DNA of 64,000 nucleotides from Dialister histaminiformans (GCF_900103425.1 NZ_FMXA01000006.1:1-64000); one strand, 5' to 3'; shown: positions 1-64,000, numbered from the stretch's first letter. Notes: generated from the sequence alone by a model not told the origin. Translations and numbers: made by a program.

Positions 1-220
1 CGGATCAACGGTGTACCAGTTGTCACGCCAGTGGCACGGCTGGAAAGCCGCATCCGGAAGGGATAAACGCTGAAAGCATCTAAGCGTGAAGCCCACCCCG
101 AGATGAGACTTCTCATCAGAAATGAGTAAGACTCCTTATAGACTATGAGGTTGATAGGCCGCAAGTGGAAGCGCAGCGATGTGCGGAGCGATGCGGTACT
201 AATAAGTCGAGGTCTTAACT
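1..220 (+). rRNA. rrl: 23S rRNA, 3' end (partial)
   Basis: The stretch matches the conserved last part of bacterial 23S rRNA: the GGATAAACGCTGAAAGCATC segment and the terminal domain that ends in TCGAGGTCTTAACTT. The gene enters from the left edge, so only the last 220 bases are present. The 5S gene follows after a spacer of about 75 bases, the usual 23S-5S order. Confidence 0.96.
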
Positions 221-295
221 TAAGATTTCACAACGCGACCGAAGCCAAGAGCTTCAGTGATACTTCTATATAGTTTTGAAGGAACAACCTTCAGA

Positions 296-411
<116 letters not shown>

Positions 412-417
412 TAAAAG

Positions 418-445
418 AGACACCTGAAACGGTGTCTTTTTTATT
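418..445 (+). terminator. rRNA operon terminator
   Basis: A 7-bp stem AGACACC / GGTGTCT (418-424, 431-437) is followed by a T-rich run, directly behind 5S rRNA. Confidence 0.88.
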
Positions 446-533
446 TGGCCATCTTGTTGAGTCCCAGGCCAGGTGGCAATACTCATTAAAAAAGTTAAAG
501 GATTCCGAGGGAAAAAGCGAAGGCCTGGTGAGG

Positions 534-615
534 CGCGAAGACAAAGTATTGTCTTCGCGAGCCGCAAACCCTAAAGGAAAGAAATCCGGAGGATTTCCAT
601 AAGAATATTGCGGCT
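534..615 (-). repeat. Nested-hairpin repeat element, copy 1 (inverted)
   Basis: A perfect 11-bp hairpin with a 4-base loop (534-544 / 549-559, CGCGAAGACAA arm) is followed at once by an 8-bp stem AGCCGCAA / TTGCGGCT (560-567 / 608-615). That stem encloses a small hairpin GAAATCC / GGATTTC (581-587 / 591-597). Read on the minus strand, the order (enclosing stem, small hairpin, large hairpin) equals that of the copies at 684 and 911. No protein is evident. The element type is unknown. Confidence 0.7.
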
Positions 616-640
616 GGCAGTTGAATTGCTGAATAAAGAA

Positions 641-672
641 ACTCATCACAGAGATGTGATGAGTTTTTTTTT
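641..672 (+). terminator. Rho-independent terminator-like hairpin
   Basis: A 9-bp stem ACTCATCAC / GTGATGAGT (641-649, 656-664) is followed by a run of nine T. No gene precedes it except the rRNA operon, so it may be a second terminator for that operon or the end of an unrecognised small RNA at about 450-640. Confidence 0.75.
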
Positions 673-683
673 ATTAAATCCCG

Positions 684-762
684 GCCCGCCATTCATAGAA
701 AATTCTTCGAATTTCCTCTTATATAGACTTGCGGGCAGCGACGACAATCCCTTGTCGTCGCT
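684..762 (+). repeat. Nested-hairpin repeat element, copy 2
   Basis: The enclosing stem GCCCGC / GCGGGC (684-689 / 731-736) holds a small hairpin AAATTC / GAATTT (700-705 / 709-714). It is followed without a gap by a perfect 11-bp hairpin AGCGACGACAA / TTGTCGTCGCT (737-747 / 752-762). The layout is that of the copy at 911. The stems differ in sequence but stay paired, which suggests selection on structure. Confidence 0.7.
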
Positions 763-910
763 CCTACCAGGCCGCTAGGAGTTACATTGAGATGAATGGG
801 TTAGGTTAGTCATATTTATGAGCCAAGTACTTTCTATGTACGGGAGTACATCAGCTGGCATGGATATAGGTGTCGCAAGAATGCCTATGACGACACTTTA
901 GAAAAGGCCG

Positions 911-989
911 GGCTACCATTTATAGGAAATCCATTCGGATTTCGATCCAGTTGAATGGTAGCCAGCAACGACAAGATGTTGTCGTTGCT
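911..989 (+). repeat. Nested-hairpin repeat element, copy 3
   Basis: The enclosing stem GGCTACCATT / AATGGTAGCC (911-920 / 954-963) surrounds the hairpin GAAATCC / GGATTTC (926-932 / 937-943). An 11-bp hairpin AGCAACGACAA / TTGTCGTTGCT (964-974 / 979-989) follows directly. Total length is 79 bases, as in copy 2. Confidence 0.7.
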
Positions 990-1014
990 CCCATGCCAAC
1001 ACGGAAGTTAAGCT
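989..1014 (+). pseudogene. 5S rRNA fragment (remnant copy)
   Basis: These 26 bases equal the intact 5S at 328-354 except for one missing G: ATGCC-AACACGGAAG in place of ATGCCGAACACGG. The similarity stops on both sides, at copy 3 of the hairpin element on the left and at the palindrome starting at 1021 on the right. It is a relic or a captured 5S segment, not a functional gene. Confidence 0.8.
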
Positions 1015-1020
1015 TGTAAA

Positions 1021-1150
1021 CAAATACATAGCGATCTTAACGCATCTTCTGCGTCACTGGAGTAAAATCCAAATCCAGGCGTAGTCATCTACAGCCTGAA
1101 TCCGGATTTTCCTTCGGTCCTTGAATCTGCATTAACCTCGTATGTATTTG
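1021..1150. repeat. 130-bp imperfect palindrome
   Basis: The ends are perfect inverted repeats, CAAATACATA (1021-1030) and TATGTATTTG (1141-1150). Inner arms also pair: AAAATCC / GGATTTT (1064-1070 / 1104-1110) and CAGGC / GCCTG (1076-1080 / 1094-1098). The whole segment could fold into one long hairpin. There is no ORF. It could be a miniature inverted-repeat element inserted beside a 5S fragment. Confidence 0.55.
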
Positions 1151-1255
1151 CATCTCTGTTCTTACGTCATAGAATTATGTTGGGCTGGCAGTTAAGTTGC
1201 TAACCATAATTTATTCTCCAGACTACGGGTTTCCAGAGATGTTAGATCGCTGATG

Positions 1256-1278
1256 AGCTTAACTTCAACCGTGTGTTG
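1256..1278 (-). pseudogene. Second, inverted 5S rRNA fragment
   Basis: On the minus strand it reads AACACACGG, then TTG, then AAGTTAAGCT, which matches the 5S core AACACGGAAGTTAAGCT with a small insertion. It lies opposite in orientation to the fragment at 989. The match is short, so chance cannot be excluded. Confidence 0.4.
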
Positions 1279-1346
1279 TTTATTTAAACGTTAAACGTCC
1301 TTGTCGATAAATTCTGTACATGATAATGTGTAATTTATTGTTGTTA

Positions 1347-1375
1347 TTGATAATACATCAAATTAAATTTATAAT
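1347..1375 (+). promoter_or_regulatory. Candidate sigma-70 promoter of hsdM
   Basis: TTGATA (1347-1352) and TATAAT (1370-1375) are separated by 17 bp, in AT-rich DNA about 120 bp ahead of the hsdM start. Confidence 0.6.
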
Positions 1376-1496
1376 AATTACATAATGATGAATTGCATTA
1401 CTTTTTGCAATTTACCAGACAAATAGGATAAAGCAAGAATTAATTTAATTATGAGCTTGTTAACGTAGAATAAAACAAATGATGAAGGTAATTTAA

Positions 1497-3005
1497 ATGG
1501 CCAAAAAAACAAAAGCAAACATTGGATTTGAAAAACAGATTTGGGATGCGGCTTGTGTTCTTTGGGGACATATTCCAGCTGCAGAATATAGAAAGGTAAT
1601 TATTGGATTAATCTTCCTTCGATATATTTCGGCTGCTTTTGAAGCTAGGTACAAAGAACTGGTGAATGAAAAGGAAGGGTTTGAAAACGATCCTGATGCT
1701 TATACGGAATATAATATTTTCTTTGTCCCAAAGGAAGCTCGGTGGGAAACTATTTCCGCTGCAGCCCATACACCGGAGATTGGAAAAGTGATTGATGATG
1801 CCATGCGGGCTATCGAAAGCAACAATCACAAACTGAAAAATGTGTTGCCCAAAAATTATGCGTCCCCCGATTTAGATAAGAAAGTTCTGGGAGAGGTAGT
1901 GGATATTTTTACTAACGATATTGATATGTCAGATGCAGAAGCCAGTGAAGATTTACTGGGGCGTACATATGAATACTGCATTGCAAAATTTGCAGAAGAA
2001 GAAGGTGTTGGTGGAGGTGAATTCTATACCCCTTCCAGTATTGTAAAGACCCTTGTGTCTATTCTGAAACCTTTTGCCAATTCCCGCGTTTATGATCCTT
2101 GCTGTGGAAGTGGCGGAATGTTTGTGCAGAGTGAAAAGTTTATCGAAGCACACAGCCATATGCGGGGAGCTATTTCTGTCTATGGTCAGGAAGCTAACCC
2201 AGACACATGGAAGATGGCTCAAATGAATATGGCTATTAGAGGAATTGATGCTAATTTAGGTGCTTATAATGCAGATACTTTTACTAATGACCTCCATCCA
2301 ACGCTGAAAGCAGACTATATTCTGGCCAATCCGCCATTTAACTATCATCCCTGGGGGCAGGAACAATTAAAGGAAGATAAACGGTGGCAATATGGGCTCC
2401 CCCCAAAAGGTAATGCAAACTATGCCTGGATTCAGCATATGATTTCACATTTAGCACCCAATGGCAAAATTGGGCTAGTACTGGCAAACGGGGCGCTCTC
2501 TACCCAAAGCAAAGGAGAAGGGGAAATCCGTAAAAATATCATCAATGCTGATTTAATTGAGGGAATCATTGCCATGCCTACTCAACTTTTCTATAGTGTG
2601 ACCATTCCGGTTACTCTGTGGTTCATTACAAAAAACAAAAAGCAAAAGGGCAAGACATTGTTCATTGATGCCCGAAAAATGGGACATATGGTCGACCGCA
2701 AACACCGGGATTTTACCGATGAAGATATCCAAAAACTGGCTGCTACATTCTCTGCTTTCCAGAATGGGACACTTGAGGATGTGAAAGGTTTCTGTGCTGT
2801 TGCAACGACAGAGGATATTGCAAAGCAGGATTATATCCTGACTCCTGGTCGCTATGTGGGGATTGAAGAAAAGGCAGATGATGGAGAACCTTTCGATGAT
2901 AAAATGAAACGGCTTACCAGTGAACTTTCAGAGATGTTTAAGAAATCCCATGAACTGGAAGAAGAAATCAGAAGGAAACTGGAGGCAATTGGATATGAAA
3001 TTTAA
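1497..3005 (+). CDS. hsdM: Type I restriction-modification DNA methyltransferase subunit HsdM
   Basis: This is the N6-adenine methyltransferase subunit of a type I R-M complex. It binds S-adenosylmethionine and, with HsdS, methylates the bipartite target. The 502 residues hold an N-terminal HsdM helical domain, the SAM-binding motif DPCCGSGGMF at about residue 200 and the catalytic NPPF at 278-281. The length is normal for the family. ATG at 1497 has GAAGG eight bases upstream. The end overlaps the start of hsdS by 11 bases, implying translational coupling. The reading frame is intact and the product should be active. Confidence 0.96.
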   Translation: MAKKTKANIGFEKQIWDAACVLWGHIPAAEYRKVIIGLIFLRYISAAFEARYKELVNEKEGFENDPDAYTEYNIFFVPKEARWETISAAAHTPEIGKVIDDAMRAIESNNHKLKNVLPKNYASPDLDKKVLGEVVDIFTNDIDMSDAEASEDLLGRTYEYCIAKFAEEEGVGGGEFYTPSSIVKTLVSILKPFANSRVYDPCCGSGGMFVQSEKFIEAHSHMRGAISVYGQEANPDTWKMAQMNMAIRGIDANLGAYNADTFTNDLHPTLKADYILANPPFNYHPWGQEQLKEDKRWQYGLPPKGNANYAWIQHMISHLAPNGKIGLVLANGALSTQSKGEGEIRKNIINADLIEGIIAMPTQLFYSVTIPVTLWFITKNKKQKGKTLFIDARKMGHMVDRKHRDFTDEDIQKLAATFSAFQNGTLEDVKGFCAVATTEDIAKQDYILTPGRYVGIEEKADDGEPFDDKMKRLTSELSEMFKKSHELEEEIRRKLEAIGYEI

Positions 3006-4098
3006 ACTTTCAGATATTTGTTCTTATCGGAAAGAAAAGATTGCAGTTTCAGAATTATCTAGGAAAAACTATATTTCTACGGAAAATATGCTTCCAGACA
3101 AAAATGGAATAACTGTTGCTACAGCACTTCCTAAAACAGTTCAAACTCAAAAATATAAAAAAGGAGATATTTTAGTATCCAATATCAGGCCATATTTCAA
3201 AAAAATATGGTTTGCCAAGGGGAATGGTGGATGTTCTAATGATGTGCTTGTCTTTAGTGCCAAAAATGGTATAGATTCACACTTTCTCTATTATCTTCTT
3301 GCCGATGATTCGTTTTTTGAGTACTCAATGGCAACAGCTAAAGGGACGAAAATGCCCAGAGGAGATAAAAAGGCATTGATGAAATATGAAGTGCCTGATT
3401 TTGATTTAAATGAACAGCATAAGATTGTTGGTGTGTTATCAGCTATTGATGGCAAAATTCAGCTAAATAATCAGATAAACAAGAATTTAGAGCAGCAAGC
3501 TCAGGCTATTTTCCAAGAAAGATTTCAGCATCACGATAAACTGCCTGAAAGATGGAAAACGATGACACTTGCCGATGTCTCAATCATGAGTGCAGGTGGC
3601 GATAAGCCAAACACAATCTCCTCCCAGAAAACAAGCGAATATCAATATCCTATCTATTCCAATGGCATTAGCAATGATGGGCTTTATGGTTACTCGTCAG
3701 ACTATAAATTTGATACTGAAAGTGTAACTGTTTCCGCAAGAGGAACTATTGGCTTTGTATGTCTTCGACACATTCCATATACGCCAATTGTACGTCTTGT
3801 GACATTGATTCCTCATACAAACCTCGTATCTGCAAAGTACCTGTATCTATGGCTTAAAAGCATACCGATTCATGGGACGGGTACTACGCAACAACAACTA
3901 ACTGTTCCTGATTTTCGAAAGACAGAAATAATAGTTCCATCAGAATCGGAAATGCGTAGTTTTACAGATACTGTAACGCCCTTTTATCAACAAATATGGG
4001 CCAATCAAGACGAGAGTACCAAACTTGCTGATATTAGAGATTCTCTACTGCCAAAGCTTATGTCCGGCGAGATTGACGTCTCTGATATCGACCTTTAA
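2995..4098 (+). CDS. hsdS: Type I R-M specificity subunit HsdS (currently expressed copy)
   Basis: HsdS sets the DNA target of the complex. The 367-residue protein has the usual layout: first target recognition domain (TRD1), a central conserved helix with INKNLEQQAQAIF, a second TRD, and the C-terminal conserved stretch ending RDSLLPKLMSGEIDV. ATG 2995 is chosen over upstream in-frame starts because GGAGG lies nine bases ahead and the N-terminus then reads MKFKLSDIC, as in the family. Recombination site S1 (3474-3492) falls at INKNL between the halves, and site S2 follows the stop codon. The second half can therefore be replaced or inverted by the recombinase encoded downstream. Confidence 0.94.
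   Translation: MKFKLSDICSYRKEKIAVSELSRKNYISTENMLPDKNGITVATALPKTVQTQKYKKGDILVSNIRPYFKKIWFAKGNGGCSNDVLVFSAKNGIDSHFLYYLLADDSFFEYSMATAKGTKMPRGDKKALMKYEVPDFDLNEQHKIVGVLSAIDGKIQLNNQINKNLEQQAQAIFQERFQHHDKLPERWKTMTLADVSIMSAGGDKPNTISSQKTSEYQYPIYSNGISNDGLYGYSSDYKFDTESVTVSARGTIGFVCLRHIPYTPIVRLVTLIPHTNLVSAKYLYLWLKSIPIHGTGTTQQQLTVPDFRKTEIIVPSESEMRSFTDTVTPFYQQIWANQDESTKLADIRDSLLPKLMSGEIDVSDIDL
3474..3492 (+). repeat. hsdS recombination site S1
   Basis: GATAAACAAGAATTTAGAG lies in the middle of hsdS and encodes the INKNL peptide. An exact 19-bp inverted copy lies at 6330-6348 (S4). The inner ATAAACAAGAATTTA is shared with S2 and S3. Confidence 0.8.
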
Positions 4099-4102
4099 GC
4101 CA

Positions 4103-4122
4103 CATATAAATTCTTGTTTATG
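4103..4122 (-). repeat. hsdS recombination site S2
   Basis: On the minus strand it reads CATAAACAAGAATTTATATG, an exact 20-bp inverted copy of S3 (5655-5674). It starts five bases after the hsdS stop. The C-terminal half of hsdS is thus bounded by S1 and S2 in opposite orientation, the arrangement of an invertible cassette. Confidence 0.8.
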
Positions 4123-4212
4123 TTATAACTCCTACCAACGGCGGGAGTAACAATCTACAGAACTGCCGTTGAAGTCGTTCTCTGGAATAATTATGGAAGG
4201 AGAATTGACACA

Positions 4213-5193
4213 ATGAAAGATATTATCAAGCAAGAAGTTGTGAAACGGTTGTTGCCACTTTTTAATAATGCACAGATAAAGGCGTTGGACCGTACTCTGG
4301 AAATTGTTCTTGGAAAATATATGGAGAGCAAGCCTGATAATGATGAAATTAGCAGTAAGGAGCTGTTGCATAAGTTTCTGGAAGCAAAGAGAATCGAAGG
4401 TTGTTCCGAGAAAACGCTGGTCTACTATCAGAATACGATAAATAGGATGTTTTCGAATATCGGTAAGGATGTGATGCACATTATGACCGAAGATTTAAGA
4501 TCGTATTTGACGGATTACCAAAGGCATAATAATCTCAGCCGGGTAACTATTGATAATGTGCGCCGAATTCTTTCCAGCTTTTTCTCATGGCTTGAGGATG
4601 AGGAATACCTCATAAAAAGCCCAATTCGTAGAATTCATAAAATCAAGACAGTTGTCAGCATCAAGGACACGTATTCTGATGAAGAATTGGAAAGGATGCG
4701 CGACAGCTGCCGGGAAAAACGGGACCTTGCTTTGATTGATATACTTGCATCGACAGGGATGCGTGTTGGAGAATTGGTCTTGTTGAATCGGACAGATATA
4801 GATTTTAATGGTCGGGAGTGCAAGGTGTTTGGTAAAGGCAACAAAGAAAGGATAGTCTATTTTGATGCCCGGACAAAGATTCATTTACAGGAGTATCTTG
4901 AAAACCGAACTGATGATAACGAGGCACTTTTTGTTAGTTTGAAGGCGCCATATTCCCGTCTGACAATCAGCGGAGTGGAATCAAGGGTTAGAAAAATTGG
5001 TAAACGGCTGCATATCGATAAGGTACACCCTCACAAGTTCCGGAGAACCCTTGCTACAAAGGCAATTGATAAAGGTATGCCGATTGAGCAGTTACAGCAA
5101 CTTCTGGGGCATAAACGGATTGATACAACGCTACAATATGCGATGGTGAAACAGAGTAATGTGAAGTTGGCTCATAAAAAATTTATAGGATAG
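4213..5193 (+). CDS. Tyrosine recombinase (candidate hsdS invertase)
   Basis: A 326-residue integrase of the XerC/XerD-like tyrosine recombinase family. An N-terminal SAM-like DNA-binding domain (about 45-135) precedes the catalytic domain with Arg184 in TGMRVGEL, the HxxR box His274-Arg277 in HPHKFRRT, the His in LGHKRIDTT and the nucleophile Tyr in LQYAMV. All catalytic positions are present. AAGGAG lies ten bases before ATG 4213. It sits between the active hsdS and the spare hsdS halves. Recombinases in this position in other type I loci invert hsdS segments (family knowledge). Acting on S1-S4 is an inference. Confidence 0.9.
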   Translation: MKDIIKQEVVKRLLPLFNNAQIKALDRTLEIVLGKYMESKPDNDEISSKELLHKFLEAKRIEGCSEKTLVYYQNTINRMFSNIGKDVMHIMTEDLRSYLTDYQRHNNLSRVTIDNVRRILSSFFSWLEDEEYLIKSPIRRIHKIKTVVSIKDTYSDEELERMRDSCREKRDLALIDILASTGMRVGELVLLNRTDIDFNGRECKVFGKGNKERIVYFDARTKIHLQEYLENRTDDNEALFVSLKAPYSRLTISGVESRVRKIGKRLHIDKVHPHKFRRTLATKAIDKGMPIEQLQQLLGHKRIDTTLQYAMVKQSNVKLAHKKFIG

Positions 5194-5205
5194 AAGGTTA
5201 TAATA

Positions 5206-5682
5206 TTGGGAAAATGGAAGATATGTGAATTAGGAAATCTTATTAAATTTCAGAGAGGGCATGATTTGCCTAAAAGCAAAATGGTGGCTGGAAAATATCC
5301 AGTAGTTGGATCTAATGGAATTATAGGTTGGCATAATGAATATACAACGGAAGCTCCATCTATCACTGTAGGCAGAAGTGGGAATGTAGGTAATCCTTTT
5401 ATTTATTATGGTAGATCTTGGTCACATAACACTACTTTATATATCAAAGAATACAAAAATACAGATCCAGTATTTATTTATTATTTTCTGAAGACCCTAA
5501 ATTTAAGCAATTATGCTGGTGGTAGTGCTGTTCCTACATTAAATCGTAACCATATTCATACTTTAAAAGTTTCAGTGCCAGAAACAATTGAAGAACAACA
5601 TAATATTGGAATGTTCCTTAAACTATTTGATGATAAAATTCAGCAAAATATACGCATAAACAAGAATTTATATGCGGATTAG
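5206..5682 (+). CDS. Half-length HsdS (single TRD), invertible partner
   Basis: The frame encodes one target recognition domain related to HsdS halves (conserved GRSGNVG and the VP...EEQHNIG linker) and the start of the central helix, IRINKNL. It then ends after YAD. A TTG start at 5206 has AGAAGG eight bases ahead, so it could be translated from the recombinase message. Site S3 covers the INKNL codons. Inverting the segment between S3 and S4 would fuse this half in frame to the C-terminal half on the minus strand and restore a complete HsdS of other specificity. In the present orientation it may be silent, or yield a half-subunit. Confidence 0.8.
   Translation: MGKWKICELGNLIKFQRGHDLPKSKMVAGKYPVVGSNGIIGWHNEYTTEAPSITVGRSGNVGNPFIYYGRSWSHNTTLYIKEYKNTDPVFIYYFLKTLNLSNYAGGSAVPTLNRNHIHTLKVSVPETIEEQHNIGMFLKLFDDKIQQNIRINKNLYAD
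5655..5674 (+). repeat. hsdS recombination site S3
   Basis: CATAAACAAGAATTTATATG, an exact inverted match of S2 at 4103-4122. The similarity to the S2 flank continues beyond the core, since both sides then run into the antisense end of an hsdS C-terminal half. Confidence 0.8.
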
Positions 5683-6371
5683 AAGTCGATGCTAGAGACA
5701 TCGATCTCGCCGGACATGAGTTTCGGAAGTAAAGCATCGCGAATACCAGAAAGTCTTCTGTTTTCTGCTTCAAGCATAGCTTGCTGTTCAAAAAGCGGTT
5801 TACAGAATTCGCTAAACATACGCAGAGTTTCATTATCAGGGATTACGGCAGGAACAGATTTCATGCCTGAGCCAGAAATCTCCTTGAATGTAGATCCTGA
5901 AGCCATCCCCTCAATGGTTGGCAAGGCTTGCTTAAGGAAGAAATACATAAAAGCAGTACCGACATTAGTATTGGGAATGACTGATTTGAAACCCTGATTA
6001 GTCGTTACGACGTTTGATGCAATGGCTATGTATCCAATTGGTGCTCTTGAGCTGAACAGCACAGTTCCTTCCGGCATTTTCGTCGCACTGCTATTTGAAA
6101 AGCCAATGTCAGAAATATCATTCTCACCATGCGAGATGAACTTTGACTTATCAACAGATAGATCCTTTGGTGTAATCCACGGAATTCCATGCTCAGAATA
6201 GTATTCTGGATGTTTCTTGGAGGGAGTTCCTCCACCAACCACAGTACCGAGATCAGAAAGAGTTCCCTGCGGCCAAGCGGGATCGGCATTTGCAATAAAT
6301 CGGTCAAGGAAATAGGCCTGCGCTTGGTCCTCTAAATTCTTGTTTATCTTCCGTAAAACAATAAATTCCAA
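5679..6371 (-). pseudogene. Inverted C-terminal half of hsdS (silent cassette)
   Basis: On the minus strand the frame reads INKNLEDQAQAYFLDRF, a TRD, then RDALLPKLMSGEIDVSSIDF. This is the layout of the second half of HsdS, with a TRD different from that of the active gene. The apparent start is a TTG with no ribosome binding site, so it is not expected to be expressed alone. Site S4 lies at the INKNL codons. Its stop overlaps the stop of the half gene at 5206-5682 by four bases, tail to tail. Inversion S1-S4 would place it behind the active TRD1, and inversion S3-S4 behind the spare half. Confidence 0.85.
6330..6348 (-). repeat. hsdS recombination site S4
   Basis: The minus strand reads GATAAACAAGAATTTAGAG, identical to S1 (3474-3492) over 19 bp. 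Beyond the identical core the two stay similar, because both encode the central HsdS helix. Confidence 0.8.
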
Positions 6372-6392
6372 TATATAAAGGAGTTGAAATAT

Positions 6393-9300
6393 ATGTCAGA
6401 TTCCTACAAGGAAGCGGACTATGAAAATACTATTATAGAACTGTTTCAAAATATGGGATACCAATATGTATATGGACCAGATGTGGAGCGGAATTATAAG
6501 GACCCTTTTTATGAAATAGATTTGGAGGATTCTATACGCCGAATTAATCCCCGTATGCCGGCAAGTGCCATTCATGAAGCACTTTTCAAACTGAAAAACT
6601 TTGAGAATGCTCATCTGGTGCAGAAAAATGCCCTCTTTATGAGCTATATCCAGAATGGGATAGAAGTTCGGTACTTACAGAATGGTGAAGAACGTTCTGG
6701 TTTGGTCTATCTGGTAGATTATAAAAATCCTGACAACAACTCCTTTGTTATTGCAAACCAATGGACCTTTATTGAAAACAGTGAAAAACGGCCGGATGTA
6801 TTGCTGTTTTTAAACGGGATGCCCATTGTGCTAATGGAATTAAAATCCCCATCTCGGGAAGAAACGGACGCATCGGAAGCTTATCGACAGATTCGGAATT
6901 ACATGCATGAAATTCCTTCTATGTTTATTTATAACTGTATCTGTGTCATGAGCGATCATCTGACTTCAAAGGCTGGGACGATTACATCCGGAGAAGACCG
7001 GTTCATGGAATGGAAAACCAAAGATGGCAGTTATGAAAATACCCAGTATGCCCAGTTTGACACGTTCTTTGAAGGAATTTTTGATAAGAAGAGATTACTC
7101 GATATTATTAAGAACTTTATCTGTTTCTCCAATGAAGGGGTAAAACAATTTAAAATTCTGGTGGGATACCATCAGTATTTTGCTGTTCGTAAAGCCATTG
7201 AGTCAACGAAAAAAGGGGTGGCTACCGATGGTAAAGGGGGCGTTTTCTGGCATACTCAAGGCAGCGGTAAATCCCTTTCCATGGTATTTTATGCGCACTT
7301 ACTGCAGGAAGCTCTGAATTCGCCTACCATCGTTGTGATTACGGATAGAAATGACTTGGATGATCAACTATATGGACAATTTGTAAAATGTAAAGAGTTC
7401 CTCAGGCAGAACCCGATCCATGCAGAAAGTCGAAAAAATTTAAGGGAATTACTGGAAGGTAGAAAAGCTAATGGTATTATTTTCACGACCATGCAAAAGT
7501 TTGAGGAATCTAATGAACCTCTCTCAGAACGGCATAATATCATTGTTATGGCAGATGAGGCGCATCGGAGTCAGTATGGTCTGAAAGAGAAAATTAATTC
7601 CAAAACAGGTGAAATTAAAATAGGCTCCGCCAGAGTTATACGTAATAGCCTGCCCCATGCAACTTATATTGGGTTTACGGGGACACCTATTGCGTTAAAA
7701 GATCGGAATACACGGGAAGTTTTTGGGGATTATATTGATATTTATGATATGACCCAGGCAGTAGAAGATGGAGCAACAAGGCCTGTTTATTATGAAAGCC
7801 GGGTTATCAAATTAAAGCTGGACAAGAAAACTCTTGCTTTGATTGATAAAGAATATGACCTGATGGCTTCCAATGCCGATCCGTTTGTTATTGAACAGAG
7901 TAAAAAAGAATTAGGGCAAATGGAAGCTATCCTGGGGAATGACAAAACTATTGATTCTCTGGTTAAAGATATTCTGGATCATTACGAACATAATCGAGAA
8001 CATTTATTAACCGGAAAAGCTATGATTGTAGCCTATTCCCGGCCTATTGCCATGAAGATCTATCATAGGATTCTGGAATTACGTCCTGATTGGAATGAAA
8101 AAGTGAAAGTTGTTATGACAGGCTCCAACAAAGATCCGGAAGAATGGGCTAAAATTATCGGGAATAAATATCATAAAGACGAATTGGCGAAAGAATTCAA
8201 AGACAATGACAGCCCATTTAAAATTGCTATTGTAGTTGATATGTGGCTCACTGGCTTTGACGTTCCATCTCTGGCAACTATGTATATTTATAAACCCATG
8301 AGAGGATACAATTTAATGCAGGCTATCGCCCGGGTAAATCGGGTGTTCCGGGATAAAGAGGGCGGCCTTATTGTTGATTATGTAGGGATTGCTTCAGCTT
8401 TGAAAGAAGCCATGAACGATTATACCGCCAGGGATAAAAAGAACTATGGGAATATGGATATTGCCAAGGCTGCATATCCTAAATTCCAGGAAAAATTGTC
8501 TATTTGCCAGGATCTTTTCTACGGTTATGATTACTCTGATTTTCTGCATGGAAGTAATCTGGAACGCTCCAAAGCCATTAGCGGTGCGGTGAACTTTATT
8601 GTTGGTGTTAGTAAAAAAGATGAGAGAGAAAACTTCCTGAAAGAAGCCCTTTTGCTGAAGCAGTCGTTATCTCTGTGTTCTTCTCTTGCAACAGAAGATG
8701 AACGGATTGAAGCGGCTTTCTTTGAATCTGTACGCGTATTGGTTGGGCGATTGATGAACCAAGGTAGAGGAAAGAAAATTTCACTGCCTGAAATGAATGC
8801 TCGGATTAATGAGCTTTTGAAAGCCAGTATTAAGAGTGAAGGGGTACTGAATCTTTTCCAGGGAGCAGGGGAAGACTTTTCGTTGTTCGATCCAAAATTT
8901 CTGGCCGAAATTGCCAAGATGAAAGAAAAAAACCTGGCGGTAGAACTACTGAAGAAACTTATTGCCGATCAGGTAAGCGTTTATAGAAGAACTAATGTGG
9001 TTAGGTCAAAAAAATTCAGTGAGATGATGCAGCAGGCGATGAATCGGTATTTGAATGGCATGTTGACCAATGAGCAGGTAATTGAAGAACTGTTGCAAAT
9101 GGCCAAACAAATTCAAACCGCACGAAAAGAAGGGGAAAAACTCGGATTAACATCAGATGAATCAGCCTTTTATGATGCTTTGACAAAACCAAGAGCGATT
9201 AAAGATTTTTATCAAAACAATGAACTGATTGCTATGACAAAAGAGTTAACAGATGCATTACGTAGAAATCGCACGGTTGATTGGCAGAAAAGAGACAGTG

Positions 9301-9530
9301 CCAGAGCCAAAATGCGTATGATGATTAAGAGACTCCTAAAAAAGCATAAGTACCCACCGGAAGGAATGGGGGATGCTGTACAGACAGTTATGACTCAGTG
9401 CGAGTTATGGGCAGATAACAATGATATGGAAGATAGATCTTCTAATGCTTCTTATTGGAGAAAAGCTTATGCAGATGAATACTGTGAGGTAAACAAAGCA
9501 GCAGAACCCGGTATTGAATATAATACATAA
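6393..9530 (+). CDS. hsdR: Type I R-M restriction and translocation subunit HsdR
   Basis: The motor and nuclease subunit, which translocates DNA using ATP and cleaves it away from the target. The 1045 residues contain the N-terminal PD-ExK nuclease (Asp135 in RPDVLLF, Glu149-Leu-Lys151), Walker A GSGKS at 290-294, DEAH at 388-391, the GFTGTP motif, and helicase motif VI QAIARVNRVFRD. ATG 6393 is preferred because AAGGAG at 6378-6383 lies nine bases ahead. An in-frame TTG at 6384 abuts the ribosome binding site. The frame is complete, so the locus should restrict. It lies beyond the spare hsdS halves, outside the invertible part. Confidence 0.96.
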   Translation: MSDSYKEADYENTIIELFQNMGYQYVYGPDVERNYKDPFYEIDLEDSIRRINPRMPASAIHEALFKLKNFENAHLVQKNALFMSYIQNGIEVRYLQNGEERSGLVYLVDYKNPDNNSFVIANQWTFIENSEKRPDVLLFLNGMPIVLMELKSPSREETDASEAYRQIRNYMHEIPSMFIYNCICVMSDHLTSKAGTITSGEDRFMEWKTKDGSYENTQYAQFDTFFEGIFDKKRLLDIIKNFICFSNEGVKQFKILVGYHQYFAVRKAIESTKKGVATDGKGGVFWHTQGSGKSLSMVFYAHLLQEALNSPTIVVITDRNDLDDQLYGQFVKCKEFLRQNPIHAESRKNLRELLEGRKANGIIFTTMQKFEESNEPLSERHNIIVMADEAHRSQYGLKEKINSKTGEIKIGSARVIRNSLPHATYIGFTGTPIALKDRNTREVFGDYIDIYDMTQAVEDGATRPVYYESRVIKLKLDKKTLALIDKEYDLMASNADPFVIEQSKKELGQMEAILGNDKTIDSLVKDILDHYEHNREHLLTGKAMIVAYSRPIAMKIYHRILELRPDWNEKVKVVMTGSNKDPEEWAKIIGNKYHKDELAKEFKDNDSPFKIAIVVDMWLTGFDVPSLATMYIYKPMRGYNLMQAIARVNRVFRDKEGGLIVDYVGIASALKEAMNDYTARDKKNYGNMDIAKAAYPKFQEKLSICQDLFYGYDYSDFLHGSNLERSKAISGAVNFIVGVSKKDERENFLKEALLLKQSLSLCSSLATEDERIEAAFFESVRVLVGRLMNQGRGKKISLPEMNARINELLKASIKSEGVLNLFQGAGEDFSLFDPKFLAEIAKMKEKNLAVELLKKLIADQVSVYRRTNVVRSKKFSEMMQQAMNRYLNGMLTNEQVIEELLQMAKQIQTARKEGEKLGLTSDESAFYDALTKPRAIKDFYQNNELIAMTKELTDALRRNRTVDWQKRDSARAKMRMMIKRLLKKHKYPPEGMGDAVQTVMTQCELWADNNDMEDRSSNASYWRKAYADEYCEVNKAAEPGIEYNT

Positions 9531-9591
9531 AGAGTAGAGATAAAAAATGAGTAAAGGCTGAATACAGCAAAAATTAAATAAGGGAAGGTAA

Positions 9592-9743
9592 ATGATGAGA
9601 ATTTTGGATATATTGATGGTCATATTGATACTAATAAGCATGTATTTTTGGACTTTCAAAAAATTGCCGTCGAAGGACTGATATCAGGGATTATACTGGG
9701 CTTTTATTTTGGCTGGCGATTAAATAATGGAAACCATCATTAA
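9592..9743 (+). pseudogene. Small two-helix membrane ORF, frameshifted at an A run
   Basis: ATG 9592, with GGGAAGG upstream, opens a 29-codon frame with one hydrophobic helix (LDILMVILILISMYFW) that stops at 9681. A run of six A at 9658-9663 precedes a second hydrophobic segment in another frame, AVEGLISGIILGFYFGWRL, which ends at TAA 9741-9743. With seven A the two join into a 50-residue two-helix protein. This suggests a slippage-prone or broken small membrane protein. No family is recognised. Confidence 0.4.
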
Positions 9744-9882
9744 AATCATGATAGTGACTGAGAAGTAGCTCTACATGGTATATAGGGATAGTTTTTTACT
9801 ACATATATAGGCGTTCAGGAAAGAAGCACAAAGAAAAGCTGAAAGCCTATGCATGCAATCCCTCAGGATAGGTGGTAAGGTT

Positions 9883-10404
9883 ATGGATAAGAATAATCAG
9901 GCGGTTCAGATAGCTTTGGATAATATGTATGGCAAAGTGCGCCCTTTTGGGTATTTATTCTATGGAGATGAGCAGAAGGGACTTACCTGCCAGCCGGTAC
10001 CACAGTTTGCCGGGATTCATACGCTGGAAGAATTGTTTGCCGTACTGGAACAATGCTGGGACCAGGAGACGGCATATCCTTCCTGTCAGGAAGAATGGGT
10101 TCCGGAGGATCCGTCTTTTGGGCAGTGTGCGATTACCGCTATGCTGGTGCATGATATGTTTGGTGGCACTATTCATAAGATTCGTGGAGATGGTGGAGGA
10201 ACACACTATTTTAACCGGCTGAACGGAAAGTATGTGGATTTAACGAGGGAACAGTTTGATCTCTATAATTTGCCGGTGGCCTATGAACCAAACCAGGAGA
10301 TACCGAGAGAGTTCTGTGGCAGAAACAAAAATACGTTGATGCGTTATCATCGGTTGCAGTGGAATATCATGCTGTATCTGGGGACGGCTATTTTGCAAAA
10401 ATGA
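9883..10404 (+). CDS. YunG-family protein
   Basis: A soluble protein of 173 residues. The sequence around WVPEDPSFGQCAITAML, the FGG that follows, HYFNRL and DLTREQFDL resembles the Bacillus YunG family (GQCAVTAL, H-Y-N, DLT-QF pattern). The conserved Cys and His look like a catalytic pair, but the activity is unknown. ATG 9883 is preferred to ATG 9853 because AGGTGG lies seven bases ahead. A 12-bp inverted repeat with one mismatch, ATAGGCGTTCAG (9807-9818) / CTGAAAGCCTAT (9839-9850), precedes the gene and may be a terminator or operator. The gene stands alone. Confidence 0.6.
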   Translation: MDKNNQAVQIALDNMYGKVRPFGYLFYGDEQKGLTCQPVPQFAGIHTLEELFAVLEQCWDQETAYPSCQEEWVPEDPSFGQCAITAMLVHDMFGGTIHKIRGDGGGTHYFNRLNGKYVDLTREQFDLYNLPVAYEPNQEIPREFCGRNKNTLMRYHRLQWNIMLYLGTAILQK

Positions 10405-10563
10405 AATATTGAGAGGGAAAGCCTGTATCTTTTGATGAGTCTGGCAGATAGGCTTATCTTTATATTTCAGCTTTTCTGTCCCCAGAATAGGATATTTCCT
10501 AAAAGTTTAATTTTACTAATTTTGTAATAAAGTGTGGTATAAAGAGTTATTTATTTTACCATA

Positions 10564-10592
10564 TTGCTATTAATTCGCCTACACCGTATAAT
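10564..10592 (+). promoter_or_regulatory. Candidate promoter of fba
   Basis: TTGCTA (10564-10569) and TATAAT (10587-10592) with a 17-bp spacer, about 100 bp before the fba start. Confidence 0.6.
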
Positions 10593-10692
10593 AAGAAGTG
10601 AATTATAAACGTAAATTTATTTTTACGTATATACTATTATAGGTTTATATGATTATATTGTGTATTTCTTATGAATACAGAAGGGGTTTAAC

Positions 10693-11625
10693 ATGGCATT
10701 AACAGATACCAAAGAAATGTTCAGAAAAGCATATGAAGGTCATTATGCGATTGGGGCATTTAATGTAAATAACATGGAAATCATTCAGGGGATTATGGAA
10801 GCAGCTCATGAAGAACAGTCTGCGGTTATTCTTCAGGCTTCCGAAGGTGCCAGAAAGTATGCAGGCTCTCCATACATTGTTGATTTGGTAAAGACAGCGG
10901 TACGTCAGTATCCTGAAATTCCGGTAGCTCTCCATCTGGATCATGGTTCCTGCTTTGAAGTGTGCAAGGACTGTATTGATGGTGGATTTACTTCTGTCAT
11001 GTTTGATGGCTCCAAGCACCCATTTGAAGAAAATGTGCGCATTACTAAACAGGTTGTTGAATATGCACATGCCCATGGGGTAGTGGTAGAAGCGGAACTG
11101 GGACGTCTTGCCGGTGTAGAAGATATGGTCAGCGTAGATGCCAAGGATGCTATTTTTACGGATCCGGAAGAAGCGGCTGAATTTGTAGCGCTTACCGGTT
11201 GCGATTCTCTGGCTATCGCTATTGGTACCAGCCATGGTGCATATAAGTACAGCGGGGAACCTTATCTGGATTATGAACGTCTGGAAAAGGTAGGTAAGCT
11301 GCTTCCGAATTATCCAATTGTTCTCCATGGTGCATCCACGGTTATTCCGGAATATGTAGCTAAGTGCAATGAATTTGGTGGCAAGGTACTGGGAGCTAAA
11401 GGGGTTCCGGAAGATATGCTCCGCAAGGCAGCAACCATGGCCGTATGCAAGATTAATATCGATACAGATATCCGCCTGGCCATGACTGCAGCTATCAGAG
11501 AAAGTCTGGTTAAGCATCCGGAAAATTTTGACCCGCGTTCTTACCTCAAGGCTGGACGTCAGGCAGTAAAGGATATGGTAAGCCATAAGATTCAGGCAGT
11601 AGTAGGTTCTTCTCACTCTATTTAA
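10693..11625 (+). CDS. fba: Class II fructose-bisphosphate aldolase
   Basis: A cytosolic, zinc-dependent aldolase that interconverts fructose 1,6-bisphosphate with dihydroxyacetone phosphate and glyceraldehyde 3-phosphate. The 310 residues show HLDHG at 81-85, VMFDGSKHPFEENV, EAELGRLAG, GTSHGAYK with the metal ligand His181, HGAS with His212, and KINIDTD near the C-terminus. All are hallmarks of the class II family. AGAAGGGG lies nine bases before ATG 10693. It is monocistronic, with its own promoter and a strong terminator. Confidence 0.96.
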   Translation: MALTDTKEMFRKAYEGHYAIGAFNVNNMEIIQGIMEAAHEEQSAVILQASEGARKYAGSPYIVDLVKTAVRQYPEIPVALHLDHGSCFEVCKDCIDGGFTSVMFDGSKHPFEENVRITKQVVEYAHAHGVVVEAELGRLAGVEDMVSVDAKDAIFTDPEEAAEFVALTGCDSLAIAIGTSHGAYKYSGEPYLDYERLEKVGKLLPNYPIVLHGASTVIPEYVAKCNEFGGKVLGAKGVPEDMLRKAATMAVCKINIDTDIRLAMTAAIRESLVKHPENFDPRSYLKAGRQAVKDMVSHKIQAVVGSSHSI

Positions 11626-11660
11626 TGGGGAAGGGGAAAATCTCAGCTATGGCAATACAA

Positions 11661-11695
11661 AACGGTAGAAGCAAAATGTGCTTCTACCGTTTTTC
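11661..11695. terminator. fba terminator, probably bidirectional
   Basis: A perfect 13-bp stem AACGGTAGAAGCA / TGCTTCTACCGTT (11661-11673, 11679-11691) with a T run. It lies between the convergent fba and mgtC-like genes. Confidence 0.9.
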
Positions 11696-11719
11696 GATGG
11701 GAGACAGGGAGTTGGCCAT

Positions 11720-12412
11720 TCAGACTTCCTCAAAGTACAGAATATGTGGATTATCCCTGAGCTGGCTTTTAAATCTAATTTTCTGGCTGCGTCTGGGAAG
11801 CTGCATGCTGACTACGGCTACGATGAGCTGCTGACCAGACTGGTCTTTGCTGAAATCGAAATCATATAATTTTACATGCAGCTCTTTAAGGAATCTAAGG
11901 AAATAACGGACATCCTCATTGGTTTTAAATTCAATGTACAGATTCAGGCTGCGGGAGTTCCTTCTGAATTTTTTATCCAATGGCCCGAGAACACGATAGA
12001 CAAAGAGAATAAGGATGAATGCAGGAATTACGCATTCAATGAATCCGAAACCGACTGCCAGTCCCACACCTGCACTGGCCCAGAGCCCGGCAGCGGTAGT
12101 AAGTCCCACTACTCGGCTTCTCATGGTGACGATAATTGTACCAACCCCCAGAAAACCGATGCCGCTGATTACCTGAGCGCCCATACGGGTGATATCGATA
12201 TTGGAGCCGGGAAACTGATAAAAAGCAAATTCATTGACAATGATGGCCAGTGCGGCGCCCATGCAGACCAGGGCATGGGTCTTAACCCCTGCCTCCTTAT
12301 TTTTTGCTTCCCTGTCAAGGCCTATGATTGTGCCTGCCAGCGTGGCAATAATGAGACGAGCGATAACGGAGGGGATGCTCCATAAATGGAAAAACGTTAT
12401 GATTGCTGTCAT
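11720..12412 (-). CDS. MgtC/SapB family membrane protein
   Basis: The 230-residue protein has an N-terminal MgtC domain of about four or five helices. Family sequences are LAGTIIGLDREAKNKEAGVKTHALV, split here as GLDREAKNKEAGVKTHALV, plus QVISGIGFLGVGTII and GLTTAAGLWASAGVGLAVG. A soluble ACT-like C-terminal domain of about 90 residues follows. MgtC proteins are linked to low-magnesium survival and modulation of ATP synthase in other bacteria. The role here is not shown. The start is the ATG at 12412-12410, seven bases after AGGAGG. An in-frame ATG two codons upstream is too close to that site. Confidence 0.88.
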   Translation of the reverse strand: MTAIITFFHLWSIPSVIARLIIATLAGTIIGLDREAKNKEAGVKTHALVCMGAALAIIVNEFAFYQFPGSNIDITRMGAQVISGIGFLGVGTIIVTMRSRVVGLTTAAGLWASAGVGLAVGFGFIECVIPAFILILFVYRVLGPLDKKFRRNSRSLNLYIEFKTNEDVRYFLRFLKELHVKLYDFDFSKDQSGQQLIVAVVSMQLPRRSQKIRFKSQLRDNPHILYFEEV

Positions 12413-12656
12413 GTGCATACCTCCTGTTCTATGAACTGCCATGATGTATTGTAAAAACATTGTAAAATATATAATGATATGGTAGCAAAACGGAACAGGG
12501 GATGCAATGGATGAAAGTTCGCTCCTGGAGAGGATTCTTAGTGTATAATGAGTGAGGCTGTATATAGGATGGCCAGGTTATGCAAATTTTATTGCATGGT
12601 TTGGAAAAATACTGATTCGTATAGCTTCTTATATGGTAAAATAAAGAATGTCACAT

Positions 12657-12710
12657 TGTGCATATGCACAGGAAATGAGTTAGAAAAATTTCAGACACCT
12701 GGTCTGAAAT
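12657..12710. promoter_or_regulatory. Two palindromes ahead of mreB (candidate operators)
   Basis: In the 327-bp gap between mgtC and mreB there is a perfect 14-bp palindrome TGTGCATATGCACA (12657-12670). A hairpin ATTTCAGAC / GTCTGAAAT with loop ACCTG (12688-12696 / 12702-12710) follows just before the mreB ribosome binding site. The first looks like a dimeric regulator site. No factor is identified. I saw no convincing -35/-10 pair in the rest of the gap. Confidence 0.4.
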
Positions 12711-12739
12711 ATAAGGTATATTAGGAGAAGGCAAAGGGA

Positions 12740-13774
12740 ATGAAGTCATTTTCCAGATCGGCAAATCATATAGGCATTGATATGGGTTCTTCACAGACCC
12801 GTATTTTTTCAGAGAATCGCTTGCTTTTGGATGAACGAACTGTTGTTGCAGTAGATAGCAAGACGAATGAGATGGTCGGGTTCGGTACAGATGCGATTAT
12901 CCGTTATCATAGCAATCCACAGCGGATACGGCTGGAATGGCCAATCAGAAATGGAGCTATGGTGGATTATTATTACACCAAGGGAATTCTGACCTATTTT
13001 CTGAAAAAGGTTTTAAAGCAGGCACTGGCACGTCCGGAAATCGTTCTGTCCATTTCCAGCGGACTTAGTTCTGTAGCCAGACATGCGCTGATTGATGCGG
13101 TTATGCATGCCGGGGCACAGAAGGCATTCCTGCTTCCTGTAGCGGCTGCGGCTGCGTTGGGACAGGGAATCCGCCTGGATACCCCGGATGTGGTTCTGTC
13201 CATGAATATCGGGCAGGATGTGACTGACTGCGGTATGTTTTCCTGCGGCGGTGTGATCGCGCAGGAACAGGTGGTCTTTGGCGGACGTACGATTAATGAA
13301 GGAATTCAGGCCTACATGCGGGAGAGCCTGCAGATTATCATCGGAATGGATGAGGCTGAATCCATTAAGCAGGACATGGTCTCTGTGGTGGAAGATGGAC
13401 TGGATATGACATTCGCGGTGCATGGCCGGCGTGTAGTGGATGGAGTCTCTGTGGTTATGCAGATGACTTCCTCCCGAATGTATCCGATAATTCAGATGTA
13501 TCTGGAACCGGTGGCTGAACTGGCAGAACGCATTATCCGTCAGGCATCTCCGGATATGGCGGAAGACCTGCTTAAGCATGGATTGCTGTTAACCGGGGGT
13601 ACGGCCAGACTTTCCGGACTGGATAAATGGCTTGCCAACCGTCTGGGTATTCCGGTAAGAGTACCGGAACATGCGGAAATTTCCGCAGTTATGGGATGTA
13701 GTCGTACACTGGATGAATATAAAAAGATTCCGGACCTTATTGAGAGTGGCGAGAAATATTACGGGAGGAATTAG
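12740..13774 (+). CDS. mreB: Rod-shape actin homologue MreB
   Basis: A bacterial actin that guides the elongation machinery along the inner membrane. The 344 residues have the actin-fold phosphate 1 loop IGIDMGSSQTRIF at about 11-23, the phosphate 2 region MNIGQDVTDCG, VVFGGRTINEGIQAYMR and the adenosine motif LLTGGTARLSG. The sequence is more divergent than typical MreB (DMGSSQTR in place of DLGTANT), so it may be an Mbl- or MreBH-like paralogue. It heads the mreBCD operon, with AGGAGAAGG before ATG 12740. Confidence 0.92.
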   Translation: MKSFSRSANHIGIDMGSSQTRIFSENRLLLDERTVVAVDSKTNEMVGFGTDAIIRYHSNPQRIRLEWPIRNGAMVDYYYTKGILTYFLKKVLKQALARPEIVLSISSGLSSVARHALIDAVMHAGAQKAFLLPVAAAAALGQGIRLDTPDVVLSMNIGQDVTDCGMFSCGGVIAQEQVVFGGRTINEGIQAYMRESLQIIIGMDEAESIKQDMVSVVEDGLDMTFAVHGRRVVDGVSVVMQMTSSRMYPIIQMYLEPVAELAERIIRQASPDMAEDLLKHGLLLTGGTARLSGLDKWLANRLGIPVRVPEHAEISAVMGCSRTLDEYKKIPDLIESGEKYYGRN

Positions 13775-13776
13775 CC

Positions 13777-14718
13777 TTGTTCTTTTTTGGAAAACGTAAA
13801 ATTATTACTGCCGTTTGCTTTTTTGTATTTATGGCTGTATGTGGCTGGTTCTGGAGAAACAGAGAGACAGTAAGTTTTGTTTCTCAGCCGCTGTCTACAG
13901 CAGAGGCTCCTTTCCAATATGGAACCAGTCAGATATCCTTACTGGCCCGGTACGGCGGGGCAACGATTGGGCAGATTATTAATCACTGGAAAGAAGTGGA
14001 TACCCTTCGCCATGAAAATGCCAATCTTAAGGCTGAACAGGCAGCGTACAGTGAAATTCTGGCAGAAAATATCCGTCTGAAGGGAATGCTTAATTTTAAA
14101 CAGACCTATACCCAGTACAGCATGCTGGGCGCTAAGGTCATTGCCAAGGATTATAACAGCTGGACAAATACCATTACCATCGACAGAGGATCCAGTGATG
14201 GTGTAAATAAATATATGCCTGTTATTGTGCCACAGGGGGTAGTTGGTTTTGTAAGCTCAGTCAGCCGGTACACGTCTCAGGTACAGCTTCTGGTGGATCC
14301 GCGTACGGCCATTGGGGGGATTGTACAGAGACCGGAATCCCGTGTAGCCTCTATTCTCAAGGGCGATGGGAACAATTCCGATTTCCTTGTGTTCGGAAAC
14401 ATTCCTAAGGAAGCGGACGTTATTAAGGGAGACACCATTGTAACCTCCGGATATGGCGGAGTATATCCTAAGGGATTGCTTATTGGGACGGTAAGCCAGG
14501 TCTCTGCCGATGGTTCTGGGGTATCTCTGGCAGCTTTGGTCAAGCCGGCAGTTGATTTTACAAAGGTTGAAGAAGTATTTATTATTACCAATTCTGTTCA
14601 AAAGGTAAATCCAGGCGATATCAATAACCAGATTCCAATCAAGGAACCGGCTATGAATCCGAATGAACAGCAGGCATCGGATGGAGATACACCGGTTGTA
14701 CCGGCTAAAGGGGAATAG
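13777..14718 (+). CDS. mreC: Rod shape-determining protein MreC
   Basis: A bitopic inner-membrane protein that links MreB to the periplasmic wall synthases. The 313 residues have one N-terminal membrane segment (about 8-24), a coiled-coil stretch near 75-105 (LRHENANLKAEQAAY), and the double beta-barrel MreC core ending VEEVFIITN at about 270. A polar tail follows. The start is TTG 13777, with GGGAGGAA six to seven bases ahead and two bases after the mreB stop, indicating coupling. Confidence 0.93.
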   Translation: MFFFGKRKIITAVCFFVFMAVCGWFWRNRETVSFVSQPLSTAEAPFQYGTSQISLLARYGGATIGQIINHWKEVDTLRHENANLKAEQAAYSEILAENIRLKGMLNFKQTYTQYSMLGAKVIAKDYNSWTNTITIDRGSSDGVNKYMPVIVPQGVVGFVSSVSRYTSQVQLLVDPRTAIGGIVQRPESRVASILKGDGNNSDFLVFGNIPKEADVIKGDTIVTSGYGGVYPKGLLIGTVSQVSADGSGVSLAALVKPAVDFTKVEEVFIITNSVQKVNPGDINNQIPIKEPAMNPNEQQASDGDTPVVPAKGE

Positions 14719-14720
14719 AC

Positions 14721-15212
14721 ATGAGCAGTTTTAGTATGATAGTTACAGGTTTTCTGCTGTTTCTGATTCAGTGGTCTGTATTTCCTTTTCTGTTCAGCGC
14801 GCAGTGGCAACCTGATTTATGGCTTACTGTCATGGTCATGAGCACACTTATTTATGACAAGAAGACCGTTTTTATCTGGGCGGTGGCAGGAGGAATTATT
14901 CAGGATCTTACATCAGGAAGTTCTGTGGGATTCCATCTGTTTAGCTACCTTGTGATAGCGTCACTGTTTTACTGGGGAGGCAGAAGGCGTTTTAACAGGC
15001 ATTGGTATGTTTCCTGCATTGCTGTGATGGCAGGGACGCTTCTTGGTCAGATAATTTTTGCTATCGTGGCAGCGATTTCTGGCGAATGGGTATCTGTTCC
15101 AGCATATATTGCTTTTAAATGTGCGCCCCTGATGCTGGTGAATGGGCTAGCGGCCATATGCCTGCATCGTATACTCTGGAGCATTAGAATTGAGGGGGAT
15201 CCGCAGTGGTAA
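14721..15212 (+). CDS. mreD: Rod shape-determining protein MreD
   Basis: An integral membrane protein of 163 residues with about five hydrophobic segments, the usual size and profile of MreD. It has FLIQWSVFPFLF near the N-terminus, the QDLTSGSSVGFHLFSYL stretch and an IRIEGD C-terminus. It partners with MreC and RodA/PBP2. It starts two bases after mreC, and its last codons overlap mrdA by seven bases. Confidence 0.9.
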   Translation: MSSFSMIVTGFLLFLIQWSVFPFLFSAQWQPDLWLTVMVMSTLIYDKKTVFIWAVAGGIIQDLTSGSSVGFHLFSYLVIASLFYWGGRRRFNRHWYVSCIAVMAGTLLGQIIFAIVAAISGEWVSVPAYIAFKCAPLMLVNGLAAICLHRILWSIRIEGDPQW

Positions 15213-17098
15213 ATAAAGATAAGATTCCTGCATTTCTGGAAAGGTTTAAAAAGAAAAAGGAAGAATCCCGGTATACTAATATTATGTATGCCATAGTCTG
15301 CGTTCTCTGTGTACTGGGAGCCCGCCTGTTCTGGATGCAGATTATAGAAGGCTCTTATTACAAGAGTGAAGCGGATGGAAACCGCATACGCCATCTTCCG
15401 GTACAGGCAGCCCGAGGGGTAATGTTTGACCGCAATGGGCAGATTATGGCGGGATCCCGCAGCGCATACAGTGTGGTTCTGCCTGATGATTTCAAGAAAA
15501 ATAAGATAAGTGACGCAGAACTGAACCGGCTCTCACAGCTGATTCAGATGCCTGTGGCGGACATAAAGCAGAAAATTGAAGATAACAAGAAGGCCTTTGG
15601 CGGCCTGGTTATTGCCAATGATGTAGGTATTGATGTAGCCACACAGATTGAAGAACGCAGGGATGATTATCCGAATTTCATTATCGAAGTCCGTCCGCTC
15701 CGTGTATATCCGCTTAATGATGCAGGCGGTCAGATTCTCGGTTATGTCGGAGAAGCAGGGCCAAATGATAAGGATGCAGAAGGTAATCCATATCAGCTGG
15801 GTACTATTATCGGCCGTGCCGGTCTGGAGGCGGAATTCAATCCGTACCTGGAAGGGAAGAATGGGAACAAGCTGGTGGAAGTTGATGCTTCCGGGCGTCC
15901 AGTAAAGACATTTGACGGGATACCGGTTTCCCAGGGGCATAATATCCGGCTCACTCTGGATAGCCGTATTCAGCGTGCGGCAGAAGATGCTATCAAAGAA
16001 CAGATGGCTAAACTGGGAAGTACCAGCTCCTTTGCAACCGGCGCTTCGGCTGTAGCCATGGATCCACAGACTGGTGCTATTCTGGCCATGGTCAGCTGGC
16101 CGAGTTATGACTCCAATCATTTTAGTCAGGGAATTACTGCGGCGGAATGGAAAGACCTGATTAATAATCCGAATCATCCAATGCAGAACCGTACGATTTC
16201 CTCTGTATATCCACCAGGATCTACGTTTAAGGTTATTACGGCTTCGGCAGCACTGGAATCCCATGTCACTACGCCGGGCGAGAGAATATTTGATAGCGGC
16301 AAGCACTGGCTGATTCCTAAGAGAAACGCTCAGGGGGAAGCTTTTGGCTGGATTAACTTCTATGATGCTATGGCTAAGTCCGATAATGTATATTTCTATG
16401 AAATGGGACGTCGTCTGGGTATTGATCGTCTGTCCGCCATGGCCCGTGCCTACGGTATTGGCCGAAAGACAGGAATTGATCTGCCAGGGGAAGCGGCAGG
16501 CAACATGGCCAGCGCAGAATACAAGAAGAAGGTTTTCCATGAATCCTGGTATCTGGGCGAAACATTTGATGCGGCTATTGGTCAGAGCTATACTCTGGTC
16601 ACTCCGTTGCAGATGGCTGTGGTATATTCGGCTATTGCCAATGGAGGGTATCTGTACCGTCCTTACATGGTGAGCCGTATTGATAACTTTGATGGTACCC
16701 CGCTTAAGATTTATTCACCTCAGGTAGTGGGGACCGTACCGGTTTCCAAGACAAATCTGGAAATCATCCGCCGGTCACTACGCGGAGTTATGCAGCCTGG
16801 CGGTACAGGTGGATTCATGTTCTCGAATTATCCAATTCCGATTGCCGGTAAGTCAGGGACAGCGCAGACACATGGCGTGGATAATGGCTGGTTCATTGCC
16901 TTTGCTCCATATGACAAACCGCAGATTGTTGTGGTAGTTATGTTTGAACACAGTGGTTTCGGTTCTCAGTCAGCAGCTCCTGTAGTTAAAAAGATGATGG
17001 ATGCTTATTTCCGCGTGGGAAGCTATCAGAATGCAACGGCTGACACCTCAGCTACGCTTGACACGGATACATCCGGAAAGGAAGGAGGACAGATATGA
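15206..17098 (+). CDS. mrdA: Penicillin-binding protein 2 (elongation transpeptidase)
   Basis: A class B PBP that crosslinks peptidoglycan during side-wall growth with RodA. The 630 residues have a membrane anchor at about 29-47 and a pedestal domain. The transpeptidase motifs are SxxK Ser339-Thr-Phe-Lys342, SxN Ser392-Asp-Asn394 and KSGTA 549-553. The GTG start at 15206 lies behind GAGGGGG and overlaps the mreD end. The stop overlaps the minD start by four bases (ATGA). It is a likely target of mecillinam-type beta-lactams (family knowledge). Confidence 0.94.
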   Translation: MVNKDKIPAFLERFKKKKEESRYTNIMYAIVCVLCVLGARLFWMQIIEGSYYKSEADGNRIRHLPVQAARGVMFDRNGQIMAGSRSAYSVVLPDDFKKNKISDAELNRLSQLIQMPVADIKQKIEDNKKAFGGLVIANDVGIDVATQIEERRDDYPNFIIEVRPLRVYPLNDAGGQILGYVGEAGPNDKDAEGNPYQLGTIIGRAGLEAEFNPYLEGKNGNKLVEVDASGRPVKTFDGIPVSQGHNIRLTLDSRIQRAAEDAIKEQMAKLGSTSSFATGASAVAMDPQTGAILAMVSWPSYDSNHFSQGITAAEWKDLINNPNHPMQNRTISSVYPPGSTFKVITASAALESHVTTPGERIFDSGKHWLIPKRNAQGEAFGWINFYDAMAKSDNVYFYEMGRRLGIDRLSAMARAYGIGRKTGIDLPGEAAGNMASAEYKKKVFHESWYLGETFDAAIGQSYTLVTPLQMAVVYSAIANGGYLYRPYMVSRIDNFDGTPLKIYSPQVVGTVPVSKTNLEIIRRSLRGVMQPGGTGGFMFSNYPIPIAGKSGTAQTHGVDNGWFIAFAPYDKPQIVVVVMFEHSGFGSQSAAPVVKKMMDAYFRVGSYQNATADTSATLDTDTSGKEGGQI

Positions 17099-17949
17099 GT
17101 CGTTTAACGGCCATTATGTCCGGTAAGGGTGGGGTTGGTAAAACAACACTGACGGCAGCCCTGGGTATTACACTGGCTCGGATGGGGAAGAAGGTTCTTC
17201 TTCTGGATGGTGACCTGGGATTGTGTAATCTGGATCTGATACTCGGTGTCAGCGACAGAGTTCGCTTCAATATGTATGATATGGCACTGGGAAAATGTTT
17301 CTCTGATGAAGTGATTGTACCCGTAGAGACCAACCTGGACTTTATGGCCGGTTCGTCTGAATATACATGGGATACGGTATTTGAGGGAGCTGTTGATACG
17401 GTTCTCGAAGATATGGATGGTCAGTATGATTACATCCTCCTGGACTGTCCGGCCGGGTTAGGCCGTGGGATTACGTATGCAGAGACGCATGCCAATGACG
17501 CCATTATTGTTCAGGTGCCTACCCGTTCCAGTGAACGGGATGCACACCGTCTGAAAAAGGAACTGTCAGGGAAAATACCTATATGGATTATAGGAAATGA
17601 ATTCGTTTGGAATGATGAACAGTTTCTTAGCCCGTCCGATTTTGTAAGGTCTGTTGATGTACGGGATCTTCTTGGCATTGTGCCCCGTACAGTAAAGGCC
17701 GGGACATTATCCAATCAGGGAAAGTTTGGCACGAATTCGGATTGGGGAATTTTTGGAGAGGCCATGCGTATTGTGGCTAAAAATTATGTGCATTTCCGTT
17801 TTTATCCACAGTCTACATGGAATAAGCTTATTCAGCAGGCTAGAACAGAAGGAATTCCGGCTGATAGTAGTGTTAACAAAAAGAAACAGCAGGAAAAAGA
17901 GAGTCTTCTGGCGAGGATGGTATATAAATGGGGAAGAAGAAGGTGGTAA
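17095..17949 (+). CDS. minD: MinD-like septum-site ATPase
   Basis: A ParA/MinD-family ATPase of 284 residues. The deviant Walker A SGKGGVGKTT spans about 9-18, with the signature Lys11. LLLDGDLGLCNLDLILG and YILLDCPAGLG follow the MinD pattern. The C-terminal tail SLLARMVYKWGRRRW looks like the amphipathic membrane-targeting helix of MinD. It is embedded between mrdA and rodA, coupled at both ends. No minC or minE lies beside it in this window, which is unusual for division-site selection. A role in elongation is possible. Confidence 0.86.
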   Translation: MSRLTAIMSGKGGVGKTTLTAALGITLARMGKKVLLLDGDLGLCNLDLILGVSDRVRFNMYDMALGKCFSDEVIVPVETNLDFMAGSSEYTWDTVFEGAVDTVLEDMDGQYDYILLDCPAGLGRGITYAETHANDAIIVQVPTRSSERDAHRLKKELSGKIPIWIIGNEFVWNDEQFLSPSDFVRSVDVRDLLGIVPRTVKAGTLSNQGKFGTNSDWGIFGEAMRIVAKNYVHFRFYPQSTWNKLIQQARTEGIPADSSVNKKKQQEKESLLARMVYKWGRRRW

Positions 17950-17952
17950 CTG

Positions 17953-19059
17953 ATGCATGAATTTCTGAAATTTGTTAAGAGGCTGGACTGGACACTTCTC
18001 CTGGCTATTCTGGCTATCAGCATTCTGAGTCTGATGATTATTGCCAGTGCCACCCATGCCAATAATGGACAGTATTCTTTTGTTATCAAGCAGAGTGTAT
18101 TCCTGCTGGTAGGACTCTGTGCGGCTGGTGTACTGACTTATTTTGATTTTCATCTGCTTGATAAATATGCAAAAATCATTTATGTGGTCAACCTGGTGTT
18201 ATTGGTCATTGTAAAGTTTGCTGGTACCAGTGCACTGGGGGCACAGCGCTGGATTCAGATTGGGCCGTTTACTTTGCAGCCGTCTGAATTTGCCAAGTTG
18301 TTTATGATCATATGTCTGGCCCGTCTGCTTTCTCAGCACCCGGAAGGTTTCCATACCTGGAAGAGTCTTCTTCCGGTTATAGCGCTTATGGGCCCTCCAT
18401 TTGTGCTGGTGCTTATTCAGCCGGATCTGGGGACCAGTCTGGTATTTGCGGCTATTACATTTGGTATGCTGTACGTCAGCGGATTTTCCATGAAGATTGT
18501 AAAGCAGATTATGGCTGTATTTGTTGTTTCACTGCCGGCCATATGGTTCTTTCTTCTTCATGACTATCAGAAAATGCGAATCCGCGTACTGTTTGATCCT
18601 AATGTAGATCCCTATGGTTCGGGCTACCATGTCATTCAGTCGAAGATTGCCATTGGCAGCGGTGGATTTTTTGGAAAAGGTCTGTTTGCCGGCACGCAGA
18701 GTCAGCTGAACTTCCTTCCGGAAAATCACACGGACTTTATCTTTTCCGTAGTAGGAGAAGAACTCGGATTTGTAGGGGCCATGTTCCTTTTGTTCCTGTT
18801 CTTCATTGTGCTGTATCGTACATTGCTGATTGCCAGAAATACCACTGACCGGTTTGGCTCCCTTATGGCTGTAGGGATTATGTCCATGTGGCTGTTCCAG
18901 GTACTTATCAATGCAGGCATGACGCTGGGGATTATGCCGGTAACTGGTATTCCATTCCCATTTATGAGTTATGGCGGCAGTGCACTGGTTATGAATTTTA
19001 TGTGTGTAGGCCTTCTTATGAATATATTTATGAGAAGACAGAAACTTCTTTTTGAATAG
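17953..19059 (+). CDS. rodA: Peptidoglycan glycosyltransferase RodA
   Basis: A SEDS-family glycan polymerase of 368 residues with about ten membrane helices. Family stretches are AQRWIQIGPFTLQPSEFAK, IQPDLGTSLVF, GSGYHVIQSKIAIGSGGFFGKG and the end part PVTGIPFPFMSYGGSALV. It works with PBP2 (mrdA) in the elongasome. It begins three bases after minD and closes the operon, followed by a clear hairpin terminator. Confidence 0.93.
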   Translation: MHEFLKFVKRLDWTLLLAILAISILSLMIIASATHANNGQYSFVIKQSVFLLVGLCAAGVLTYFDFHLLDKYAKIIYVVNLVLLVIVKFAGTSALGAQRWIQIGPFTLQPSEFAKLFMIICLARLLSQHPEGFHTWKSLLPVIALMGPPFVLVLIQPDLGTSLVFAAITFGMLYVSGFSMKIVKQIMAVFVVSLPAIWFFLLHDYQKMRIRVLFDPNVDPYGSGYHVIQSKIAIGSGGFFGKGLFAGTQSQLNFLPENHTDFIFSVVGEELGFVGAMFLLFLFFIVLYRTLLIARNTTDRFGSLMAVGIMSMWLFQVLINAGMTLGIMPVTGIPFPFMSYGGSALVMNFMCVGLLMNIFMRRQKLLFE

Positions 19060-19089
19060 TCGGTAATATAATCATTGCAGGGTGAAAGT

Positions 19090-19126
19090 GGATGCAGGAA
19101 ATATATATTTCCGCATCCATCTTTTT
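19090..19126 (+). terminator. Terminator of the mre-rodA operon
   Basis: GGATGC / GCATCC (19090-19095, 19113-19118) with inner GGAAATA / TATTTCC and one bulged A, followed by five T. It lies inside the longest possible rng frame and argues for the later rng start. Confidence 0.85.
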
Positions 19127-19151
19127 AAAAGTACAAAAGGAGCAGAAGGAA

Positions 19152-20564
19152 ATGAAGCAGATTTTACTGGAATGTCTTCCTGATGAAACTGCCATGGCGG
19201 TTCTGAATGATGGAGTCCTTACGGAGTTTGAAGTAGAGCGTCCGCATGAAACCAGTCTGGTAGGGCGTATATATGCAGGAACCGTGAAAAATTCTGTTCC
19301 TTCGCTGAAGGGGCTTTTTATTGACATAGGGGAAAAGAAGAATGCGTTTCTGCGTTTGAATAACTGGCCTCAGCACAGAAAAAAGCCGACGGTAGGCATG
19401 TCGGTTCTGGTACAGGTGATAAAAGACAGCACCGATACCAAGGGACCTCTGGTCAGCGGGGAAGTGAGTCTGCCTGGGCGATATGCCGTACTGGTAGCCG
19501 ATACGGATTATATCGGAGTGTCCAGAAAGATTGAGGAGGAAGCAGAGCGCATGCGGCTGAAGCAGCTGGGGGAAGCATGCTGTCCTGAAGGATGCGGGCT
19601 CATCATACGTACAGCCGCCAGAGAGGGAAATGAGGAGGCCGTAAAGAGAGAGTTTATGCATCTGGCATCTACTTGGAAAATTATTGAGAGACGTCTCAGA
19701 ATAGAAAAGGCGCCGGTACTGCTGTACCGTGGAAGCGACCTGGTGGTTCGCTGCCTCAGGGATTATGCAGATATGGAGACTGAAATCATTGTGGACGATG
19801 CAGAGACGGAAAAACGTCTCCTGTCAGTGAACCAGTCAGAACAGGTCGTAAAATCGGAAAATATACATCTCTATGAAGGAGCTGTGCCGATTATGAAACG
19901 CTATGGAGCGGCCGATTCCATTCAGCAGCTCTTTGAACGGCAGGTGAATCTTCCATCCGGCGGCTCTATTGTGATTGACTATACGGAAGCGCTGACAGCG
20001 ATAGATGTCAATTCCGGATCTTTTCATGCCAAAGGCATGCCCCATGGGGAGGTGGCTTATCTCATCAATAAGGAAGCGGTTCCTGAGATTGCCCGGCAGA
20101 TCCGTATACGGGGAATCGGGGGAATTATTATGATTGACTTTATTGATATGGATCATGACTGGCAGAAGGAAAACATAGTTAAGAGGCTCAGAGAAGCTGT
20201 TTCATCCGATAAAGTAAAAACCGTGGTATGCGGAATGACTTCTCTTGGACTTGTGGAAATGACACGTAAGCGTACAGCCTACCGGTTGGAGCATGTGTAT
20301 TATGACACCTGTCCCTGCTGCAAGGGCAGCGGGCTGTCTGTATCTGCTGAGTCCGTAGTCATCCGGATTCACCGGGAGCTTAAGATGAGAAGGAAAATGG
20401 GGAATTTTCAGTCATCCCTGAGGATTGAATGTCATCCGGCTGTGGCACGCCGGCTTCAGACGGAGGAAGAACAGCACCGGCTCCATACCTGTTTCCATGT
20501 AAAACCGATTATCAAAGCCAGAGAAGATATGGCTATCGAAGTATTCAGTATTCTGTCAGAATAA
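19152..20564 (+). CDS. rng: Ribonuclease G (RNase E/G family)
   Basis: An endoribonuclease acting on 5'-monophosphate RNA, for example in rRNA maturation. The 470 residues carry an N-terminal S1 domain (GRIYAGTVKN ... GLFIDIGEKKNAFL), the catalytic region with metal-binding Asp in LTAIDVNSGSF and in IIMIDFIDMDHDWQ, and the Zn-link CPCC at about residue 400. The length fits RNase G rather than RNase E. ATG 19152 is chosen since AAAAGGAG lies nine bases ahead and the longer frame would cross a terminator. It stands alone between two terminators. Confidence 0.9.
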   Translation: MKQILLECLPDETAMAVLNDGVLTEFEVERPHETSLVGRIYAGTVKNSVPSLKGLFIDIGEKKNAFLRLNNWPQHRKKPTVGMSVLVQVIKDSTDTKGPLVSGEVSLPGRYAVLVADTDYIGVSRKIEEEAERMRLKQLGEACCPEGCGLIIRTAAREGNEEAVKREFMHLASTWKIIERRLRIEKAPVLLYRGSDLVVRCLRDYADMETEIIVDDAETEKRLLSVNQSEQVVKSENIHLYEGAVPIMKRYGAADSIQQLFERQVNLPSGGSIVIDYTEALTAIDVNSGSFHAKGMPHGEVAYLINKEAVPEIARQIRIRGIGGIIMIDFIDMDHDWQKENIVKRLREAVSSDKVKTVVCGMTSLGLVEMTRKRTAYRLEHVYYDTCPCCKGSGLSVSAESVVIRIHRELKMRRKMGNFQSSLRIECHPAVARRLQTEEEQHRLHTCFHVKPIIKAREDMAIEVFSILSE

Positions 20565-20587
20565 GTATATAGATATTGTTGTAGCGG

Positions 20588-20622
20588 AAAGGCTGACCTG
20601 AAAAGGGCAGCCTTTTCTTATT
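20588..20622 (+). terminator. rng terminator
   Basis: AAAGGCTG / CAGCCTTT stem (20588-20595, 20608-20615) followed by a T-rich tail. Confidence 0.82.
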
Positions 20623-20696
20623 GTGATTTGCCATAAAATAACTAAAAATAGTTATATTGGAAATAAAAAGTAATAAAAAATGGTAATAAACGACTA

Positions 20697-20725
20697 TTGT
20701 TATGAATGTCATGTTTACTTATAAT
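20697..20725 (+). promoter_or_regulatory. Promoter of the aguB-aguA operon
   Basis: TTGTTA (20697-20702) and TATAAT (20720-20725) separated by 17 bp. The expected transcript start near 20732 gives a leader of about 65 bases. Confidence 0.65.
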
Positions 20726-20747
20726 GTAAGCATAAGAACTAAGAAAG

Positions 20748-20783
20748 TGGCCGAGCGAAGGCCATAACCCCGGGATTAACGGG
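20748..20783 (+). promoter_or_regulatory. Two-hairpin leader of aguB
   Basis: The leader has hairpin TGGCC / GGCCA (20748-20752, 20760-20764) and hairpin CCCG / CGGG (20769-20772, 20780-20783). The second ends where a GGGAGG purine block begins, just before the aguB start region. It could control translation. It does not match a riboswitch that I know. Confidence 0.35.
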
Positions 20784-20798
20784 AGGATGGAGGGACAT

Positions 20799-21677
20799 AT
20801 GAGAAAAGTAACAGTAGCCGCTACTCAGATGGCTGTAACCTGGAATAGAGAGGAATCTATAAAAAATGCAGATAAACTGGTTCGTCAGGCAGCGGCTAAG
20901 GGAGCTCAGGTTATTCTGATTCAGGAATTATTCGAAACTCCGTATTTTTGTCAGACGCAGGATTTTAAGTATCTGGATCTGGCTACTTACCCTGATGAAA
21001 ATCCGGCGATCCGCCATTTCCGCTCCGTGGCCAGAGAGCTGCATGTAGTGCTTCCCATCAGTTTCTTCGAACGGCATGGAAATACGCAGTTCAATTCCGT
21101 GGCAATGATTGATGCAGATGGAGAAGTGCTGGGAATCTATCGCAAGACACATATTCCGGATGGACTTCCTTATGCAGAAAAGTTTTATTTCACCCCGGGA
21201 GATACTGGATTCAAAGTGTGGAATACGGCGTATGGCAAGATTGGTGTAGGTATCTGCTGGGATCAGTGGTTCCCGGAAGCGGCTCGTGCTATGGCCCTTA
21301 TGGGGGCAGAAATGCTTCTTTATCCTACGGCCATTGGAAACGAACCATATCTGGAAAAGGATTCCCGCAAACACTGGTGCAACGTAATGAGGGGGCATGC
21401 CGCTGCTAATATGATGCCGGTCATCGCTTCCAACCGCATTGGCAGAGAAGTACCTGAAGGAAACCCGGATAGCCAGGGCATGGTTTTCTATGGAACATCC
21501 TTTATTGCGGATCAGCACGGGGAGCTGATGGTACAGGCAGATGACCATAGCGAATGTGTGCTTACTGCAACATTTGATCTGGATGAGCTGGCTGATGAAC
21601 GACGACAGTGGGGGATTTTCCGTGACCGAAGACCGGAAATGTATAAGATTATCACAACCCATGGCGTGAATCGCTGA
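20799..21677 (+). CDS. aguB: N-carbamoylputrescine amidase
   Basis: A carbon-nitrogen hydrolase that converts N-carbamoylputrescine to putrescine, CO2 and ammonia. The 292 residues show the nitrilase triad: Glu in QELFETPYF, Lys in YRKTHIPDG and Cys in GVGICWDQWFPEAAR. ATG 20799 (MRKVTVAATQM) is the family-typical start with GGAGG five bases ahead. An upstream in-frame ATG at 20787 overlaps that site. It forms an operon with aguA, the preceding pathway step. Confidence 0.93.
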   Translation: MRKVTVAATQMAVTWNREESIKNADKLVRQAAAKGAQVILIQELFETPYFCQTQDFKYLDLATYPDENPAIRHFRSVARELHVVLPISFFERHGNTQFNSVAMIDADGEVLGIYRKTHIPDGLPYAEKFYFTPGDTGFKVWNTAYGKIGVGICWDQWFPEAARAMALMGAEMLLYPTAIGNEPYLEKDSRKHWCNVMRGHAAANMMPVIASNRIGREVPEGNPDSQGMVFYGTSFIADQHGELMVQADDHSECVLTATFDLDELADERRQWGIFRDRRPEMYKIITTHGVNR

Positions 21678-21724
21678 GTAGTACCCCACCTGATTTTTCA
21701 GGCAGGGAAAAGGAGGGGCAATCG

Positions 21725-22828
21725 ATGTCTCAGATTATTAAAGGCTCAACACCTGCAGAAGATGGATTTTATATGCCTGCGGAATTTTCTCCTCAGGATG
21801 AAGTGTTTATGGTATGGCCGGAACGGACGGATAACTGGAGAAATGGTGCAAAACCTGCTCAGGCAGCCTATGCAAGGGTAGCAAAGGCTATTTCGGAATT
21901 TACACCGGTAACCATGATGGTGAGCACAAAGCAATTTGCTCATGCGCGGGAAATTCTGCCACCGGAAATCCGGGTAGTGGAAGTATCAACCGATGATGCC
22001 TGGTGCCGTGATACCGGTCCTACCTTTGTAATAGACGGAAAGGGACACAGAAGGGCAATTGACTGGACATTTAATGCCTGGGGCGGCTTGGTAGATGGCC
22101 TGTACTTCCCGTGGAATCAGGATGATATGGTGGCCGGCAAAGTCTGCGAGATGACCCGTACGGACCGGTATAGAACGGATGATTTCGTTCTGGAAGGCGG
22201 TTCCATTCACGTGGATGGAGAAGGCACAGTGCTGACTACGGAAATGTGTCTTTTGAGCCCCGGCAGAAATCCGGACATGACCAGAGAAGAAATCGAGGAA
22301 AAGCTTTGCGAATACCTGAATTGTGAAAAGGTTATCTGGTTAAAAGATGGTATTGATCCGTATGAAACCAATGGGCATATTGATGATGTGGCCTGCTTTA
22401 TTGCCCCCGGAGAAGTGGCATGTATCTGGACAGATGATTCGTCTCATCCGTTCTATAAGGAAGCGCAGGCGGCTTATCAGGCTCTGTCGCAGGCTGTGGA
22501 TGCCAAAGGCAGAAAACTGAAGGTGCATAAACTGACACTTACGGCCAAGCCGGTTTTGCTGGAAGGTGCTGATACCATTGACCGGGTACCCGGAACCGCA
22601 CCGCGCCAGGATGGGGATTTGTGTATTGCCTCTTATATGAATTTCCTGATTACCAACTCTGGTGTCATCGTTCCTCAGTATGAGGATGAAAATGACCAGC
22701 TGGCACTTGACCAGATTCAGGCCATGTTCCCGCATCATAAGGTGGTTGGGGTGGACACCCGTGAAATTGTCTATGGCGGCGGTAACATCCACTGCATTAC
22801 CCAGCAAATGCCATCGGATGAAAAATGA
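21725..22828 (+). CDS. aguA: Agmatine deiminase
   Basis: Hydrolyses agmatine to N-carbamoylputrescine and ammonia, feeding AguB. The 367 residues contain the guanidino-deiminase motifs: WCRDTGPTFV, LEGGSIHVDGEGT, NGHIDDVACF and the catalytic Cys357 in GGGNIHC. It starts 47 bases after aguB behind AGGAGG. A terminator follows. With aguB it makes putrescine from agmatine. No agmatine source (arginine decarboxylase) or antiporter is seen in the window. Confidence 0.95.
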   Translation: MSQIIKGSTPAEDGFYMPAEFSPQDEVFMVWPERTDNWRNGAKPAQAAYARVAKAISEFTPVTMMVSTKQFAHAREILPPEIRVVEVSTDDAWCRDTGPTFVIDGKGHRRAIDWTFNAWGGLVDGLYFPWNQDDMVAGKVCEMTRTDRYRTDDFVLEGGSIHVDGEGTVLTTEMCLLSPGRNPDMTREEIEEKLCEYLNCEKVIWLKDGIDPYETNGHIDDVACFIAPGEVACIWTDDSSHPFYKEAQAAYQALSQAVDAKGRKLKVHKLTLTAKPVLLEGADTIDRVPGTAPRQDGDLCIASYMNFLITNSGVIVPQYEDENDQLALDQIQAMFPHHKVVGVDTREIVYGGGNIHCITQQMPSDEK

Positions 22829-22845
22829 ATTTTCATACTGCTGAA

Positions 22846-22872
22846 AACCTGCACAGGGCGTGCAGGTTCTTT
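22846..22872 (+). terminator. aguBA terminator
   Basis: AACCTGCAC / GTGCAGGTT stem (22846-22854, 22860-22868) followed by CTTT. The T run is short. Confidence 0.65.
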
Positions 22873-22929
22873 GGCGTATCAAAGTTTTGGACACATCGGT
22901 GATATTTTAATTATGAGAGAGGTGACTCT

Positions 22930-23658
22930 ATGCTGACCAACAGCGACTGGATGATAATCAATGCCATTACCTATAAGATTCAGTCTATTGAAAATTTTGA
23001 TGATATGCGGATGGAAGTAATGAGACAGCTGGGACATCTGATTCCCTATGACAGCAGTTCTTTTTATCTCAGTTGTCCTGGACGGCCGGAGCAGCTTATG
23101 CGTCCACTGGGAATTAATTATCCTCGGGATGATATGGAAAGCTACATACAGAAATTCTGTCATATCGACTATTCTGAGGGGCTTATGATGACCGGAAAGA
23201 ATATAGCCTACAGAGAAAGCGATATTATTGAAGAGGCTGTTCGAGTAAATTCAGAGTATTATCGAGCAGTATACGTTCCTCATGGCTGGCATTATTCTAT
23301 TCATCTTAATCTGTGCTATAAAGAAGAATTTCTGGGAATCCTGTCTTTTTTTCGCCAAAAGGGAAAGGAAAATTTCTCTTATGATCATGTGCAGGTTCTG
23401 GATATGATTAAAGATCATCTGGCCTATCGTATGGACAGAGAACGGGTACGAAAGCCTTCTATTGAGCATGTGCCTGGTTATACCACGCTGAGCAAGAGGG
23501 AGCGGGAAATTGTTCATGCATTGCTTACCAGAAAGACACCGGAAGAACTGGCAGATGATCTGTCCATATCTATTAACACGCTGAATAAGCATATAAGCCA
23601 TATATACCATAAACTGGGGATACGGGGGCGCATGCAGTTGTTCGATTATGCAGAATGA
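22930..23658 (+). CDS. LuxR-type transcriptional regulator
   Basis: A 242-residue protein with an N-terminal sensor-like domain of about 160 residues (GAF-like, no ligand motif recognised) and a C-terminal LuxR helix-turn-helix. The latter reads TLSKREREIVHALLTRKTPEELADDL, quoted here as LSKREREIVHALL, then SINTLNKHISHIYHKLGI. There is no receiver domain or autoinducer-type motif. It stands alone between the agu operon and the autotransporter, so it could control either. This is inference from position only. GAGAGG lies before ATG 22930. Confidence 0.85.
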   Translation: MLTNSDWMIINAITYKIQSIENFDDMRMEVMRQLGHLIPYDSSSFYLSCPGRPEQLMRPLGINYPRDDMESYIQKFCHIDYSEGLMMTGKNIAYRESDIIEEAVRVNSEYYRAVYVPHGWHYSIHLNLCYKEEFLGILSFFRQKGKENFSYDHVQVLDMIKDHLAYRMDRERVRKPSIEHVPGYTTLSKREREIVHALLTRKTPEELADDLSISINTLNKHISHIYHKLGIRGRMQLFDYAE

Positions 23659-23744
23659 AAATATGAAAAGTTAACATACAATACCCGCATCATAATCAGC
23701 AATTCTGGAATGGATTATGAAATATGAGTCGAGAATTCTGTGGT

Positions 23745-23786
23745 AAAAAGCAGGTTTTGCGAAACGTCGCAAAACCTGCTTTTTTG
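23745..23786 (+). terminator. Strong terminator after the luxR-type gene
   Basis: An 18-bp stem, AAAAAGCAGGTTTTGCGA against its complement (23745-23762 / 23767-23784), with a 4-base loop and a T run. It isolates the autotransporter promoter from upstream reading. Confidence 0.9.
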
Positions 23787-23833
23787 ATGGGTAAGCACAA
23801 GTATCTACATAGTTAAACAAATTTATGAAATGT

Positions 23834-23861
23834 TTGACATCGGGGGGGGTAGATATATAAT
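23834..23861 (+). promoter_or_regulatory. Autotransporter promoter with a G8 tract in its spacer (candidate phase switch)
   Basis: A consensus -35 TTGACA (23834-23839) and a consensus -10 TATAAT (23856-23861) are separated by 16 bp that include eight consecutive G (23842-23849). Gain or loss of a G would change the spacing to 17 or 15 and so alter expression. The autotransporter start lies about 50 bp downstream. Confidence 0.75.
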
Positions 23862-23912
23862 CTATCTAACGAAATTCTAAACTTTTTTATTACGAAAAGG
23901 GGCTTACTGAGC

Positions 23913-26900
23913 ATGTTAGTAAATAAAAGAACAAAGTGTAGGGCTATCCTGGCAGCGGCTGTGTTGACAGGATTTTCTTATGCTTCCGTTTATGGTGCGG
24001 ATATTACTTCTCCGTTGAGTATTACCGACAAGGATGCTGTGGTTAATGAAAATATAAATGTTGGGATAACTCCGGGGAATTCGGCATTTCATGTAGTGAA
24101 TATCGATAAATCGGCATCTGGAGGAACTGTTCGGATTAACAGCCAGAAGATAAATGCGGATATTCATAATGCAACAGGCCCACAGCTTCGGATTGATGGG
24201 ATTATTACCAATACCGGTTCTGTTGATAAGAACAGTTACAGATTAACAAATGCCAGTATAGGCTATGAGGGAACCGTCGATTTAGCAGATGGTCTTACAA
24301 TTACGGTAGATGGGACAGGAACCTGCCCTAAGATAGCTGGCATTTATGAAAATGGATTTGAGTCATTATACAGATCTTTTGGGAGAGGCAGTCTTAATAC
24401 AGGAAAACCGGCTAATCTGACTTATAATCTTGGGGATAATACTACCATTATGATGCATGGTCAGGATATAGTTACACAAGAACCGGATCCCTTTTCACAA
24501 TCTGTGTATTATAGTCAGACGGGGATTATAAATGATGGCGGCATTATGAATGCAGGGGACAACCTGAATATTACCAGCGACGTTCAGGGGATATATACGC
24601 TGAATGCTTCAGGGATAAATAATACTAAATATGGACAAATGCATATAGGGGATAATGCGGTGATTAAGGCCAGTGGCACGTTAGCTAAATTAAGTTCAGG
24701 CTATGGGGCGGAAGTGTATGGGATTATCAGTCGTCATAATCATGCATGGGAAGACGAATCTACCAATAAAGGACGCCAGCTGATTACCCTTGGGAAAAAT
24801 GCAGAGATAACGGTAGATTTCAATAGCCAGGGGACAGCTGCAGGATCACCTGCTTCTATCATGGAGGCAGCTATATACTTGTCTACTACCGATTTTACAG
24901 CGGATAACCATCTTCATCTGATTACCACACAGGAAAACAGCGGCATTGGTACCTATGGACTGGTTGCCTGGAATCAGTGCAAGGCAAACATAGGAGATGA
25001 TTTCCAGGTGGATGTAACGACAAAAGGGAAATGATATGGCGTGTATGGTGTGTATGCAGGTCATTACACCAATACAGGAAGTTCGGTAGATGGCACAGAC
25101 ATTACGTTTAAAGGGAATGTGCAGGAAAATCTCGTTGCATCAGACAGTTATCAGATTTTTGGCAATTATTTTAATGCCTCTTCACTGCATCTGGGAGGAA
25201 ATGAAGATATCTCCATAGAAGCCAACGGAAAATTTAATCATATTTCCGGGGTGTATATGCTTAACTCGGGAGCGGATCTGTATGGTCAGGACAGCCATGT
25301 GAGTGTCACCATGAATATTCATGGCGAATCCAGGCCGGGGCTTTATTATGAGCAACAAAATAATTCTTATATTGACGGAATTGACTTAGAAAATCAGGCT
25401 TCGGCAACATTAAACGATGTATCCGTTCGTATGGGATATGAAGGAAATCTTGCGGATACGACGAAAATCAAAGGCATTTCTGCCGTATCTTCCCAGGTAC
25501 AGATAAATGGGAACACGGAAGTAGACCTGAAGGCGGAAAATACGGGGGAAGCCGGAGAAAATAAACTGTTTGGGATATATAACCATGAAGGGACTCTTAC
25601 AGCGGGGGATGTGCATGTTAAAGCAGAGGGAAAAAATATAGGCATCATATCTGGTATTAAGACGACGGAAAATGGATCTACGGATATTGAAGGAAATACA
25701 GAAGTTTCTGTGTCAGGAAATACAGATGACTGTACAGGTATTATGAGCACACAGGGGGGTCAGGCTGTATTTCATAAAGGGGTGACTGTACAAGGGGCTA
25801 AAACAGCAATAGAAAGTGATAATGAAAACAGTCTGATTGACATAACCAGCGATGGAACCAAAGTCATCGAAGGGAATCTCCTTTCTACGGACAGCGGGAT
25901 AATCCGTCTGTCCCTTCATGACAGTACGTCCTCTCTTACCGGGGTATCCACCGTCCAGAATGGGGAAACGGATCTTACGGTATCGGATCGCAGTATGTGG
26001 AATATGACCGGGGACAGTGAAGTGACCAGCCTTGAACACAGCCGTGGCGGGGTCATTAACATGAATGCTTCGCCGGCGTATGAAACCCTTCATGCGGGCA
26101 GTTACACCGGAAATGGCGGGATTTTCCTCATGAAGACCGATCTGGATTCGGAGAAGGATGGAGATAAAGTCACTATCGATTCCGCTGCGGATGATTCTTC
26201 CGGACTGATTATGGTAAAAGACAGCAGTCTGTATACAGGGAAGGAAGTTAAAGGAATCAGAAATCTGTTGCTTGTGACGGATGCCAGTGGAAAGGCCCGG
26301 TTTGAAGGGAAGGACCTTGACCAGGGAGGACTCTGGGATATGACGCCGGTTATTAAACGAGGGGATGAAGCTCTTGATGCAGAAGGTAATGCGGTAGGGG
26401 ACCATACGGAATGGTATCTGACCAAGGTGGAGAAGAAAGTAAATAAGGATACCATTCCACTTATAAAAGCACCAGATAACAGCTACGCCCTCTATCGGTT
26501 GGATATTGACAGTCTCCGGAAGCGTATGGGGGATTTCCGCTTCCGCAACCTGAAGGATACGTCAGGTATCTGGGGCCGGGATTTCCATGGTTCTTATGAC
26601 GGACAGGGAATAAACAGTAAGTACAACGGATTCCAGCTGGGCTATGACTACGCGGCCAATGAAAAGAGTGTATATGGCTTCTTCGCGGAACGTAATATTT
26701 CCAGTCCGAAGTACAGCTATGGTTCCTCTGAAAATCATGGCCTGTCCGCTGGAGTTTACGGCACATGGTTTGGCGACAGTGGTGTATATACCGATGTAGT
26801 GGCTAAATGGGGACGGGATGATACAGAGCTGAAGAGCTGGGGCAATTATCCTGACCAGGCTGACTACCGGACTCATAATGAAAGCCTTTCCGTGGAATTT

Positions 26901-27335
26901 GGAAAAACATTCACGAAAGATAACGGACTTTTCCTGGAACCGGAAGCGCAGATGGTATTCGGTCATCTGGGAAGCAAGGATTATACCACCCGACGTGGAA
27001 AGACCGTCCATATGGGTGGCTATGACAGCGCCATCGGCCGCCTGGGCATCCTGTTTGGCAAACGGGTGACAGAAGGAGAACATCCTTATGATTACTATCT
27101 GAAGTTCTCTGTACTCCATGAATTTGGTGGCAGCCGCAGCTTCCATCTGGCAGCGCTGGATGGGGAAACCATGGATTACAGCGAAGATTATCAGGATACC
27201 TGGGAAGAAGCAGGATTTGGCGGCAGCTGGCATGTTGGCGGAAATACCAATCTTTATGCTGACGTGGAAAGAAGCTTCGGAGGTAACTGGAATAAGAAAT
27301 GGCAGTGGAACATAGGTGTTAACTGGCAGTTCTAA
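23913..27335 (+). pseudogene. Type Va autotransporter, interrupted by an in-frame TGA
   Basis: One continuous frame of 1141 codons apart from a TGA at 25032-25034 (codon 374). The parts are a signal peptide (about 1-29, ending near SVYGA), a repetitive beta-helix-like passenger rich in Gly, Asn and Thr, and a C-terminal autotransporter barrel from about residue 868 ending in the aromatic NWQF typical of barrel recognition. Downstream of the stop the frame could restart at GTG 25041, but this has no ribosome binding site or signal peptide and would not be exported. The gene is therefore off as sequenced, unless the stop is suppressed or is a sequence error. GAAAAGGGG precedes ATG 23913. The passenger function is unknown, probably surface contact. 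Confidence 0.85.
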
Positions 27336-27527
27336 CTGATTGCCCTGGTTACTGTGCAGAGGTCCTTTCAGTATGCATCCTCTGTCTTATGGCAATCTGG
27401 AAAAATGGAATTTCATTAAAGTATGGGCATTTCGTCATAAAAATTTCTGCAGAATGGGTAATTTATGGTATAATAACCTTTATCTGATTGGCAACTCTAG
27501 AAATTGCATGATGATGGGATTTATTTC

Positions 27528-27556
27528 TTGCAAATAAGGAAACCATTTGTTATACT
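27528..27556 (+). promoter_or_regulatory. Promoter of rpmE2
   Basis: TTGCAA (27528-27533) and TATACT (27551-27556) with a 17-bp spacer, 42 bp before the gene. The rest of the gap from 27336 holds no feature that I can support. Confidence 0.7.
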
Positions 27557-27597
27557 AGTCTAGAATTATGTTTGATGTGAAATGAGGTGCAAACACA

Positions 27598-27843
27598 GTG
27601 AAGAAGGGAATTCATCCGGATTATCATCCAGTCGTATTCCGCGACATCGGTGCAAACTATTCTTTCCTGACTCGTTCTACGGCTACTTCTGACCAGACCG
27701 TAAAATGGGAAGATGGTAACGAATATCCGCTGATCAATATCGATATCAGCAGCAAGTCCCATCCATTCTATACAGGACAGCAGCGTTTCGGTAAGGCTCG
27801 CGGCCGTATCGAAAAGTTCAACAAGCGTTACGGAATCAAGTAA
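27598..27843 (+). CDS. rpmE2: 50S ribosomal protein L31 type B
   Basis: An 81-residue L31. It has [14 protein letters not shown] at the N-terminus and [13 protein letters not shown] where type A proteins carry zinc-binding cysteines. It is thus the cysteine-free, zinc-independent type B form with the extra loop ([13 protein letters not shown]). In many bacteria type B is the zinc-limitation paralogue. Here it has a good promoter and no Zur-like box that I can see. The GTG start at 27598 lies eight bases after GAGGTG. Confidence 0.94.
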
Positions 27844-27853
27844 TAAGCAAAAG

Positions 27854-27878
27854 AACAGGGCGATGGCCCTGTTTTTTT
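27854..27878 (+). terminator. rpmE2 terminator
   Basis: AACAGGGC / GCCCTGTT stem (27854-27861, 27866-27873) with a seven-T run. Confidence 0.9.
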
Positions 27879-28010
27879 ATTGGTGATGGACTGTTCAGAA
27901 TTGGCAGAACTTAGTTTTCACCCCTGTGGTTACATGGGATGAATTTCGTATTTAATCTGTTTTTCTGTTAAAATAAAATGAGTATAAAATAGCATAATAA
28001 GGAGATATAG

Positions 28011-29081
28011 ATGAAGACTGAGAAACTGGAAGCTATGGAAGCCCGCTATCTGAGCATTGAAGATCAGCTGAGCGACCCTTCGGTGATTGCAAATCAGAAT
28101 AAATGGCGCGAACTGTCCAAAGAACACGCAGAACTGTCGGAGATTGTATCCAAGTTCAGAGAATATAAGAAAGTAATGCAGCAGTGTCAGGATGCCAGGG
28201 ATATTCTTGGCGATAATACTATGAAAGACCTTCATGATCTGGCCAAGGAAGATCTGAAGACCGGGGAAGAAGAAGCGGAACGACTGGAAAAGGAAATTCA
28301 TATTCTGCTGATTCCTAAAGATCCCAACGATAACCGCAATGTCATCCTTGAAATCCGGGCAGGAACCGGTGGAGAGGAAGCGGCTCTGTTTGCAGCTGAC
28401 CTGCTTAAAATGTATCTCAAGTTTGCAGAACGCCGGGGCTGGAAGGCTTCCATTGCAGATGCCAGTGAAACCGATCTGGGGGGATTTAAGGAAGTCACCT
28501 GTCTGATTGATGGGCAGAATGCCTATTCACTGCTTAAGTTTGAAAGCGGGGTTCACAGAGTGCAGCGTGTTCCGGTTACAGAAAGTTCCGGTCGTGTGCA
28601 TACATCGGCTGTTACTGTAGCCGTATTGCCGGAAGCGCAGGATGTGGATGTAAAGATTGATATGAAAGATCTGCGTATCGATGTGTATCGTTCATCCGGA
28701 GCCGGTGGACAGCACATTAATAAGACATCTTCCGCTATTCGTATTACCCACCTGCCTACCGGAACTGTAGTTACCTGCCAGAACGAACGTGATCAGCGGC
28801 AGAATAAGGAAAAGGCGATGCAGATTCTGCGTTCCCGTCTGTATGCTGAAGCGCTTCGCAGGGAAGAGGAAAAGACGGCAGCGGACAGAAAGGGACAGGT
28901 TGGCTCCGGGGATCGTTCTGAACGTATCCGGACTTATAATTTCCCACAGGGACGTGTAACCGATCATCGGGTTCATGTGACCCTGTATCAGCTGGATGAT
29001 TTCCTCAATGGACATATTGAACCTATCATTGACCGGCTCATTGAAGCGGATCTGGCAGAAAGAATGCAGAAAGAAGAATAA
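28011..29081 (+). CDS. prfA: Peptide chain release factor 1
   Basis: Recognises UAA and UAG and triggers peptide release at the ribosome. The 356 residues are the normal RF1 length, with the GGQ loop at 232-234 in SSGAGGQHINKT and the RF1-like VHRVQRVPVTESSGRVHTS segment. Unlike RF2 there is no frameshift signal. AAGGAG lies seven bases before ATG 28011. It is followed after two bases by prmC, which methylates the GGQ glutamine. Confidence 0.95.
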   Translation: MKTEKLEAMEARYLSIEDQLSDPSVIANQNKWRELSKEHAELSEIVSKFREYKKVMQQCQDARDILGDNTMKDLHDLAKEDLKTGEEEAERLEKEIHILLIPKDPNDNRNVILEIRAGTGGEEAALFAADLLKMYLKFAERRGWKASIADASETDLGGFKEVTCLIDGQNAYSLLKFESGVHRVQRVPVTESSGRVHTSAVTVAVLPEAQDVDVKIDMKDLRIDVYRSSGAGGQHINKTSSAIRITHLPTGTVVTCQNERDQRQNKEKAMQILRSRLYAEALRREEEKTAADRKGQVGSGDRSERIRTYNFPQGRVTDHRVHVTLYQLDDFLNGHIEPIIDRLIEADLAERMQKEE

Positions 29082-29083
29082 TT

Positions 29084-29950
29084 ATGGCATCAACGGATAT
29101 TTGGACTATACAGCGAATCCTCCAGTGGACAACCCGTTATTTTAAAAATCATGGGGTGGAAGAGGCACGGCTGGATGCGGAACTTCTTCTGGCCCACGTG
29201 CTGAAGAAAACAAGGATTTACCTGTATACAAATTTTGATCAGATGCTTAACCGGGATGAACTGGCAGCGTATCATACGCTGGTGGAACGCCGTGCAAAAG
29301 GGATATGCGTGGCGGCCCTTACAGGACATAAGGATTTCATGGGACTTGATTTCTTTGTGAATGAACATGTGCTGATTCCCAGGCCAGATACAGAAGAATG
29401 GCTGGAAAAGATTATTCAGCGCTATCGTGCCAAGGGAAACCTTCACGTACTGGACCTGGGAACGGGGAGCGGAGCCATTCTGCTGAGTTTTCTTACCTAC
29501 TGTGCAGAGGCAGATGGCATCGCTGTGGATATATCTCCGGAAGCTCTGGAGGTAGCTAAAAAGAATGCGGAATATATGAAGCTGGAAAACCGCGTGGAAT
29601 TCCGGCAGGGGGACTTTATCGATGCAGTGAACGAAGGGGAGCTGTTCGATGGAATCTTCAGCAATCCCCCCTATATCCCGTCAAAAGATATAGAGAATCT
29701 TTCTGAAGATGTGAAACATGAACCACATATGGCACTGGACGGGGGAGAAGATGGACTTGTTTTCTATCGTCGACTGGCAGCTAAGGCTGGAAATCATCTG
29801 AAATCAGGAGGATTTTTGGCTATGGAAGTGGGCATCCACCAGGCTGAAATTGTCCATAAGATGATGGAAGAAACCGGTGAATTTGATTCCTTTGAAATCA
29901 TCAGCGATTTAGGTGGCATAGAAAGAGCTGTATGCTGTAGGAAAAAATAA
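29084..29950 (+). CDS. prmC: Release factor glutamine methyltransferase
   Basis: SAM-dependent N5-methylation of the GGQ glutamine of release factors. The 288 residues have the N-terminal helical domain, the SAM-binding VLDLGTGSGAILLSF and the catalytic NPPY at 194-197. It lies directly after prfA, the common order. A terminator-like hairpin follows. Confidence 0.94.
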   Translation: MASTDIWTIQRILQWTTRYFKNHGVEEARLDAELLLAHVLKKTRIYLYTNFDQMLNRDELAAYHTLVERRAKGICVAALTGHKDFMGLDFFVNEHVLIPRPDTEEWLEKIIQRYRAKGNLHVLDLGTGSGAILLSFLTYCAEADGIAVDISPEALEVAKKNAEYMKLENRVEFRQGDFIDAVNEGELFDGIFSNPPYIPSKDIENLSEDVKHEPHMALDGGEDGLVFYRRLAAKAGNHLKSGGFLAMEVGIHQAEIVHKMMEETGEFDSFEIISDLGGIERAVCCRKK

Positions 29951-29980
29951 AAATATTCATACAATATAAAACAGATAAAA

Positions 29981-30023
29981 CCCTTATGGAGCGAATCCTT
30001 ATATTGGCTTCATAAGGGCTTTT
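29981..30023 (+). terminator. prfA-prmC terminator
   Basis: CCCTTATGGAGC / GCTTCATAAGGG (29981-29992, 30007-30018) with one mismatch and a short T run. Confidence 0.75.
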
Positions 30024-30175
30024 GTCTGTGTATATTTTGATTTTTGTGTAGTTGATATTTATCGGCCTGTAATATATTATAAGTATAAAGTAAATTACAT
30101 AAATATAAAATATGCAGCAGAATCAGACTGTTGTGTATCCTGTGAGAGCCTAATTCGCCTGCATGGGAGGCATGT

Positions 30176-30661
30176 ATGAAGAAAATATACTTGGCTTTGG
30201 GACTTACGGCGATTCTTCTTCTTAACGCTGGGTGTGGTGGAAGTGAAGGAACTGGAGGCATTGGTGGGGATGCACGGCCAGAAACCATGCAGGAACAGGC
30301 GCTTCATGACGATTCGGTATCAGTGGAATACATCAATGCGCTGATTAATGGGATTGAGTATGCAGAAAATATGCATATGAGTAAACATGATGTTTACGAA
30401 CAGCTCTGTTCTCCCTATGGAGAAAATTTCTCCGAGGATGCAGCGGCCTGGGCGGTGGCCCATATGTCAGATATTGACTGGAAGGCTAATGCGTTGGCCA
30501 CAGCAAAGACTTATCGAAATGATATGCATATGAGCAGAAACGAAGTATATGAACAGCTTACCAGTGACTCAGGTGAAAATTTTACTAAAGAAGAGGCTGA
30601 TTATGCCGTAGCTCATATGGATGATCCTGATAACGCAGAAAACTCAGAAGGAACCAACTAA
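30176..30661 (+). CDS. Ltp-family lipoprotein with two Ltp repeats
   Basis: A 161-residue lipoprotein: signal peptide 1-19 with lipobox-like NAGC (Cys20), a Gly-rich linker, and two related units at about 54-97 and 105-148. Each reads N-AL...A..Y...MHMS...VYEQL.S..GENF..E.A.YAVAHM. This is the Ltp (host cell surface-exposed lipoprotein) repeat. The best-known member is the superinfection exclusion lipoprotein of Streptococcus phage TP-J34, but many bacterial copies have no known function. No phage genes lie nearby. GGGAGG precedes ATG 30176. Export and lipidation are inferred. Confidence 0.78.
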   Translation: MKKIYLALGLTAILLLNAGCGGSEGTGGIGGDARPETMQEQALHDDSVSVEYINALINGIEYAENMHMSKHDVYEQLCSPYGENFSEDAAAWAVAHMSDIDWKANALATAKTYRNDMHMSRNEVYEQLTSDSGENFTKEEADYAVAHMDDPDNAENSEGTN

Positions 30662-30666
30662 GCAGT

Positions 30667-30705
30667 AAAGGTCGTATTTTCAGAAAAATGAAATGCGGCC
30701 TTTTA
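30667..30705 (+). terminator. Terminator after the Ltp lipoprotein
   Basis: An imperfect stem of AAAGGTCGTATTTTC against GAAATGCGGCCTTTT, ending in TTTT. Confidence 0.65.
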
Positions 30706-30825
30706 CTGTATCTGGAAGATTGAATCAGGTTGGGATGGTAGTATACAATATATAGGATAATAAAATAATAAGATAAGGAACCGGTGGTAAGGTTACCGAT
30801 TTTCATAGAAAGAAGAGATATACCG

Positions 30826-31872
30826 ATGAAAACGGAAATTATTAAAACGACAGATGTGCATTGGAAAGAAAAGGTAAAACATCTGGGAGAGATTATAAGA
30901 AATGGCGGACTAGTGGCCTTCCCTACAGAAACCGTATACGGTCTTGGGGGGAACGGGCTGAATCCGGAAGCCTCTAAAAAGATATACGCGGCCAAAGGCC
31001 GCCCTTCGGATAACCCGCTTATTCTTCATGTGTCTTCACAGGAAGAGGTAAGCCGACTGGTGGAAGATATCACGCCACTGGAGAAGAAGCTGATGGATGC
31101 GTTCTGGCCGGGACCGCTGACGATTGTATTTCCAAAGAAGGACATTGTCCCTGATGAAACATCCGGCGGGCTTAAGACGGTAGCTATTCGCTGTCCGGCA
31201 TTGAAAGCGACCCGGGAATGGATTAAGGAGTGCGGTGTTCCGATTGCTGGTCCAAGTGCCAATATATCCGGGCGTCCCAGTCCGACTACGGCGGAAAGTG
31301 TGCTTCATGACATGAATGGTCGAATTAATGCCATTATTGACGGTGGGGCAACAGACATCGGTCTGGAATCCACCATTGTATCCGCCAGAAGCGGTAAGAT
31401 TGTTATTTACCGCCCAGGCGGTATAACCAGGGAAATGCTCTCAGCATATGGTGAAGTGGAAGTGGATAAGGGGCTGGCTTCCCCGAATATGCATCCGCTG
31501 GCACCGGGGATGAAATATCGCCATTATGCTCCTACAGCACCGCTTACCGTATATGTGGGGGATACGGAGAAAGTGGAGCAGACCATTCTTTCTTTTGCTG
31601 AAAAAAAGGATAAGACGTATGGATACTTTGTCAGTGAGGAAATGGCAGCCCTTCTCCCAAAGGATGCGGTTGTATTTTCATGGGGTAAAAGAAGCAGCCA
31701 GAAAGAAATGGCGCACAGGCTGTTTTCCGGACTGTTGTATTTTAATGCCCATCCGGTAGATGCCATTATCGGGGAAGGTACATCTATGGATGGACTGGGG
31801 CTGGCAATTATGAATCGCTTGACTAAGGCTTCTGGATATCATATTATTGTTGAAAGTACACAAGACAGGTAA
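30826..31872 (+). CDS. tsaC: L-threonylcarbamoyladenylate synthase (Sua5 type)
   Basis: Makes threonylcarbamoyl-AMP from threonine, bicarbonate and ATP for the t6A37 tRNA modification. The 348 residues comprise the YrdC catalytic domain (LVAFPTETVYGLGGNGL, KGRPSDNPLILH, AGPSANISGRPSPT) and the extra C-terminal Sua5 domain (from about 225). The Sua5 form fits better than the short TsaC. ATG 30826 is chosen over the longer frame because AGAAGAGA lies just upstream and the next residues match the family. It is followed by rpiB. Confidence 0.9.
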   Translation: MKTEIIKTTDVHWKEKVKHLGEIIRNGGLVAFPTETVYGLGGNGLNPEASKKIYAAKGRPSDNPLILHVSSQEEVSRLVEDITPLEKKLMDAFWPGPLTIVFPKKDIVPDETSGGLKTVAIRCPALKATREWIKECGVPIAGPSANISGRPSPTTAESVLHDMNGRINAIIDGGATDIGLESTIVSARSGKIVIYRPGGITREMLSAYGEVEVDKGLASPNMHPLAPGMKYRHYAPTAPLTVYVGDTEKVEQTILSFAEKKDKTYGYFVSEEMAALLPKDAVVFSWGKRSSQKEMAHRLFSGLLYFNAHPVDAIIGEGTSMDGLGLAIMNRLTKASGYHIIVESTQDR

Positions 31873-31927
31873 TATCTGCATTATAGTGTACACTAATAAA
31901 TTAAATACTGTTACAGGAGGGATATGG

Positions 31928-32383
31928 ATGAAAATCGCGATTGCCAGTGATCATGGCGGGATTGAGCTGAAATCAGTGTTGATTAATCATCTTCAGGAAA
32001 GAAATATAGAGGTGATTGATTGTGGTACACACACAAAGGAATCCTGTGACTATCCGGATTATGCAGAAAAGGCATGCCGGAAAATACAGCAGGGAGATGC
32101 TGATTTAGCTGTTCTTGTCTGTGGTACCGGACTGGGGATGAGTATTGCGGCGAATAAGATGAAAGGCATCCGCGCTGCCGTTTGCGGCGAAGATTTTTCC
32201 GCACACTATGCAAGAGCACACAACAATGCCAATGTGCTCTGCCTGGGAGCCAGAGTGACCGGGCCAGGACTTGCTGTCCTTATTCTCGATACATTCCTTG
32301 ACTCTTCCTTTGAAGGAGGACGTCATGAACGCAGAGTCAATAAGATTATGGCACTGGAAGCGGAAGCAGCAGAAGAAGCATAG
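31928..32383 (+). CDS. rpiB: Ribose-5-phosphate isomerase B
   Basis: Interconverts ribose 5-phosphate and ribulose 5-phosphate. The 151 residues show the RpiB/LacAB start MKIAIASDHGGIELK, the catalytic Cys in VCGTGLGMSIAANK, and GARVTGPGLAV. ATG 31928 follows AGGAGG with seven bases between. An ATG at 31924 is out of frame. The linked sua5-rpiB-glyA order is seen in many Firmicutes. Confidence 0.92.
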   Translation: MKIAIASDHGGIELKSVLINHLQERNIEVIDCGTHTKESCDYPDYAEKACRKIQQGDADLAVLVCGTGLGMSIAANKMKGIRAAVCGEDFSAHYARAHNNANVLCLGARVTGPGLAVLILDTFLDSSFEGGRHERRVNKIMALEAEAAEEA

Positions 32384-32529
32384 GATTTATAATTCATCTA
32401 CGGGTGCGTAACTAAAGCAGGTTGTAGTTTTTCAGCAGGATTTGTAAATCATCCTGCATGCACAGGGATAAATTCAATATTGGATTTTCAGGAGTTTAGC
32501 AGAATAAAAGAAGCAGAGAGGGAAAAACT

Positions 32530-33771
32530 ATGATGAAACATCTTAAGGAAGATAAGGCAGTTTTCAACAGCATTCAGGAAGAATTAAATCGCCAGAGAAA
32601 TAAGCTGGAAATGATTGCATCAGAAAATTTTACCAGCTATGCGGTTATGGAAGCGCAGGGCAGTGTATTGACCAATAAATACGCAGAAGGATATCCGGGC
32701 AAGCGGTATTATGGTGGTTGTGAGTTCGTCGACAAGGTTGAACAGCTGGCCATTGACAGGGCAAAGGAACTGTTTGGCGCTGATCATGTCAATGTACAGC
32801 CACATTCCGGCTCCCAGGCAAACCTCTGTGTTTATTATGCAGTGCTGAAACCGGGAGATACGGTTCTTGGTATGAATCTGAATGATGGCGGGCATCTTTC
32901 TCATGGCAGCCCGGTAAACATTTCTGGTAACTATTTCCATGTTCTTCCTTATGGTGTAAGCAGAGAAGATGAACGCATTGATTATGATGCACTGGAAAAA
33001 CAGGCTAAGGAAGTAAGGCCTAAGCTTATTATTGGCGGATCCAGCGCATATTCCCGTATCATTGACTTTGAACGTATGGCAGCTATTGCTCATGAAGTAG
33101 GCGCATTGTTTATGGTGGATATGGCGCATTTTGCAGGTCTGGTTGCCGGCGGTGAATATCCAAATCCGGTAAAGTGGGCGGATATTGTAACCACTACTAC
33201 ACATAAGACGCTCCGTGGTCCTCGTGGCGGTATCATCATGTGCAGAGAAGAACTGGCAAAGACTATTAACAAGGCGGTATTCCCTGGCGTACAGGGAGGA
33301 CCTCTTATGCATGTCATTGCCGGCAAGGCGGTAGCACTTGGCGAAGCGCTTACTGATGATTTTAAGGCCTATGCTCATCAGATTGTGCTCAATGAAAAGG
33401 CATTGTCTGATCGGCTCATTGCCAATGGCATCCGCGTTGTTTCCGGTGGCACGGATACCCATGTTCTTCTTGCGGATATGAAAGAACTGGGAATTAACGG
33501 TAAGATTGCACAGTTTGCACTGGATGATGTAGGTATTACCTGCAATAGAAATACAATTCCGTTTGAAACACTCAGTCCGTTCACTACCAGCGGTATCCGT
33601 CTGGGATCTCCGGCTTTAACCACCAGAGGGCTGAAAGAATCGGATTTTGTTGAACTTGCAGATATCATTGCTGAAGTAGTCAAGGCACCGGAAGATGAAA
33701 ATGTGAAGAAAGATGCAGCGGCACGGGTACACACACTGTGTGCAAAGTATCCGCTGTATCCTGAATTATAA
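32530..33771 (+). CDS. glyA: Serine hydroxymethyltransferase
   Basis: A PLP enzyme that interconverts serine and glycine with tetrahydrofolate, the main source of one-carbon units. The 413 residues are of normal length. The PLP lysine is Lys226 in [14 protein letters not shown], with [22 protein letters not shown] and [18 protein letters not shown] as family stretches. GAGAGGG precedes the start. Two in-frame ATGs (32530, 32533) are possible. Confidence 0.96.
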
Positions 33772-33838
33772 TCGATGGATAAAGAGCAGGTATATGTATT
33801 AGCGGCTGGCAGCTCCTTGTCTTTATCTGAAGGAGAAT

Positions 33839-34249
33839 ATGGTGATTAATAAGTTACTGCAAAAAATACCAGGTGGAGAACAGTTTTGGGAAGTCATGCG
33901 ATTTCTCGTGGTAGGCGGCGGCTGTTTCGTTCTGGAATATGTGCTGCTGTATACGTTAACTGAGTATGGTCATGTCCCTTATCTTACGTCATCGGCGGTT
34001 GCATTTACCGTATCGCTGCTGGTGAATTATTTCCTATGTGTTACTTTCGTTTTCCATGCCAGAAATCAGAGCAGGAAGGAAATGATACTTTTCGCCGCTA
34101 CGTCTTTTGCAGGACTTGGAATCAATCAGATAACCATGTGGTTCTTCGTGGAAATTGCCGGTTTGTGGTATATGTTTGCCAAAGTCATTGCCAGCGCGGT
34201 AGTGATGATCTGGAATTATTTCACTAAGCGCTATATCCTGAAAAAATAA
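33839..34249 (+). CDS. GtrA family membrane protein
   Basis: A small polytopic protein of 136 residues with four hydrophobic segments. It has the GtrA pattern (FLVVGGGCFVLEYVLLYTL, FTVSLLVNYFLCVTFVF, VIASAVVMIWNYFTKRYI). GtrA proteins are thought to move undecaprenyl-linked sugars for surface polysaccharide or teichoic-acid glycosylation. No glycosyltransferase partner lies here. AAGGAG lies four bases before ATG 33839. Confidence 0.88.
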   Translation: MVINKLLQKIPGGEQFWEVMRFLVVGGGCFVLEYVLLYTLTEYGHVPYLTSSAVAFTVSLLVNYFLCVTFVFHARNQSRKEMILFAATSFAGLGINQITMWFFVEIAGLWYMFAKVIASAVVMIWNYFTKRYILKK

Positions 34250-34262
34250 AATACAGGAGAGA

Positions 34263-34298
34263 AACGTGCATTCCTTAAATAAGGGATGCACGTTTTTT
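34263..34298 (+). terminator. GtrA gene terminator
   Basis: A 15-bp stem AACGTGCATTCCTTA / TAAGGGATGCACGTT (34263-34277 / 34280-34294) with one G-T pair and a six-T run. Confidence 0.9.
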
Positions 34299-34437
34299 GT
34301 GCAGCAAGCTGGGGTGGGACAGGCAGATGATCCAACCTGATGATATATAGAATGCGATAGATATCTAAAAGGAGATATGTTAAAATATTTCAAATACTTT
34401 TTAATAAGAAACACGTTGCAATGAGGAAGGTATGTTT

Positions 34438-35550
34438 ATGAAGATAAACCGAAAATGGACAGGCGCTGCGTTGGCAGCGTTGATTATTATTGGCGGCGGA
34501 TGGTATGGATACAGCCGTATGCATACCGAGACCAAGCAGGAATATACATTAGGCAAGGTTGAGAAAGGCAATATCAGCCTTAGCATCGATGCTACCGGTA
34601 CCATTGAACCAGTGAACAGTGTAGACTTGTCTGCTACGGCTTCCGGCACTTTGGAACAGGTTCTTGTGAAGCAGAATGAACAGGTCACGAAAGGTCAGAA
34701 GCTGGCTGTTATCGAATCCAAAGCACTGACAAGTACACAGCAGGAAGCGCTGAATACATTAAACAATAAGCAGTCGTATTATCAGCGTTTGCATTCTCTG
34801 TATAAGCAGGGGGCGGTATCATTCCAGACTATGGATGATGCCAAGCTGGATTACCTTAATGCCAAAGCCGCTTATGAAAAGGCACAGGCTGATGTTAATG
34901 ATACGATTGTATTTGCCCCAATGGATGGTACAGTTATTGGCGAACCTATGAAGACAGGTGAAACGGTTTCTCAGGGGCTGTCCAGCCAGATGGTTATCAT
35001 GACTATTGCGGATTTGTCCAGTATGCAGATTGAACTGCTGGTAGATGAAACCGATATCGGGGGTGTGGCTATAGGGCAGAATGTTGAATTTACGGTAGAT
35101 GCCTATCCGGATCGCACATTCCATGGCGTGGTAAGCAATATCTCCAAAAAGGAATATTCTTCCAGTTCATCCAGCTCCTCCAGTTCATCCAGCTCCTCAT
35201 CTTCCGTTGTATATTACACCGTGTATGTAAACATTAACTCGAATGAACTGCAGGGACTGTATCCTTCTATGACGGCACGCGCAACTATCAAAGGAAAGGA
35301 AGACACGGATGCGCTGATTATTCCGGTTACTGCAGTCCGATCTGATACAGAAGGTTCTTATGTCTACAAGATGGAATCTGGTAAGCTGAAGAAAGTGTAT
35401 ATTAAGACAGGTATTACTACAGATACTAAGGTAGAAGTAACCAGCGGCCTTTCTGCAGGAGATCAGGTGGTAACCAGTGGAACAATTTCTCAGGAAACCG
35501 CAGCAACCAAGGACACGGATAAGCAGAAGCGTGGAGGAATGAGGCTCTGA
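34438..35550 (+). CDS. MacA-like efflux periplasmic adaptor
   Basis: Membrane fusion protein of an ABC-type tripartite exporter. The 370 residues have an N-terminal membrane anchor (about 7-22), a split biotinyl-lipoyl domain (SATASGTLEQVLVKQNEQV ... FAPMDGTVIGEPMKTGE), an alpha hairpin near 95-145 and a beta-barrel. Residues 241-256 are sixteen consecutive serines in the barrel, coded by a duplicated 18-bp unit. ATG 34438 is taken because GAGGAAGG lies seven bases ahead. ATG 34432 is too close. It forms an operon with the ATPase and permease. No TolC-type gene lies beside it. Confidence 0.9.
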   Translation: MKINRKWTGAALAALIIIGGGWYGYSRMHTETKQEYTLGKVEKGNISLSIDATGTIEPVNSVDLSATASGTLEQVLVKQNEQVTKGQKLAVIESKALTSTQQEALNTLNNKQSYYQRLHSLYKQGAVSFQTMDDAKLDYLNAKAAYEKAQADVNDTIVFAPMDGTVIGEPMKTGETVSQGLSSQMVIMTIADLSSMQIELLVDETDIGGVAIGQNVEFTVDAYPDRTFHGVVSNISKKEYSSSSSSSSSSSSSSSSVVYYTVYVNINSNELQGLYPSMTARATIKGKEDTDALIIPVTAVRSDTEGSYVYKMESGKLKKVYIKTGITTDTKVEVTSGLSAGDQVVTSGTISQETAATKDTDKQKRGGMRL

Positions 35551-35552
35551 TT

Positions 35553-36269
35553 ATGATGGGGGCGGATAATATGGAGGCTAAAGAAGTTATCAGGCTGGAA
35601 CATATAGGGAAAAGTTATTATATAGGAAAACAGGAAGTTCCGGTACTGACGGATATTAACCTGGTTATTGCTAAAGGTGATTTTGTTTCTATCATGGGGC
35701 CTTCCGGGGCCGGAAAGTCTACACTCATGAATATTCTGGGGTGTCTGGACAGACCTACCCGGGGTTCCTATATATTGAATGGCAAGGAAGTGGCTAATCA
35801 GACAGATGATGAGCTGGCCTATACAAGAAACAGAGAAATAGGTTTTGTCTTTCAGAGCTTTAATCTGCTGCCAAAGCTGAGTGCGCTGGATAATGTCATC
35901 CTACCCATGATTTATGGCAATGTTTTCAGAAATGAGCGTGTAGAAAGAGCGACAAAAATGCTGGAGATGGTAGGGCTTGGAAACCGTATCAACCATATGC
36001 CTGCAGAAATGTCAGGCGGCCAGCGGCAGCGTGTGGCCATAGCCAGAGCGCTGGTAAATGATCCCTCCATTATCATGGCAGATGAACCGACAGGGAATCT
36101 GGACAGTAAATCCACGCGGGAAGTTATGGAAATATTTTCTCATCTCTATTCCATGGGGAAGACTATCATTCTGGTTACCCATGAAGATGATGTGGCCTCC
36201 TATGCATCCCGCCATGTTATTCTTTCTGATGGACATATCAGTCAGGATTTTAGAGGAGCCTTATCATGA
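35553..36269 (+). CDS. MacB-like ABC exporter ATPase
   Basis: ATP-binding subunit of the LolD/MacB type with 238 residues: Walker A GPSGAGKST, Q-loop FVFQSFNLLPKL, signature MSGGQRQRVAIARAL, Walker B IIMADEPTGNLDS and the switch His in LVTHEDD. It starts two bases after macA, and its end overlaps the permease by four bases (ATGA). In E. coli MacB the ATPase and permease are one protein. Here they are separate genes. Confidence 0.93.
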   Translation: MMGADNMEAKEVIRLEHIGKSYYIGKQEVPVLTDINLVIAKGDFVSIMGPSGAGKSTLMNILGCLDRPTRGSYILNGKEVANQTDDELAYTRNREIGFVFQSFNLLPKLSALDNVILPMIYGNVFRNERVERATKMLEMVGLGNRINHMPAEMSGGQRQRVAIARALVNDPSIIMADEPTGNLDSKSTREVMEIFSHLYSMGKTIILVTHEDDVASYASRHVILSDGHISQDFRGALS

Positions 36270-37480
36270 CCAATATTTATATAGAAAGCGTGCGTATGGC
36301 CTGGAGCTCCATTGTAAGTAATAAATTGCGCTCACTGCTTACCATGCTGGGAATTATTATCGGGGTGTCGGCTGTTATTGCGCTGGTCTCCTTTGGTTAT
36401 GGGGTTCGGTCGGATGTGGAAAGTAATATTTCCAGCCTTGGTTCTAATCAGATAACCATTATTCCGGGGAGCGATAATGGCCCGGGAGCCCGTGGCGCTG
36501 CAGGTTCTATGCAGAGCCTTACCTATAAGGATTATGAGGCAATAAAGCTTCTGCCAAATATCGACCTGGTGGCTCCTCTGGTAAGCAAGAGCTATACAGT
36601 TGTCAATGGCAACAAAAACTGGCAGACTACCGTATACGGAGCTACTGATGAATATATGGAAATATCAGATCTGACACTGCAGTCTGGCCGTTATTGGACA
36701 GATGAGGAGTATAATAAACGTTCCCGTGTCGCCATTATCGGGCAGACGGTGGCAACCAATCTGTTTGGTGATGAGTCGCCGGTAGGGCAGAAAATCCGTA
36801 TTAATAACCAGCCTTTTACAGTCATTGGATTATTAACTGCAAAGGGATACAGCTTCATGGACCAGGATGATCGTATATTCTGTCCATTTACTACCGTGCA
36901 GGAACGATTGCTGGGAATAACCTATGTTAATTCCATTGTAGTTTCTTCTGAAAATGATGATGCATTAAGTCAGATTCAGACGGATGTTACTAACCTCCTG
37001 AGAACTCGTCATCGTATTTCCGCAAAGGATGATGATGACTTTACGGTCAGAAATTCTCAGGAACTTCTGGAAACTATGGAAAGCACAACCCAGACACTGA
37101 CAATATTTCTTGGATGTATTGCTGCCATTTCCCTTCTGGTTGGGGGGATTGGAATTATGAATATCATGCTGGTATCTGTTACGGAACGAACCCGGGAAAT
37201 CGGCGTAAGAAAAGCGCTGGGGGCTACATATCACATGATTATCGTGCAGTTTCTTATTGAATCAGTTACAGTCAGCGTAGCCGGAGGTCTCATCGGGATT
37301 CTGGTTGGCTGCGGTATAGCCAAGTTGATACCTCTGGTCACCTCAATGACTACGGTTATCAGCCCGCTTCCGGTTATAGGTTCATTTCTGTTTTCTGTGA
37401 TTATAGGTCTGGTGTTTGGTATTTATCCGGCTAGAAAGGCAGCCCGGCTGAATCCTATTGATGCATTGCACTACGAATAA
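36266..37480 (+). CDS. MacB-like ABC exporter permease
   Basis: A permease of the FtsX/MacB family with 404 residues: an N-terminal helix (SNKLRSLLTMLGIIIGVSAV), a large periplasmic MacB domain (about 45-270) and three C-terminal helices with the GIMNIMLVSVTERTREIGVRKALGA loop, shown here as GIMNIMLVSVTERTREIG. It acts with the ATPase and the MacA-like adaptor to expel a peptide, lipid-like compound or drug. The substrate is unknown. Confidence 0.93.
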   Translation: MTNIYIESVRMAWSSIVSNKLRSLLTMLGIIIGVSAVIALVSFGYGVRSDVESNISSLGSNQITIIPGSDNGPGARGAAGSMQSLTYKDYEAIKLLPNIDLVAPLVSKSYTVVNGNKNWQTTVYGATDEYMEISDLTLQSGRYWTDEEYNKRSRVAIIGQTVATNLFGDESPVGQKIRINNQPFTVIGLLTAKGYSFMDQDDRIFCPFTTVQERLLGITYVNSIVVSSENDDALSQIQTDVTNLLRTRHRISAKDDDDFTVRNSQELLETMESTTQTLTIFLGCIAAISLLVGGIGIMNIMLVSVTERTREIGVRKALGATYHMIIVQFLIESVTVSVAGGLIGILVGCGIAKLIPLVTSMTTVISPLPVIGSFLFSVIIGLVFGIYPARKAARLNPIDALHYE

Positions 37481-37717
37481 TCAGAGCAAGAATGGGCTGT
37501 GAGATAATAGCTGGTGGACCAGATTATTGGGTTTTAAGTTCAGGGCTATGCAGAAAAGACAGGTCGGAGGTGGCGGCAAGCGATAGGCTGATTCGCTTAT
37601 CTGCAATTGGAAAGTTTTTATGAATAGGGCTATTTTCTCCATCCTTTTGCTTTCCTATGCTCCGACATTGAGAACACAAAGATGAGCGGAGCTCATGAGC
37701 TGTAAACTTTTGGCTCA
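37481..37717. other. Gene-free gap with paired segments, content unknown
   Basis: There is no convincing ORF. GTCGGAG (37563-37569) and CTCCGAC (37660-37666) could pair over about 90 bases. The stretch ends in a good terminator, so a small RNA is possible but not shown. Confidence 0.25.
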
Positions 37718-37760
37718 GGGCCGTGAAAAAATAATTGTTGATTTTTTCACAGCCCTTTTT
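37718..37760 (+). terminator. Terminator before the 129-residue hypothetical gene
   Basis: GGGCCGTGAAAAAAT / ATTTTTTCACAGCCC (37718-37732 / 37741-37755) with one mismatch, then five T. Confidence 0.85.
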
Positions 37761-37816
37761 CTATGTGCGGTATAATAAAATAAACATATTAAAATACTCT
37801 GACAGAGGAGAAGGAT

Positions 37817-38206
37817 ATGCTTATTAATACAATGGAAGAAGAAAACCTCAGTGAGGGAATGGTTTCACAGATTACTGTGGAATATAAAATGTTCGGGTCT
37901 GACAAAATGGAACTAATGGAAGGCATTGGCCGGGCTATCCGACGTATTTATTATGGAGTTTGCGGAATGCTGATGAAAAATCCATATTTTCTTACCAAGG
38001 AGAATTATTCCCCGGTAGATATGGCAGGAATACATCAGCTGGCAGGGATCATTGTGGATTTGACATTATCCGGACATGACGGACGTATTGTGTGCCGGGA
38101 TGGCTCATCGGGATTTGGGTCGTATCAGGGATGTGGACGCATTCATCTGAAAATGAAAAGGGATAAACAGCTTGTGGGAACATCCATTGAAGTGATTGTG
38201 AAATAG
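37817..38206 (+). CDS. Hypothetical protein, family not recognised
   Basis: A 129-residue soluble protein without a signal peptide or membrane segment. The middle has two Cys and a Gly-Ser rich segment (RDGSSGFGSYQGCGRIHLKM). The N-terminal half is acidic. The frame has a good ribosome binding site (AGAGGAGAAGG before ATG 37817) and codon use like its neighbours, so it is probably real. It is flanked by a terminator and by the acyl-CoA dehydrogenase gene. I cannot assign a function. Confidence 0.7.
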   Translation: MLINTMEEENLSEGMVSQITVEYKMFGSDKMELMEGIGRAIRRIYYGVCGMLMKNPYFLTKENYSPVDMAGIHQLAGIIVDLTLSGHDGRIVCRDGSSGFGSYQGCGRIHLKMKRDKQLVGTSIEVIVK

Positions 38207-38306
38207 GAAGCTCGATTATAATATCGGTATGTTCATTCTTTTTAATAAAAAATCAGATATGATATAATGCAGTAAATTGATTAGCATAAGTAAATGGAGG
38301 CTTACC

Positions 38307-39443
38307 ATGGATTTTTCTATTACCCCGAAGCAGAAAGAAATAATTGATCTGGCACGCACTATTGCGCAGGAAGAAATCAAGCCGGCTTCTCTGGCTATAG
38401 ATAAGAGCGGAGTCATTCCGGAAGGACTGATGCAGATTCTGAAACAGTCCGGCATGACAGCCCTGGCTGTTCCAAAGGAATACGGCGGTGCCGGACTGGA
38501 TATTCTCACCGTAGCTATGGTGGCAGAACAACTGGCTATGGGATGTGCCGGTGTAGCTACGGTATGTGCGGCTAACGCACTGGCTTCTTTCCCAGTTCTT
38601 ATCGGGGGTAATGAAGAACAGAAGCAGGCCTGGTGTGATACGCTGAATAACGGGGGCATGGCGGCCTTTGCACTTACTGAACCAGGTGCCGGATCCGATG
38701 CAGGTGCTGTATCCTGTCATGCGGAAAAGACAGAAGGTGGATATATCCTGAACGGGACCAAGTGCTTCATTACCAATGGTCCGATTGCGGATAAGGTCAC
38801 TTTGTTTGCCAATACAAGAAAGGAAGGCGGCATGCGCGGCCTCACTGTATTTGTGGTAGATACCCATTCTAAGGGCTTTTCCATCGGTAAGGAAGAAGAT
38901 AAGATGGGTATCCGCGCGTCCGCGACCTCTGAACTGATTCTGGAAGACTGCTTCGTTCCGGAGGCCAACCGTATTAACCGGGAAGGCCGTGGATTCCGTC
39001 TGGCTATGCAGACATTGCAGACTTCCCGCCCTGTAGTAGGGGCGCTCTCTGTTGGTATTGCTCAGGCAGCGGTGGATGCAGCCATCGCTTATTCACAGCA
39101 GAGAAAGCAGTTTGGCGTTAAGATTTCTTCTTTCCAGATGGTTCAGGAAATGATTGCCAACATGGTTATGAAGACCGAGGCAGCCAGAGGCCTTGTATAC
39201 CGTGCCTGCAGCATGCAGATGACCGGAGATCCTAAGGCGGCTATGTTCTCCGCTATGGCTAAATGCTATGCGTCGGATGTGGCTATGGAAGTAACTACCG
39301 ATGCAGTCCAGGTTATGGGGGGCATTGGATATACCAGGGAAGCATATGGCGAGAAGTATATGCGTGATGCAAAGATTATGCAGCTGTATGAAGGAACTAA
39401 TCAGATTCAGCGTCTGGTTATTGCAAATGAAGCCATTCATTGA
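38307..39443 (+). CDS. Acyl-CoA dehydrogenase (short-chain, butyryl-CoA type)
   Basis: A FAD flavoenzyme of 378 residues oxidising, or in anaerobes reducing, short-chain acyl-CoA. Family signatures are FALTEPGAGSDAG, CFITNGPIADKVTLFA, DKMGIRASATSELILEDC and the catalytic Glu in MQLYEGTNQIQRLVIA. ATG 38307 follows ATGGAGG with six bases between, which shortens the longer frame by ten codons. Bcd of butyrate makers is usually next to etfAB and thl/crt/hbd. None is present here, so the substrate is uncertain. Confidence 0.9.
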   Translation: MDFSITPKQKEIIDLARTIAQEEIKPASLAIDKSGVIPEGLMQILKQSGMTALAVPKEYGGAGLDILTVAMVAEQLAMGCAGVATVCAANALASFPVLIGGNEEQKQAWCDTLNNGGMAAFALTEPGAGSDAGAVSCHAEKTEGGYILNGTKCFITNGPIADKVTLFANTRKEGGMRGLTVFVVDTHSKGFSIGKEEDKMGIRASATSELILEDCFVPEANRINREGRGFRLAMQTLQTSRPVVGALSVGIAQAAVDAAIAYSQQRKQFGVKISSFQMVQEMIANMVMKTEAARGLVYRACSMQMTGDPKAAMFSAMAKCYASDVAMEVTTDAVQVMGGIGYTREAYGEKYMRDAKIMQLYEGTNQIQRLVIANEAIH

Positions 39444-39460
39444 TACAATAGATATACATT

Positions 39461-39670
39461 AGCGATGAGGAAGACAGAACAGTTAGCTCCAATCAGCAGG
39501 GATCCGGAGACAGTGCGACACCGGAATTGTGACGACCGTTTAATTCACTTCTGAGCTTTTATCTGAACAAAGTAGGATAAACGTAAAACTGCGTTAAAGT
39601 TCCCGAGTTAAAATCAGGGTGGTACCGCGAATAGACTTCGCCCCTTACAGGGGGCGGAGTTTTTTATTTT
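39461..39670 (+). promoter_or_regulatory. T-box leader of pheST
   Basis: It carries the T-box sequence AGGGTGGTACCGCG at 39616-39629, ahead of a terminator stem (GCCCC / GGGGC, 39635-39660) and a T run. A structured stem I region starts near 39461. It senses uncharged tRNA, here presumably tRNA-Phe from the downstream genes. I could not place the specifier codon with certainty. Confidence 0.92.
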
Positions 39671-39717
39671 CATTGTTACAGCTCTGCGGGGTAAACAGTT
39701 TATAGGAGGGTTAAGTA

Positions 39718-40938
39718 ATGGAAGATAAGAATCTTCAGGAATGGAAGGCAAAAGCTTCTGCCGTACTTGATGACATTAAAAATCAGGTCGAAGGCAGTGA
39801 TGTGGCAACAGAAGTGCGTAGCCAGATGGCCAAAATTCTTGGCGAAGTAAAAAAGATGGAAAAAGAACAGCAGGAAGCGCTGTCTGAAGTTACAGATCAG
39901 CTTCATCAGAAGGTTATGGAATTTATGACTTCTGATCTTGCGCTTATGGAAAAGGAAGCCAGAGCCAGAATTGCTGCGGCTATGGATGAACAGCAGCTTC
40001 ACGAAGCCAGAGTGGCTTTTCTTGGGAAGAAAGGCCGCCTTACTGCGGTTCTGCGTTCCATGAAGGATCTGAGCGCGGAAGAAAGACCGAAGATGGGCGC
40101 ACTGGCTAACAAGATTAGAAATGAAATTGAAGAACTGGAAGGCCAGAAGAAGGAAGAAATCAAGGCAAGAATGCTTAACGCACGCATTGAAAGCGAAAGG
40201 ATTGATATTACACTTCCTTCCCGTCAGATGAGAAAGGGACACATTCATCCACTGAATAAGGCACTTCGTGAAATTGTGAAGTCCTTTACCCGGATGGGAT
40301 ACTCAGTAGAAGAAGGTCCAGAAATTGAAAGCGATTATTATAATTTCTCCTGCCTGAACCTGCCAAAGGATCATCCGGCAAGAGATATGCAGGATTCCTT
40401 CTATATTACTCCGGATATCCTTCTCCGTACCCAGACATCTCCGATTCAGGCGCGGACCATGCAGAAACATGAACCCAATTCTCCAATCCGCATGATTGCT
40501 CCTGGCAAGGTATTCAGATGGGATAACGATGCAACCCATTCACCGGTATTCCATCAGGTCGAAGGTCTGGTCGTAGATCGTGGGATTAAGTTCTCTGACC
40601 TGAAGGGGACACTGGAAATATTCCTGAAGGATCTGTTTGGTTCAGACACCAGAATCAGATTCCGTGCCAGCTATTTCCCATTCACAGAACCAAGTGCAGA
40701 AGTGGATATTTCCTTCTCTTCCCGTGTTCATGATGACAGTGATGATCCGGACTGGCTGGAAATTCTCGGCTGCGGCATGGTCAACCCCAATGTATTCACA
40801 TTGAACGGTTATGATCCGAAAGTAGTCAGCGGTTTTGCTTTTGGTATGGGTATTGAACGAATTGCCATGCTTCTGTACGGAATTGACGACCTTCGTCTGT
40901 TCTATCAGAACGATATGCGATTCCTGAAGCAGTTTTAA
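39718..40938 (+). CDS. pheS: Phenylalanyl-tRNA synthetase alpha subunit
   Basis: The catalytic subunit that charges tRNA-Phe, acting as an alpha2-beta2 enzyme with PheT. The 406 residues include the class II core: motif 2 around GKVFRWDNDATHSP and motif 3 GFAFGMGIERIAMLLYGIDDLR. It is about 60 residues longer than usual. The first 65 or so residues are charged and helical, and they precede the region where most PheS proteins begin (HEARVAFLGKKG). TAGGAGGG eight bases before ATG 39718 supports the long start. A T-box lies upstream and pheT directly follows. Confidence 0.94.
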   Translation: MEDKNLQEWKAKASAVLDDIKNQVEGSDVATEVRSQMAKILGEVKKMEKEQQEALSEVTDQLHQKVMEFMTSDLALMEKEARARIAAAMDEQQLHEARVAFLGKKGRLTAVLRSMKDLSAEERPKMGALANKIRNEIEELEGQKKEEIKARMLNARIESERIDITLPSRQMRKGHIHPLNKALREIVKSFTRMGYSVEEGPEIESDYYNFSCLNLPKDHPARDMQDSFYITPDILLRTQTSPIQARTMQKHEPNSPIRMIAPGKVFRWDNDATHSPVFHQVEGLVVDRGIKFSDLKGTLEIFLKDLFGSDTRIRFRASYFPFTEPSAEVDISFSSRVHDDSDDPDWLEILGCGMVNPNVFTLNGYDPKVVSGFAFGMGIERIAMLLYGIDDLRLFYQNDMRFLKQF

Positions 40939-40956
40939 TAGAGGGGAGATACTATA

Positions 40957-43425
40957 ATGAATGTTTCATTAAAGTGGCTCGGTACACTTGTAGATATTAA
41001 AGGTCTCAAACCGGAAGACATGGCAGAGGTTCTGACATGCGACGGAATTCCGGTAGAACATGTTATTCACCCGGCACCTGGCATTAAAGGCGTAGTAACC
41101 GGTAAGATTCTCAAAGTGGAAAAGCATCCGGATGCAGCGCATCTTTTGGTATGCCAGCTGGACGTGGGGCAGGATGAACCAGTACAGATTATCACCAGTG
41201 CAGATAATGTAAAGGCTGGACAGATTGTTCCGGCCGCTTTACCGGGGGCTCATCTTCCGGCTAAACATGATCATAATGCACCAGGCGGAATCAAGGTTGG
41301 CGATGTAAAGATTAAGAAGGGCAAACTGAGAGGCCTGCCGTCTGCAGGTATGATGTGCTCTGCCTCTGAAATGCTTCTTGACTATAATCTGTATCCAGGT
41401 ACTGAACCGGAAGGGATTATGATTCTTCCGGCCAATACACCGGTAGGGGTGGATTTCCACCATGTATTCGACCTGGATGATGTAATCTTTGAAATGGAAC
41501 TTACTCCAAATCGTGCAGATTGCTTCAGCATGGTCGGCATGGCACTGGAAACAGGAGCTATTTTCAATCGTAAGGTCACTCTCCCTAAGGTAAAAGTAAA
41601 GGAAGAAGGCCCATCGATTAATGGGCGCGCTTCTATTCACATTGCAGAACCGGAATATTGCAGCCGTTTCTGCAGCCGCCTGCTGGAAAATGTTAAGATT
41701 GGACGTTCTCCGGAATGGATTGAAAGCCGTCTGAGAAGCAATAATATCCGACCAATCAACAATATTGTGGATGCCGCTAACTATGTAATGCTGGAAATGG
41801 GACAGCCAATGCATACTTATGATTATGATAAGATTGCCGGTCACTCCCTTACCCTTCGCCATGCAAAGGATGGAGAAGTACTTGTAACTCTGGATGGAGA
41901 AAAGCGTACGCTGACTTCTGCTGATCTGGTTATTGCTGATGAAAAGGGTGCAGTAGGACTGGCAGGGGTAATGGGTGGCCTGAATTCTGAAATCACAGAA
42001 TCTACCACCAGCGTACTGCTGGAATCCGCTGTATTTGACAGTGCTTCCATCCGCCGTACATCCCGCCGCCTTGGTCTGCGCAGTGAAGCTTCCGGCCGTT
42101 ATGAAAAGGGGATTAACGCTAAGCGCTCAGCAGAAGCCCTCAATCGTATCTGCCAGATCCTGGAAGAACAGGGCGCATGCACAGTGGCCGCTGATATGCT
42201 GGATGAATATCCGAATCCGAAGCCGGAACAGGTAATTCATACCTCTTTCGATGCCATCAATGATTACATCGGAATTCATCTTCCGGATGAACAGATTACT
42301 GATATCCTGACCAGACTGCACTTCAAGGTAGAAAATAACAATCGTGAAATTGCAGTAACGGTTCCGGAATTCCGTCTGGATGTAGAAGGTCGTCATGATC
42401 TGGCAGAAGAAGTAGCCCGTGTTTACGGCTATGCCAACATTCCGATTACCACTCCATGGAGTGCTATCGCGGAAGGCGAAATGAGCCAGGAACAGGAAGC
42501 ATCTATACTTATCGAAGATACGCTGATCAACAGCGGCCTGTCCCAGGTACTCAATTACAGCTTTATGCATAAGGATGATCTGAAGAGACTGAATTATCCG
42601 GAAACACATAAGGTGTTTAATGCGATTCCGATTATGAATCCTATCTCTGAAGAATACCCGGATCTGCGCACCACACTGATGCCAGGCCTGATCCATACAC
42701 TGAAATATAATCTGGCACAGAAGAACAGTGAAGTTTCCATTTTTGAAATCGGACGGGTATATTATCCAAAGGCTCTGCCGCTGACTGAACTTCCTGTGGA
42801 AGATAACCGTGTAAGCGCGCTTCTCTCCGGTACTGTCAGTGAAGAAGGCTATCCGAACGATCACCGTCCGTATGATTTCTTTGATATCAAGGGCATTGTT
42901 GAAAATGTTCTGGCTAAGCTGGGTATTACCGATTACGACATTCAGAGAAGTGTTTGCCCGGTATTCCATCCTGGCGTTTCTGCTGATTTTGTTAAGGACG
43001 GCAAGGTACTGGTTTCCTTTGGCGAACTGCATCCGGCGGTACTTGATAACTTTGATATTAAGCAGAAAGTCTATGGATTCAGCATGTCTCTTTCTGAATT
43101 GAATGACTATATTTCCGGTGAAGTGGCATTCCAGCCTATTCCGAAGTTCCCGGCATCTGCCCGCGATCTGGCTATTCTGGTTCCTGAAGAACTGTCTGAT
43201 GCCGACGTAGAAGCTATCATTACCAAGCGCGGCGGTAAGCATCTGGAATCCCTCACACTGTTTGACCTCTATCAGGGCAAGCAGGTTCCGGAAGGATACA
43301 AGAGCATGGCTTATTCCCTCGCATTCCGCGCTCCGGACCGCACATTGACTGACTCCGATGTGGATACATGGATTAAGAAGATTGTGGATGATCTGGAAAA
43401 GAACGGCTGCAAACTGAGAGAATGA
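40957..43425 (+). CDS. pheT: Phenylalanyl-tRNA synthetase beta subunit
   Basis: The 822-residue beta subunit: N-terminal EMAP/OB tRNA-binding domain (VTGKILKVEKHPDAAHLLVC), B3/B4 editing domain, B5 domain (YIGIHLPDEQITDILTRL), a catalytic-like core (PISEEYPDLRTTLMPGL) and the C-terminal FDX-ACB anticodon-binding domain (KFPASARDLAILV). Length is normal. It follows pheS by 18 bases, with GGGGAGA before the start, and ends in a terminator. Confidence 0.95.
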   Translation: MNVSLKWLGTLVDIKGLKPEDMAEVLTCDGIPVEHVIHPAPGIKGVVTGKILKVEKHPDAAHLLVCQLDVGQDEPVQIITSADNVKAGQIVPAALPGAHLPAKHDHNAPGGIKVGDVKIKKGKLRGLPSAGMMCSASEMLLDYNLYPGTEPEGIMILPANTPVGVDFHHVFDLDDVIFEMELTPNRADCFSMVGMALETGAIFNRKVTLPKVKVKEEGPSINGRASIHIAEPEYCSRFCSRLLENVKIGRSPEWIESRLRSNNIRPINNIVDAANYVMLEMGQPMHTYDYDKIAGHSLTLRHAKDGEVLVTLDGEKRTLTSADLVIADEKGAVGLAGVMGGLNSEITESTTSVLLESAVFDSASIRRTSRRLGLRSEASGRYEKGINAKRSAEALNRICQILEEQGACTVAADMLDEYPNPKPEQVIHTSFDAINDYIGIHLPDEQITDILTRLHFKVENNNREIAVTVPEFRLDVEGRHDLAEEVARVYGYANIPITTPWSAIAEGEMSQEQEASILIEDTLINSGLSQVLNYSFMHKDDLKRLNYPETHKVFNAIPIMNPISEEYPDLRTTLMPGLIHTLKYNLAQKNSEVSIFEIGRVYYPKALPLTELPVEDNRVSALLSGTVSEEGYPNDHRPYDFFDIKGIVENVLAKLGITDYDIQRSVCPVFHPGVSADFVKDGKVLVSFGELHPAVLDNFDIKQKVYGFSMSLSELNDYISGEVAFQPIPKFPASARDLAILVPEELSDADVEAIITKRGGKHLESLTLFDLYQGKQVPEGYKSMAYSLAFRAPDRTLTDSDVDTWIKKIVDDLEKNGCKLRE

Positions 43426-43473
43426 TTACAGATTCTGTGATCTAATACTATATATTCATCTACAGGTTTAAAG

Positions 43474-43516
43474 GGAATGTGAAATAATGAGAAATCATTT
43501 TTCACATTCCTTTTTT
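43474..43516 (+). terminator. pheST terminator
   Basis: GGAATGTGAAA / TTTCACATTCC (43474-43484 / 43500-43510) followed by six T. Confidence 0.88.
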
Positions 43517-43693
43517 ACGTGTCAATCAGCCGGTTTATGGAAATGGAGATTGCTGTACTATGAGACAGAAAGGTCTTATGTTATGTAGTGAATTTTGGAA
43601 TGTTTATAAGGTAGTTGGGAATGGACAGAACAAGGAAGAATGTTATGGAGATGGGCATTGAAAAGAATCGTTCAGCCTGTCTGAAATAAATAC

Positions 43694-43749
43694 AAAAGGG
43701 CAGGAAGCAAAGAATCAATTTTGTCTGATTCTTTGCTTCCTGCCCTTTT
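43694..43749. terminator. 24-bp perfect hairpin at the end of the speD-like gene
   Basis: Arms 43694-43717 and 43726-43749 are perfect complements with an 8-base loop. A-rich and T-rich ends (AAAAGGGCAGG / CCTGCCCTTTT) let it act as a bidirectional terminator between the convergent pheT and speD-like genes. The stem is longer than other terminators here. Confidence 0.75.
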
Positions 43750-43809
43750 GGGTGAATGATACTGAGGAAATGCGTACGCAGTATCATTCGAGGTGATGTT
43801 CGTTTTGCC

Positions 43810-44286
43810 TTATATATTCTGTTTTCGAATGGTGGAAACAAATTTCTTTCTTGCCTGGTTAATCTGTCTGCCCATATTTTTGACTTTACGGATGGTTGTA
43901 GTTTTGGATTTGGTCGTAGGCTTCATATCCGGGTGGGCGTCTATGTTGCCCCGGCGGACAGAGGTGGCTCTTATTTTTTCAGCCTTCAGGGTTTTACGGG
44001 TAATACGTATAGCCTGATTAGGATTGATTCCGGAAGTGAAGGTATAAACGTCAGCGGCTACATAATTAAGCCCTGGATAGGCATCGATGCAGATATGGGC
44101 ATGATCACCAAAACCGGTGATAATAATTTCATCATCGTTGCTAAATTCCTGGATATGATTCATTGGGGTATGAATGGTTTTAGCCACTTCATGGATGATA
44201 GAAATTAATGCGTCTCTGGAGTTTACCTGATTTTTGTTGCAGCCATAACAATCCAGTAAAATGTGTCTACCTACATAATTACTCAT
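43810..44286 (-). CDS. S-adenosylmethionine decarboxylase-like protein lacking the catalytic residues
   Basis: The 158 residues follow the prokaryotic SpeD fold from MSNYVGRHILLDCYGC through IQEFSNDDEIIITGFG and NYVAADVYTF. Normal SpeD cleaves itself before a serine to make the pyruvoyl cofactor. In Thermotoga SpeD the key residues are Ser63, His68 and Cys83. At the same positions this protein has Ala63, Asp68 and Phe83. It should therefore be unable to process or decarboxylate in the known way. The last 40 residues form a Lys/Arg-rich tail (TTKSKTTTIRKVKNMGRQIN) that could bind nucleic acid. GAAGGA precedes the start. Function unknown. Confidence 0.75.
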   Translation of the reverse strand: MSNYVGRHILLDCYGCNKNQVNSRDALISIIHEVAKTIHTPMNHIQEFSNDDEIIITGFGDHAHICIDAYPGLNYVAADVYTFTSGINPNQAIRITRKTLKAEKIRATSVRRGNIDAHPDMKPTTKSKTTTIRKVKNMGRQINQARKKFVSTIRKQNI

Positions 44287-44487
44287 AAAGTCAGTCCTTC
44301 ATATGCCTTTGTATAATTCACGGAAACATCTGATTTTAACAGATATAAAAATAATATTCACACAATGTATATTATATCAAAAAGTGGTTAGAAAATAAAA
44401 GTAATGCATGGTTCGCATAAAGGGCAGGGAAAAAACGCCGCTATCTTAATTTATTCCGGTATTATCGAAGAATTTCTGATTTTTTCA

Positions 44488-44516
44488 TTGACAGAACAGG
44501 GGTTAGTAGATATAAT
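44488..44516 (+). promoter_or_regulatory. Promoter of rplU-prp-rpmA
   Basis: TTGACA (44488-44493) and TATAAT (44511-44516) with a 17-bp spacer, a consensus promoter. The transcript leader to 44622 is about 100 bases and contains the palindrome ACTCTTTAAAGAGT. It may be an L21-type ribosomal protein leader, which I cannot confirm. The DNA between 44287 and 44487 shows no other feature. Confidence 0.82.
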
Positions 44517-44622
44517 AATAAAGTCATCGTACAGAAGTGCTGTGACGCAACCGCACAAGAAAGGCCCGTAAACTCTTTAAAGAGTGCCCGAATTGGCGAG
44601 TATAGTATAAGGAGGTGCACAT

Positions 44623-44931
44623 ATGTACGCTATTATCAAAACTGGCGGAAAGCAGTATTGTGTAGAAGAAGGCAAGAAGATTTCCGTAGAAAAGATTGAC
44701 GCTCAGGTAGGAGAAGAAGTTTGCTTCGACGAAGTTCTTCTGGTTTCCGGAGACGAAACAAAGGTAGGCCAGCCAACTGTTGCAGGAGCTAAGGTTACCG
44801 CTAAGGTAGTTGAACACGGCAAGGGCAGCAAGATCCGTATTTTCAAGTACAAGGCTAAGTCCAACTATCGTCGTCGTCAGGGTCATCGTCAGCCATACAC
44901 CATGGTTGAAATCGAAAAGATTGAAGGCTAA
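44623..44931 (+). CDS. rplU: 50S ribosomal protein L21
   Basis: The 102 residues start [17 protein letters not shown] and carry [21 protein letters not shown], typical of L21, which binds 23S rRNA. AAGGAGGTG precedes the ATG. Its stop overlaps the prp start by one base. The rplU-prp-rpmA order is conserved in Firmicutes. Confidence 0.97.
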
Positions 44932-45257
44932 TGATTACAGTAGAGACTTGGCGTAAGCAGGGAGGACATATATGCAGGTTCCGTATATCGGGACACGCAG
45001 ATGCGGAGGATTCCCAGCTTGGCTATGATATTGTCTGTGCGTCTGTGTCAGCTATCAGCCTGACATGCGCCTTCGGACTGCAGGATGTATTACATGTAAA
45101 AGGCAGATATGACAGCCGAAGCGGATATCTGCTGGTGGACATTGGAGACAATGCCGACAGGTATACAGAAGCGGTTATACAGACAATGCTTGCAGGTCTT
45201 AGTAAAGTTCAACAACAATTTCCAGAACGGATTAAAATGAAAAACCTTAGGAGGTGA
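44931..45257 (+). CDS. prp: Ribosomal-processing cysteine protease Prp
   Basis: A small cysteine protease of 108 residues that removes the N-terminal extension of L27 in Firmicutes. The dyad is visible: His22 in [10 protein letters not shown] and Cys36 in [12 protein letters not shown]. It sits between rplU and rpmA, overlapping rplU by one base. The L27 encoded next door carries the matching cleavage site, so the pair should function together. Confidence 0.93.
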
Positions 45258-45262
45258 ATTTC

Positions 45263-45547
45263 ATGTTACAGTTTGATCTCCAGTTATTCGCCCATAAGAA
45301 GGGGGTTTCCAGCACTAAGAACGGCCGTGATTCCCGTTCCCAGCGTCTCGGAACCAAGATGCATGATGGTCAGATTGCTAAGTGTGGCAATATTCTCGTT
45401 CGTCAGAGAGGCACACACATTCATCCAGGCCTGAATGTAGGTATCGGCAAGGATGACACTCTGTTCGCTCTCGCAGACGGCAAAGTTCACTATGAACGTC
45501 TGGGAAGAGACAAGAAACAGGTAAGCGTTTACCCAGTAGCTGAATAA
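45263..45547 (+). CDS. rpmA: 50S ribosomal protein L27 (Prp-processed form)
   Basis: L27 of 94 residues, beginning [14 protein letters not shown]. The nine-residue N-terminal extension ending in LQLF, followed by AHKKG, matches the Prp cleavage site of Firmicutes L27, where cleavage comes after Phe9. ATG 45263 is used because AGGAGGTG lies just upstream. An in-frame GTG at 45254 is part of that site. The gene ends in a strong terminator. Confidence 0.96.
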
Positions 45548-45558
45548 GCAGAAGATGA

Positions 45559-45588
45559 GGATTGTGGAATTCCACAATCCTTTTTTTT
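45559..45588 (+). terminator. rpmA terminator
   Basis: The palindrome from GGATTGTGGAA to TTCCACAATCC (45559-45580) is followed by eight T. Confidence 0.92.
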
Positions 45589-45693
45589 GTTGCCTGGAAA
45601 AGGGGATACAGGTCTGGGATGTATTTCATGAGTCTATAGACAGAGGAATGGGACATTCTTCACAGTGAACGCCTGCCTGGAATATAAGAAATA

Positions 45694-45729
45694 AAAATAT
45701 CCCCCATTCAGACAAATGGGGGATATTTT
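45694..45729. terminator. citC terminator (bidirectional type)
   Basis: A perfect 15-bp stem AAAATATCCCCCATT / AATGGGGGATATTTT (45694-45708 / 45715-45729), just behind the citC stop on the minus strand. Confidence 0.87.
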
Positions 45730-45746
45730 CTATCGATGGTTATAAC

Positions 45747-46862
45747 TTACTTCTTAGCCTTCTTAGCTTCTGCTTCTACTTTCTTAGAGGCAGCTTCTTT
45801 TTCCGCCTTTTCCTTAGCCTGTAATTCCTTAATCTTATATTCCAGTTTGATTCTTTCAATTACACGCTTGCCTTCTTCGCTGGAGAAATAGGTGAGGGTT
45901 GTCTTTGGAACCATGCGGCGGATGGTTTCCATATCGTTGTCTGCCAGTGCTTTACGTACAGCGGAAGCGCTGATGACCTGATCGCCCTTCTGTACACGCG
46001 GTACGACCTTGAAGTCAATGCCGTTGTTGCTGAAAACACGACGCATAGCTTCGTTGTAAGCCAGTGTGGTCTTGTCAGACGGTTCTTCACCAACAAAGCG
46101 GACAGAAATATTAAGAGCCGGTGCAATTCTGGTTGCGAAAATGGTGGCATCCAGTGTAGTCTGCGCGCTTAATTCTTCCGTACCCTTGATAAAGTAGGTT
46201 GGGAAAGTAGCGTTGGAAATAATATAATCACCGCCGCTTACTACCTGTACTCCGCGCATATCCTTAACGCCCTGCTTAATCAGGGTAAAACGGTCAGCAA
46301 ACGGGAATACGGAACGGTCTTCCTGTACCGCAAAAATGATGACTTCATCGCAGTTATTGAGCGCATATTCCACCAGGGAACGATGTCCCAGGGTGAACGG
46401 ATTGCAGTTCATAACGATGGCGCCGCGGTTCTTGCCTTCGCCGGAGCCAAGGAGGGAACGGATACGTGTCAGATAATCTTCCAGCGTATCCTGACCGCTT
46501 TCCAGAAGTGCCGCATACGGTTCAGCTACCGCTACGCATTTGAAGCCCATATGTTCGAATACCGGAACATTCTGAGGCTTGGTAAAAATCTGATTGCCTA
46601 CAATACCACGTCTCATGGATTCGGATTTCAGATTGCGGATGATACGGTGGGTGAGTCCCTTGTGCTGGAAGGATTCCTTAATAGCGATATCACGCATAAC
46701 CCGTCCGCCAAGGGAACCAGTACCTACCAGTTCACCATCGGAAAAAAGACCCATAGTGTATTCGATATTTCCTGTAAAGGTAAGGCCAAAGCCGTTCAGA
46801 AATTCAACCACTTTTGCTTTTTCAGCTGGATCTGTTAAATAAATTTCGCGTTCGTAAATCAT
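45747..46862 (-). CDS. citC: [Citrate (pro-3S)-lyase] ligase-like protein
   Basis: CitC acetylates the prosthetic group of citrate lyase with acetate and ATP. The 371 residues have an N-terminal GNAT-like part (DIAIKESFQHKGLTHRIIR) and the nucleotidyltransferase domain (IVMNCNPFTLGHRSLVEYA with the HxGH-like GHRS, and ISASAVRKAL). The last 25 residues are Lys/Ala/Glu-rich (AKEKAEKEAASKKVEAEAKK), a coiled tail not usual for the family. No citD, citE, citF or citG is near, so it is an orphan. The partner lyase may lie elsewhere. Confidence 0.88.
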   Translation of the reverse strand: MIYEREIYLTDPAEKAKVVEFLNGFGLTFTGNIEYTMGLFSDGELVGTGSLGGRVMRDIAIKESFQHKGLTHRIIRNLKSESMRRGIVGNQIFTKPQNVPVFEHMGFKCVAVAEPYAALLESGQDTLEDYLTRIRSLLGSGEGKNRGAIVMNCNPFTLGHRSLVEYALNNCDEVIIFAVQEDRSVFPFADRFTLIKQGVKDMRGVQVVSGGDYIISNATFPTYFIKGTEELSAQTTLDATIFATRIAPALNISVRFVGEEPSDKTTLAYNEAMRRVFSNNGIDFKVVPRVQKGDQVISASAVRKALADNDMETIRRMVPKTTLTYFSSEEGKRVIERIKLEYKIKELQAKEKAEKEAASKKVEAEAKKAKK

Positions 46863-47130
46863 GTGTTTTCTCCTGATATGAAAAATGAAATTAAAACACC
46901 TGATGAAAAAAACTGATGCCTTTCCATTATATCACAAATGAACGGCAGGCCAAAGAAGGGGTCGGGTTCAGCCATGAGAAAAAAGACAGTTCCTGAGAAG
47001 GCTGGCATCTGCCAGACATGGTTTAGAACAGTCATGTTCCCGGTTTTCCGCAGATGGGATAATACGGTCTTGTTGTATATGTGGATCAGGGATTTCCATG
47101 GGGAAGGATTCATCTCAGATTCTGCAGGAG
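46863..47130. other. Gap between citC and putP, no gene seen
   Basis: Both strands have open frames of about 100 codons here, but they have no ribosome binding site, mirror each other and look like chance. The citC promoter should lie in the part next to 46863. I could not define it. Confidence 0.4.
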
Positions 47131-47185
47131 AGAAAAAAAGAAAACGGGCTATGAGAAATGAATGCTCATTTCTCATAGCCCGTTT
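47131..47185 (-). terminator. putP terminator
   Basis: A perfect 20-bp stem with arms 47142-47161 and 47166-47185 and a 4-base loop. On the minus strand it is followed by a run of T (47132-47139). It lies just downstream of putP. Confidence 0.9.
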
Positions 47186-47221
47186 ATGGTTGTCCGTGGG
47201 CGATTTTATTAAATTTATAAG

Positions 47222-48703
47222 TTATAAGCGAGAAACCATTTCATCAAATTTATTCTGAATATCCATATCCGGAGCCTTGTCCAGGAGACTGACCACGATG
47301 ATGGAAAGGGCAGAAAGCAGGAATCCTGGAACCAGTTCATACAGGCCGAGCCACTGGAACTGTCTCCAGATTAACACGGTGATTCCACCAACAAGAACGC
47401 CGGCATAGGCACCGTGGAGGGTCATCCGTTTCCAGTACAGGGATAACAAGATGGCCGGGCCGAAGCAGGCACCGAATCCTGCCCAGGCATAGGATACAAT
47501 CTGGAAAATATAGCTGTTAGGATCAGAGGCAAGGAAAATAGCAATGAGGGCTACCATCAGCACAGTGATACGGCTTACCAGAAGGAGTTCTTTCTGAGAG
47601 GCTCCTTTATGGATGAACGGCTGATACAGATCCTTGGCTACTGCGGACGCGGTAACCAGAAGCTGAGAGGACGCGGTACTCATGATGGCTGCGAGAATGG
47701 CTGACCAGATAATACCGGTAAAGAATGGTGTGGACAGCTGCTGTGACATGATGATAAATACACGTTCTGCATTTGCATTTTCCAGTGGTGTTGTAAGGAA
47801 AGCCTTTCCTATAATGCCCATAGCAATGGCAGCCATAAGGGAAATGATTACCCATACCATGGCAATTCGAGTTGATTTCTTAAGATCATCTGGATTGCCA
47901 ATGGCCATGAAACGAACCAGAATGTGCGGCTGGCCAAAATATCCAAGGCCCCAGCCGGCACAGGAAAGGAACAGGATCAGATTGGCCATTCCGGAGGAAG
48001 AGGGGGGAAGAAGGGAGAAGAAATCAGAGCCTTCTTTTGCCAGTGCATGCCATGTAGGAGTGGGGCCACCCAGAGCAAAGGTGGCAGCAACCGGTACATA
48101 AAGCACAGTGAAGAACATCATCGTTCCCTGCACAAAGTCGGTAAGAGCTACTGCACCAAATCCGCCAAGGAATGTATAAAATACCACAACAAATGTACCG
48201 ATAAGCAATGCGGTAGTATATGGAATATTAAATATGGTATTGAAGAGTTTACCTGCGGCAACAAATCCGGACGATGTATAGATAATGAAGAATATCATAA
48301 TGAATATGGCGCAGATAAAGCGCAGGATATTTTTCTTATCTTTAAAACGGTTGGACAGGTAATCCGGAATGGTCAGGCTGTTATCTGCAATTTCCGTATA
48401 TGTACGAAGACGTTTAGCGGTCAGTACCCAGTTGGCCCAGGTCCCCAGAATTAATCCGGACGCTGTCCAGAAAGCGGACAGACCGTGAAGATAAGCATAC
48501 CCTGGAAGTCCCATCAGCATCCATCCGCTCATGTCGGAAGCTTCTGCGCTTAACGAGGTGAGCCACGGTCCAAGACTGCGGTCCCCGAGAATATACTGCG
48601 ATAAACTTTTCTGTTTGCGGGAATAGTAGAGGCCAATTCCAATCATGACGGCCAGATAGAGCACAAAGGCCCATAGAATCCCTGGTTCTCCATTAAAATT
48701 CAT
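47222..48703 (-). CDS. putP: Sodium/proline symporter
   Basis: A sodium:solute symporter of 493 residues with about 13 membrane helices. It has the PutP signatures SAEASDMSGWMLMGLPGYAY near helix 2, the TIPDYLSNRF segment and GGFGAVALTDFVQGTMMFF, matching proline-specific members of the SSS family. It imports proline with sodium for nutrition or osmotic balance. AAAAGGTG-like sequence precedes the ATG at 48703. Confidence 0.92.
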   Translation of the reverse strand: MNFNGEPGILWAFVLYLAVMIGIGLYYSRKQKSLSQYILGDRSLGPWLTSLSAEASDMSGWMLMGLPGYAYLHGLSAFWTASGLILGTWANWVLTAKRLRTYTEIADNSLTIPDYLSNRFKDKKNILRFICAIFIMIFFIIYTSSGFVAAGKLFNTIFNIPYTTALLIGTFVVVFYTFLGGFGAVALTDFVQGTMMFFTVLYVPVAATFALGGPTPTWHALAKEGSDFFSLLPPSSSGMANLILFLSCAGWGLGYFGQPHILVRFMAIGNPDDLKKSTRIAMVWVIISLMAAIAMGIIGKAFLTTPLENANAERVFIIMSQQLSTPFFTGIIWSAILAAIMSTASSQLLVTASAVAKDLYQPFIHKGASQKELLLVSRITVLMVALIAIFLASDPNSYIFQIVSYAWAGFGACFGPAILLSLYWKRMTLHGAYAGVLVGGITVLIWRQFQWLGLYELVPGFLLSALSIIVVSLLDKAPDMDIQNKFDEMVSRL

Positions 48704-48810
48704 ATCTTTTCACCTTTTTTTAAAACTTGAGCCTGAAAGGCACTATTTATTAATAATACGTGTATTTTTCCACATTGTAAAGCGCAGATATAGAAAAAGC
48801 TGACATTGGC

Positions 48811-49968
48811 TTATAAAATGACCGGTGAATGGTAGTAATTCATTCCGGCCTGGCGGAATCCTTCCTCCTCCTGACAGAAAGAAAAGATATCTTCTGCCAG
48901 GCACTCCTGAAGGAGCGCGGTTCGTATATCGGGAGAAAGGGTCCGCTCGGCTCTGGCTTCACTGACAATAATGGGAATCCGAGGATCCTTTAATAAACAG
49001 CCTGCCCCTTTTTTCATGGCCAGCAGGCGGAGAAAGGCCGGCTGATGCATAGATGCGTAGGGGGACGGACCCTGACCCTGGGACAGCAGCAGTGCCGCGC
49101 CGATGCGTTTAAGCCGGCGGTAAGGATATCTTCTGTTTTTTATCTTCAGAAGGGCATTTTCATAATTTCCGGATTTCATGCATGAGAACCAGCGGTGTTC
49201 CAGACCTTCGGAAAACAGACCGCTGTCACTGAGAGCTTTCAGGGGAAGGAAGCGGCTGCGGAGAAGGCAGGCTTCTTCATATCGCTTATAGTCTGTGTAA
49301 TGCCTGGAAGCCAGCAGGCATTTCACATCCTGCTGAACAAAATCAGGAAGATACTCCATGAAATGACCGGAAAGCAGCTGCTCCCTTATGGCGGTAGCGG
49401 AGACCGTCCCTTCCGTCTTTCTGGGAATGGCAATAATCTGAATGGGAAGCTTGTGCCGGATAATGGCTGAGGCATAGCGGAAGCCCAGCAGGTTATTGGG
49501 GAGCATTAGCTTTTCAGCCAGCTTTGGAAAACGGGAACGCATAGTGGCGGTCATAGCCTGTCCGTAAGGCAGTCTCTGTTTCAGAAAGGAGTGAAGTACT
49601 GACAGGTATTCATCACTGGCAGCCCATCGGGCCGCTTCCTGCAGTTCCTGGACCGTTGCGGATTCTGTGCCAAAGGCAATATGCGTGCAGTGCAGGGTAT
49701 GAAGATGGAGCACTGCCGATTCGGCAAAACGATCCGCGCTCTGAAGGGCAGCGGTGCCCGGCAGTTCGAGTACGGCATCGACTCCGGCCTGTACAGCCCA
49801 GGAAGCGCGTGCCCACTTATCAAAAAGTGCAGGCTCACCGCGCTGTACAAAAGGGCCGCTCATTACGGCCAGCAGACGGGCATCCGGATATTCCCTCTTT
49901 AAATGTTCTACCATGTAAGCGTGACCCAGATGAAAAGGGTTCCACTCTGCGGTTATTCCTATAATCAT
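48811..49968 (-). CDS. tmcAL: tRNA(Met) cytidine acetate ligase TmcAL
   Basis: TmcAL (YlbM family) uses acetate and ATP to make N4-acetylcytidine at position 34 of elongator tRNA-Met in Firmicutes. The 385 residues begin with the nucleotidyltransferase motif MIIGITAEWNPFHLGHAYMV (HLGH), then MSGPFVQRGEPALFDKWARA, LPNNLLGFRYASAI and the ISATAIR-like VSATAIREQL motif. Length fits. It has its own start behind GGGAGA and stands alone. Confidence 0.9.
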   Translation of the reverse strand: MIIGITAEWNPFHLGHAYMVEHLKREYPDARLLAVMSGPFVQRGEPALFDKWARASWAVQAGVDAVLELPGTAALQSADRFAESAVLHLHTLHCTHIAFGTESATVQELQEAARWAASDEYLSVLHSFLKQRLPYGQAMTATMRSRFPKLAEKLMLPNNLLGFRYASAIIRHKLPIQIIAIPRKTEGTVSATAIREQLLSGHFMEYLPDFVQQDVKCLLASRHYTDYKRYEEACLLRSRFLPLKALSDSGLFSEGLEHRWFSCMKSGNYENALLKIKNRRYPYRRLKRIGAALLLSQGQGPSPYASMHQPAFLRLLAMKKGAGCLLKDPRIPIIVSEARAERTLSPDIRTALLQECLAEDIFSFCQEEEGFRQAGMNYYHSPVIL

Positions 49969-50130
49969 ATGATTCTCCCTGTGAATTACTGTATATTTCT
50001 TTATATTATCATACCCGGCGTAAGATTCTCATGAAAAGACATGGCGGCAGCGGGAAACAGACGATAGGAGTGGTGGTTCTGTGATAAAATAGAGACGAAG
50101 GTGAATCGTACACGGGATGAGGTGGTAACT

Positions 50131-50607
50131 ATGGATTTCTATAAACAGGAAATATATGGAAATATACTGTATACTGCCTATCGTACCAGGTCCCTTGTGG
50201 TATCAGTTTCTCTTCTGTATTCACTCTTTGGTGTGGCAGCTATTCTTTATTTTGCAGATAAAGGGTATGCAGCCATTATTGCCGGGGTGATTATTGTGGG
50301 GTTTTCTCTTTGGCGCATTAATGCTGTCCATCAGCCGGTTATGTTGGTTACGGAAAAGGCACTGCTGGTTGCCGTTCCCTTCTGGGAGATGCCGCTGGAA
50401 AAAGGAGCATGGGCGTATTGGATTCATCCATCCTATCTGCCGGTTTCCTATAAGAAGATAATAGGATTTTCTGATGACTGGAAAATCCTGTATATAGGCA
50501 CACAGCAGGAAGGAGGGATGGCTCAGATTTCTATTGAAGGGACGTATATTCCTGTATCGGATAAGAAGAAAATCATAGCATATATTGAAAGGAAACAAAA
50601 AGAATAG
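50131..50607 (+). CDS. Hypothetical membrane protein with PH-like C-terminal part
   Basis: A 158-residue protein with two adjacent hydrophobic segments (about 22-40 and 45-62), followed by a soluble part resembling bacterial PH-like domains (VTEKALLVAVPFWEMPLEKG, YKKIIGFSDDWKILYIG). The family is not firmly recognised. ATG 50131 is preferred because GAGGTGG lies six bases ahead. It precedes the nitroreductase gene by 27 bases, so the two may be co-transcribed. Confidence 0.7.
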   Translation: MDFYKQEIYGNILYTAYRTRSLVVSVSLLYSLFGVAAILYFADKGYAAIIAGVIIVGFSLWRINAVHQPVMLVTEKALLVAVPFWEMPLEKGAWAYWIHPSYLPVSYKKIIGFSDDWKILYIGTQQEGGMAQISIEGTYIPVSDKKKIIAYIERKQKE

Positions 50608-50634
50608 TGGTTAAGTGTAGAAAGGATGAACTGT

Positions 50635-51156
50635 ATGGATTTTTAAAAGGTATTGTCTCTTCGTCAGGCGGTACGCGCCTATACGGATGAACCGGTAAGT
50701 GAAGAACAGCTGAAGGCAATTCTCAACGCAGCCTATCGTGCGCCGGTGGGGATGCACAATTTTGCGGGATATCATCTGACGGTAATAACCCGTCCGGAGC
50801 TGCTTGCTCTTATGGTGGATACAGCCAGAAAGGTCACAGGAAAAGATAATAATCCGCTGTATGGGGCACCTGCTTTTATCCTTGTGAGCGCCACAAAGGA
50901 TGCCATTCAGAAGATTGTCGGTCAGGATGCAGGTTGCATTATGGAAAATATGCATCTGAAGGCGGCGGATCTGCACCTTGGTGCTGTGTATATCTTCGGT
51001 ATGGTTAATGCCATTAAGGGAGAAAAGGAATGGCAGAAGATGGCGGAATTACCGGAAGGGGCTGTGCCAATCTGCGGACTGGCTGTTGGTCATGCGGCAG
51101 AACCTCTGGAAGAACGTCAGATTCAGCCGGTGTTTGCGACTAACTTTGTGAAATAA
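50635..51156 (+). pseudogene. Nitroreductase-family protein with a stop at codon 4
   Basis: The expected start ATG 50635, eight bases after AAAGGA, reads Met-Asp-Phe and then TAA at 50644-50646. It continues in frame KVLSLRQAVRAYTDEPVSEEQLK, quoted here from SLRQAVRAYTDEPVSEEQL. The protein is otherwise complete: FMN-binding RxAVRAY start, AYRAPVGMHN, YGAPAFILVSA, GLAVGHAAEP. It could still be made from TTG 50653, with AAAAGG only two bases ahead, so translation would be weak. Usual homologues begin MDFYxVLxLRxSVR, so a TAT or TAC to TAA change is the simplest reading. NAD(P)H-dependent flavin enzyme, substrate unknown. Confidence 0.72.
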
Positions 51157-51176
51157 TCCCTGGGATGGGAACTGAG

Positions 51177-51228
51177 AACCTGTTTTACTGATGGAAAACC
51201 TGAGGTTAAACAGGTTTTCACTTTTTAA
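51177..51228 (+). terminator. Terminator after the nitroreductase gene
   Basis: AAAACCTG / CAGGTTTT (51195-51202 / 51211-51218), or the overlapping AACCTGTTT / AAACAGGTT (51177-51185 / 51208-51216), followed by CACTTTTT. Confidence 0.7.
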
Positions 51229-51369
51229 GTTGGTTAAAAAGATACCGGTCACAGCCTTTTTCTGCAGAATAGCTGCAATGAAATTTGCTTTTGATAATAT
51301 GGTTGTGCTACCATGAGCGTGATTAACCGGGAGCATTTACAGGCTCTCTGTAACAGAGGGGTGAATACA

Positions 51370-51600
51370 ATGGCACAGATTCAAGTAGAAATTCATGAAG
51401 AAATCGGGAACCTGTCCGAAAGCAAGGGCTGGAAGAAGCAGCTGACCTATACCAGCTGGAATAACCATGCACCGAAATTTGACATTCGTTCCTGGAATGA
51501 AGATCACAGCTCTATGACTAAGGGGATTACCTTAAATAAGGAAGAGCTGATGAAGCTTAAGGAAATCCTGAACACTGTTGATTTCGATAAGTACGAATAA
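51370..51600 (+). CDS. YdbC/PC4-family single-strand DNA-binding protein
   Basis: A 76-residue protein matching the bacterial PC4-like YdbC family: LTYTSWNNHAPKFDIRSWNEDHSS, given here as SWNNHAPKFDIRSWNEDH, and MTKGITLNKEELMKLKEIL. Members bind single-stranded DNA as dimers and may act in transcription. The ATG at 51370 has GAGGGG eight bases ahead. Longer frames to 51313 lack such a site. It ends just before a short tandem repeat and the thiC leader. Confidence 0.82.
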   Translation: MAQIQVEIHEEIGNLSESKGWKKQLTYTSWNNHAPKFDIRSWNEDHSSMTKGITLNKEELMKLKEILNTVDFDKYE

Positions 51601-51640
51601 CAGAAAAACAGAAAAACAGAAAAACAGAAAAACAGAATAA
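51601..51640 (+). repeat. 8-bp tandem repeat
   Basis: CAGAAAAA is repeated four times, followed by one variant CAGAATAA. It starts right after the stop codon of the PC4-like gene and sits 10 bp ahead of the TPP riboswitch. Copy number could vary by slippage. Confidence 0.9.
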
Positions 51641-51650
51641 CCTATTGCAG

Positions 51651-51732
51651 ATTGCTGGGGGAGCCGCAAGGCTGAGAGGTGTAAACCGACCCTTCGAACT
51701 TGAAGCAGTTCATACTGACGTAAGGAAGCAAA
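51651..51732 (+). promoter_or_regulatory. TPP riboswitch (THI element)
   Basis: It has the conserved cores GGGGAGCCGCAAGGCTGAGA and ACCCTTCGAACTTGAAGCAG, then CTGACGTAAGGAAGC. P1 is TTGCT / AGCAA (51652-51656 / 51727-51731). It lies upstream of thiC and is followed by a terminator hairpin, so it should reduce thiC transcription when thiamine pyrophosphate is high. Confidence 0.96.
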
Positions 51733-51762
51733 GCTATGGGATGGCCATATAGGATGGCTGTC

Positions 51763-51790
51763 AGCCTGCTTTGTGCAGGCTTTTTTATTT
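51763..51790 (+). terminator. Riboswitch-controlled terminator before thiC
   Basis: AGCCTGC / GCAGGCT stem (51763-51769 / 51775-51781) with a T run, placed between the TPP aptamer and thiC. Confidence 0.85.
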
Positions 51791-51820
51791 GTCTGATTGT
51801 CAGACGGAGAAGGAGATATT

Positions 51821-53125
51821 ATGACACAGCTCGAAGCGGCCAAACAGGGCATTATTACAGAAGAAATGCACCAGGTGGCAGAAGATGAGCATATAGATGC
51901 GGAAAAGATAAGAGAAGGTGTGGAAGCAGGCCATATCGTCATTCCGGCCAATAAAAATCACCGGTCCCTGCATGCTTATGGCATAGGGGAAGGACTTCGT
52001 ACTAAAATGAATGTCAATCTTGGCGTGTCCAAAGATTGTCATGATTATTCTGTAGAACAGGAAAAGGCCAGACTGGCCTGGCGTATGAAGGCGGAAGCCA
52101 TTATGGATTTATCCTGCTATGGAAAAACCGCGGGGTTCAGGCACTGGCTTATTGAAAACAGCCCGGCGGCTATTGGGACCGTCCCCATGTATGATGTGGA
52201 TGGCGCACTTGGGAAGGCGCTGAAAGATATGACAGCGGATGACCTGTTCCAGGTAGTGGAACAGCACGCAAAAGACGGTGTTGATTTTATGACCATTCAT
52301 GCGGGGATCAACCGGGAAGTGGCCGGTCATGTTATGCGGAATAAACGTATTACCAACCTGGTATCCCGTGGCGGCTCCATTCTGTTTGCCTGGATGATGA
52401 TTAAAGGGAAGGAAAATCCTTTCTATGAACAGTACGACAGACTCCTCGATATCTGTCGCACCTATGATGTAACCATATCCTTAGGGGATGCCTGCCGAAG
52501 CGGATGCGGTCATGATTCAACCGATGCCATTCAGATTGCTGAACTGATTACGCTGGGGGAACTGGTTGTGCGCGCGCGTAAGGCCGGAGTTCAGGTTATG
52601 GTGGAAGGCCCGGGACATATGCCGCTCAATGATATACGGATGAATGTGGAAGTAGCGAAAAAGCTGTGTCATGGTGCTCCGCTGTATGTACTGGGACCGA
52701 TTGTCACTGATGTGGCGCCTGGCTATGATCATATTACGGCAGCTATCGGGGGTACACTTTCCGCAGCCTGCGGAGCGGATTTCCTGTGCTATGTTACCCC
52801 GGCAGAACATCTGAGGCTTCCTGATATTCAGGATGTTCATGAAGGTATCGTAGCTTCCAAAATAGCCTGCCATGCGGCGGATATCGTTAAAAAGGTTCCG
52901 GGAGCCGCACAGTGGGATGAGGAGATGAGCTGGGCCAGAAGAAGAGTGGATTTCAAGCGGATGATACCTCTGGCCATTGACCCGGAAAAGGCAAAGGCTT
53001 ACCGGGAAAGCAGCCAGCCGCAAGAGGAGCAGACCTGTACTATGTGCGGACCAAAGTGCCCGATGAAGACACTGGACTCTATTTTAAATAATCGGAATAC
53101 GGATGAAGATCCTTACTTGAAATAA
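51821..53125 (+). CDS. thiC: Phosphomethylpyrimidine synthase ThiC
   Basis: A radical-SAM enzyme that rearranges aminoimidazole ribotide into hydroxymethylpyrimidine phosphate for thiamine. The 434 residues have the C-terminal iron-sulfur motif [11 protein letters not shown] (CxxCxxxxC type), [14 protein letters not shown] and [17 protein letters not shown]. The length fits the shorter ThiC of anaerobes. The ATG at 51821 follows GAAGGAGA. An upstream in-frame ATG lies within the leader near the terminator. No other thi genes follow. Confidence 0.95.
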
Positions 53126-53145
53126 TTTATCAGAGATATATTTCC

Positions 53146-53187
53146 AGAGGATTGGGATGCAAAACAAAGCATCACAGTCCTCTTTTT
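53146..53187 (+). terminator. thiC terminator
   Basis: AGAGGATTGGGATGC / GCATCACAGTCCTCT (53146-53160 / 53169-53183) with two mismatches, then five T. Confidence 0.82.
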
Positions 53188-53348
53188 GATGTACAAATTT
53201 GTATGAGCATATTTGAGCCCGGAATAAATAAAACCGTTGCGACTAATTGTGTCAGCTGTTGTTTACACTGGTAATACATTCTGACAACACCTATAATATA
53301 GATATAAGTATAAATATAGTAAGACATGACACTCTGAAAGGAGTACCT

Positions 53349-55004
53349 ATGTATATATCCTTTATGAAAATAGAGAATTATCGTACATTCCATATGATAA
53401 CTCTTACATTTGATGACAGCATGAACTTTATTGTAGGAGACAATAATATCGGGAAGACCAATTTTCTGGCTTTGCTAAAGACGGTTACTCAGGGATTGGG
53501 ATTTGTGGAAAGCGATTTTAAGGACCCGGATTTGCCAATCCGCGTGGCTATTGAATTGTCTATGGCGGATATGTCATCGGGAGAAAAACTTAAAATTTCT
53601 CTGGAACAGAAGGTAACGGAAGTAGTTCCCCGGTTATATGATCTGAAGACGGGCAATCAGCTTCCGTTGGAATATGTGCGAAGCATGTTTTACATTAATC
53701 TTTCTCTGGAAGCGGTTCCTCGTAACATTGTGTCGGATCAGGAATTTAAGCGCCTTCATGATGCGTTTTCCCTGATATTGTCTGGAAATAAAGATAATTA
53801 TGCAAGAGCCGAAGATTATTTTCATAAAAAGGGAATAGATCTGAAATTGCCGGAAGACCCGCGTGCAGCCGCATTGCTGATTATCAATACCATCTATTTT
53901 ACACCGCAGGAAGAGGAGAGCTCTGTTACTCAGCTGATGATGGCGGTTGGCGGGCATTTGCTCAGTGAGATGATCAGGAAGAAAGAAAGCCGGTCTATTC
54001 CTTTTCAGGATTTGATAATTACCGGACGGGATGGCAAGAAATATTTGCCTATTGCAGTGAGCATAGATGATCCGGAAATACAGCTGCATCCTTATCTGCA
54101 AAGGGCGATGATCAGTTTCCTTCATTCTATTTTATCTAATCGGGAATCTCTGTTCTGCGAACTGATAAAGGCAGTGCTTGACGTGGATGGAATTGATGGT
54201 CAGCTTTTCATTGTTACCCATTCTACGGATGCGCTGGTGGATGATTATCGCTGCATTATCCGTCTGTATCGAAATAAAGCCTCCGGAGTCAGCGCTGCCT
54301 GTGGAGCGTCCTTTAAATTCGATAAGGAAATTGAAAAACATCTGATTATGCATTTCCCTGAAGTGAAGGAGGCCATGTATGCTCGGTGTGCTCTCATTGT
54401 GGAAGGGGAAACAGAATATGGTTCATTCCCATATTTTGCCATTACCATGGGGATACATTTTGACTACCATGGAATCTGCCTGATTAATGCCCGCGGAGAA
54501 AGTTCCATATCCAAAATAAGCCGCCTGCTCCGCGAGTTCCATATTCCTACGGTATGCCTGTACGACAGGGATGTTATGGCAGAACATGGACAGTCTCATG
54601 TGTTTTACACCGATAATATCTGCTATGAAATGGATGTTGTGAAATCCTGTGTAACACAGAGAAAGTCGCACCTTCTTCTGAATGTAGTAAAAACGGTTGC
54701 GCCGGATTCCACCTATGTGCCGCAGGCTCTTATTAAGAAAGCCTGCCAGAAGCTTCAGATTCCCAAATCGGAATTTGCCCCGAGAAAACTGGAAAATATA
54801 TCTGTAAGATCGGAGAAGGCACTTACTTTTTATTATTTTGCCTGGCTTTATGGGAATAAAGGTGTTATCATAGGTCGGGCACTCGGACTTCAGCTGGGAA
54901 TCAATGAAATTCCGGAGTCGTTTAAACGCGCTATTACGGAAGCGGTTAACCGCGCGGACAGACATGAGGTATCCGCGAAAGACCGGGTGGAAATCCAGAA
55001 GTAA
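53349..55004 (+). CDS. OLD-family ATP-dependent nuclease (AAA ATPase plus TOPRIM)
   Basis: The 551 residues have an ABC-type ATPase part: Walker A GDNNIGKT at 30-37, a signature region around 160-250, Walker B-like ISIDDPEIQLHPYLQ, and IVTHSTDALV. A C-terminal TOPRIM nuclease follows, with Glu352 in IVEGETEYG and Asp406-Arg-Asp408. This is the class 1 OLD layout. The next gene is pyrB rather than a GajB/UvrD helicase, so it is not a Gabija pair. OLD proteins include phage P2 Old and several anti-phage nucleases, but chromosomal class 1 roles are mostly unknown. The start at 53349 has AAAGGAG six bases ahead. The gene sits alone between thiC and the pyr operon. Confidence 0.85.
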   Translation: MYISFMKIENYRTFHMITLTFDDSMNFIVGDNNIGKTNFLALLKTVTQGLGFVESDFKDPDLPIRVAIELSMADMSSGEKLKISLEQKVTEVVPRLYDLKTGNQLPLEYVRSMFYINLSLEAVPRNIVSDQEFKRLHDAFSLILSGNKDNYARAEDYFHKKGIDLKLPEDPRAAALLIINTIYFTPQEEESSVTQLMMAVGGHLLSEMIRKKESRSIPFQDLIITGRDGKKYLPIAVSIDDPEIQLHPYLQRAMISFLHSILSNRESLFCELIKAVLDVDGIDGQLFIVTHSTDALVDDYRCIIRLYRNKASGVSAACGASFKFDKEIEKHLIMHFPEVKEAMYARCALIVEGETEYGSFPYFAITMGIHFDYHGICLINARGESSISKISRLLREFHIPTVCLYDRDVMAEHGQSHVFYTDNICYEMDVVKSCVTQRKSHLLLNVVKTVAPDSTYVPQALIKKACQKLQIPKSEFAPRKLENISVRSEKALTFYYFAWLYGNKGVIIGRALGLQLGINEIPESFKRAITEAVNRADRHEVSAKDRVEIQK

Positions 55005-55077
55005 AAAGATTATATCTTTGCCTGATTCTAACTTGAAAAAAGCGAAGGTATGTTTTACAATGGTTGAAATCTCTATT

Positions 55078-55117
55078 TATATCAATATTTAGATATCTAT
55101 ATCAATATTCAGGTATC
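55078..55117 (+). repeat. Two tandem 20-bp repeats upstream of pyrB
   Basis: TATATCAATATTTAGATATC and the next 20 bases are alike at 18 of 20 positions. They lie in the AT-rich pyrB promoter region and could be regulator sites or a chance duplication. Confidence 0.6.
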
Positions 55118-55150
55118 CTATGGTGTAATGTGGCAGGGAGGGACCATAAC

Positions 55151-56107
55151 GTGTCATTGAAAGGCAGATCTATAGTATCCTTGGAAGGACTCAGTTCCGC
55201 AGAGATTGAACGAATTCTTCAAGTGGCGGCACAGATGAAGAACATTGTTATTTCTCAAAACAAGAAACTTGATGTTTTGAGAGGTAAATCTATTGCTACA
55301 TTATTTTTTGAAGCATCCACCAGAACAAGAAGTTCTTTTGAATTGGCAGCTAAGTATCTAGGTGCTGATGTTGTTAATATTTCCAAATCAGGCAGCTCTA
55401 TGACGAAGGGTGAGAGCGTAAGAGACACAGCGTTGACTTTATCCGCTATGGGAGTTGACGCGTTAGTCATTCGCGATTCGTCAGAAGGGGCTGCTGTTTT
55501 TGTATCCAGGGCAGGGAGTCCACGGGTGGCAATCCCTCCGGTAATCAATGCGGGCGATGGCGCGCACGCGCATCCATCTCAGGGACTGCTGGATATGTTT
55601 ACCGTAAGGGAAGCAGGAATTTCACTGAAAGGAATGAAATATGTCATCTTAGGTGATATTCTGCACTCCCGGGTAGCCCGGAGCGATATTATCGGCTTTG
55701 CCAAAATGGGGGCGGATGTCCACCTGTACGGGCCGAGGACGCTCGTGCCAAAGGAACTGGAAGCTCTGGGATGCACTGTGGATGATTCTATGGAAGAAGC
55801 GCTGGATGGCGCAGATGCCATTAATGTACTCCGTATACAGCTGGAAAGGGCAGCTGGCGGATTTATCCCGTCCCTTTCAGAATATTCCAGCCTGTTTGGA
55901 TTGAACCGCAGACGCCTGGCCCTGGCAAAACCGGGAGCTATTGTCATGCATCCGGGGCCGATGAACCGCGGCGTAGAAATTTCAGAAGATTTAGCCTATG
56001 ATGAACGCTCCTGGATTCAGGAAGAAGTCAGAAACGGGGTAGCAATTCGTATGGCGATGCTGTATTTGATTCTTACGGAGGGAAAAGACATTGAAGTTCA
56101 TAATTAA
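55151..56107 (+). CDS. pyrB: Aspartate carbamoyltransferase, catalytic subunit
   Basis: Condenses carbamoyl phosphate and aspartate in pyrimidine synthesis. The 318 residues carry the carbamoyl phosphate loop STRTR at 56-60, the 80s-loop region SGSSMTKGESVRDT, HPSQGLLDMFT and MHPGPMNRGVEI. GTG 55151 follows GGGAGGG with seven bases between. The longer frame upstream runs into the promoter repeats. It is the first gene of the pyr operon. No pyrI regulatory subunit and no PyrR attenuator were found. Confidence 0.95.
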   Translation: MSLKGRSIVSLEGLSSAEIERILQVAAQMKNIVISQNKKLDVLRGKSIATLFFEASTRTRSSFELAAKYLGADVVNISKSGSSMTKGESVRDTALTLSAMGVDALVIRDSSEGAAVFVSRAGSPRVAIPPVINAGDGAHAHPSQGLLDMFTVREAGISLKGMKYVILGDILHSRVARSDIIGFAKMGADVHLYGPRTLVPKELEALGCTVDDSMEEALDGADAINVLRIQLERAAGGFIPSLSEYSSLFGLNRRRLALAKPGAIVMHPGPMNRGVEISEDLAYDERSWIQEEVRNGVAIRMAMLYLILTEGKDIEVHN

Positions 56108-57380
56108 AAACGGAACCATCGTAAATCCGGCAAGAGGACAGCATGAACAGGGGGATGTGGTAGTCGAAAACGGGAAGATTGTTTCCCTGGGCGGCCATGC
56201 GGATGAGCAGGGAGCTGAAGTGTATGATGCCACCGGATGTTTTGTCACTCCGGGGCTGATTGATATGCACGTACATCTCCGCGAACCGGGACAGACAGGA
56301 AAAGAAGATATTCACACAGGGACCCAGGCCGCTGCCGCTGGCGGGGTAACCCGTGTAGCCACTATGGCCAATACCAGCCCGGTAATTGATTCCGCTACCG
56401 TACTGAGATCCGTTCAGAAACGGGTGGAAGAATCCGGGGTAGTCAAGGTAAGCATTATCGGCGCGATTTCCAAAGGACTGGAAGGGAAACAGCTTTCCGG
56501 CATGGGTGGCATGGCTAAAGCAGGCGCTGTAGCATTCTCGGATGATGGACGGTATGTGGAGAGTGCAGACTTTATGCGTCGCGCTATGGAATATGCCGAT
56601 ATGCTCGATAAGATGATTATTGACCATGCAGAAGATATGACCATGTGCCGTCAGGGATTTATGAATGAAGGTACCAATTCGTACTGCATGGGTGTTACCG
56701 GCCGGCCGGCGGCAGGGGAAGATATCGCGGTAGCCAGGGATATTATTCTCTCCGAACTTACCGGATGCCATCTTCATGTAGCCCATGTAAGCTCTGCCCG
56801 TGCGGTGGAACTTATCCGTCAGGCTAAAAAGAGAGGAAGTCGTGTGACTACAGAAGTAACTGCGCAGCACCTCTATTTCACGGATGACTATCTGAAGGGC
56901 TACGAACCGGTTTATAAAATGGCACCGCCTATCCGCGCGGAAAAAGACAGACAGGCACTGCTTGAAGGCGTGCTGGACGGAACAATTGATGCGATTATTA
57001 CAGACCACGCGCCGCATGCCAATGAGGAAAAGGATGTGCCTTTCTGCTGCGCGCCGAATGGCATCGCAGGGCTGGAAACGTCTCTGGGTTCTGTCCTCAC
57101 CATGTTTTATCACACCCACCGTCTGTCCATTGACCGGATTGTGGAACTGATGAGTACAAATCCGGCCAGACTTCTGAGAGTGGAAGGTGGCATACTGAAC
57201 GCTGGAAAACCGGCGGATATTACGGTTATTAATCCGGACTATGAATGGACAGTTCATGGAAAGGATTTATATACAAAGACACTGTTTACTCCTTATGAAG
57301 GTATTACGCTGAAAGGAAAGGCAGTACTTACTTTAGTTGATGGACAAGTGGTTATGAAGGAAGGGAAGGTATTGAAATGA
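56091..57380 (+). CDS. pyrC: Dihydroorotase
   Basis: Cyclises carbamoyl aspartate to dihydroorotate. The 429 residues are of the class I type: zinc ligands in DMHVHLREPG, HVAHVSSARAV, the TEVTAQHLYFTDDY stretch and ITDHAPH near residue 305. The start is TTG 56091, eight bases after GGAGGG and 17 bases inside the pyrB end. The stop overlaps the carA start (ATGA). Confidence 0.94.
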   Translation: MKFIIKNGTIVNPARGQHEQGDVVVENGKIVSLGGHADEQGAEVYDATGCFVTPGLIDMHVHLREPGQTGKEDIHTGTQAAAAGGVTRVATMANTSPVIDSATVLRSVQKRVEESGVVKVSIIGAISKGLEGKQLSGMGGMAKAGAVAFSDDGRYVESADFMRRAMEYADMLDKMIIDHAEDMTMCRQGFMNEGTNSYCMGVTGRPAAGEDIAVARDIILSELTGCHLHVAHVSSARAVELIRQAKKRGSRVTTEVTAQHLYFTDDYLKGYEPVYKMAPPIRAEKDRQALLEGVLDGTIDAIITDHAPHANEEKDVPFCCAPNGIAGLETSLGSVLTMFYHTHRLSIDRIVELMSTNPARLLRVEGGILNAGKPADITVINPDYEWTVHGKDLYTKTLFTPYEGITLKGKAVLTLVDGQVVMKEGKVLK

Positions 57381-58441
57381 ACGGCTTATTAGTACTCGCC
57401 AACGGAGCCCGTTTCAAAGGTACTCTTTTAGGAAATGTAGAAGGCTTTGGTGAACTGGTTTTCAATACAGGGATGACAGGTTATCAGGAATGTTTTACAG
57501 ATCCTTCGTATGAAGGGCAGATTCTGACACTGACCTATCCACTGATTGGCAACTATGGTGCTAATGATGAATTTATGCAGACAGCCAAACCGGCAGCTGC
57601 TGGATATGTAGTGGACCAGATTGCCGCACACCCGAGCAACTGGGAGTGCAAGGGAACCATTACTGAATTCATTGAAAGATATCATGTACCCTGCCTCTAT
57701 AATGTGGATACCCGTGCGGTAACCCGCGAACTGAGAAAACACGGGGTTATGAAGGGGATTATCGTAAGAGCTGACAGAACGGAAGATGAAATCAGGGAAC
57801 TGCTTGGTCAGTCCATGCATCACAATCAGATTTCCAGAGTAACTACTCCTTATCCTTATGTATATGGTGACGGCAAGTATAAGGTGGCGCTGGTGGACTG
57901 CGGACTGAAAAAGAATATTCTGAAGAGTCTGGCAGCTAATGACTGCACTGTACATGTATTTCCCGCTTTCACACCGGCAGAAGAACTCCTGTCCATCAAT
58001 CCAGATGGCATTTTCATGAGCCCTGGACCAGGGAATCCGCAGGATGTGCCGGAAATCGTGGAAACAGTCAGAAAACTTATCGGCAAGAAGCCGATTTTCG
58101 GTATCTGCATGGGTCTGCAGCTGATTTCCATAGCTCTGGGAGCTAAGACCTTTAAGCTTCCTTTTGGACATCGAGGAGCCAACCATCCGGTCAAAGATTT
58201 GCGTACAGGCCGCGTATACATCACCAGCCAGAACCATGGCTATGCCGTATCTGATGAGGACTTGCCGGAATGTATGGAAGTTATACTGCGCAGCGTAAAT
58301 GATGGAACCATTGAAGGTATCCGTCATAAGACCCTGCCAATTCAGGCTGTACAGTATCATCCGGAAGCCGCACCGGGACCGACAGATAATTTCTATTTGT
58401 TTAAGGAATTTGCACAGATGATGGAGGAGAACAGGAAATGA
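57377..58441 (+). CDS. carA: Carbamoyl phosphate synthase, small (glutaminase) subunit
   Basis: Hydrolyses glutamine to supply ammonia to CarB. The 354 residues have the N-terminal CPSase small domain and a class I glutamine amidotransferase: nucleophile Cys in [17 protein letters not shown], and the His-Glu pair in [10 protein letters not shown]. Overlaps of four bases at both ends link it tightly to pyrC and carB. Its place within a pyr operon suggests a pyrimidine-dedicated enzyme. Confidence 0.96.
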
Positions 58442-61400
58442 AAAGAACGGATGTAAAAAAGGTACTGGTCATTGGATCTGGCCCAATCGTAATCGGCCAG
58501 GCTGCTGAATTCGACTATGCTGGTACTCAGGCATGCCGTTCCCTCCGGGAAGAAGGCATGCAGGTTGTTCTGGTAAACAGCAATCCATCCACGATTATGA
58601 CCGATTCAGATATTGCCGACGCTGTGTATATCGAACCAATCACTCTGCAGTTCGTAACCGAAGTTATTAAGAAGGAAAGACCGGATGCACTGCTGGCCAC
58701 CCTGGGCGGTCAGGTAGGTCTTAACATGGCGGTTCAGCTGGCAGAAGCCGGTGTACTGGAAAAGTACGGCGTAAAGCTGCTGGGTTCCTCTCTTCACGCA
58801 ATCAAGCATGCAGAAGACAGAGAACTGTTCAAGGAAGCCATGGAAAAAATCCATCAGCCGGTTCCGGAAAGTGAAATTTTTGAAGAGCTGGAACCAGCTG
58901 TCAGGTTTGCCGACAGCATTGGCTATCCGGTAATTATCCGCCCGGCCTTCACCCTTGGGGGAACCGGCGGCGGCATTGCCCATGACCGTTATGAAATGGA
59001 AGAAATCGCCAACCGCGGGTTGAAACTGTCTCCGATTAACCAGATTCTGGTTGAACGAAGCGTAGCCGGCTGGAAGGAAGTTGAATATGAAGTTATGCGC
59101 GACAGCGCAGATAACTGCATCATCGTCTGCAGCATGGAAAATATCGACCCAGTAGGCGTTCATACCGGCGATTCCATCGTAGTGGCACCGACTCAGACGC
59201 TGACCGATGGACAGTTCCAGATGCTTCGTACCGCATCTATCAACATTATCCGCTACCTGGGCATTGAAGGTGGATGTAACGTACAGTACGCGCTGGACAC
59301 CCGTTCCAATCAGTACTATGTCATTGAAGTAAATCCGCGTGTAAGCCGTTCTTCTGCACTGGCATCCAAGGCTACCGGCTATCCGATTGCCAAGGTAGCG
59401 GCCAAGGTGGCTCTGGGAATGACCCTGGATGAAATCACAAATGCAGTAACCGGAGATACCAAGGCCTGCTTTGAACCATCTATCGACTATGTAGTATGCA
59501 AATTCCCAAGATGGCCATTTGAAAAGTTCACTCTGGCAGATCGCCAGATTGGTACCCAGATGAAGGCTACTGGTGAAGTCATGGCACTTGACCGTACATT
59601 GGAAGGATCTCTTCTCAAAGCTATACGTTCTCTGGAAGTAGGAGAAGGCTATCTGCATCTGGCTAAACTGGACAGCCAGTCGCTGTATGATATCCGCTGC
59701 CTCCTGCATAGAACAGATAATGAACGTATATTTGTGGTTGCAGAAGCGCTTCGCCGTGGAATTGAACCGGAAGAAATTAATCGCATTACCCGAATCGATC
59801 TGTTCTTCCTGTATAAGATTCAGAATATCATCCATATGGAAAAGCGTCTGATTAAAGAAGGTCTGACGGAAGAAACTCTGGTGGCAGCAAAGAAAATTCA
59901 AATTCCGGACAAAGTTATTGCCAAGCTGAGCGATACTACCATCAAAGCGGTCAGAGCCATGAAAAAGAAGCTGAACTTTCATCCGGACTTTAAGATGGTG
60001 GATACCTGCGCCGCTGAATTTGAAGCGAAGACACCATACTACTATTCCACCTATGGCAGTGAAGATGAAGTACAGCCGCAGGGCAATAAGTCCGTTGTCG
60101 TATTTGGTTCCGGCCCAATCCGTATCGGCCAGGGGATTGAATTCGATTACTGCTCAGTACACGCATCCTGGGCACTCCGCAAGGCTGGTCATAAGGCTAT
60201 TGTCATCAACAATAACCCGGAAACGGTATCCACTGATTTTGATACATCGGATGCTCTGTACTTCGAACCACTTACCGTGGATGATGTCATGGAAGTCATT
60301 GAAAAGGAAAAGCCGGAAGGGGTTATCTGTCAGTTTGGCGGTCAGACAGCTATCAATCTGGCTACTCCTATGGCCAAGAGAGGAATACGCATTATCGGAT
60401 CTTCTAATGAAAGTATCGATATGGCAGAAGACAGAGAACGTTTTGATACGCTCATGGGACAGCTGGGCATTGCCAGACCTAAAGGCTGTCTGGTGGAAAG
60501 TGAAGCCGAAGCCATTGAAAAGACACAGGATCTGGATTATCCGCTTATCGTTCGTCCAAGCTATGTACTTGGCGGTCGTGCAATGCAGATTGTATATGAT
60601 GAACACGAACTCAGAACCTACCTGAAGGAAGCCGTTGTTGCTTCTCATGAACATCCGGTACTGATTGACCAGTACATGGTTGGCCGTGAAGTGGAAATTG
60701 ATGCTATTTCCGATGGTATTGATGTATGCATTCCGGGAATTATGGAACAGATTGAACGTTCCGGCGTTCATTCCGGGGACTCCTTCGCCGTATATCCTCC
60801 GCAGCATCTGAGCCAGGAGATTATCGATACTCTGGCTGATTACACGAAGAAGATTGCGATTGCCATGTCCGTAAAGGGGCTGGTCAACATTCAGTTCATT
60901 GTTGTGAATGACCGTGTGTATGTAATTGAAGTCAACCCAAGAGCCAGTCGTACAGTTCCATTCATGAGTAAGATTACCGGTATCAATATGGTGGAATATG
61001 CAACAAGAATAGCACTGGGTGAATCGCTGAAAGATACCGGACTTCCACTTGGACTGGTTCCACCAAAGGATTATGTAGCTATTAAGGCACCTGTTTTCTC
61101 TTTCTCCAAGCTGGGGCTGGTAGAAATCAAGCTGGGACCGGAAATGAAGTCCACTGGCGAAGTTATGGGTATTGGACATACCTATGAGGAAGCCCTCTAT
61201 AAGGCAGTCATTGCGGCTAACCTTATGATTCCTGCAGGCGGCAGCATCCTCATCACGGTAAGCGACAGAGATAAGAAGGAAACCGCTAACCTGGCTCGCG
61301 GATTTGTAAAACTGGGATACAAGCTGGTCTGCACTTCCGGTACAGGAAGCTATTTCAAGAGCCTGGGCATTCCGGTTGAAATTATTAAGAAGATTCATGA

Positions 61401-61641
61401 AAAGGGCGAAAACTGTGAAAAGTATCTGAAGTCCGGGAAGGTAGACATGGTACTCAATACCATTTCCTACGGCAGCCAGATTGAACAGGAAGGCTATGAT
61501 CTCAGAAGAATCGCAGTAGAACTGGCTATCCCGTGCCTTACTTCACTGGATACAGCTAAGGAAGTTCTCCGTGTCATGGCTGAAGACGATACCGAAGCAA
61601 GCCATCATGTGGAATCTATTCAGGAATATGTAAAGGAGTAA
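58438..61641 (+). CDS. carB: Carbamoyl phosphate synthase, large subunit
   Basis: Makes carbamoyl phosphate from bicarbonate, ammonia and two ATP. The 1067 residues show the two homologous synthase halves, each beginning with a [19 protein letters not shown]-like or [19 protein letters not shown]-like sequence (about 10 and 555). An ATP-grasp domain follows in each (FTLGGTGGG and YVLGGRAM). The C-terminal MGS-like allosteric domain starts near residue 935. It is full length and overlaps carA by four bases. Confidence 0.97.
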
Positions 61642-61647
61642 CAGGTT

Positions 61648-62415
61648 ATGACAGGAATGGTTGAAAAAGGAATCATCATCCGCCATGAAAAGATGGGTCC
61701 GGATATCTGGCGCATGGTGATTTCTCTTCCACTGACCGCCAAAAAGGCAAAACCAGGTCAGTTTATACATGTAAAGATTAATGACAACAGCAGACTGCTT
61801 CGTCGTCCGATTTCCATTGCCGGTACGGCACCGGGCAAGGGACTGGTAGAAATCCTTTACCGCGTAGTAGGGAGTGGTACACAGCTTATGTCCGAAATGA
61901 AGGAAGGCGATACCATTGACTGCCTCGGACCACTGGGAACTTCCTTTACCATTCCGGAAGAAGGAGAAATTCTCGGCGTAGGCGGTGGTGTAGGTATTGC
62001 ACCGATTCTGTTTACTGCAAGACGGGCAAAACCAGGTCAGATGACGGTAGTCATCGGCGGACGCAACAAGGACGAAGTCTTCTGGAAAGATTTATTCCCG
62101 AAAACACTGAAGCAGCTCATTGTTACAACTGATGATGGCTCCTATGGCATCAAAGGGTTCACCGTATCCGTCCTTCCGGATGTGATGAAACAGGGCACTG
62201 TCCGTCAGGTAGCTGTATGTGGACCGGGAATCATGATGAAGAAGACCGCAGAAATTGCCGGTGAATACGGGGTTCCGTGTGAAGTATCCCTGGAACGCCG
62301 GATGGGTTGCGGCACAGGTACCTGTATGGCCTGTGTATGTGACAGAAAGGCAGGCGGCCATTATAAGGTATGCAGCGATGGCCCGGTATTTGATGCAGCG
62401 GAGGTGGTTTTATGA
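61648..62415 (+). CDS. pyrK: Dihydroorotate dehydrogenase electron transfer subunit
   Basis: The iron-sulfur flavoprotein that passes electrons from dihydroorotate dehydrogenase B to NAD. The 255 residues have the FAD site RRPISIAG, the NAD-binding GVGGGVGIAPILFTAR and the 2Fe-2S ligands in GCGTGTCMACVC plus the later Cys in KVCSDGPVF. It overlaps pyrD by four bases, forming the PyrD-PyrK pair. Confidence 0.94.
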   Translation: MTGMVEKGIIIRHEKMGPDIWRMVISLPLTAKKAKPGQFIHVKINDNSRLLRRPISIAGTAPGKGLVEILYRVVGSGTQLMSEMKEGDTIDCLGPLGTSFTIPEEGEILGVGGGVGIAPILFTARRAKPGQMTVVIGGRNKDEVFWKDLFPKTLKQLIVTTDDGSYGIKGFTVSVLPDVMKQGTVRQVAVCGPGIMMKKTAEIAGEYGVPCEVSLERRMGCGTGTCMACVCDRKAGGHYKVCSDGPVFDAAEVVL

Positions 62416-63317
62416 ATATGACCGTTGAGTTCTGCGGAATTAAGATGAAATCTCCAGTTATTGCCGCATCAGGTACTTTTGGCTATGGCATAGAATACAA
62501 GGATTATATGGACCTGAATCAGGTAGGGGCTATTTCTGTAAAAGGACTTGGTCTTACTCCCTGGACAGGGAACAAAGGGGTCCGTATTGCGGAAACCGCA
62601 TCCGGTGTTTTGAACTGCATCGGACTGGAAAACCCTGGGGTAGAAAAGTTCTTATCCTACTATTTACCGAGGCTGAAGTCGTATGATGTACCGATTATTG
62701 CCAACATGGTCGGCAGAAATGTGGAAGAATACGGAAAGACTGCGAAGGCTCTTACCGTTCCGGGCGTCAGCGCACTGGAAGTCAACATTTCCTGTCCAAA
62801 CGTTACCAATGGCGGCATGGCCTTTGGTACTGACCCCAAAGTGGCAGCTCAGGTTACAGCAGAAGTAAAACGCAACACCACTCTGCCGGTCATCGTTAAG
62901 CTTTCTCCGAATGTCACTGACATTACGGCAGTGGCCAGAGCGGTGGAAGAAGCGGGAGCGGATGCCATCTCCCTGATTAACACACTTATGGGTATGGCCA
63001 TTGACGCGAGAACCCGACGCCCGGTACTGGGCAATGTCACTGGCGGACTGTCCGGCCCGGCTATTAAACCGGTAGCTCTTCGCATGGTATGGCAGGTAAG
63101 AAAAGCCGTTCACATCCCGATTTGCGGAATGGGAGGCATTATGACAGGTACCGATGCCGCTGAATTCATGATTGCTGGTGCGGATACCGTTCAGGTCGGG
63201 ACAGCCACCCTGGCTTCTCCCAACGCTATTCCCCGCATTACCGGTGAATTACGTAAGTGGTGCGAAGCCAATCAGGTGGAAGATGTCAATTCCATCGTCA
63301 ACACATTGAAAATCTGA
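62412..63317 (+). CDS. pyrD: Dihydroorotate dehydrogenase B, catalytic subunit
   Basis: Oxidises dihydroorotate to orotate with FMN. The 301 residues have SPVIAASGTFGYG, NCIGLENPGVE, the catalytic Cys in VNISCPNVTNGGMAFG, VKLSPNVTDI and the FMN-binding GMGGIMTGTDAAEFM. This is the NAD-linked type 1B enzyme, agreeing with pyrK just upstream. It ends the operon here. pyrE and pyrF, needed for UMP, are not in the window. Confidence 0.95.
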   Translation: MNMTVEFCGIKMKSPVIAASGTFGYGIEYKDYMDLNQVGAISVKGLGLTPWTGNKGVRIAETASGVLNCIGLENPGVEKFLSYYLPRLKSYDVPIIANMVGRNVEEYGKTAKALTVPGVSALEVNISCPNVTNGGMAFGTDPKVAAQVTAEVKRNTTLPVIVKLSPNVTDITAVARAVEEAGADAISLINTLMGMAIDARTRRPVLGNVTGGLSGPAIKPVALRMVWQVRKAVHIPICGMGGIMTGTDAAEFMIAGADTVQVGTATLASPNAIPRITGELRKWCEANQVEDVNSIVNTLKI

Positions 63318-63357
63318 TGAGGTCAGGGTAGTTTAGTTTCCCCGCTTCTACAAAAAG

Positions 63358-63427
63358 AACCATCTGAGATGACAGAGTTCCTCTTTACTGAAATTAGAAA
63401 AGAGGCCAGCCTCTCAGGTGGTTTTTA
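63358..63427 (+). terminator. pyr operon terminator
   Basis: An outer stem AACCATCTGAGA / TCTCAGGTGGTT (63358-63369 / 63412-63423) with one mismatch encloses a CCTCTTT / AAAGAGG hairpin and is followed by a T run. Confidence 0.85.
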
Positions 63428-63549
63428 TTGTGGGATAATCCCTGTATATACAGCATATCCAGAGTGTGAATTAATGGATTAACTAATAGGTTCCCTTTAT
63501 GTTTTGTGTTAAACTATAAGATAGTAGCAGTGTAAATGGAGGTGTAAGT

Positions 63550-64000
63550 GTGAATTCTATCTTTCCGCATGTCTTTGGGCAGGAACGAGTGAAACAGTCC
63601 TGGGCCAAAGCCATTGAAAACCACCGGATGGCCAGTACGAGCATCTTTTACGGGGAAGAAGGATTGGGGAAGACCACAGCAGCCCTGGATCTGGCGGCTG
63701 CGCTTACCCACATCAGTCCGGATAAGGTCTGGAATGAAAACAATGCGCCGGCCTGGCTGGATGATGAGAAAAAATCACTTCTATACATGCTGGATGCACA
63801 TGTTTTTTATATGAAACCATTTACCGATGTTCTGCAAATTGGTCAATTCGTGGAGCTGGGTGATTATATACAGCATTTTGATGACAGTCCTCATGTATGC
63901 ATTATTGATGAAGCGCAGACCATGGGGGCGCCTATTGCTAACGCGTGGTTGAAAACGCTGGAGGAACCGAAGGAAAATCTTTTCTTTATTCTGATTTCTC
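63550..64000 (+). CDS. holB: DNA polymerase III delta prime subunit HolB (partial, runs off the window)
   Basis: The first 150 codons are present. Clamp-loader AAA-type sequence: FPHVFGQERVKQSWAKAI, Walker A-like FYGEEGLGKTT, CIIDEAQTMGAPIANAWLKT and LEEPKENLFFILIS at the edge. The GTG start at 63550 is placed seven bases after GGAGG. The frame opens right after the pyr terminator, suggesting a new transcription unit. The rest lies beyond 64000. Confidence 0.88.
   Translation, partial: MNSIFPHVFGQERVKQSWAKAIENHRMASTSIFYGEEGLGKTTAALDLAAALTHISPDKVWNENNAPAWLDDEKKSLLYMLDAHVFYMKPFTDVLQIGQFVELGDYIQHFDDSPHVCIIDEAQTMGAPIANAWLKTLEEPKENLFFILIS

Follow-up and report, generated by a model that had tools for sequence, protein, structure and literature searches.

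The window analyzed here is a stretch of 64,000 nt of Dialister histaminiformans DNA, in which the gene order hsdM-hsdS-int-hsdS'-hsdR constitutes a type I restriction-modification operon. On the contig, the locus adjoins an rRNA operon and lies outside prophage. The end of hsdM, the gene of the methyltransferase subunit (1497..3005, + strand; 502 aa; Pfam N6_Mtase 4e-110, HsdM_N 1e-24), is overlapped by the ATG of N1 (2995..3489, +), the fixed N-terminal half of the first hsdS, an open frame that matches Methylase_S. N1 is presently joined to the C1 cassette (3475..4098, +), a C-terminal hsdS half recognized by its Methylase_S match and by comparison with locus L006 of Hornefia; N1-C1 forms a complete hsdS of 367 aa (2995-4098). 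The next gene, int (4213..5193, +), encodes a XerA-like tyrosine recombinase of 326 aa (NCBIfam NF040815 2e-72, scoring above the cut-off; Pfam Phage_integrase 7e-34). Residues R184, K208, H274, R277, H300, and Y309 of this protein, the catalytic positions in this recombinase family, are invariant in an alignment of 12 diverse recombinase relatives. The second hsdS is represented by its N-terminal half, N2 (5206..5682, +; Methylase_S 4e-17), which starts at a TTG of its own 12 nt past the int stop codon and is presently truncated to 158 aa, ending in -INKNLYAD. The second C-terminal half, the C2 cassette (5679..6347, − strand; Methylase_S 6e-18), is inverted and silent in the present arrangement. 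The restriction subunit gene, hsdR, follows (6384..9530, +; TIGR00348 1e-181, T1RH-like_C 1e-97), with its start at TTG 6384 or ATG 6393.

With N1-C1 complete, N2 truncated, and the recombinase gene oriented as hsdM, the locus contains exactly one complete hsdS. The 3' end of N1 is the core of site S1, which encodes INKNL; matches to 1yf2, 1ydx, and 3okg give the HsdS fold and place INKNL in the central conserved region. The initial annotation held that fusions at the INKNL codons stay in frame, and all four combinations of an N-half with a C-half are indeed open and in frame, with lengths of 367, 382, 357, and 372 aa. The inverted end of either cassette leads to a stop three codons past INKNL, which yields products of 168 or 158 aa.

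Each C-half cassette lies between inverted copies of one and the same site, TAAA-N6-TTTA. In the window, this site is embedded in the exact 15-mer ATAAACAAGAATTTA, which is present in exactly four copies: S1 at the end of N1 (3475..3489, +), S2 at 8 nt past the C1 stop codon and 91 nt ahead of int (4107..4121, −), S3 at the end of N2 (5656..5670, +), and S4 at the 5' end of the inverted C2, upstream of hsdR (6333..6347, −). The sites thus alternate in the order + − + −, and there is no gene between S2 and int. The arms of S1 are TAAA (3476-3479) and TTTA (3486-3489), separated by the 6-bp spacer CAAGAA (3480-3485). Tyrosine recombinases of the XerCD/Cre family typically act on cores built in this way, with inverted arms on either side of a 6-bp spacer. 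With two mismatches allowed, 0.25 matches to the 15-mer would be expected in the window; the remainder of the 1.70-Mb genome, searched with one mismatch allowed, contains no further copy.

A repeat search reproduced the exact 19-bp inverted copies first noted at S1 and S4 (3474-3492 and 6330-6348) and the exact 20-bp inverted copies at S2 and S3 (4103-4122 and 5655-5674), as well as the sequence common to all four sites, which is the 15-mer. The site map and the HMM matches also agree with the proposed placement of the C-halves between opposed sites, with the tyrosine recombinase between them. The reading of these copies as two nested site pairs gives way to a single site type. Each site has a fixed tail (the N1 end, the upstream side of int, the N2 end, or the hsdR side) and a head, the heads being the two ends of each C cassette. 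C1 and C2 have homologous ends of 53 nt and 100 nt, 81% similar, as detected by repeat pairs in the window. S1 and S4 share extra bases because both heads now carry the 5' end of a C-half, and S2 and S3 share extra bases because both heads now carry the 3' end. We therefore rejected two site classes of 19 bp and 20 bp: the extra bases are the homologous ends of antiparallel C-halves, and the apparent pairing and nesting reflect the present arrangement.

A search with the recombinase identified 80 loci in bacterial genomes, the recombinases being 63-85% identical to that of the window, together with 13 plasmids and 32-40 IMG/VR contigs. Going by record titles, the hosts include, among others, Clostridia, Bacilli (Listeria, Streptococcus, Enterococcus, Lactococcus, and Ligilactobacillus), Negativicutes, Spirochaetia, gammaproteobacteria, and Gastranaerophilales. 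When loci were picked by recombinase similarity alone and at least 2.6 kb of flank was required on both sides (n = 61), four identical cores ordered + − [int] + − were present in 55. This count is an independent statement of the layout, unlike the spacer figure given below, which is based on identical 13-mers. For relatives lacking a set of TAAA-N6-TTTA sites, most of which have recombinases below 63% identity or short flanks, a de novo repeat search found no clear other site. A gammaproteobacterial relative used as a query against the E. coli collection gave no match. N2 starts no more than 20 nt from the int stop codon, or overlaps it, in 89 of 94 loci, a spacing that suits expression on the same transcript as int. 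The N-halves have open frames in nearly all loci, be they part of a complete hsdS or truncated, which indicates that the truncated half is not decaying.

Across the survey, strong conservation common to all four sites is limited to TAAA and TTTA, set six variable bases apart (71-72 loci per site). The sites past stop codons match the coding sites despite being free of coding constraint. At least 14 different N6 spacers occur among the loci, for example CAAGAA, CGATAA, CAATAA, TGATAA, and TCATCA, and the spacer is identical within a locus. The same spacer is found at both ends in 135 of 136 cassettes, with about 21 expected from spacer frequencies, a result that is partly built in because loci entered this set via identical 13-mers.

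Further evidence comes from a census of states. Among the 73 loci in which hsdM and int are co-oriented, only the first hsdS is complete in 34, only the second in 35, both in one, and neither in three; that is, the rule of one complete hsdS is kept in 69. The downstream hsdS', which had been treated as secondary, is consequently the sole complete hsdS in about half of the relatives. The C-half cassettes are antiparallel in 75 of 79 loci, and in 68 of 72 after removal of near-identical loci (p = 5e-16 versus random orientation); where cassettes are antiparallel, one hsdS is complete. The int gene is inverted in six of the 79 loci, all of which have antiparallel cassettes. The one-complete rule is strong without being absolute: four loci (L025, L045, L091, and L101) break it, and int is inverted in the six just mentioned. 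Two further proposals of the initial annotation fare poorly against these counts: an S3-S4 inversion that yields a second complete hsdS (both are complete in 1/73), and the switching off of a gene through the bounded-cassette layout, as an S1-S2 inversion would do (neither is complete in 3/73). By the distribution of states, this type of locus acts as a four-way exclusive choice and not as a set of independent on/off switches.

Comparison of related loci provides evidence of switching. The flanks of the Lactococcus plasmids pJM2A and pUC073A are >99.8% identical to those of pUCCL627F, and the cassettes are 100% identical but swapped. In plasmid pJM1A (locus L095), N2 is complete and the C1 cassette is present twice. 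Three pairs of loci with int genes at least 99.7% identical all differ in cassette state: L073/L075 by a change from L+ to R−, L047/L086 by a change from L+ to R+, and L048/L063 by a flip in place; in each of these pairs, the other cassette is unlike as well. Another pair, L101/L133, in unlike states but with equal cassette lengths that suggested a single species, was dropped since its int genes are only 78% identical. Relative to Hornefia L006, the window locus has C1 and C2 in exchanged places, with nucleotide identities of 74% for int, 96% for C1, and 80% for C2. At the protein level, C1 shares 95% identity with the inverted cassette of L006, and C2 shares 87% with the C-half fused to N1 there. 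In other comparisons, cassettes 85-97% alike belong to loci with int genes 70-75% alike. This greater similarity of cassettes than of recombinases suggests that cassettes move between lineages as modules.

Assemblies point in the same direction. Eight of 36 contig ends that fall within a locus, from five assemblies that include isolates of Roseburia and Anaerovibrio, lie 0-4 bp from the head-side edge of a site, where a rough count gives a chance expectation of well under one. Because tails are fixed and heads diverge, an assembler would break there when several arrangements coexist; such ends are as expected if the sequenced populations contained mixed arrangements.

Of the known phase-variable systems, SsuCC20p of Streptococcus suis has, like the window locus, hsdM, four TRDs, a tyrosine recombinase between two hsdS, and hsdR; its C-terminal TRDs are flanked on both sides by one TAAA-N6-TTTA repeat, and two alleles lie behind hsdM and two behind the recombinase, with one complete hsdS at a time. 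Its repeat is the 14-bp TAAATCATCATTTA, switching among its four alleles is lost without xerD, each genome has one complete hsdS, and the hsdS behind xerD is expressed and methylating (PMC10790761). The authors of that study found the locus in streptococci only, described the change as two concurrent inversions or place-switching, and left its mechanism open (PMC10790761). SsuCC20p differs from the window locus in host and TRDs, in its spacer (TCATCA there, CAAGAA here), and in having two extra hypothetical genes and a prophage setting; moreover, its activity is proven experimentally, whereas the window locus is known from sequence alone. The Lactococcus and E. faecium recombinases whose site core equals S. 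suis TAAATCATCATTTA are 59% identical to that of the window.

Other systems are less alike. SpnIII/cod (PsrA/CreX) of S. pneumoniae also combines its own tyrosine recombinase with hsdS halves and short inverted repeats (PMC4948785, PMC6620402, PMC7096588), but it has three repeat classes (15, 85, and ~300 bp) with the core ATTATGGGAA, exchanges both TRDs, and has an inverted second hsdS, its other hsdS copies being silent. The window locus does not belong to this type, as it has one core class of another sequence and an N2 co-oriented with the operon (PMC6620402). The pneumococcal tvr/SpnIV system (TvrR) resembles the window locus in recombinase-driven shuffling with hsdS on either side of the recombinase, but uses direct repeats (MPR/TER), circle excision and reintegration, and toxin-antitoxin-like regulators (PMC6265443). 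Assignment to the tvr type, which is characterized by midpoint and tail-end direct repeats and tvrAT, was likewise rejected in view of the + − + − sites and the geneless gap between S2 and int. The hsd locus of L. monocytogenes CC8/CC4 also attains four specificities via a recombinase and inverted repeats (PMC4783014, PMC7662400), but with two different repeat pairs and oppositely oriented hsdS genes, the second of which is silent. LreRMII of Lactobacillus reuteri, in the part of its description considered here, is likened by gene order (hsdS-recombinase-hsdS, there between hsdR and hsdM) and by TRDs rearranged between clones (PMC6122466). A REBASE survey of type I loci that invert admitted only perfect repeats of 20 bp or longer (PMC7394358), a cut-off that exceeds the bare 14-15-bp core of sites of the window type.

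Our preferred reading, to which we assign a probability of roughly 0.9, is that the locus is a four-state hsdS shuffler, in which the recombinase trades two C-half cassettes between the two N-halves. The fixed N1, downstream of hsdM, and the likewise fixed N2, downstream of int, would share the mobile C1 and C2, and the locus-encoded recombinase would swap sequences on the cassette side of the TAAA-N6-TTTA sites, so that the arrangements N1-C1, N1-C2, N2-C1, and N2-C2 interchange. With the cassettes kept antiparallel, one N-half would read into a full C-half to give a complete HsdS, and the other would meet an inverted cassette and stop after INKNL plus three codons. Each state would present a different two-part target to HsdM and HsdR, changing both the methylation pattern and restriction. 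The anatomy, the frames, the uniqueness and conservation of the sites, the swapped states in relatives, and the site-edge contig ends can be read from the DNA itself. Recombinase dependence, expression of the second hsdS, and distinct methylomes are known from work on the sister system SsuCC20p. The recombinase-driven shuffling of hsdS proposed by the initial annotation thus has the backing of comparative data and of an experimentally proven system; the copy in the window is probably active, and its exchanges may be coordinated in pairs.

The question of coordination arises from the tail/head scheme, in which only double exchanges lead from one to another of the four exclusive states that keep int in place. 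After any single exchange, int is inverted, a circle is excised, or the locus is left with two complete hsdS genes or with none. Since such outcomes are rare, either double exchanges are coordinated, or circles are excised and reintegrated, or intermediates are removed by selection. The rare exceptions show that intermediates can exist, and the S. suis long reads, which are free of them, would by analogy favor coordination. Free single exchange, with selection purging cells that have zero or two HsdS, predicts that rare parallel and recombinase-inverted states exist, as they do, and fits the intactness of every N-half and C-half, used or unused. We nevertheless consider it somewhat unlikely: recombinase-inverted loci always have one complete hsdS and yet are rare, and the S. 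suis reads and PCR show no intermediates though selection had little time (PMC10790761).

Alternatively, a circle of int, N2, and a cassette could be excised and reintegrated at another site, thereby carrying cassettes from one N-half to the other. S1 and S3 form a direct repeat, as do S2 and S4, and this route, by which pneumococcal tvr works (PMC6265443), would lead from the first-hsdS state to the second-hsdS state in two steps, never passing through both or neither, and could account for the double C1 in pJM1A. However, it cannot by itself produce the pure swap between pJM2A and pUCCL627F, for which exchange between inverted sites is needed, and we regard it as unlikely. Independent flipping (S1xS2 and S3xS4), which would make each hsdS a separate on/off switch, is permitted by the geometry and could generate the rare parallel states, i.e., both hsdS complete in L025 and neither in L045, L091, and L101. 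It predicts both or neither in half of the loci, against the 4/73 observed, and no such state occurs in S. suis long reads or genomes (PMC10790761); moreover, L025 has two identical cassettes in a metagenome assembly and is possibly a chimera. This mechanism is very improbable in our opinion. That the locus is a decayed, inactive remnant of a shuffling locus, a reading for which knowledge of this copy from its sequence only leaves room, is the least credible proposal, as all of its sites, its N- and C-halves, and the full set of catalytic residues are intact and its cassettes are swapped relative to L006.

As a four-state shuffler, the window locus is a further case of the SsuCC20p kind, and the cross-phylum generalization is what the present analysis adds. 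The SsuCC20p-like architecture and the one-at-a-time rule extend to Clostridia, Bacilli, Negativicutes, Spirochaetia, Gammaproteobacteria, and others, a layout common to many unrelated gut bacteria. Tentatively, and with more doubt than confidence, we suggest a cross-phylum family in which four sites engage in coordinated double exchange, with both cassettes traded or turned at once so that a cell is never left with zero or two HsdS, and in which cassettes cross genera as modules. The survey narrows the site down to TAAA-N6-TTTA and supplies a natural range of spacers, variants of which may serve as mutually incompatible recombination sites. The rare exceptions, together with the sister loci on harmless dairy plasmids, make the mechanism, be it double exchange, a circle, or selection, directly testable.

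The contig start in the window (1–416) seemingly comprises the 3′ end of a 23S rRNA gene and a 5S rRNA gene, as judged by eye, and the restriction operon lies approximately 1 kb downstream of this putative 23S/5S stretch. A repeat search also identified a partial 5S-like repeat at 998–1021.

Among the loci related by recombinase similarity, two (L018 and L019) contain six recombination sites rather than four, and each carries a third N-half, i.e., a fixed 5′ part of hsdS, with its own bounded cassette. The sites of L019 are located at 2895 (+), 3565 (−), 5167 (+), 5839 (−), 7441 (+), and 8113 (−) in locus coordinates. This six-site layout is an enlarged form of the switch. Only two sites are present in the version carried by Latilactobacillus sakei plasmid pRV500, in which N1 and N2 point toward each other across a single cassette; thus, the flip of this cassette determines which hsdS is complete.

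The two cassettes of L025 are 100% identical to each other, as are those of Lactococcus plasmid pJM1A, which may reflect either cassette duplication or an assembly chimera derived from a mixed population.

In L083, which is the same locus after a larger rearrangement, the two site pairs flank hsdR, and hsdM lies in inverted orientation. Two Gastranaerophilales contigs (L037 and L056), each of about 3.2 kb, end exactly at one site and at another, and contain divergent hsdM and int, the latter directly adjoining a site. Their gene order represents a further arrangement within the recombinase family.
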